A DNA stretch of 24,909 bases from a virus. The position numbers and the translations under genes are program-made. Location: the IMG/VR virus record IMGVR_UViG_3300030451_002513, positions 1-24,909 of that record. One strand, given 5' to 3'. Below, piece after piece: positions 1-24,909 of this stretch. A model generated the notes under the pieces. It searched no databases. It had not been told where the DNA came from and saw only the letters and a list, made by a program, of their open reading frames with translations. Every line of letters begins with the position of its first letter. Within the stretch, counting starts at the first letter, position 1.

Positions 1-42
1 AATGTGATTCGTTTGTGTTGGTCTATACAAAAGTAAATTAAA

Positions 43-294
43 ATGATTTATTATATTCACGTTAATCAATTAAAGATTCGACAAAATAATAAACTCATAC
101 GAGAGGGTCGAGAAGACGAAATCATGCCACCAATTATAATAAAAAAAGGTAAAAATAAAACGATTGCTAATTGCTTTGAAATAGAATTCGTTGAAAGAAC
201 AAAAATGGTGTACCACTTTAAAGGGGGTAAAATACTGCCTTGTGGTGCTAGACTTGTAGCAATGACTCATGCAATGCCAAAAATATTACGATGA
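43..294 (+). CDS. conserved small phage protein, function unknown
   Basis: This 83-residue protein has a basic N-terminal half (a KKGKNK stretch at about residues 34-39) and a C-terminal half with alternating hydrophobic residues and the string LPCGARLVA at about residues 65-73. I recall the same layout, ending in a CGAR motif, in many small early proteins of podo- and siphophages. None that I know has an assigned function. It is the first gene of the plus-strand block and lies 17 bases before the next one. No convincing Shine-Dalgarno precedes the ATG, so the start is uncertain; an in-frame ATG at codon 28 (position 124) is an alternative. The gene may also be preceded by others outside the window. 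Confidence 0.6.
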   Translation: MIYYIHVNQLKIRQNNKLIREGREDEIMPPIIIKKGKNKTIANCFEIEFVERTKMVYHFKGGKILPCGARLVAMTHAMPKILR

Positions 295-311
295 CACGTT
301 AAGGAGAAAAA

Positions 312-557
312 ATGACCAAGAGGGAATTAGAGTTAAGATTAAAAAAGTTTGAAAAAGATATCGAAGAAAAAATGGAACAGAAGATAAGAGATTTAATTTA
401 TGAAGAAACCGGGAGTGATTTTACAAAGCATTGGGACACCATATGGGAGGTTAGTGTGGTGGCTAAAGATGCTGAAATCGCGGCGTCTAATGCTCAATGT
501 GATTTAGATATGCTTAAAGAAGAATTAGAAGATAAACAGGTAATTGATAGCGAGTAA
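312..557 (+). CDS. small coiled-coil hypothetical protein
   Basis: The 81-residue product is highly charged and predicted helical. It has heptad-like hydrophobic spacing over residues 5-30 and again over 50-75, so a coiled coil or helical hairpin is likely. The start is well supported: AAGGAG at 301-306 stands five bases before the ATG. Its stop codon overlaps the polymerase start in a TAATG (555-559), which predicts translational coupling with the polymerase. No family was recognised. A helper or regulator of replication is possible from position alone, but nothing in the sequence demonstrates it. Confidence 0.6.
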   Translation: MTKRELELRLKKFEKDIEEKMEQKIRDLIYEETGSDFTKHWDTIWEVSVVAKDAEIAASNAQCDLDMLKEELEDKQVIDSE

Positions 558-2428
558 TGATGGACTTACTAACAATAGACTTTGAAACGTATTACGATAA
601 AAAATATTCTCTAGCAAAACTTACAACAGAGCAGTATGTACGAGATGAGAAGTTTGAGATTATTGGATTCGCAATAAAGAAAAATGATGAGCCTACGGTG
701 TGGTACACCGGCACGCTTAATGAATTACGATCAGCGATCAATAAATACGATTGGAAAAACTCAGGTTGTTTAGCACATAACACCATGTTTGATTCTTTTA
801 TATTGACTGAGATTTTTGGTAAGCATGCCAAGATGTGGTTCGATACTTTAAGTATGGGTCAAGCGTTGATTGGATCGTTTCATTCAGTATCACTAGCGAA
901 CATGTCAAAGTACTACGAGATAGGTGAGAAAGGTACAGAAGTTGAAGACGCGCTTGGTAAACGAATTGTAGATTTTAGTGAGGAAGAGTTAGATAGATAC
1001 GCGAAGTATTGTATTAATGATGTAGATTTAACTTATGATTTATTTAAAAAGATTGCAGTTGGTTTTCCGAAGTCTGAACTCAAACTTATTGATGTAACTT
1101 TACGTATGCACAATGATCCTATTCTTGAGATCAATGTTCCTTTACTTAACGCTGAGCTACGCGTTATTGAAAAAGAAAAAGCAAAACTACTAGAGGCCTC
1201 CGGAGTTGATGAGAAAGTTTTAGCAAGCAATAAACAGTTTGCTGAGTTTTTAGAATCAAAAGGTATCGAGGTTCCAATGAAGACCAGTCCGACTACCGGT
1301 AAAGAAACTTACGCACTTGCAAAGTCTGATGAGGGATTTAAAAAATTATTTCAACATGAGGACGAAGAGATACGTTTAGTTGCTGAGGCTAGAAAAAATA
1401 TTAAGAGTAGAATTAATGAAACAAGAATTAATAGATTCTTAACGATTGCTAAGCGGGGGCCTTTACCGATTCCATTGAGATACTACGCCGCGCACACCGG
1501 TAGGTGGGGCGGTACAGATAAAACTAATCTACAAAATTTACCAAAGAATAAAATGAGAGAAGGCATTATTGTGCCATCAGGTTACACACTGATTGACTCA
1601 GATTCTTCACAAATTGAGGCTAGAGTGTTGGCTTGGTTTTCCGGGCAGGATGATGTAGTAGAGCAATTCAGGAAAAAAGAAGATGTATATAAACATATGG
1701 CTAGTAAGATTTATGATAAGCCGGTAGAAGATATTACACCTGACGAAAGATTCATTGGTAAGACTTGTGTGTTAGGTTGTGGTTATGGGATGGGGTATAA
1801 AAGATTCCAGGCGACAGTTAAAAACGATGGCGTTATTATGGATGATAGCGAATGTAAAAAAATTGTGTACGCCTACCGCGATTCTGCTAGCAGTATAGTT
1901 AGCTTATGGAAACAAGGGGATGAGTTATTACAAAACATGTCAAGGGATATTGATAAGATGCATAGTCCCTATGGTAAATCGGGGATTGTAACTCCAGGCC
2001 TGGATAGTATTTTACTACCGAATGGTATGAGGATTCACTATAAGAATTTACAGCGGGTAGCTAAAGATAAAGACGTTACACCACCTGCGGTAGCATCAGC
2101 GACATGGAAACCAAAGATCGATGAAGAGATTATGTATGAGGGGCGTGGTGGAAAGTTGAAACATATTTATGGCGGTAAGCTAACAGAGAATGTAGTACAG
2201 GCACTAGCAAGAATAATTATTGGTGAGCAGATGTTATTAATAGCTAAGCGATACCAGGTTGTACTTACTGTGCATGACGCTGTAGCTTGTGCTGTTTTAA
2301 ATGAAGAGAAAGACGAGGCGTTGCAGTATGTAGAAGAATGTATGAACTACACGCCGGAGTGGGCTGAGGGTTTACCCTTGACCTGTGAACTAGGACATGG
2401 AAATAGTTATGGAGGTATATCAAAATGA
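557..2428 (+). CDS. family A DNA polymerase with 3'-5' exonuclease domain (Leu at position 762 equivalent)
   Basis: This is the replicative phage DNA polymerase of the Pol I type, 623 residues, without a 5' nuclease domain. Exonuclease motifs are DFE with D8/E10 (Exo I), HNTMFD with N75 and D79 (Exo II) and YCIND with D155 (Exo III), so proofreading looks intact. Polymerase motif A is DSSQIEAR (D349), motif B runs from R398 through K402 to Y410 with canonical spacing, and motif C is VHD (H573, D574). The residue equivalent to E. coli Phe762 is Leu406, a variant described in virioplankton polymerases. Two adjacent ATGs (557, 560) are both possible starts. The gene overlaps its neighbours at both ends (TAATG upstream, ATGA downstream), so it sits in a translationally coupled replication operon. 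Confidence 0.96.
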   Translation: MMDLLTIDFETYYDKKYSLAKLTTEQYVRDEKFEIIGFAIKKNDEPTVWYTGTLNELRSAINKYDWKNSGCLAHNTMFDSFILTEIFGKHAKMWFDTLSMGQALIGSFHSVSLANMSKYYEIGEKGTEVEDALGKRIVDFSEEELDRYAKYCINDVDLTYDLFKKIAVGFPKSELKLIDVTLRMHNDPILEINVPLLNAELRVIEKEKAKLLEASGVDEKVLASNKQFAEFLESKGIEVPMKTSPTTGKETYALAKSDEGFKKLFQHEDEEIRLVAEARKNIKSRINETRINRFLTIAKRGPLPIPLRYYAAHTGRWGGTDKTNLQNLPKNKMREGIIVPSGYTLIDSDSSQIEARVLAWFSGQDDVVEQFRKKEDVYKHMASKIYDKPVEDITPDERFIGKTCVLGCGYGMGYKRFQATVKNDGVIMDDSECKKIVYAYRDSASSIVSLWKQGDELLQNMSRDIDKMHSPYGKSGIVTPGLDSILLPNGMRIHYKNLQRVAKDKDVTPPAVASATWKPKIDEEIMYEGRGGKLKHIYGGKLTENVVQALARIIIGEQMLLIAKRYQVVLTVHDAVACAVLNEEKDEALQYVEECMNYTPEWAEGLPLTCELGHGNSYGGISK

Positions 2429-2793
2429 ATTGGAATACAAGAAATAGGATTACGGATAGTGATGATTCAACACTTACTGAGGCAGGTAAAGCGAACAAGG
2501 AACAACAAAAAAAGAAAGAGAAAGTTGATGTTAGTAATGAGACGAAAGATGTTAAGAATGTACAGGAAGACATGGTTAACCACCCTCCGCACTACAAAGT
2601 GGGTGGCATCGAGACCCTTGATTTTATTAGGGCTAAACTTGGCACTGATGGGTATGTTGGCTACTGTGTTGGGAATGTTTTAAAGTATCTCTCAAGAGCA
2701 GGCCACAAAGACAGACAAAAAGTACAAGAAGATCTAAAGAAGGCTGAGTTTTATTTGAAAGAGGCTATTCTGATTGGTGAAAAAAATGAATGA
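2425..2793 (+). CDS. DUF3310 family protein (related to T7 gp1.7-type proteins)
   Basis: The C-terminal part, residues 52-115, carries the DUF3310 signature: NHPPHY at 52-57, then IETLDFI, then a GNVLKYLSRAGHKD block at 83-96 followed by a charged helix. Family members occur in many phages, and T7 gp1.7 from the same family has been linked to nucleotide phosphorylation. Whether this copy is catalytic is not known. The first 50 residues are a lysine- and glutamate-rich, probably disordered extension. The start overlaps the polymerase stop as ATGA, and the end overlaps the next gene. The location directly behind the polymerase suits a role in nucleotide supply or replication. Confidence 0.85.
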   Translation: MNWNTRNRITDSDDSTLTEAGKANKEQQKKKEKVDVSNETKDVKNVQEDMVNHPPHYKVGGIETLDFIRAKLGTDGYVGYCVGNVLKYLSRAGHKDRQKVQEDLKKAEFYLKEAILIGEKNE

Positions 2794-3046
2794 TAGAATC
2801 AAAGTTTTACCTACTATAAAAAGCTCACAAGAAAACGCTAGAGAAGGCCTTAATAATTTGAGTGATGAATTCAGGCAGGTTATTGATAAAGGTAAATTTA
2901 CTAAAGGTTTTACTCTTGCATTTGGTGAAGAGGGTAAAGGTCTTGATGACGGTGTTATGGATATAGGCATCACGTCAAACGTCAGTAGAACTGAGCTTCT
3001 TGGCCTTTTGGATGTTGTAAAACATTATCTTTTAAATGGTAATTAG
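2786..3046 (+). CDS. hypothetical protein in replication block
   Basis: An 86-residue product is read from the ATG at 2786, which has GGTGA at 2776-2780 five bases upstream. An in-frame TTG at 2774 would add four residues but overlaps that ribosome site, so the ATG is preferred. The product is mixed in charge with no membrane segment or cysteine. It has a central FTLAFGEEGKG stretch and a C-terminal helix with leucine-rich LLGLLDVVKHYLL. It overlaps the preceding gene by eight bases. I do not recognise the family, and the context suggests only that it is co-expressed with the polymerase and nuclease. Confidence 0.55.
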   Translation: MNDRIKVLPTIKSSQENAREGLNNLSDEFRQVIDKGKFTKGFTLAFGEEGKGLDDGVMDIGITSNVSRTELLGLLDVVKHYLLNGN

Positions 3047-3048
3047 AT

Positions 3049-3054
3049 TATAAT
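3049..3054 (+). promoter_or_regulatory. isolated -10 element just upstream of nuclease gene
   Basis: A perfect TATAAT ends six bases before the nuclease ATG at 3061, so a transcript starting at the usual distance would begin at or next to the start codon. No Shine-Dalgarno is present in this gap. The best -35 at an 18-base spacer (TTATCT, 3025-3030) is poor. It is either a leaderless promoter or a chance AT-rich match. Confidence 0.3.
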
Positions 3055-3060
3055 ATAGAC

Positions 3061-3723
3061 ATGAATAACGCCTGGTCATATTCGAGTTTATCACTGTTTC
3101 AGCAGTGTCCTAAAAAATACTATCATTTGAAAGTAAAAAAGGATGTTGTTGAAAAACAAACACATGCTCTAATTTATGGTAACGAAGTACACAAAGTTGC
3201 TGAGAAATATGTTAAGGATGATGTAGATATTCCTGAAAAGTATGCTGAGGTTTGTAAGCCGGTTCACAGAGTGAAACAGATGAAAGGTGAGAAACATTGT
3301 GAGTTGAGATTAGGCATGACCAAAGAGTTGGAACCTTGTAAGTTCTTTGATGATAACGTTTGGTGGAGGGGCGTAATTGATCTCTTGATTGTTAACGGAG
3401 ATAAGGGTAAGATAATAGACTATAAGACAGGGAAAAATAGTAAATATGCAGACATTAAACAACTTGACTTATTTACCGTAGCCGCATTTACTCACTTTCC
3501 CCATCTTACTGAAATAAAGGCAGGCCTGCTTTTTTTAGTGACCAACGATTTTATCACAAAATCTTATGTTAGAGGGGATGTTATTGGCATAATGTCTAAC
3601 TTTTATAAGGAAGTTGATATTATGGATACATGCTTTAAAGAGGATGTATGGAATGCAAAACCCAACTTTACTTGTTATAAATATTGCCCCATACTCCATT
3701 GCCCACATAATGGAAAGAGATAA
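3061..3723 (+). CDS. PD-(D/E)XK nuclease, Cas4/RecB-like, with putative Fe-S cysteines
   Basis: This 220-residue protein has the core of RecB/Cas4-type nucleases: SYSSLSLFQQCPKKYY at residues 6-21, GNEVH with H44, GVIDLL with D107, IIDYKTGK with D120 and K122, and a Q134 helix. These are the residues that bind metal and cleave DNA in this superfamily. C16 pairs with a C-terminal cluster C205, C209, C214, the arrangement that holds a 4Fe-4S cluster in Cas4, AddB and Exo5, although the spacing here is x3/x4 instead of the common x2/x5. It probably processes DNA ends in replication or recombination alongside the SNF2 helicase two genes on. No Shine-Dalgarno precedes the ATG. There is no CRISPR context, so it should not be called Cas4. 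Confidence 0.88.
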   Translation: MNNAWSYSSLSLFQQCPKKYYHLKVKKDVVEKQTHALIYGNEVHKVAEKYVKDDVDIPEKYAEVCKPVHRVKQMKGEKHCELRLGMTKELEPCKFFDDNVWWRGVIDLLIVNGDKGKIIDYKTGKNSKYADIKQLDLFTVAAFTHFPHLTEIKAGLLFLVTNDFITKSYVRGDVIGIMSNFYKEVDIMDTCFKEDVWNAKPNFTCYKYCPILHCPHNGKR

Positions 3724-3725
3724 TT

Positions 3726-3995
3726 ATGGCTACAAAAAAGAAAAAACGTAATTATAAAAAAGAATATCAACAGCAGAAAAAAAGAATTGCTAAGAATAAA
3801 GGTGTGCATGAGGCACGATTAGAAAGACAGCGTGCGAGACGTAAGCTAGATAAAAAAGGTGTCAATAGAAAAGGTAAAGATATTGCACATAAGAAAGCGT
3901 TAAGTAAAGGAGGATCAAATAAAGATGGATATAAGTTGGAGAAGCCTAGTAAGAATAGGTCATTTAAGAGGAACAAGGATAAATCTGTAGCATAG
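3726..3995 (+). CDS. very basic small HNH-like protein
   Basis: Of 89 residues, 35 are lysine or arginine. The N-terminal half is a basic helix. The C-terminal half, KDIAHKKALSKGGSN at residues 51-65 followed by PSKNRSFKRN, resembles the D-x-x-H ... GG-x-N ... N-R-S layout of small HNH-type phage proteins. Only H55 and the two asparagines are obvious, and no zinc-binding CxxC pair is present, so endonuclease activity is uncertain. The alternative is a nucleic-acid-binding protein that has lost catalysis. It starts two bases after the nuclease stop without a visible ribosome site and ends immediately before the helicase ATG, implying coupled translation across all three genes. Confidence 0.65.
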   Translation: MATKKKKRNYKKEYQQQKKRIAKNKGVHEARLERQRARRKLDKKGVNRKGKDIAHKKALSKGGSNKDGYKLEKPSKNRSFKRNKDKSVA

Positions 3996-5537
3996 ATGCA
4001 AATAGTGGAGAACCGGGAGTTACTGTTACGATTACGTAACCCTAAACGAGTGACTGATGTAGTAAAAGATACAAAGTCTTTACAAGATGGAAAAGTTTTA
4101 GTACATTGGAATTTGGAGAACGCTCAAAAATTAACTGAGATGGAGGTAAAAGTGGAATCACCAATTATTCGAGATTATGAATTTACAGGGATGTTTGATC
4201 CTTTCGAACATCAAAAAAAGACAGCATCATTTCTATCATTACGCCAGCGAGCATTTTGCTTTAACGAGCAGGGTACAGGTAAAACTGCTAGTGCAATATG
4301 GGCGTGTGATTATCTTATGAAGGAAGGTCAGATAGATAGAGTATTAATAGTCTGCCCTTTATCTATTATGCAATCCGCATGGCAACAAGATATTTTTAGA
4401 ACAGCAACACATAGAACATGTGATATTGTTTATGGTACGCCTACAAAAAGAAGAGATATATTAGATCAGGGATCGGATTTTGCTATTATTAATTACGATG
4501 GTATTGAGATAGTTGAAGAAGAAATAGTTAATGGTGGGTTTGACTTAATTATTATAGATGAGGCTAACGCTTATAAAAATCCTCAGACAAGACGTTGGAA
4601 ATGTTTGAATAGGATTTTATCTGCTAAGCCTAGCACTAGGTTATGGATGATGACAGGGACACCTGCGGCTCAATCTCCAGTAGATGCTTTTGGTTTAGCA
4701 AAGTTAGTTAATCCAGATAACACACCTAGATCTTTAGGTAATTGGAGAGATCAGGTCATGTTAAAAGTAGCACAATTTACTTGGATACCAAAGCCTCAGG
4801 CCACACAAAAAGTACATAATGTTTTACAGCCTGCTATACGATTTACAAAAGAGCAGTGTTTGGATTTACCCGCATTGACTTACCAAACAAGAAAAGTACC
4901 ACTTACAAAACAACAAGAAAAATATTATAAAGATATTAAAAACAAACTTTATATTGAGGCCGCTGAAGAAGAGATCACCGCTGTTAACGCCGCGGCTTTA
5001 ATGCAGAAGTTACTACAGATAAGTTGTGGAGCGGTCTATTCAGATACTAAAGAGACAGTACGATTCGATGCGAAAGCTAGACTAAACGTTATCAAAGAAA
5101 TCATTGATGAGACCTCACACAAAGCTCTGATATTTGTACCGTTTAGAAATGCGATAGAAATGGTCAGTGAGTTTCTAAGTAAAAATAAAATAAATAGTAA
5201 CATTATTAGCGGTGATGTAGTTGCACATAAAAGAGCTGATATATTTAATCGTTTTCAAACTGGAGATGATGTAAAGGTTTTAGTCATACAGCCGCAAGCG
5301 GCCGCACATGGTGTGACACTAACGCGAGCTGATACTGTTATATGGTTTGGCCCTACTACGAGTCTAGAAACATATATGCAGGCTAACGCTAGAGTACACA
5401 GAGCAGGACAAGTTAATAAGACTACTGTTATTAATATTGAAGGTAGCGCTGTAGAAAGAAAGATTTATAGAATGCTACAGAACAAAGAGCATGTCCACAC
5501 TAAAATTATTGATTTATATAAAGAAGAAATAAATTAA
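3996..5537 (+). CDS. SNF2-type superfamily 2 DNA helicase/translocase
   Basis: The 513-residue product contains the ordered SF2 motifs: a Q-like FEHQ at 70-73, Walker A EQGTGKT at 91-97, motif Ia VCPLSI near 119-124, motif II DEAN at 188-191, motif III MMTGTP at 218-223, motif V region around residues 431-442, and motif VI QANARVHRAGQ at 462-472. The RxHRxGQ form of motif VI is typical of SNF2 proteins. It should use ATP to move on or remodel duplex DNA during phage replication or recombination. It has only the two RecA-like domains plus a short N-terminal part, which is compact for the family and usual for phage versions. The ATG follows the preceding stop directly. Confidence 0.94.
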   Translation: MQIVENRELLLRLRNPKRVTDVVKDTKSLQDGKVLVHWNLENAQKLTEMEVKVESPIIRDYEFTGMFDPFEHQKKTASFLSLRQRAFCFNEQGTGKTASAIWACDYLMKEGQIDRVLIVCPLSIMQSAWQQDIFRTATHRTCDIVYGTPTKRRDILDQGSDFAIINYDGIEIVEEEIVNGGFDLIIIDEANAYKNPQTRRWKCLNRILSAKPSTRLWMMTGTPAAQSPVDAFGLAKLVNPDNTPRSLGNWRDQVMLKVAQFTWIPKPQATQKVHNVLQPAIRFTKEQCLDLPALTYQTRKVPLTKQQEKYYKDIKNKLYIEAAEEEITAVNAAALMQKLLQISCGAVYSDTKETVRFDAKARLNVIKEIIDETSHKALIFVPFRNAIEMVSEFLSKNKINSNIISGDVVAHKRADIFNRFQTGDDVKVLVIQPQAAAHGVTLTRADTVIWFGPTTSLETYMQANARVHRAGQVNKTTVINIEGSAVERKIYRMLQNKEHVHTKIIDLYKEEIN

Positions 5538-5544
5538 AAAAGAC

Positions 5545-5573
5545 TTGCAATGTACACTTTAAATGTGTATTAT
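5545..5573 (+). promoter_or_regulatory. sigma70-like promoter with internal dyad
   Basis: TTGCAA at 5545-5550 is separated by exactly 17 bases from TATTAT at 5568-5573. The spacer contains an inverted repeat, TACAC at 5553-5557 and GTGTA at 5565-5569, overlapping the left edge of the -10, where a repressor could act. Transcription would start near 5580, in the 51-base gap behind the helicase gene. Confidence 0.7.
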
Positions 5574-5603
5574 TGAGGTATAACAACTATGGAGAACGAC
5601 AAT

Positions 5604-6044
5604 ATGGAAACATTAGATTTGATTAGTCCTGAAGATTCAGAGCAGGATAAGATAGATATAGAGCAGTATATTCGTGTGTATATTAATATACGTTCTAAGA
5701 AAGAGGATCTCGTTAAGCAACACGATGAGCAAGTTGCTAAGCTAGATGAAAAGATGCAACTCATAAAAGAGAAGCTATTGGAGGAGTTTAAAAAGACTAA
5801 TGCTGAATCAGTATCGACATCCGTTGGCACTGCGTACAGAAAGGTTAAGACAACTCACACTACAAACGATTGGGAAAGTTTTTATAACTTTGTTCTTGAG
5901 CATAAAGCCCCCGATCTATTACAAAAAAGAATCCATCAAGGTGCTATGAAAGAATGGTTAGAGGCTAATCCTACTTTAGTACCTGAGGGTTTAAATACAT
6001 TTTCGGATTTCGAAATAACCATAAGGAGAAAAGGCAAAAAATGA
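5604..6044 (+). CDS. coiled-coil protein, Gp157/Gam-like layout, function unknown
   Basis: Read from the ATG at 5604 the product is 146 residues. An in-frame ATG at 5589 adds five. The later start is preferred because GGAG at 5591-5594 fits it and would lie inside a transcript starting near 5580, whereas the GAGG serving the earlier ATG (5575-5578) would not be transcribed. A long charged coiled coil (roughly residues 15-70) is followed by a compact region with TAYRKVKTTHTTNDWESFY and a C-terminal strand FEITIRRKGKK. This layout recalls Siphovirus Gp157 and Gam-type proteins, but I see no decisive signature. It is first in a promoter-led unit and overlaps the next gene as ATGA, so it is probably needed with it. 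Confidence 0.75.
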   Translation: METLDLISPEDSEQDKIDIEQYIRVYINIRSKKEDLVKQHDEQVAKLDEKMQLIKEKLLEEFKKTNAESVSTSVGTAYRKVKTTHTTNDWESFYNFVLEHKAPDLLQKRIHQGAMKEWLEANPTLVPEGLNTFSDFEITIRRKGKK

Positions 6045-6850
6045 GTACTGATATCACGCCATTAGAAGACGGTAAGTTACCTGCATATATACAGAAACTT
6101 GAATTAGATGATGCTACGACTGCACTTGCAGGTCAGTCGGGGTTCAAAAGAATCTCTATCAAAGGGGGAGTGTTTAGAATGATAGAGGGAGGCCAGGAGC
6201 TAGCGTCCTCTGACGAGCGTTCAATGAACATCGTTATTGTTAACGCCGCTCCTAAGACCGGGAGGTCTTACTATGAGGGGTCATATAAAGATGGAGCTAA
6301 TCTAGCACCTACATGCTGGTCAGCAGATAGTGTAAAACCTGATGAGTCTGTTGAAAACAAACAGGCGGTTGCGTGTGCATCTTGCCCACATAATATTGCA
6401 GGTTCTGCGCAAGGTGGTAAAGGTAGAGCGTGCAGGTTCTCGCACAAGATAGCTGTAGTATTAGCTGATTCTTTAGAGGGGGATGTTTATGCTATGCAAG
6501 TAGCATCTACGTCATTCTTTGGTAAACCTGTTGGTAAGTATATGCCTCTTCAGGCATACAGTAAATGGTTAAAGGCCATGAACATGCCAATATCAGCAGT
6601 TGTTACCGAGATGAGATTCGATAAAGATTCTCCTGTACCAAAGTTATTATTCAAAGCAGTTGGTGCTTTAAAAGAAGAGCAGTTTGCAATATCACAAAAG
6701 CAAGGTAAAACTACGCCTGCTCTTATGGCAGTAAGCTCTAAATCTACATCTGAAGGTGGTGAGTCAAGCGAGCCTGAGAAAGTTACCAAAGCACAAGCGG
6801 AAGTTAAGTCTGATAAACTTAATGACGTTTTAAATGAATTTGATGATTAA
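6041..6850 (+). CDS. putative ssDNA-binding replication protein with four-cysteine motif and acidic tail
   Basis: This 269-residue protein has C92 (TCWSAD), C112 and C115 (CASC) and C131 (ACRF), a C-x19-C-x2-C-x15-C set that could bind zinc. After this come a beta-rich region, LFGKP-like SFFGKPVGKYMPLQAYSKWL at 158-177 and VVTEMRFD at 187-194. Residues 225-260 are low complexity, and the chain ends in the acidic tail NDVLNEFDD. Such tails on bacterial SSB and T7 gp2.5 contact replication partners. I recall the cysteine motif in many marine phage proteins of unassigned function. ssDNA binding is an inference from the tail and the position between polymerase/helicase and primase genes. AAGGAG at 6023-6028 precedes the ATG. 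Confidence 0.75.
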   Translation: MSTDITPLEDGKLPAYIQKLELDDATTALAGQSGFKRISIKGGVFRMIEGGQELASSDERSMNIVIVNAAPKTGRSYYEGSYKDGANLAPTCWSADSVKPDESVENKQAVACASCPHNIAGSAQGGKGRACRFSHKIAVVLADSLEGDVYAMQVASTSFFGKPVGKYMPLQAYSKWLKAMNMPISAVVTEMRFDKDSPVPKLLFKAVGALKEEQFAISQKQGKTTPALMAVSSKSTSEGGESSEPEKVTKAQAEVKSDKLNDVLNEFDD

Positions 6851-6856
6851 CATAAA

Positions 6857-6863
6857 AAGGAGG
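6857..6863 (+). promoter_or_regulatory. remote Shine-Dalgarno for the HTH gene
   Basis: AAGGAGG, a near-full match to the anti-Shine-Dalgarno, lies 29 bases before the ATG at 6893, which is too far in a linear mRNA. If the hairpin at 6865-6884 folds, only about nine unpaired bases remain between them. No closer ribosome site exists. Confidence 0.55.
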
Positions 6864-6864
6864 C

Positions 6865-6884
6865 GGGGGGGAGTAATCCCTCCT
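6865..6884 (+). promoter_or_regulatory. GNRA-capped mRNA hairpin between ribosome site and start
   Basis: Bases 6865-6872 (G7 then A) pair with 6877-6884 (TCCCTCCT) to give eight pairs including two G-U, closed by a GTAA tetraloop at 6873-6876 of the GNRA class. It is not followed by a T-run, so it is unlikely to be an intrinsic terminator. CCTCCT at 6879-6884 can alternatively pair with AGGAGG at 6858-6863, which would hide the ribosome site. Confidence 0.6.
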
Positions 6885-6892
6885 GAATTAGT

Positions 6893-7129
6893 ATGGCGGT
6901 ATATGGAAAGATAAAAGACAGAATAGCGGAGTTACCAAAAGAACAGCCGTGGCAGGTATTGGTACATATGTGTTGCGACATGAAGTTAAGTTTTCCTGAA
7001 GTAGCAATTGAATTAGGTATGACGAAGAAGGCCTTATACAATTGGATTAACGGTGTTTCCACACCTGGCAAAGATAAAGAAGATTTAATAGATAAGTTTA
7101 TACAGAAGTTGGAGAGATTGGAGAAATGA
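6893..7129 (+). CDS. small helix-turn-helix DNA-binding protein
   Basis: The 78-residue product has a helix-turn-helix pattern at about residues 34-56, FPEVAIELGMTKKALYNWIN, with the A-x-x-L-G-M turn and an N-W-I recognition-helix end like Cro/XRE-type domains. Flanking helices complete a compact domain, and the C-terminus is a charged helix. It may regulate the phage or help load the primase-helicase that starts three bases after its stop. The ATG is the first possible start, because an in-frame TGA lies at 6884-6886. Translation initiation probably depends on the upstream hairpin, so expression may be controlled at the RNA level. Specific target unknown. Confidence 0.72.
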   Translation: MAVYGKIKDRIAELPKEQPWQVLVHMCCDMKLSFPEVAIELGMTKKALYNWINGVSTPGKDKEDLIDKFIQKLERLEK

Positions 7130-7132
7130 TAA

Positions 7133-10126
7133 ATGGAGACGTTAGAGAAGTATTTAGAGGAGGCGCTTCCTACAGAACGTGAAGGACATTACTACTTTGT
7201 TCAAAACTTTCTCAGTAATACATCGAGGGAATATCTTTGTGTAAAGACAAAAGCTGAGATAGCAGAAAAAATAAAGGGTTGGCAAAACTCAAATGTATTT
7301 GGTAGTAAGAATAGTGAGATGTATGTTGCTATGGCCTCGTTTGATTTTACCAACATTAAAGATCCTAGGTCGCGAACGCGTGCGGCAAAACATGCGAGTT
7401 ATCATAGAGCGTTTTTTGTTGACTTAGATTGTGATGGAGCATTGGCGGCAGAAGGTAGAGAAGTAACTGAAGCTGATAAAAAAGATTACCCAAGTCGTGG
7501 TGCAGCAGCTAGGGCGGTGGAGAATTTTGCACGGGCAGTAGACCTACCAGAACCTACGGTGGTTGCTTCTGGTTGGGGTATCCATGCTTATTGGTTATTA
7601 GATGAAGATATACCTTCTGATGAATGGTGGGTATATGCAACCTATCTAAAGAAGTTAACCATTAAACATGGCCTGAAAACTGATACTGTTGTAACATCGG
7701 ATAAATCTAGGATATTGCGTCCAGTTGGAACTTTTAATCGTAAAGTAGATGCGATGCCGAAACCGGTGGAATGTCTGAGATACGTGAAGCCAGTAAAGGT
7801 TGATCTTATAAAGGAGATTTTATCTAGGGATGGTAAAAACGATTTAGTAGATTTTGAACAATCAAAATTAAAAGAACGAACTGATAGCATTACTGCAAAA
7901 CTTGCAGGGCCTGATACAAAATTTTCCTGGAAAAGACTGACGGCTAAAAGTTTAGATGGTGAAGGTTGCGGGCATATCGCGGCACAGTTAACTACCGATA
8001 AACCTAACGAAGTTAGTGAACCTTTATGGAGAGCTATGCTAACACTAGCAGTGCATTGTGAGGAGCGGGATGACGCTATACTTGAGATATCTAGGCCTGA
8101 TAGTTATGAGGGATACAATGAAGATGAAGTTCTTAAAAAAGCCAATGATATTCTAAAGAGTGGAGTAGGTGGGCATAGGTGTGAGACAATCGCGGAGTAC
8201 GCCGCAGATTCAGATACGTTTAAAAACATCTGTAAAAAATGTAAACATAAAAATAAAATAAATAGTCCGCTTAAATTAGCGGTTGTTATACCAGAAAATA
8301 AAGATGCAAATTTAAAAGTTACCGGCACTGACTTTGCTACGGATAAAGTAAAAGATTTTTCTATTCCAGAATATCCTGATGGATACGTGAGACATTTAGA
8401 AAAGCCTGGTGTTTGGGTAAACACTGAAGATGAACAGCGTTGTATTTACCCTAATTATTTATACCCCACTGAAAGATATGAAGATCCTTATGATGGCGTT
8501 GTATTGAGAATGTGCCACCATAACCCACAAAACGATGTTACTTATTTTATGCTCCCAAACAAAACGTTAGTATCTAATGAAGAATGTAAAAAGCATTTAG
8601 CATCGAAAGGTGTGCTTGCTATTGACGCTGATATGGTGAAGATAAAAAAATACTTGATCTCTGCTTCGCGCATGATTGAAGAAAAAGAAAGGCCTAAACC
8701 ATTACATGTACAGTTTGGTTGGAAAGATGATTATAAAAAGTTTGTAGTTGGCGAAGTTGAATACGATGGTGATACTGCTATGGCTACACCACCTGCAAGT
8801 ACGATGAATGATTTACTGCAGTACTATCATGAAGAAGGGTCATTTGATAAATGGAAAGAAGTATTTAATCTTTATAGCGTGGATGGTAAAGAATCTCAAG
8901 CATTTGCTGTAATGAGTGCATTTGGGGCGCCGCTTATGACTTTTACTGATACTAAAGGTTTTATTTGTCACTTAACAAGTTCTGAGTCTGGTACAGGTAA
9001 AACTACAGTACAAAAATTTATTAATAGTGTTTGGGGTGATCCATCTATGATGCTGATGCAGGATGATACGAGAAACTCACAGTTTCATATCTTAGGCGTT
9101 TTAAATAATCTTCCTGTAACTATAGATGAGATTACAAACATTCAACCAGAGGCCGCATCAAAACTCGCATATGCCATAACACAAGGTAGGACAAAGAACA
9201 GGATGAGTGCATCATCAAATAAGTTACGGGAGAATACTTTATCGTGGTGTACTATCCTTACAACTACCGGCAACTCGTCGCTTAGTGACATACTAGGAAC
9301 AAACAGTAGTTCTCCAGAGGGGGAGAATGCTAGGGTGTTTGAGATACGAATCAGCTCTACATCTGCAGAAGAATTACAAGATGAAAAATATGATTTGATA
9401 GCAAGTAATTATGGTTTTGCTGGCCGTAAGTTTTGCTCGTACTTAGTTAAGAATATAGATGAAGTTAGAAAAAGATTGGATGCTAAGGTTAAAGAATTAA
9501 TTACTGATTTTGCTATGATTGGAAAAGAAAGATTCTTAACTGACTTTATTGCTTGTAATCTTGTAGGTGGAGAGATTGCTGTAGAGTTAGGTTTAATTAA
9601 TTACAATATGCCGGCTATACAGTTACACGTTAAAAATAATTTACTGCCAAGGCACCGTGCGAAACTATCATCACTACGTAGAGATAAACTAGATCATATA
9701 AACGAATATCTAAACACGTATTTAAAAAATGTGTTAGTAGCTAATGATGATATTACTGAGAATCTAGCCGCACATGCAGAAAACAAATCTGCAAATTCTT
9801 ATGTAAATAATATGGTAGTAGCTAGGGTTATACCGAGTGCTGATAGATTGTTTGTTTGGACTTCGCATTTTAAAAGATGGTGTTCAGAGAATAGGATATC
9901 TGTCGATGAAATATTAGAAAAAGCAGAAAACGAAAAACTACTTATCTGCCGTAAAAATGCTAAAGGTAAAAAAGTTTTCCAGACTAAAACTAGGCTTGCA
10001 AAAAATACAGCCGGTAATAGTGCATCAGGTGCGGTGAGTTGTTATGAGTTTGTAGCCTCTGGTGTTTTAGATACTAAAGATATTATAAAGAAAGCTACGA
10101 ATGTGATTGGAGTGTTTGAACAGTAG
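7133..10126 (+). CDS. primase-helicase: AEP-like primase plus DUF927-like P-loop helicase
   Basis: This 997-residue protein joins two activities. The N-terminal third looks like an archaeo-eukaryotic-type primase/polymerase: FFVDLDCD with D97 and D99, SGWGIH with H151, then DKSRILRPVGTFNRK at 190-204. A probable zinc region follows, with C279, C350, C367 and C370. The C-terminal half has Walker A ESGTGKTT at 618-625, Walker B VTIDEI at 662-667 and a candidate arginine finger near R734 (NARVFEIR), as in DUF927-type phage/plasmid helicases. The protein would prime and unwind DNA at the phage fork. GGAG at 7120-7123 serves the ATG. It is the last gene of the replication block. The exact superfamily of the ATPase is less certain than the P-loop itself. 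Confidence 0.88.
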   Translation: METLEKYLEEALPTEREGHYYFVQNFLSNTSREYLCVKTKAEIAEKIKGWQNSNVFGSKNSEMYVAMASFDFTNIKDPRSRTRAAKHASYHRAFFVDLDCDGALAAEGREVTEADKKDYPSRGAAARAVENFARAVDLPEPTVVASGWGIHAYWLLDEDIPSDEWWVYATYLKKLTIKHGLKTDTVVTSDKSRILRPVGTFNRKVDAMPKPVECLRYVKPVKVDLIKEILSRDGKNDLVDFEQSKLKERTDSITAKLAGPDTKFSWKRLTAKSLDGEGCGHIAAQLTTDKPNEVSEPLWRAMLTLAVHCEERDDAILEISRPDSYEGYNEDEVLKKANDILKSGVGGHRCETIAEYAADSDTFKNICKKCKHKNKINSPLKLAVVIPENKDANLKVTGTDFATDKVKDFSIPEYPDGYVRHLEKPGVWVNTEDEQRCIYPNYLYPTERYEDPYDGVVLRMCHHNPQNDVTYFMLPNKTLVSNEECKKHLASKGVLAIDADMVKIKKYLISASRMIEEKERPKPLHVQFGWKDDYKKFVVGEVEYDGDTAMATPPASTMNDLLQYYHEEGSFDKWKEVFNLYSVDGKESQAFAVMSAFGAPLMTFTDTKGFICHLTSSESGTGKTTVQKFINSVWGDPSMMLMQDDTRNSQFHILGVLNNLPVTIDEITNIQPEAASKLAYAITQGRTKNRMSASSNKLRENTLSWCTILTTTGNSSLSDILGTNSSSPEGENARVFEIRISSTSAEELQDEKYDLIASNYGFAGRKFCSYLVKNIDEVRKRLDAKVKELITDFAMIGKERFLTDFIACNLVGGEIAVELGLINYNMPAIQLHVKNNLLPRHRAKLSSLRRDKLDHINEYLNTYLKNVLVANDDITENLAAHAENKSANSYVNNMVVARVIPSADRLFVWTSHFKRWCSENRISVDEILEKAENEKLLICRKNAKGKKVFQTKTRLAKNTAGNSASGAVSCYEFVASGVLDTKDIIKKATNVIGVFEQ

Positions 10127-10131
10127 TAATG

Positions 10132-10160
10132 TTGTACAGTTTTATATTGTAGTCTATAAT
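10132..10160 (+). promoter_or_regulatory. strong sigma70-like promoter
   Basis: TTGTAC at 10132-10137, a 17-base spacer and a perfect TATAAT at 10155-10160 make this the best promoter match in the window. Transcription would start near 10167, inside the non-coding gap before the 61-residue gene. Confidence 0.8.
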
Positions 10161-10166
10161 AAAAGG

Positions 10167-10336
10167 GATTAATTTTTTCAAAATCGTCCTAGGCCTCTTC
10201 GTTCTCCAATCTCGAATTCTAGGAGCTGGAACCGTAACCAGCACTTTTTCAAACTCAATTTGGGGGTACCTTAGGTATCACCTAGGAAAAAATAATCGCT
10301 TAGAACGCTTCTATTCAAGAGTTTTTTAGGGTAAAT
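10167..10336 (+). ncRNA. candidate structured leader or small RNA
   Basis: This non-coding stretch follows a strong promoter and holds several possible stems: TCCTAG (10187-10192) with CTAGGA (10219-10224); GCTGG (10225-10229) with CCAGC (10238-10242); GGTACC with GGTATC at 10265-10279 around a TTA loop; and TAGAA with TTCTA at 10301-10313. TCCTAGG at 10187-10193 can also pair with CCTAGGA at 10281-10287, excluding the first stem. It could be an independent RNA ending near 10249 or an attenuating leader of the 61-residue gene. No known RNA family is recognised. Confidence 0.4.
10225..10249 (+). terminator. weak intrinsic terminator-like hairpin
   Basis: GCTGG and CCAGC form a five-pair stem with an eight-base loop, followed by AC and five T residues. 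It sits about 58 bases after the predicted transcription start at 10167, placed to terminate or attenuate transcription into the 61-residue gene. The stem is short, so efficiency is uncertain. Confidence 0.4.
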
Positions 10337-10522
10337 ATGAACGAAATTGCAAAAGTGAAGTTAAATACATACAATCGATACGAAGACATGAAAGCTGAAG
10401 CAAGAGACCTTCGTGATAAATTAAAAGAGTTACAACAGATAAAAATTGAACAACGAGAGGCTATAAAAGAACAAAGTTTGAAAAGGTTTATATCTGAGGA
10501 TAGAGTTGACGTAGAGATTTAA
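10337..10522 (+). CDS. small helical hypothetical protein
   Basis: This 61-residue product is almost wholly charged helix. From about residue 16 to 50 it has a coiled-coil pattern (MKAEARDLRDKLKELQQ), and there are no cysteines or membrane segments. AGGG at 10328-10331, five bases before the ATG, supports it as a real gene. It is last on the plus strand and has its own upstream promoter and leader. Its TAA at 10520-10522 overlaps the stop of the opposing 1810-residue gene, so its transcript, unless ended, would run antisense into late genes. The function is unknown; a small regulator is one possibility. Confidence 0.55.
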   Translation: MNEIAKVKLNTYNRYEDMKAEARDLRDKLKELQQIKIEQREAIKEQSLKRFISEDRVDVEI

Positions 10523-13500
10523 TCTTCTAAGCCTGAGAATTTTTTCATTTCTTCTAATCTAGTTGCTTTAAATAAAGTTTGTAGTTCACTAGCTGGCACG
10601 TCGCCGGACAATCCAAACGCATCATTCATAAATCTTCTTTTTATTCTATCAAAGCTAGATTGACTAATATTATCTGCTGTTATAAGAACAGTACCATAAC
10701 GTATTGCCTGCTCGTTATATTTATCTATTTCAGAAAAAAGCTCTTTCATACTTGATGGTTCATCCGTCAGTACACTTAAAATAATTTTAGTTAATATATT
10801 GGTTTTTTTAATAGTTAGCCTATCGTAAGCGTCTAATAATTCATTTTTCTTATCTTGTAAGTTTTGTAGTCTTTTTCTTTCGGCAGTGCCTATACCATAA
10901 ATTTTATCTATATCTTTACTGGTAATACCTAAGAATATAAGCCCTTGCTCATATGGAGCAAGTTCAGCTATAGTGTATCCGCCTCTAGTTTGCAAGCCTT
11001 CTTGTTCAATTCTTATACTTTTAACTATATTTCGTATTGAACTTGGTAACACGTTTTCTAAAGCTCTAGTTGGGTTGTTGTTCTGAAAATCTATAAGAGA
11101 CTTTTGCAATGACACTCCTAATCCACCTAGAGGTCCACCTAGAAGCTGAATCCAATATTCCCATGTAGTGTAGTCTTGGTATGGTATTTTTGCAAGCGCT
11201 CCACCAACACCAGTTCGCTCTGCTAATTTAGCTTTTGTAAGATTTTCTAACGGACCAGTCCACAGTATTCTACCTAACTCAGTATCAAATACTGGCATTT
11301 TAGTGCCTAATGCACTTGCCATAAAGTTTTCTACGTTAGCTTCCGCGTCTAACTTATATGGGTTGTCTGGGTCGTCTTCGTCTGTTAAAAATAGATTTAT
11401 AAGTATTTGTATTGCAAACGCTGCAGGAAACCCATAGGCTATACCAGAAGTTACAAATCCAGTAGTCATCATACCTGCTAGTTGACGTCTAGCTTCTTGC
11501 CTAATCGCTTTTATTTCTGCTTTTGTATATCCTTCTTTTTCTAAATCTAAAAATGACTTACGTATTGCCATAGCCCAATTTGTAAACATTAACACAGGGT
11601 ATTTTTTAAACATTAATAATGAACGATATACTGGTTTTTTAAAGTATTCGCCTGAGTTCGCATAAGAATAATCACCGTGCGATTCACGTGTTACTTCTTT
11701 AGCGTAATCATAAGGATTATCAAATTTTTCTCCGGTTTTTAACTTTGATCTATCTTTATTTGCTAAACGTAGAGCGGCTATAAATGTAACTTCTTTGTTT
11801 AGAGTTTCTGTTCCGCCAAATGCACCAAATAATATTGTCGTAGCAGTTTTTGTAATGTTACCTTTTGGTGATATTTTATCCAGCGGATCTCTAAGGTCTT
11901 GTCTGTTTATATCCAAGCTAGCGCCAGTTTGGGATATTATTTGGTTATTTTCTATAATATTTTCTACGTATGCTCTTGCTAAAGCCCGCTCTTCTGTTTT
12001 AGTTAATGTAGTGGGAAGTGGAATAACGTATTTTCTATTATCAAGTGATGGGTCATTCATACGACCGTAAAGTTGCGCATGAGTAAATGTTGTAGTTTTC
12101 CTATCTCTTGTTATTCCTTTTGAAATATTATCTCCAAGTATTTCAATTCCTGTGTTCATCAATTCTTGATACACAGCAGCAGTTTTGTATTTACCTCGCA
12201 TTATGGATGCTGCCATCGAAGGAGTTTGAAATAAGTTAATCATAGCTGAGGCATAAGAAGTCAAGTAATAAAGAAATCCTAAACGTCCACCAAGGTTAGC
12301 TGCTGTATTCCACCCATCTATTCGCGGATTTATTATAAGATCAAGGTCTGCCCTAAATACTTCTTTTGCTGCTAGTACAGCATTTCTTGTTTTCTGATCT
12401 TCAATAGGATCTACTACTTTATTTAATTCTTGTAAAGCGTTTTCTACTTTTAATAACGATTCTAGACTAGCTAATTGTTTTGCTTTACCTAAAGCCTGAG
12501 CGTTAAATACTTTATCTACTGGTTGTGAAGAAAATCCCAGAGTTTTATCTCTATTTAAAGCGCTTAAGGCTATCGCATTTTGCGGTAAGTTTTTTATGAA
12601 GAAAGACGTTAATTGTTCTTTAAGTTCGTTTCTAGCTTTCCCTTCCGCAGAATCTGCATCAATCTTACCCATCTTTTGATCTATTAGACTAATAAGTTTT
12701 TTAAGTGCTGATGGTAAAGGAATGTTATTTTTTTCTTTTACAATCTCCGCATCTGAAGTAAAGTATCTAGGACTTACTGCTTCAGGACGTCTTTTTAATG
12801 CTTGTACTATTTGTTTTGCTTCGTATTCTGTTTCTGCTGATGCTTTAACTAGTTCACCTTTTTGCTCCCATAAAATCCAGAACTTACCCATTCTTCTAAA
12901 ACTAGTATAGTAGTCTAGCGGTGGTTTACTCGCAAATAGTTGTCTTAGTTCTGCTTTTAATTCTGCTCTTTGAGTTGCGCTTTCAGCTAATGCATCAACA
13001 GTTCCTTCTGAAGACTTAAGATAACTTTGGTAGTTAGCGCGCTCATACTCACCTAAATCTTTATATAAAGATTGTCCTTCTGGATCTAAACTATTATATA
13101 TTGGGCGCAACCTGCGGTAATATGTTTTTCTTTCAGCATCTAAACTTTCAAAGTAATCATTATCTCTACTAACATCTACATTATAGAGGCTAGAATCATT
13201 CATTAAATTATTTAACTTAGTGCTTTTTTCATTTTTTTTATTATCAAGCATGTAATTAGTAAGTCTTTGCCCAAGGGATCGAGCGCCGAACATATATTTA
13301 TCAAATGTGTCTGCCATATTTGTTATAGCAGCTCTATAGTTATTGAGCGCTGCAGCGACCGGTGCCTTTATATTTGGCGCAAGCGCTATGAATTTCGCAA
13401 GCCTTTCCGGCGGTACAAACTTAAGTGCTATTTTTTTAGCTGCGCTTGTGAGGGTTGAAAAACTTCCAAATACTGCGTCCAAGAATCTATTAGTAGTATT

Positions 13501-15951
13501 GTCTCCTAGCTCATTAAATACTCCTTGAAAAGTTGCAGCTTGTGTATCTCGCACTTCTTCGTTTTTGGCAATATTTTCTTCTGCGGTTTTTGTTTTCTCA
13601 GCATCTATTATGTCTTGCTTAGTTTCTTTAGATAAAATAACTCTATCTTTTTGTAGGCTTTGTTTTGTTGCTATTAAGTCTTGTCTGAGTTTATTAAAAT
13701 TTTTAGTATCTGCATTATTAATCGTTAGCTCAGGTACTTTCGCGCCTATCTCATTAGCAAGGGTTCTTAACTGTCCTGTAACTTCAGTAATATTATCACT
13801 AGTTATTTTTTGATTTAGTGTTTCATCTATTTTAGAAATTAAATCGCCTTTAGTTGCATCGTCAACTTGCACCGGTTGTAATTTATCTACCCTAGCAACT
13901 TTTGTTTTTTGATTAGGTTTTAATTTATACTTTACAACTTTATTATCTGCAGATTCTATCGCCGCTCCTGCTTTTACTAATTCTTGTACCTTATCTTGTA
14001 TCGGACCTTTTTCAATTAAAGTTTCTACCTCTTGCTCTTTAGCTGCGTCAAATTCTTGTTTATTTATTGGTAGTTTATTATCTTTTAAATATTGTGTTAC
14101 TTTATTTGGCTTTAATTTTTGTTCAGTTTGTATTCCTTTTCTGAACTCTTTGTAATTGTTAAACTTTACAAACTTAGCAGGTTTTAGATCTACAGGTGTT
14201 ATTGGAGTGTCGACTTTTCCTGGTCCTGTTTGATCAGCATCAATTCTTGGTGTAGCAGCATCCAACTTTCCAGTGTCAGGTCCCTCAAGACTTTCGGTAG
14301 CTTCTTGATCTTTTCCGGTTTCGGGTTTTCCAGGAACTGCCACGCCATCTCCAGTTCTTTTTGCGTCAGCATCTTTGACCTCGCTTTCTTTTACTTTTAT
14401 ACTTTTTAGTTGACTCCATTTTAAGTTAGCGTCTGGGTCAATAGTTTTCTTTTTATCTTTCCAAGTTATATTACTATCTAAATCACTCCACTTAACTGCA
14501 TCAGTTTCTTTTTTACCTTGTGGAGGTGGGACTTTTAATTGGCCCCAGGTTATATCTTGTCTTTTTGCTATTTGTTGTTTTGTAGGTTTAATTACGTTTA
14601 TATCATCGAAATCAAGTTTAATATCGCCTACTTCACTAGCTAGCTTAGGTTGTAAATCTCTTATTAGGTTTATCTTACCTTGATACGTATCCTCCATATC
14701 TGCTGCAGATACCATCTCTTCATTAAAACCAGCAGTGTCTAAAGTAGAATCTAGTTCTGCCTCACTAACGTTTTCTTTTCTATCTAATTTACTTAATACT
14801 TTATTGATATTTTTTAGTGCGGCTTCTCTTTCTGGTGCTTGAGCTTCTTGTAACTCTTGAATTGTTTGCTGACCCTTTGCTTTTCGTTCTGCTTGTATTA
14901 CGCCGCTTTTTTCCATAGATCTAGTAACTGATCCTAATGGCGCACCTAATAAAATACCACCAGCCATAGCTTCAATATAAGCATTCATAGCATCTTTATC
15001 AGTTAATGATCTACCAGCCTGCGCTCTTTCAATTACAGTTTGGATTACCTCCTGTGTTGCCTCAAAACCAGCACCAAATGCAGCACCTTTTCCTAGAGTT
15101 TTAGCGCCGCTTTCTGCGGCTTTAGGAGTCATAAGTTTGACAAGAGAATCATCTATTTTAGTTGCAGCACCTGCTACTTTATTAGCAACAGTTCTACCTA
15201 AAGTTTTATCAATGACGCCTTTTGCAACTGAAGCCGCCTTATCTGTACCTTCAGCACCAAGTAATTTAGCGATAGGTTTAAAAAATCTAAAACCGATAGC
15301 GTCTAAAGCAACAGACCCCGCACTACCAGCAGCGGCTTTTAATATACTAGGACCTTCTTTTTGTTCTCCGCGATCTGCGCGTTCCCTATCTGCACTTGCT
15401 TGCTCACCTAAATAATCAACAAGATACTGCCCAAACAATACACTAAAAAATGCTATTGGCGCACCAACCCCACCTGTAACCGCACCTGTTCCTAAAGCTG
15501 CCGCAGTCGGAGCGGCTAAAAAACCTGTAGTGCCAGCAGCGGTCTGCTTTGCCCATTCTAGAATATCTTTACCACTTCTAATATCTAAGAATCCTGTGGT
15601 CTTTCCCTCAACTGCCTGTGCTTTCATAAGCGCTTGTGCGGCAGAGTCATCACCGGTAATACCATACTTAAGAGATGTTATTAGTTCTCCAAGGTTATCT
15701 GCTTGCTCAAGAAATAATTCACCAAATGTAGCTTGTCTAGGTTCTTCTATAACTGTGGGATCTGCAACTTGAGGCGTTTCTACACCAGTGCCAATATCTA
15801 AAGGTTGAGCCGGAGGCTCTGGCGCGATAGGCGCTAAAGGGGATATCATCCCCGCTTCTATTTTTCTATAAGCATCTGCATAAATAAACTCATCTGGTAC
15901 GTAATCTGGGTACTCTATGGGCGCAAACCCCGGAATATTTAATTGCTTCAT
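10519..15951 (-). CDS. giant virion/ejection protein with PLxRFG-like C-terminal region
   Basis: At 1810 residues this is the largest product. A proline-rich N-terminus (about 35-75) precedes a glycine/alanine-rich hydrophobic zone at 137-181, a helical part to about 460, four tryptophan boxes at 467-515, a charged linker to about 590, and long helical stretches. Residues about 1216-1525 (GRLGFLYYLTSYASAMINLF, then TLNKEVTFIAALRLA, HGDYSYANSGE and YRSLLMFKKYPVLMF) resemble the PLxRFG region of large phage polyvalent proteins. A hydrophobic segment lies at about 1495-1522. I see no lysozyme or transglycosylase motif. Its size and terminal place after two other virion-type genes suggest a gp16-like internal protein ejected with DNA. 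It overlaps the upstream gene as ATGA. Confidence 0.8.
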   Translation of the reverse strand: MKQLNIPGFAPIEYPDYVPDEFIYADAYRKIEAGMISPLAPIAPEPPAQPLDIGTGVETPQVADPTVIEEPRQATFGELFLEQADNLGELITSLKYGITGDDSAAQALMKAQAVEGKTTGFLDIRSGKDILEWAKQTAAGTTGFLAAPTAAALGTGAVTGGVGAPIAFFSVLFGQYLVDYLGEQASADRERADRGEQKEGPSILKAAAGSAGSVALDAIGFRFFKPIAKLLGAEGTDKAASVAKGVIDKTLGRTVANKVAGAATKIDDSLVKLMTPKAAESGAKTLGKGAAFGAGFEATQEVIQTVIERAQAGRSLTDKDAMNAYIEAMAGGILLGAPLGSVTRSMEKSGVIQAERKAKGQQTIQELQEAQAPEREAALKNINKVLSKLDRKENVSEAELDSTLDTAGFNEEMVSAADMEDTYQGKINLIRDLQPKLASEVGDIKLDFDDINVIKPTKQQIAKRQDITWGQLKVPPPQGKKETDAVKWSDLDSNITWKDKKKTIDPDANLKWSQLKSIKVKESEVKDADAKRTGDGVAVPGKPETGKDQEATESLEGPDTGKLDAATPRIDADQTGPGKVDTPITPVDLKPAKFVKFNNYKEFRKGIQTEQKLKPNKVTQYLKDNKLPINKQEFDAAKEQEVETLIEKGPIQDKVQELVKAGAAIESADNKVVKYKLKPNQKTKVARVDKLQPVQVDDATKGDLISKIDETLNQKITSDNITEVTGQLRTLANEIGAKVPELTINNADTKNFNKLRQDLIATKQSLQKDRVILSKETKQDIIDAEKTKTAEENIAKNEEVRDTQAATFQGVFNELGDNTTNRFLDAVFGSFSTLTSAAKKIALKFVPPERLAKFIALAPNIKAPVAAALNNYRAAITNMADTFDKYMFGARSLGQRLTNYMLDNKKNEKSTKLNNLMNDSSLYNVDVSRDNDYFESLDAERKTYYRRLRPIYNSLDPEGQSLYKDLGEYERANYQSYLKSSEGTVDALAESATQRAELKAELRQLFASKPPLDYYTSFRRMGKFWILWEQKGELVKASAETEYEAKQIVQALKRRPEAVSPRYFTSDAEIVKEKNNIPLPSALKKLISLIDQKMGKIDADSAEGKARNELKEQLTSFFIKNLPQNAIALSALNRDKTLGFSSQPVDKVFNAQALGKAKQLASLESLLKVENALQELNKVVDPIEDQKTRNAVLAAKEVFRADLDLIINPRIDGWNTAANLGGRLGFLYYLTSYASAMINLFQTPSMAASIMRGKYKTAAVYQELMNTGIEILGDNISKGITRDRKTTTFTHAQLYGRMNDPSLDNRKYVIPLPTTLTKTEERALARAYVENIIENNQIISQTGASLDINRQDLRDPLDKISPKGNITKTATTILFGAFGGTETLNKEVTFIAALRLANKDRSKLKTGEKFDNPYDYAKEVTRESHGDYSYANSGEYFKKPVYRSLLMFKKYPVLMFTNWAMAIRKSFLDLEKEGYTKAEIKAIRQEARRQLAGMMTTGFVTSGIAYGFPAAFAIQILINLFLTDEDDPDNPYKLDAEANVENFMASALGTKMPVFDTELGRILWTGPLENLTKAKLAERTGVGGALAKIPYQDYTTWEYWIQLLGGPLGGLGVSLQKSLIDFQNNNPTRALENVLPSSIRNIVKSIRIEQEGLQTRGGYTIAELAPYEQGLIFLGITSKDIDKIYGIGTAERKRLQNLQDKKNELLDAYDRLTIKKTNILTKIILSVLTDEPSSMKELFSEIDKYNEQAIRYGTVLITADNISQSSFDRIKRRFMNDAFGLSGDVPASELQTLFKATRLEEMKKFSGLED

Positions 15952-17819
15952 TGTTGAGTTATAGTAGCACTTTTATAAAAATCCTCCATAGAGTTAAAAG
16001 GATTAGTAGATTGTCCCCCGGTGCCTCTTTCTCTAATTTGTTTTTCTAAGGCTTTAAATGTTCTTTCTAATTCATTAAAGTTCTCTAAAGCCTCCTTACC
16101 TTGACCTTCTGCCATTTTCCTGTAAAAATTAGCATTTGGTCCGGCAAAATACTCTTTTAAACTGTTAAATACTAAAGCATCGGCTTCTTGTTGTGATTTT
16201 ATTTTATCGCGTAAAAATTTATTGTTTTCTTTTATATAAAGAGAGTGGGCTTGCCAACTACTATCAGCTTTCGCTTTTTCTTTCATAGCGTTTAATCTTC
16301 GCTCTTCTATTTGTACTGCCTGTAGTTGTTTTAATTGGTCTGCATCAAAAGATGCTAATGTTTTAGTTAAATCAGTTGCTGTTGCAGCTATTTTAGTACC
16401 GAAATCTGCGTTTAGTTTAGCGCCCTCTAGCTGCGCTTGATCTCTAAGACGCATATTACCAGTAAGTTTAGCTTCGTCAGCCTGCGCTTTTGCTATATCT
16501 AGTTTAGCTTTAGTGTCCCTTAAATCATCAATGTCAGAAGTTAACTTTTCAGCGGTTTCAACACCCACACCTAAACCTTTAATAAATGCGGAGAAGAAAG
16601 GTTTATTAGAAGACGCCATCGCTAAACCACCATATACTAATGATTTACCCAACACTTGACCTTCTTTAGATTTAAGTCGTTTATTAAGTGTGGCCATATA
16701 CTCTTGATACGGTTTATTAAACTCTTCCATTTTTTTAATTTCTTCTTCTGTGCGGGTACCAATTTTATCTATAGCGCTTTGAACGTTAGCCTTTCCTTCT
16801 TTAAGAGCTGTTTCTAAGTTTCCAAATTGGTCTATTATACGTTGCCTACTTCCTGCAACTTGGCCCCTAACTATGTCTTCTGTTGTTGGTAATGGAGGCC
16901 CCATTTCTTCCGGCGCGCTTAATTGGTTATCATCTTTCCTGCCTGTATCTCCTCCACCTGTATCTCCTCCACCTGTATCTCCTCCACCTGTATCTTCTCC
17001 ACCTTCTACTTTAGGTTTAGTTAGTAGTTCTGTTTTTGGAGGATCTAAAAGTCGTCTTTCTCCACCAATAATTTCTGAACCTATTGCGTCCCTGACGGCC
17101 TCATCTGACATTACAGGAGGTTCTACAACAGGAGGCTCTTCTCCTCTTTCCATTGCAGCTTCTTGCACATAAGGGCTGTCAGGAGAAATATAAAATGGGT
17201 CAGTAGTATCTTGTTGTGTTTTTGCCAACTTTTCTAAGTTTTGTTTTTCAGATTTTAATTCTGCTATTAATGGTAAGTTCCTACTATTTTTAAGTATTAA
17301 AGAATCTAATTCTTTTATTCTATTTACTATATCTGCATATGCCCCTACAGTGTTAGGGCCAGGACCACTTTGGAAAGCTACTCTACCGCCTTCGAACATT
17401 CTTACTGCGGCTGGGATGCCTCTTGTTTCTCTGCCTTCTGGTTCTTTGTAGCTACTAACTATACCACCTGCCGCCGCGCCTGGAATAGATCCGGGAGCTG
17501 ACATGTCCATAGCTTCACTACGTGGTACATTACCCATTTCAGGAGATGACATCGCAACTAAATTTGGATTAACCATTTGTGGGTTTTGGCTTTGTATTGT
17601 CTCAGCAATAACTTGATCTTTAACAGGAACAGCACCGATGCCTTGTTGTATCATCTCTTGGTTTGCAGCAGCGTTTCGCATATTTTTTCTGCTTGTTAAT
17701 TCTGCCATTGCAACCGCTTGTGAAATATCCACAGACGGCATTCTATTTGAAAGAATATTTACTAATTGTTCGTCCGATGCTCTTTTTGCTAACGATGCTT
17801 GCTCAAATAAACTTGCCAT
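15948..17819 (-). CDS. putative internal virion protein with Gly-Asp-Thr repeats
   Basis: The 623-residue product has a helical N-terminus, a glycine-rich patch with AAGGIV at 116-121 and MFEGGRVAF at 141-149, and a disordered middle. That middle contains a (GGGDT) repeat at 275-293. A long helical C-terminal half (about 330-600) follows, rich in alanine, glutamine and lysine. A short hydrophobic patch at 391-420 is not a clear membrane span. The layout and its place between the 308- and 1810-residue genes suggest a gp15-like ejection protein, which is inference. AGAGGA overlaps the upstream stop and stands a few bases before the ATG, and its end overlaps the giant gene start as ATGA. No enzymatic motif is seen. 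Confidence 0.7.
   Translation of the reverse strand: MASLFEQASLAKRASDEQLVNILSNRMPSVDISQAVAMAELTSRKNMRNAAANQEMIQQGIGAVPVKDQVIAETIQSQNPQMVNPNLVAMSSPEMGNVPRSEAMDMSAPGSIPGAAAGGIVSSYKEPEGRETRGIPAAVRMFEGGRVAFQSGPGPNTVGAYADIVNRIKELDSLILKNSRNLPLIAELKSEKQNLEKLAKTQQDTTDPFYISPDSPYVQEAAMERGEEPPVVEPPVMSDEAVRDAIGSEIIGGERRLLDPPKTELLTKPKVEGGEDTGGGDTGGGDTGGGDTGRKDDNQLSAPEEMGPPLPTTEDIVRGQVAGSRQRIIDQFGNLETALKEGKANVQSAIDKIGTRTEEEIKKMEEFNKPYQEYMATLNKRLKSKEGQVLGKSLVYGGLAMASSNKPFFSAFIKGLGVGVETAEKLTSDIDDLRDTKAKLDIAKAQADEAKLTGNMRLRDQAQLEGAKLNADFGTKIAATATDLTKTLASFDADQLKQLQAVQIEERRLNAMKEKAKADSSWQAHSLYIKENNKFLRDKIKSQQEADALVFNSLKEYFAGPNANFYRKMAEGQGKEALENFNELERTFKALEKQIRERGTGGQSTNPFNSMEDFYKSATITQQ
16942..17001. repeat. 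four tandem 15-bp units
   Basis: Three identical units (CCTGTATCTCCTCCA on the plus strand, 16942-16986) are followed by a fourth with one substitution (16987-17001). The period is a multiple of three, so copy-number change keeps the 623-residue reading frame and alters only the Gly-Gly-Gly-Asp-Thr linker. Confidence 0.95.
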
Positions 17820-17821
17820 GC

Positions 17822-18748
17822 TTATCCTCTATTAAATAAGTTAAATGCTCCTAATCCTGCAATACCCAAACCTAACGCTTGCTGGAATGGACTTGGCGGT
17901 TGTTGATACAACTGTGTAGACATAGGGGAAACAGGCCCTAAACCTCTAATAGCAGACGAATACGCGGCTAGCTGTTGGTATGGATATTCCTGTTGTCTTA
18001 AGAAATCTTGGTAGCGCAGATCTAACAATCTTTGTTGTTCTGCTTGCTCTAATGTACCTGCTCTTTCTAGTGCTGATAACCTTTGTAATTCTGCCGCTTG
18101 TTGCGCTCCACCTATCGCTGCAAGTTGGCCTGCACCTGCTAATTTAGCTTGTCTATCCCTTTCAAATTGTTGTTGGGCTTGTTGAAACGCTGCTTGAGAG
18201 CCTCTAGTTTGTATATCTGATAATCTTTTATTTAAGTCACTTATTTGTTGCGACTCGATTAATCCTTGCCTTGAACCACCAAACGCACCTGCTCTTGCCG
18301 CAGCGCTACGAATACCTTGTAATGCTCGTTGGCCTTCAGCAGTAGCTTCCCTTTTTGCAATATCTGTGACCGCCTGTTGGTAAGGCGACATGTAGGCTTG
18401 CGCCTGTGGTGTACCAAATTCTTGTGTGCCTTGCAGCGCAGCTAATCCAGCAGCGGGATAGAATTGTGATGGCCCCATCGCTTTTGTTTGTTCTAACGCA
18501 CTTGCTTGAGCGTCAGTCATGCCTGCTACTCTTTCTCCACTGTACGGAGTGTATTTTCTAGCGGATAGTCGTTGAGCTTGCTTTGCTATATCTTCAGCAT
18601 AAGGCACAAGAGATTCTGGCATTTGTACTTGATATGCAGTTTGTGTAGTGCTACCACCACCTCCGCCACCACTTCCGCCATAGAAGCAAAAAAAGTTTTC
18701 CTGTAACCACCTTATACTAAAAATTTTAAAAATTAACATACTTTCCAT
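17822..18748 (-). CDS. putative internal virion protein, Ala/Gln-rich
   Basis: A start at the ATG at 18748-18746 is chosen because AAGGA lies seven bases before it. A TTG at 18766 would extend the product into the previous gene. The 308-residue product begins with an unusual hydrophobic/aromatic stretch (MLIFKIFSIRW) and a run of glycines. It continues as an Ala/Gln/Arg-rich helical protein with YTPYSGERVAGMT, MSPYQQAVTDIAKRE and AAARAGAFGGSRQGL, strings I recall from abundant marine phage structural proteins. The C-terminus has a hydrophobic glycine-rich patch (ALGLGIAGLGAF). The position before two larger virion proteins suggests a gp14-like role, but homology to T7 gp14 is not shown. Confidence 0.78.
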   Translation of the reverse strand: MESMLIFKIFSIRWLQENFFCFYGGSGGGGGGSTTQTAYQVQMPESLVPYAEDIAKQAQRLSARKYTPYSGERVAGMTDAQASALEQTKAMGPSQFYPAAGLAALQGTQEFGTPQAQAYMSPYQQAVTDIAKREATAEGQRALQGIRSAAARAGAFGGSRQGLIESQQISDLNKRLSDIQTRGSQAAFQQAQQQFERDRQAKLAGAGQLAAIGGAQQAAELQRLSALERAGTLEQAEQQRLLDLRYQDFLRQQEYPYQQLAAYSSAIRGLGPVSPMSTQLYQQPPSPFQQALGLGIAGLGAFNLFNRG

Positions 18749-18750
18749 AG

Positions 18751-19176
18751 TTATTTCCTTAACCAACGACAGTCTTTTTTATGCATTTCAAACACTATTA
18801 TATCACCATTGTTATCGTGCATATTTTCCCATCGAGTTTTTTCTCTAAAACCTAATTTAAACGCAACATCTACCATTCTTTTATTCACGCTATTAATAAT
18901 ACCAATAAGCAAATCAACATGCAAAACATTAAAAGGAAAGTCAAAAGCAGCATGCAGTAACTGTCTCGGTCTTGTTTGAAGTCCTTTAATACTCCCAAGA
19001 TGCACTTGAACGCTTCTCCCAAGAAAGTTATTGTAGCCAATAACCCACCTAATGTATTTGTCTTTATCCAACCACACCAACGTTTTAAGATCTGGAGTAG
19101 TTTGGACCCCTGCTGTTTCATATAAAATCTTTTCCGCCGCTAAGCGGTCTCTCTCCCTCCTTGGTATTATTACCAT
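18751..19176 (-). CDS. GNAT-like acetyltransferase-fold phage protein
   Basis: The 141-residue product has a weak GNAT pattern: alternating strands around VWLDKDKYIRWVIGYNNF, a central strand VQVHLGS, a helix, and the closing NKRMVDVAFKLGFREKTRWENM, in which the N ... A-x-K-L-GF string resembles the final strand-helix of N-acetyltransferases. The usual acetyl-CoA pyrophosphate loop (R/Q-x-x-G-x-G/A) is not evident, so activity is doubtful. Small GNAT-like proteins do occur among phage structural genes, where their role is unclear. The start codon sits one base after the upstream stop with no good ribosome site, suggesting translational coupling. The gene is followed after two bases by the 308-residue virion gene. 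Confidence 0.6.
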   Translation of the reverse strand: MVIIPRRERDRLAAEKILYETAGVQTTPDLKTLVWLDKDKYIRWVIGYNNFLGRSVQVHLGSIKGLQTRPRQLLHAAFDFPFNVLHVDLLIGIINSVNKRMVDVAFKLGFREKTRWENMHDNNGDIIVFEMHKKDCRWLRK

Positions 19177-19177
19177 A

Positions 19178-21238
19178 CTATGCCGGCAAATAATCCTCTG
19201 CTTCTATTTCTGGTGGTTGAGTTTTTTTGCCGGTTTTAGCCATCCTAACTCTTTCCATCATTTTATAAAGCTCATCTGCTCCAGCATCGCTAGAGCCATT
19301 ACCTAAACTTGATACTACGTCAGCAGGTACAATAAATTCATCCTTAGATAATGCTACTTTTTGTTCGTTTTCAATATCTCCATAAACTTCATCCGACATT
19401 CCGTCACCCCTACCTTCTACTTGACCTTGTGTTTGTGGTAGTGAAGTAATACCACCTTCTTGCATAGTTACAAGCCCACCTTCTTTACCACCACCATATA
19501 AATAATTTGCATGGTATGGGTCTTTTTTTATTTTAGTTTCTCCAGTTACAGGTGATGTTACTCTTATATAGCCCACAGGTAGTTTTGGTCTAGCCGCTGT
19601 TACTGCTTCCTTTCTTTTTTTCGTAGCCGCATCTTCTGCCATACCTCTTTGAACAAGATTAGGGTCACCTGTAATTTGTTCGCCTGTATCCATGCCTGTA
19701 CCTACAGATGTTATACCTTGCCCCTGCATATCTGCTGGTACAAAACTTCTATAATCATATCCACCCATGTTTGGAGCGACACCGTAATTATATTCTACCG
19801 AGTCCATACCACCTGGCATGACACCCATACCGTAGTTAACGCCCCCTACAATACCAGGAGCAAACGCCATTAAATCGCCTTGGAATGCGCGTATACCTTC
19901 GTCAACTTCACTAACTTCACCAACATCCCCACCTTCTTGCATTCGTTTTATATGGCCGCCTTCTTTAGCGTACATTCCGTAATTAGGACCAAAGTAACTA
20001 TACTCTCTACTACCATAACCTGCACCTGGATATGTAACAGGATCACTGTAAGGTCTAGCCATTTCGATTTCTTTTCTTTTTCTTTCTTCCTCTTCAATTA
20101 CTTCTTCTGGGACAGCACTAAATGCTCCGATAGTACCAGCACCTATACCTGAATATACGTCACCCTTATCTATTTCTCCTAGTCCTGGTATGTTAAATTT
20201 ATCTGTTGGAGCTTGCAGAGCGTCTAAGTCAGCTTGTGCTATACCTCTTTGCGCGTCCAATTCAGCCGCTGTCATGCCAGTCCTTAAATCCTCTGCTAAA
20301 GTTGGAAACTGCTCTTTTATTAGAGGGACATTTTCTGTTGAAAAACGTGGTACTGTTTGTTGTGGTACGACCGGACCTGCTTCACTATAGTTAGGAGTAG
20401 TTTTTGTAATAAATTGATCAGGTGCTAAAGCATCCAGATATGCCTGTTGTCTAGCTGTTTCTGCTTGTCTTTTCGCATTCATAACATCTTGCTGTGCTTG
20501 AGAAGGCCCGAATGCTTTTTGTGCCGCGGTTGCCGCACCGTATGTAGCGCCGGCTGCTATACCTGCATCTAACGCGGTATCACTATCTGTCCCCATTAAT
20601 CTTTGACTTGCATATTGGGCTAGACCTGTAGCTAATGATTTACCTACACTAGATGATAACGCTTTCCCAAACATTGTACCACCTAAAGCCTTAGAAGAGC
20701 CTGCAGCACCTGCAGCGGGTCCTGCCATAGCAGTTATAGCAATAGGTATAGCCACCTTCATAAAGTCTTTAAATTTAAACATTTCAGGTAATCCAGTCTC
20801 TGGATTAATAGACACTCCACCTAATGCAGCAATACCCTGAACTTCTTCGGGTGCCATATGCACAAGCATAGAATCGCCATTTCTACCTTTATCTGCGATA
20901 TCTTGAGCGGCTTCTACCATTCCACCTTCTTGCATTGTTTCCATAGGAACTGTTCTCATAATAGGGCCTCTTCTACGTAACTCTGCTATTCTTCTCATGT
21001 TTGTATTAATCATACGCGGATCTCGTGTCATTTCTCTAACAGCCTCTGGTGTATTAAACAGATCTATTTGCCTTTGATTTTCTGCAAGCGCGTCCTGCGC
21101 TCCTTTTACAGCAGCGTCCATTTCTGGATTAGGAGGAAGTTTAACATCTTTTTTACTCAATGCGCCTAGTAGTAGCGGTAAAGCTACTGGAGCCGCTTTC
21201 TTTGCTGATCTTAAAATTTTTTTAATTTTTTTCGACAT
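19178..21238 (-). CDS. EGG-motif structural protein with GMSD-type C-terminal domain
   Basis: This 686-residue protein begins with a basic segment, then carries MQEGG motifs at 102-106, 433-437 and 592-596. The last two are each preceded by KEGG. Around 121-153 is GDSMLVHMAPEEV plus GGVSINPETGLPEMF. The region 160-240 is alanine/glycine-rich and hydrophobic, and 400-510 is tyrosine-, glycine- and methionine-rich. The C-terminal GRGDGMSDEVYGDI, ALSKDEFIVPADVV and LGNGSSDAGADELYKMM (609-660) match a domain I recall as widespread in phage virion-region proteins with no assigned role. A structural or tail-associated role is inferred from context. One base separates it from the preceding stop. Confidence 0.72.
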   Translation of the reverse strand: MSKKIKKILRSAKKAAPVALPLLLGALSKKDVKLPPNPEMDAAVKGAQDALAENQRQIDLFNTPEAVREMTRDPRMINTNMRRIAELRRRGPIMRTVPMETMQEGGMVEAAQDIADKGRNGDSMLVHMAPEEVQGIAALGGVSINPETGLPEMFKFKDFMKVAIPIAITAMAGPAAGAAGSSKALGGTMFGKALSSSVGKSLATGLAQYASQRLMGTDSDTALDAGIAAGATYGAATAAQKAFGPSQAQQDVMNAKRQAETARQQAYLDALAPDQFITKTTPNYSEAGPVVPQQTVPRFSTENVPLIKEQFPTLAEDLRTGMTAAELDAQRGIAQADLDALQAPTDKFNIPGLGEIDKGDVYSGIGAGTIGAFSAVPEEVIEEEERKRKEIEMARPYSDPVTYPGAGYGSREYSYFGPNYGMYAKEGGHIKRMQEGGDVGEVSEVDEGIRAFQGDLMAFAPGIVGGVNYGMGVMPGGMDSVEYNYGVAPNMGGYDYRSFVPADMQGQGITSVGTGMDTGEQITGDPNLVQRGMAEDAATKKRKEAVTAARPKLPVGYIRVTSPVTGETKIKKDPYHANYLYGGGKEGGLVTMQEGGITSLPQTQGQVEGRGDGMSDEVYGDIENEQKVALSKDEFIVPADVVSSLGNGSSDAGADELYKMMERVRMAKTGKKTQPPEIEAEDYLPA

Positions 21239-21239
21239 A

Positions 21240-21557
21240 TTACGCTACCTTTAGTGTGCCACTATCATTGTAGATTGTACCTGCAGCTAATCCTGACGCT
21301 GACGTGGGTAAGTTAGTTAATTTAATCTTTAGCTCCCCCGCTGCATTACCATTAAACTCAATCTCAGTTTCACCAGAGTCGTTTAAATACTGATCTATTA
21401 TAACATCTTGATTCTTATCTAGCACCTGTAATCTTGCAGTTTGAAAGACGAGAGGAACTTCGTTTTGTGAAAAGAATAATCTTAATACACGATTTAATTC
21501 ATCGAAGTATCTCCTCTCATATGAATCTGGTGGTATAGGTAATACAGGTACTGCCAT
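21240..21557 (-). CDS. small conserved structural-region protein
   Basis: The 105-residue product has PIPPDSYERRYFDELNRVLRLFF at its start, split here as a proline-rich lead (7-10) and an aromatic/arginine helix (12-29). It ends with LPTSASGLAAGTIYNDSG followed by LKVA. The ending resembles the short beta motif closing many phage fibre or neck proteins, and the start motif is one I recall from marine phage genomes. It lies directly behind the nozzle gene, overlapping it by one base (TAATG), and before the 686-residue gene. A neck or tail accessory role is likely from place only. Confidence 0.65.
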   Translation of the reverse strand: MAVPVLPIPPDSYERRYFDELNRVLRLFFSQNEVPLVFQTARLQVLDKNQDVIIDQYLNDSGETEIEFNGNAAGELKIKLTNLPTSASGLAAGTIYNDSGTLKVA

Positions 21558-23470
21558 TATCGTCTTCCGTCTGTTCTAATATCAATTCGTGGTGTGCCTA
21601 GTTGCCATTTTGTGCCTACTAGCGTACTACCATCTATTCTAAGTTTTAACTGCCTACCTCTGATTCTTATATCTATTTGATTAGTATACAACTCTTGGGG
21701 AGATAATGCACTAGCTTGCACCGATTTTCCTGTCTCACTAGTATAACTTCCCCCTGTATAATCTCTAGGTGTAAGGGTTAAAGTAACGTCTGGGTTTATA
21801 GATTCAGAACCTGTAAATGTTAGGTCAGGTATCATTCTCCAAACAAAACTAAATTGGTCACCATCCCCAATATCAAAATCAGAAGACTCAATGTAAGAGC
21901 CTATAGCAACAGAACCTGAACCTGATGCATCATCAACTCCTACCTCGTGGTTTAACGCTCGTCTATTATAATCAAAAGCTATTGGATATTGTCTAAGTCC
22001 ACTATCTAACCATGCACTCCTACTTAACGTTCCATAATACCAAATATTTTCTAAATAGTTATAGACTACATAGTTATTAATCTGTGTATCTGTGCCTGTA
22101 GGATAAAACCACCATACTTCGTTATATTCTTCATTTGTTCCTGAGATAACTTGAAACTCTTGTTCTGTATTTATATTGTCATATACATGACTTCTAAGAG
22201 TGCTTGGTAATGCTCTAACCTGACCATCAAAAACATAAAACTTATCTCGACCCATCCAAAACACAATATTATTTGCAACAGATACTGCATTAGGTGACAT
22301 AAGTGAGATGTTACTTGCAAGTAAATTAAAACTAAATATATACGGAAAACCAACATACTGCATTGCATAAACAGCGGTATCTGTAAATATTAATATCTCC
22401 TGTCTTGTTTTTACAGCGCTTACAATTTGACTACCTTGTTCTAATCTAAAATCCCCTGCGCTATTTGTAGCAAGGGGTTGCCAAGTTTGATAATCTTCTG
22501 AAGTAGACCAACGAACAAGTAATGGATCAAAAGCACCAGAACCATTTTGTTTATCTGCACCAAAACATATAACGTGTCTAGCTTGTTGAGAGACCATACT
22601 ATAAGTTACTTGAGTAGGGATATAATTTAAAGCTGGTGCAGACATACCATCTGCTTGAGCAATACTTTTTATAGCACGCATCCTGTAAGATATAGTGCTA
22701 CTACTTGTTGTGCTAGAATTAGTTCCATTTTTATCGAGATAAAATATATCCCCTTGATAGACATTGGTTATAATATCTTCACCATAATTATCATGTACCC
22801 AAAGACGTAGTTGCTGTGCTAAATCTGAAAAACCTGTTTGCCCCCATCCGCCAGAACTCCAAGAACCAGAACTCCAACCTGAAGTATATGAAAAAATCTC
22901 TTGACCTGGGTTAATTTGATACTCTCCAACAATGGTGCTACCTCCACCTGAACCCGATCCAGTGGCTGCTGTAGTTACAGTAATAGTATATGAGTTTGCA
23001 TTAACATAGGTAAGTCTGTGTTCTTTATTTAATTCAGCAGCGGGTACACCATTAACATCACTAGAATTTTTAAACGTTACATACGAGCCATCATCAGCAC
23101 CGTGTCCTGTATCTGTTACAGTTACTGTCGTAGAACCTGATACAGTTGTAAAAGGATTAGCTGCCCCTCCACTAAAAGTAGTAGATGAGCGAATCGGTGT
23201 TTTATCAGAATATGTTTGACCATCTAAAACATAATATTTAATATTTGTGCCTACACCAACAAGATTATCACCATCAAGTGCAATCCAGTTTATAAGCGTT
23301 CTTGGAGTACCAACAACTTGTGTATCAGCTACTCTAGTCCAACCACCTATTTGTTCTGGGAAACCTTTTTTAAAGCGTATCTTATCGCCTTTATTCCACC
23401 CTTGCTCATTACTATAATTAGTAATTTCTTTATTGATACCTGGTTTGAATTGTAATTTTTGTAACGGCAT
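21557..23470 (-). CDS. P22 gp10-like DNA stabilization / tail nozzle protein
   Basis: The 637-residue product opens with FKPGINKEITNYSNEQGW and DKIRFKKGFPEQIGGW (8-44), the signature of phage stabilization proteins, which plug the portal and form the tail nozzle as a beta-propeller. Repeated short beta strands with W, Y and G follow through the chain, for example VRWSTSEDYQTWQP and NEVWWFYPTG. Residues about 105-187 form a Thr/Ser/Gly-rich insertion with HGADDGSYVTF and NANSYTITV, resembling an FCCH-type beta domain seen in other phage structural proteins. Its start overlaps the endolysin stop as TAATG. Position among late genes agrees with a tail role. Confidence is high for tail stabilization, lower for the inserted domain. 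Confidence 0.88.
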   Translation of the reverse strand: MPLQKLQFKPGINKEITNYSNEQGWNKGDKIRFKKGFPEQIGGWTRVADTQVVGTPRTLINWIALDGDNLVGVGTNIKYYVLDGQTYSDKTPIRSSTTFSGGAANPFTTVSGSTTVTVTDTGHGADDGSYVTFKNSSDVNGVPAAELNKEHRLTYVNANSYTITVTTAATGSGSGGGSTIVGEYQINPGQEIFSYTSGWSSGSWSSGGWGQTGFSDLAQQLRLWVHDNYGEDIITNVYQGDIFYLDKNGTNSSTTSSSTISYRMRAIKSIAQADGMSAPALNYIPTQVTYSMVSQQARHVICFGADKQNGSGAFDPLLVRWSTSEDYQTWQPLATNSAGDFRLEQGSQIVSAVKTRQEILIFTDTAVYAMQYVGFPYIFSFNLLASNISLMSPNAVSVANNIVFWMGRDKFYVFDGQVRALPSTLRSHVYDNINTEQEFQVISGTNEEYNEVWWFYPTGTDTQINNYVVYNYLENIWYYGTLSRSAWLDSGLRQYPIAFDYNRRALNHEVGVDDASGSGSVAIGSYIESSDFDIGDGDQFSFVWRMIPDLTFTGSESINPDVTLTLTPRDYTGGSYTSETGKSVQASALSPQELYTNQIDIRIRGRQLKLRIDGSTLVGTKWQLGTPRIDIRTDGRR

Positions 23471-23913
23471 TATGCGAACTTAAATTGTTTGACACCTTGT
23501 CTATTTATAACAAGTGCATTTCCCCTTAATGGCTTGTTACCCTCTGGCACACTTATATGCACCCACGAATCAAACTCCAATATACATTGGTCATAACCGA
23601 ACCCGTTACGTACAATATGTACCATCAATTCTTTTGCTGTCATACCTGGTGACCTAATATCTGCCGCACATCCTCTACGGTGTTGACTGGAGTCTTTTGA
23701 ACCCACTGCATCATTGAGTTGTTTTGAGCGATATCCAGAATTTATCATAATAGGTTTACCAAGATAGTCTCTTATTTTTTGCAGTAGTGTTGCGAGTCTC
23801 GATAAATTTAAATCAATAGTTTCGTCATTGGGAGAGTTATCCCAACCACGCCTTGCTGCCATATCAGAATGGATAAGTTCCTCGTAGGAAAAATTTAATG
23901 TAAGTTTTCTCAT
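23470..23913 (-). CDS. M15 family peptidase, probable endolysin
   Basis: This 147-residue protein has the Peptidase M15A layout: SGYRSKQLN at 59-67, SSQHRRGCAADIR at 75-87 with zinc ligands H78 and D85, and the third ligand H119 in WVHIS. Such enzymes cut peptide cross-links of the cell wall. No signal peptide or wall-binding domain is present, so release to the periplasm would need the adjacent holin. The start overlaps the holin stop as ATGA, and the gene overlaps the nozzle gene, so lysis and tail genes share one transcript. A virion-associated role cannot be excluded because the gene sits among structural genes. Confidence 0.9.
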   Translation of the reverse strand: MRKLTLNFSYEELIHSDMAARRGWDNSPNDETIDLNLSRLATLLQKIRDYLGKPIMINSGYRSKQLNDAVGSKDSSQHRRGCAADIRSPGMTAKELMVHIVRNGFGYDQCILEFDSWVHISVPEGNKPLRGNALVINRQGVKQFKFA

Positions 23914-24431
23914 TTTTTATCCGTCTTTATAAATTCATTTTTTTGTTTTGAACCAGAGCTACTACCAAAGTAATATGCAATTACAGTTGAGGCGGTACCC
24001 CCAAGCCAGCCTAGAGCTACGTTTAATAATCCGATGTCAGCATTAGGTGTAGGTAAAAAAGTAACAGCACCAATATAGCCAAAGAAAGCTAGCATAGTAA
24101 GAATAGCTAAAACTGTTGGGGTGTGGTCACCCAGTGCTATTTGTCTTTTCCTTGCGCTATCTCTATCACTTGCTGATATTTTAGCTAAATCTATATCTAG
24201 CTGTTTCATTTGTACTTTGAAATCTGCATCGGCTTTCTTTAATGCTACGAGTTGTTCTGGTGTTGCTTTTTCTACTGCTTCAAATATCTCACTGTCACTG
24301 GCTTCATCTTTACCGAGCAGAGCTTTTGCAACTACCCTACCTGCCATACCACCAATTGGGCCACCTAGTGCAGTGCCAATATTAGGGGCAACAACAGAAA
24401 GAATTGATTTAGCTTTTTTTAAAAGTTCCAT
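23910..24431 (-). CDS. holin, GTA-type 3TM family
   Basis: The 173-residue product has an N-terminal glycine/alanine-rich amphipathic or membrane-inserting segment at 10-38, a charged helical middle (45-100) with DRDSARKRQ, and two clear membrane segments at about 105-126 and 131-155. The tail is hydrophilic. This matches the three-segment holin family first noted in gene-transfer-agent release. It would permeabilise the inner membrane so that the M15 peptidase, whose start overlaps its stop, reaches the wall. AGGA lies six bases before the ATG and next to the upstream stop. The charged middle domain is longer than in minimal holins but usual in this family. Confidence 0.85.
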   Translation of the reverse strand: MELLKKAKSILSVVAPNIGTALGGPIGGMAGRVVAKALLGKDEASDSEIFEAVEKATPEQLVALKKADADFKVQMKQLDIDLAKISASDRDSARKRQIALGDHTPTVLAILTMLAFFGYIGAVTFLPTPNADIGLLNVALGWLGGTASTVIAYYFGSSSGSKQKNEFIKTDKK

Positions 24432-24433
24432 AT

Positions 24434-24901
24434 TTATCCTACTGCTAAAACTGCATTAATTAATTTATATATAATCCAAATAGTAACACCTATTAAAGCA
24501 CCTAACAAGCCACCCCACATCGTCCATTCGATGACTTTTTGCTTTTTATAAGCCGCTAACTCTTTGGCTTTTTCTGCTTGTCTTTTTAGACGTATGCGCT
24601 CCCTCAAAATTTCTTCGTATAGGTCAGCATTCCCGCTCCAATATAACTGCTCTTTGAGGTCTTTCTCAGCTTGCCTTAACTTTCGAGCATTCATCACATT
24701 ACGCATTGCTTGAGAGTTTATGTTTTTATTTTTATTCTTACTCTTTTCTTCTTGCGCAGCTTTCTGCACATTATCACGATGCTCAAAAAAATCTTGGAGT
24801 TTGTCTCCTATCTCAGAAACATCTTGCCCAAACTTAATTGCTTGTTTAATTCCTTTAACAGCAGCGTTGGCTGCAGCGAATGCTGAAATAGGGTCTATCA
24901 T
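24434..24901 (-). CDS. conserved phage protein with C-terminal membrane segment
   Basis: The 155-residue protein begins MIDPISAFAAANAAVKGIKQ, has a charged helical body with NINSQAMRNVMNARKLRQAEKDL (split near residues 60-82) and YWSGNADLYEEILRER (87-102), and ends in a single hydrophobic span at about 126-152. I recall this opening and the S-G-N-A-D string from many marine podophage proteins just before lysis genes, without a proven role. An anchored lysis accessory or spanin-like part is possible, but there is no lipobox or N-terminal signal. It is the first complete late gene in the window. The bases beyond its start are too few to show a promoter. Confidence 0.68.
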   Translation of the reverse strand: MIDPISAFAAANAAVKGIKQAIKFGQDVSEIGDKLQDFFEHRDNVQKAAQEEKSKNKNKNINSQAMRNVMNARKLRQAEKDLKEQLYWSGNADLYEEILRERIRLKRQAEKAKELAAYKKQKVIEWTMWGGLLGALIGVTIWIIYKLINAVLAVG

Positions 24902-24909
24902 TATCTTAC

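What the first reader, a model, noticed from the sequence alone, without database searches (positions are those of the whole stretch)
10127..10336. Structured non-coding RNA candidate at the end of the early block
Seen: a consensus-like promoter, multiple short stems, a hairpin plus T5, and mutually exclusive pairings (TCCTAG with CTAGGA, or TCCTAGG with CCTAGGA about 90 bases downstream). The stretch is packed with palindromic hexamers (CCTAGG twice, AGGCCT, GAATTC, GGTACC), unlike the flanking coding DNA. Inference: a phage small RNA, an attenuated leader for the 61-residue gene, or a protein-bound site such as an origin.
Basis: partly seen in the sequence, partly recalled or inferred. Interest (0 to 1): 0.62.

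Follow-up and report, generated by a model that had tools for sequence, protein, structure and literature searches.

The report
Widespread two-hairpin phage leader RNA
The stretch holds a small folded RNA (two back-to-back hairpins with a fixed loop) that recurs, about once per genome, in many unrelated phages of Pseudomonadota, including the classic phage P1, matches no catalogued RNA family, and is probably a leader that acts on the host's gene-expression machinery.

Summary
Window 10180-10243 carries a structured RNA core: A-rich + CG, stem P1 (TCCTAG/CTAGGA) and, with no spacer, stem P2 (GCTGG-AACCGTAA-CCAGC), then A. Two distant relatives (primase 40% identical) keep it at the same junction, just before the same 61-residue gene. 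Pattern scans found it in over 100 phage contigs and in named phages P1, P7, PY54, Rtp, ACG-M12, Arya, phiNP and Bordetella phages. Pairing is supported by covariation: of 93 hits with the middle P2 pair left free, 87 are complementary (80 C-G, 7 G-C); P1 with preceding CG abuts P2 in 73/91 hits versus about 6 in other registers. The 'hairpin + T5' is P2 itself; neither the T run nor the downstream alternative pairing is conserved, so terminator and attenuator readings fail. No Rfam match; no description in the papers searched. Copies prefer positions just upstream of a ribosome-binding site or a tRNA, before unrelated genes. Most likely a leader RNA acting on host machinery (RNA polymerase first, by analogy to HK022 put, not homologous); mechanism inferred (about 0.4). 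Main rival: a stand-alone trans-acting RNA.

The parts
10133..10160 (+). promoter-like sequence TGTACA-16-TATAAT, expected start about 10167
   Evidence: 10 of 12 consensus bases; sigma-70 scores of at least 10/12 within 110 nt upstream of the core are in excess over shuffles in the whole set (3 vs 0.4, this window among them); not conserved in detail in L006/L008
10180..10186 (+). A-rich + CG flank (AAAATCG) at the 5' side of P1
   Evidence: AATCG identical in L006 and L008; CG precedes 41 of 49 abutting stems of at least 5 bp in unrelated phages
10187..10192 (+). P1, 5' strand (TCCTAG)
   Evidence: pairs with 10219-10224; P1 covaries across phages
10193..10218 (+). P1 loop, with CUCC-containing TTCTCC at 10202-10207
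   Evidence: GTTCTCC kept in both relatives; CUCC in long P1 loops 14/36 vs 4.6 in shuffles
10219..10224 (+). P1, 3' strand (CTAGGA), directly abutting P2
   Evidence: zero spacer between P1 and P2 in 73/91 hits vs about 6 at other registers
10225..10242 (+). P2 hairpin GCTGG-AACCGTAA-CCAGC
   Evidence: exact in L006 and L008; middle pair covaries U-A, C-G, G-C
10243..10250 (+). A followed by a G-poor tail (ACTTTTTC)
   Evidence: A in 91% and G under 10% in the next seven positions across phages; the T run itself is not conserved
10251..10336 (+). window-specific insert with hairpin GGTACC(10265-10270)/GGTATC(10274-10279), second CCTAGG (10281-10286) and SD-like AGGG (10328-10331)
   Evidence: absent from L006 and L008; function untested
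10337..10522 (+). 61-residue gene downstream of the core
   Evidence: conserved in L006 and L008 (64-66% identity); no PHROG match and no Pfam match above cut-off

Best explanation
The stretch encodes a member of a widespread phage RNA motif of about 45-65 nt: A-rich + CG, then P1 (any sequence, 4-9 bp), then with zero spacer P2 with loop ANNCGUAA, then A and a G-poor tail. SHOWN: it is an RNA-level, base-paired structure kept across unrelated phages. INFERRED: it is a cis-acting 5' leader that folds as it is transcribed and is recognised, through CG, the P2 loop and the P1/P2 junction, by a conserved component of the bacterial host, more likely RNA polymerase (changing elongation, pausing or termination of that transcript, as HK022 put RNA does) than the ribosome. 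In this virus it would be made from the promoter at 10133-10160 and govern the short transcript holding the 61-residue gene.
For: Covariation of P1 and P2. Position: an SD and start codon lie 15-40 nt downstream in 30 of 119 loci vs 4.3 at random positions; a same-strand tRNA lies within 500 nt in 17 vs 6.2; where no ORF overlaps, the downstream gene is co-directional in 40 of 49. Downstream proteins are mostly unrelated to one another (63 fall into 54 groups), so the target is not one gene. Usually one copy, sometimes two, per phage record. Every named phage hit in the two short-query scans infects Pseudomonadota, which suits a conserved host factor. PY54 carries it between a methylase gene and the holin, where lambda has its late-leader region (lambda layout from general knowledge). 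HK022 put sets a precedent for a protein-free two-stem-loop RNA that acts on RNA polymerase (PMC9378689).
Against: No direct evidence for RNA polymerase or for any effect. Intrinsic terminators are not enriched downstream (5 vs 4.7). In Arya the core is followed by a terminator and a convergent gene and in the window only a 186-bp gene follows before convergent genes, so there is little for an antiterminator to serve. No sequence match to HK022. A CRISPRi survey scores plp, trnT and tciA of the P1 region as non-essential (PMC10695390).
Confidence: 0.4

Rival explanations
1. Stand-alone, trans-acting phage RNA: the P1-P2 core is a docking module for a host protein (for example an RNA-processing or defence protein) and is carried in whatever transcript is convenient (tRNA arrays, a gene of its own with a terminator, 5' UTRs).
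For: About one copy per genome and no fixed downstream gene; placement in tRNA clusters and in a terminator-ended unit without a downstream gene in Arya; the P1 region is dispensable in the laboratory, as for an accessory function (PMC10695390).
Against: Strong preference for the position just before an RBS (30/119 vs 4.3), which a trans-acting RNA does not need.
Confidence: 0.27
2. Small self-cleaving ribozyme that trims phage transcripts, like hammerhead or HDV-like (theta) ribozymes, which also occur near phage tRNAs.
For: Few but invariant unpaired bases (CG, ANNCGUAA, A), small size, abutment to tRNA 5' ends in P1, IFTN2/6, L248 and L250; a known theme in phages (PMC10879173, listed, abstract only).
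Against: No Rfam ribozyme family matches; no known catalytic core recognised.
Confidence: 0.12
3. Gene-specific translational switch: P1 or its CUCC loop masks the GGAG at the P1/P2 junction, or P2 brings that SD close to the AUG (as in T4-type split ribosome-binding sites, from general knowledge).
For: In L006 and L008 no SD lies between P2 and the ATG 7-8 nt on, and AGGAG overlaps P1' and P2; CUCC in long P1 loops 14/36 vs 4.6 in shuffles.
Against: GGAG is absent from most other copies, many of which have a normal SD after P2; the window itself has moved its ATG 94 nt away. At best a local addition in this sub-family.
Confidence: 0.1
4. Terminator, attenuator, or DNA site (origin or protein-binding palindromes), as the first reader also proposed.
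For: Hairpin followed by ACTTTTTC in this window; palindromic hexamers.
Against: T run and second pairing not conserved; skew explained by the strand switch; P1 varies freely in sequence and loop length while staying paired, and orientation follows the transcript.
Confidence: 0.04

Closest known systems
HK022 put RNA (putL/putR), RNA-only processive antiterminator
   Same: phage-borne, two stem-loops, short, can sit directly downstream of a promoter, needs no phage protein (PMC9378689)
   Different: about 70 nt with a triplex in stem I; no match of the model to HK022; ours has a zero spacer, an invariant ANNCGUAA loop and a different distribution; antitermination untested
lambda nut/boxB and Q-type antitermination sites
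   Same: phage leader elements on which RNA polymerase is modified (general knowledge)
   Different: need phage proteins N or Q; hairpin and loop differ; model R2 finds nothing in lambda
HDV-like theta ribozymes of phage tRNA regions
   Same: small structured RNAs near phage tRNAs (PMC10879173)
   Different: no Rfam match; different architecture as far as I know it
GOLLD, ROOL and other large phage RNAs
   Same: phage-borne, some near tRNAs (general knowledge)
   Different: hundreds of nt; no Rfam match here

Membership tests
HK022 put RNA | sequence/structure match to put | tested here: not met
   model R2 has no match in the complete HK022 record; the reverse search with a put model was not done
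HK022 put RNA | cis antitermination through the RNA polymerase beta' zinc-binding domain, without phage protein | not testable with these tools
   needs in vitro transcription; feature described in PMC9378689
HK022 put RNA | two stem-loops in a leader downstream of an early promoter | tested here: inconclusive
   two abutting stem-loops yes; leader position enriched; promoter excess small
any Rfam 15 family | score above the family's gathering cut-off | tested here: not met
   window and 20 other loci: only tRNAs; relaxed scans of the core regions gave nothing convincing
intrinsic terminator | GC-rich hairpin followed by a conserved U run | tested here: not met
   U run present only in the window, not in L006/L008
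attenuator with mutually exclusive pairings | both alternative helices conserved | tested here: not met
   second partner (10281-10287) missing in relatives
tRNA or tmRNA | cloverleaf found by ARAGORN | tested here: not met
   none in the window
self-cleaving ribozyme | site-specific self-cleavage | not testable with these tools
   no Rfam ribozyme match
replication origin | skew minimum at the site and an orientation-independent DNA element | tested here: not met
   skew goes + to - together with the gene strand; orientation tied to downstream genes; iterons not specifically searched

The most novel reading that the evidence does not exclude
An undescribed RNA class with which phages across Pseudomonadota, from aquatic viruses to coliphage P1, reprogramme a host machine (RNA polymerase, ribosome or an RNA-processing/defence protein) with a roughly 45-nt RNA alone, without any phage protein.
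Probability: 0.4. Interest if true: 0.9.

Novelty: new variant of a known kind. Interest (0 to 1): 0.72.

Why it matters
A compact, covarying RNA shared by very different phages, and present in the well-known phages P1, PY54 and Rtp, is absent from Rfam and from the annotation of those genomes. If it acts on RNA polymerase it would show that RNA-only control of host transcription, known to me only from HK022-type phages and a few bacterial leaders, is common. If it acts in trans it is a candidate phage effector RNA. Either way P1 and Rtp make it directly testable in laboratory E. coli.

Tried and rejected
Rfam scans at strict and relaxed thresholds (only tRNAs as credible matches). BLASTN of the junction in named phages (no hit). 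Relatives through the 1810-residue protein (none). Terminator, attenuator and origin readings. Class-specific model R1 over 268 genomes of the Achromobacter family and 398 of the phylum: strong hits in G001, G052 and G076 and one real weak variant (L043); the other weak ones look like chance. General model R2 over 398 genomes of the phylum found nothing at E<=1e-5, not even in the Achromobacter genome known to hold a copy, so that scan is uninformative. Sequence relation to HK022 put (none). Pseudoknot of the 5' CG with the loop CG: both pairs never vary, so no evidence either way; the adjacent column is A-U or G-U in 42 of 54. A resemblance of the loop to the 16S decoding-site sequence GUCGUAAC was considered and dropped, because the two variable loop positions do not favour GU. 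Literature searches for the motif or its sequence found no description; the library lacks most subscription papers.

Full report
Check of the observation. The finding lies between the end of a 997-residue primase-helicase gene and a 61-codon ORF, on a 24.9-kb virus fragment from IMG/VR. The promoter-like sequence, the short stems and the hairpin with T5 are in the sequence. On their own they are only modestly unusual: fold z -2.1, promoter matches in the area no more than in shuffles, palindromic hexamers 7 against a mean of 2.9.

Close relatives. The 61-residue protein and an exact 23-mer from the hairpin both led to IMG/VR viruses L006 (an identical stretch is also held as L005/L007/L009) and L008. 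The primases are 40-41% identical and the 61-residue proteins 64-66%, yet the junction keeps AATCGTCCTAG, a TTCTCC stretch and the 26-mer CTAGGAGCTGGAACCGTAACCAGCAC. In both relatives the ATG follows the hairpin after 7-8 nt. The 80-nt segment with GGTACC and the second CCTAGG is specific to the window, and the T run is not conserved.

Unrelated phages. Freeing the loop (GGAGCTGGNNCCGNNACCAGC) returned the same element, with AATCGTCC upstream and a different P1 (UCCGG/CCGGA, UCCAGA/UCUGGA), in unrelated phages, and a similar pattern found it in an Achromobacter genome.

Tests of the RNA structure. Pattern GCVGGANNCGTAACCBGCA allows nine combinations at the middle P2 pair, of which three are Watson-Crick. 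Of 93 distinct hits 80 are C-G and 7 G-C; all 73 hits that also have CG+P1 are paired. In the same set, selected on P2 alone, CG plus a P1 of at least 4 bp exactly abutting P2 occurs in 73 of 91, against 2-10 at other registers, and CG precedes 41 of 49 abutting stems of at least 5 bp. On 54 aligned sequences all five P1 pairs show two-sided changes, and the covariation score is 0.48 against 0.15 in shuffles and 0.05-0.10 in slid controls. Those sequences were chosen to have P1, so the register test is the cleaner one. P1 loop length runs from 4 to over 50 nt.

Consensus. A-rich, CG, P1 (4-9 bp), zero spacer, P2 GCNGG-ANNCGUAA-CCNGC, A (91%), then seven G-poor nucleotides. The GCNGG frame and the loop of P2 were imposed by my search patterns and may be looser in nature; Bordetella phage IFTN6 (GCCGG/CCGGU) and the upstream P1-phage copy (loop AAACGUAC) already deviate.

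Distribution and context. Named carriers are E. coli Drexlerviridae ACG-M12, MM01 and Rtp (part of the surrounding intergenic region is shared by 96 records), P1 with two copies (69305-69347, directly before tRNA-Asn, and 69687-69730), P7, D6, RCS47 and SJ46, Yersinia PY54 (between methylase and holin), Citrobacter phiNP, Enterobacter Arya, Vibrio Bakedbeans, Bordetella PHB04, IFTN2 and IFTN6, and Curvibacter P26059A. P7, D6, RCS47 and SJ46 rest on the 20-nt P2 match alone. Fifty records carry one copy, sometimes two. Lambda, T4, T7, N15, Mu and HK022 have none that the model finds; a model built on short P1 loops can miss long-loop copies. Copies prefer the position just before an RBS (30/119 vs 4.3) and near tRNAs (17/119 vs 6.2), not near terminators (5 vs 4.7). 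Downstream proteins are mostly unrelated to one another: 63 fall into 54 groups by shared 4-mers; only a few were compared with family databases, so their functions are not claimed.

How it may work. A gene-independent, leader-positioned RNA seen about once per genome in phages of one host phylum points to shared host machinery. I favour a cis effect on RNA polymerase, for which HK022 put RNA is the precedent (PMC9378689), with probability about 0.4, and a trans-acting RNA second. Shown: structure, conservation, position. Inferred: transcription of the leader, recognition by a host factor, and the effect. The genes of the P1 region (plp, trnT, tciA) score as non-essential in a CRISPRi survey (PMC10695390), so an accessory role must be kept open.

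A sub-class. The window group and several others have long P1 loops with CUCC (14/36 vs 4.6 in shuffles). In L006 and L008 no SD precedes the ATG. A local translational role for this sub-class is possible.

Novelty. No Rfam family matches, and ten literature searches found no description. I rate it a new variant of a known kind (structured phage leader RNA) because the function is unproven; as an RNA family it appears undescribed.

Noticed in passing
L287 (P1) 4020-4450, L288 (PY54) 3920-4060, L083, L068, L027: Directly after P2 many copies have a long (15-23 bp) hairpin enclosing a T-arm-like minihelix (GGGTTCATATCCC in PY54, GGTTCGATTCC in L083), i.e. a tRNA-like domain that ARAGORN does not call; P1 has several such hairpins in its ban operon.
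   Followed up: partly
L071, L092, L104, L124, L132, L144, L163, L166: A sub-group with CUCCU-bearing P1 loops precedes small cysteine-rich (zinc-ribbon-like) proteins of 64-114 residues, some of them without an obvious SD.
   Followed up: partly
L060, L068, L077, L096, L100, L114: Large tRNA arrays (8-25 tRNAs) carry the core between or beside tRNA genes; some neighbouring stretches look like very divergent tRNAs that ARAGORN misses.
   Followed up: no
L034 5259-5300, L043, L094 and similar: A distinct variant GCGG-TGGAA(G/C)T-CCGC for P1 recurs in Bordetella, Achromobacter and probable Pseudomonas prophages, in places where other phages carry the UCCGG form.
   Followed up: partly
window 10519-15951 (-): 1810-residue protein with a weak, below-cut-off match to a large polyvalent protein domain (LPD39); no relative found in viral contigs by the pattern search.
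   Followed up: partly
L290 (Arya) 3543-3621: The tRNA-Arg annotated on the + strand reads as the reverse complement of a tRNA, so the annotated strand looks wrong.
   Followed up: no
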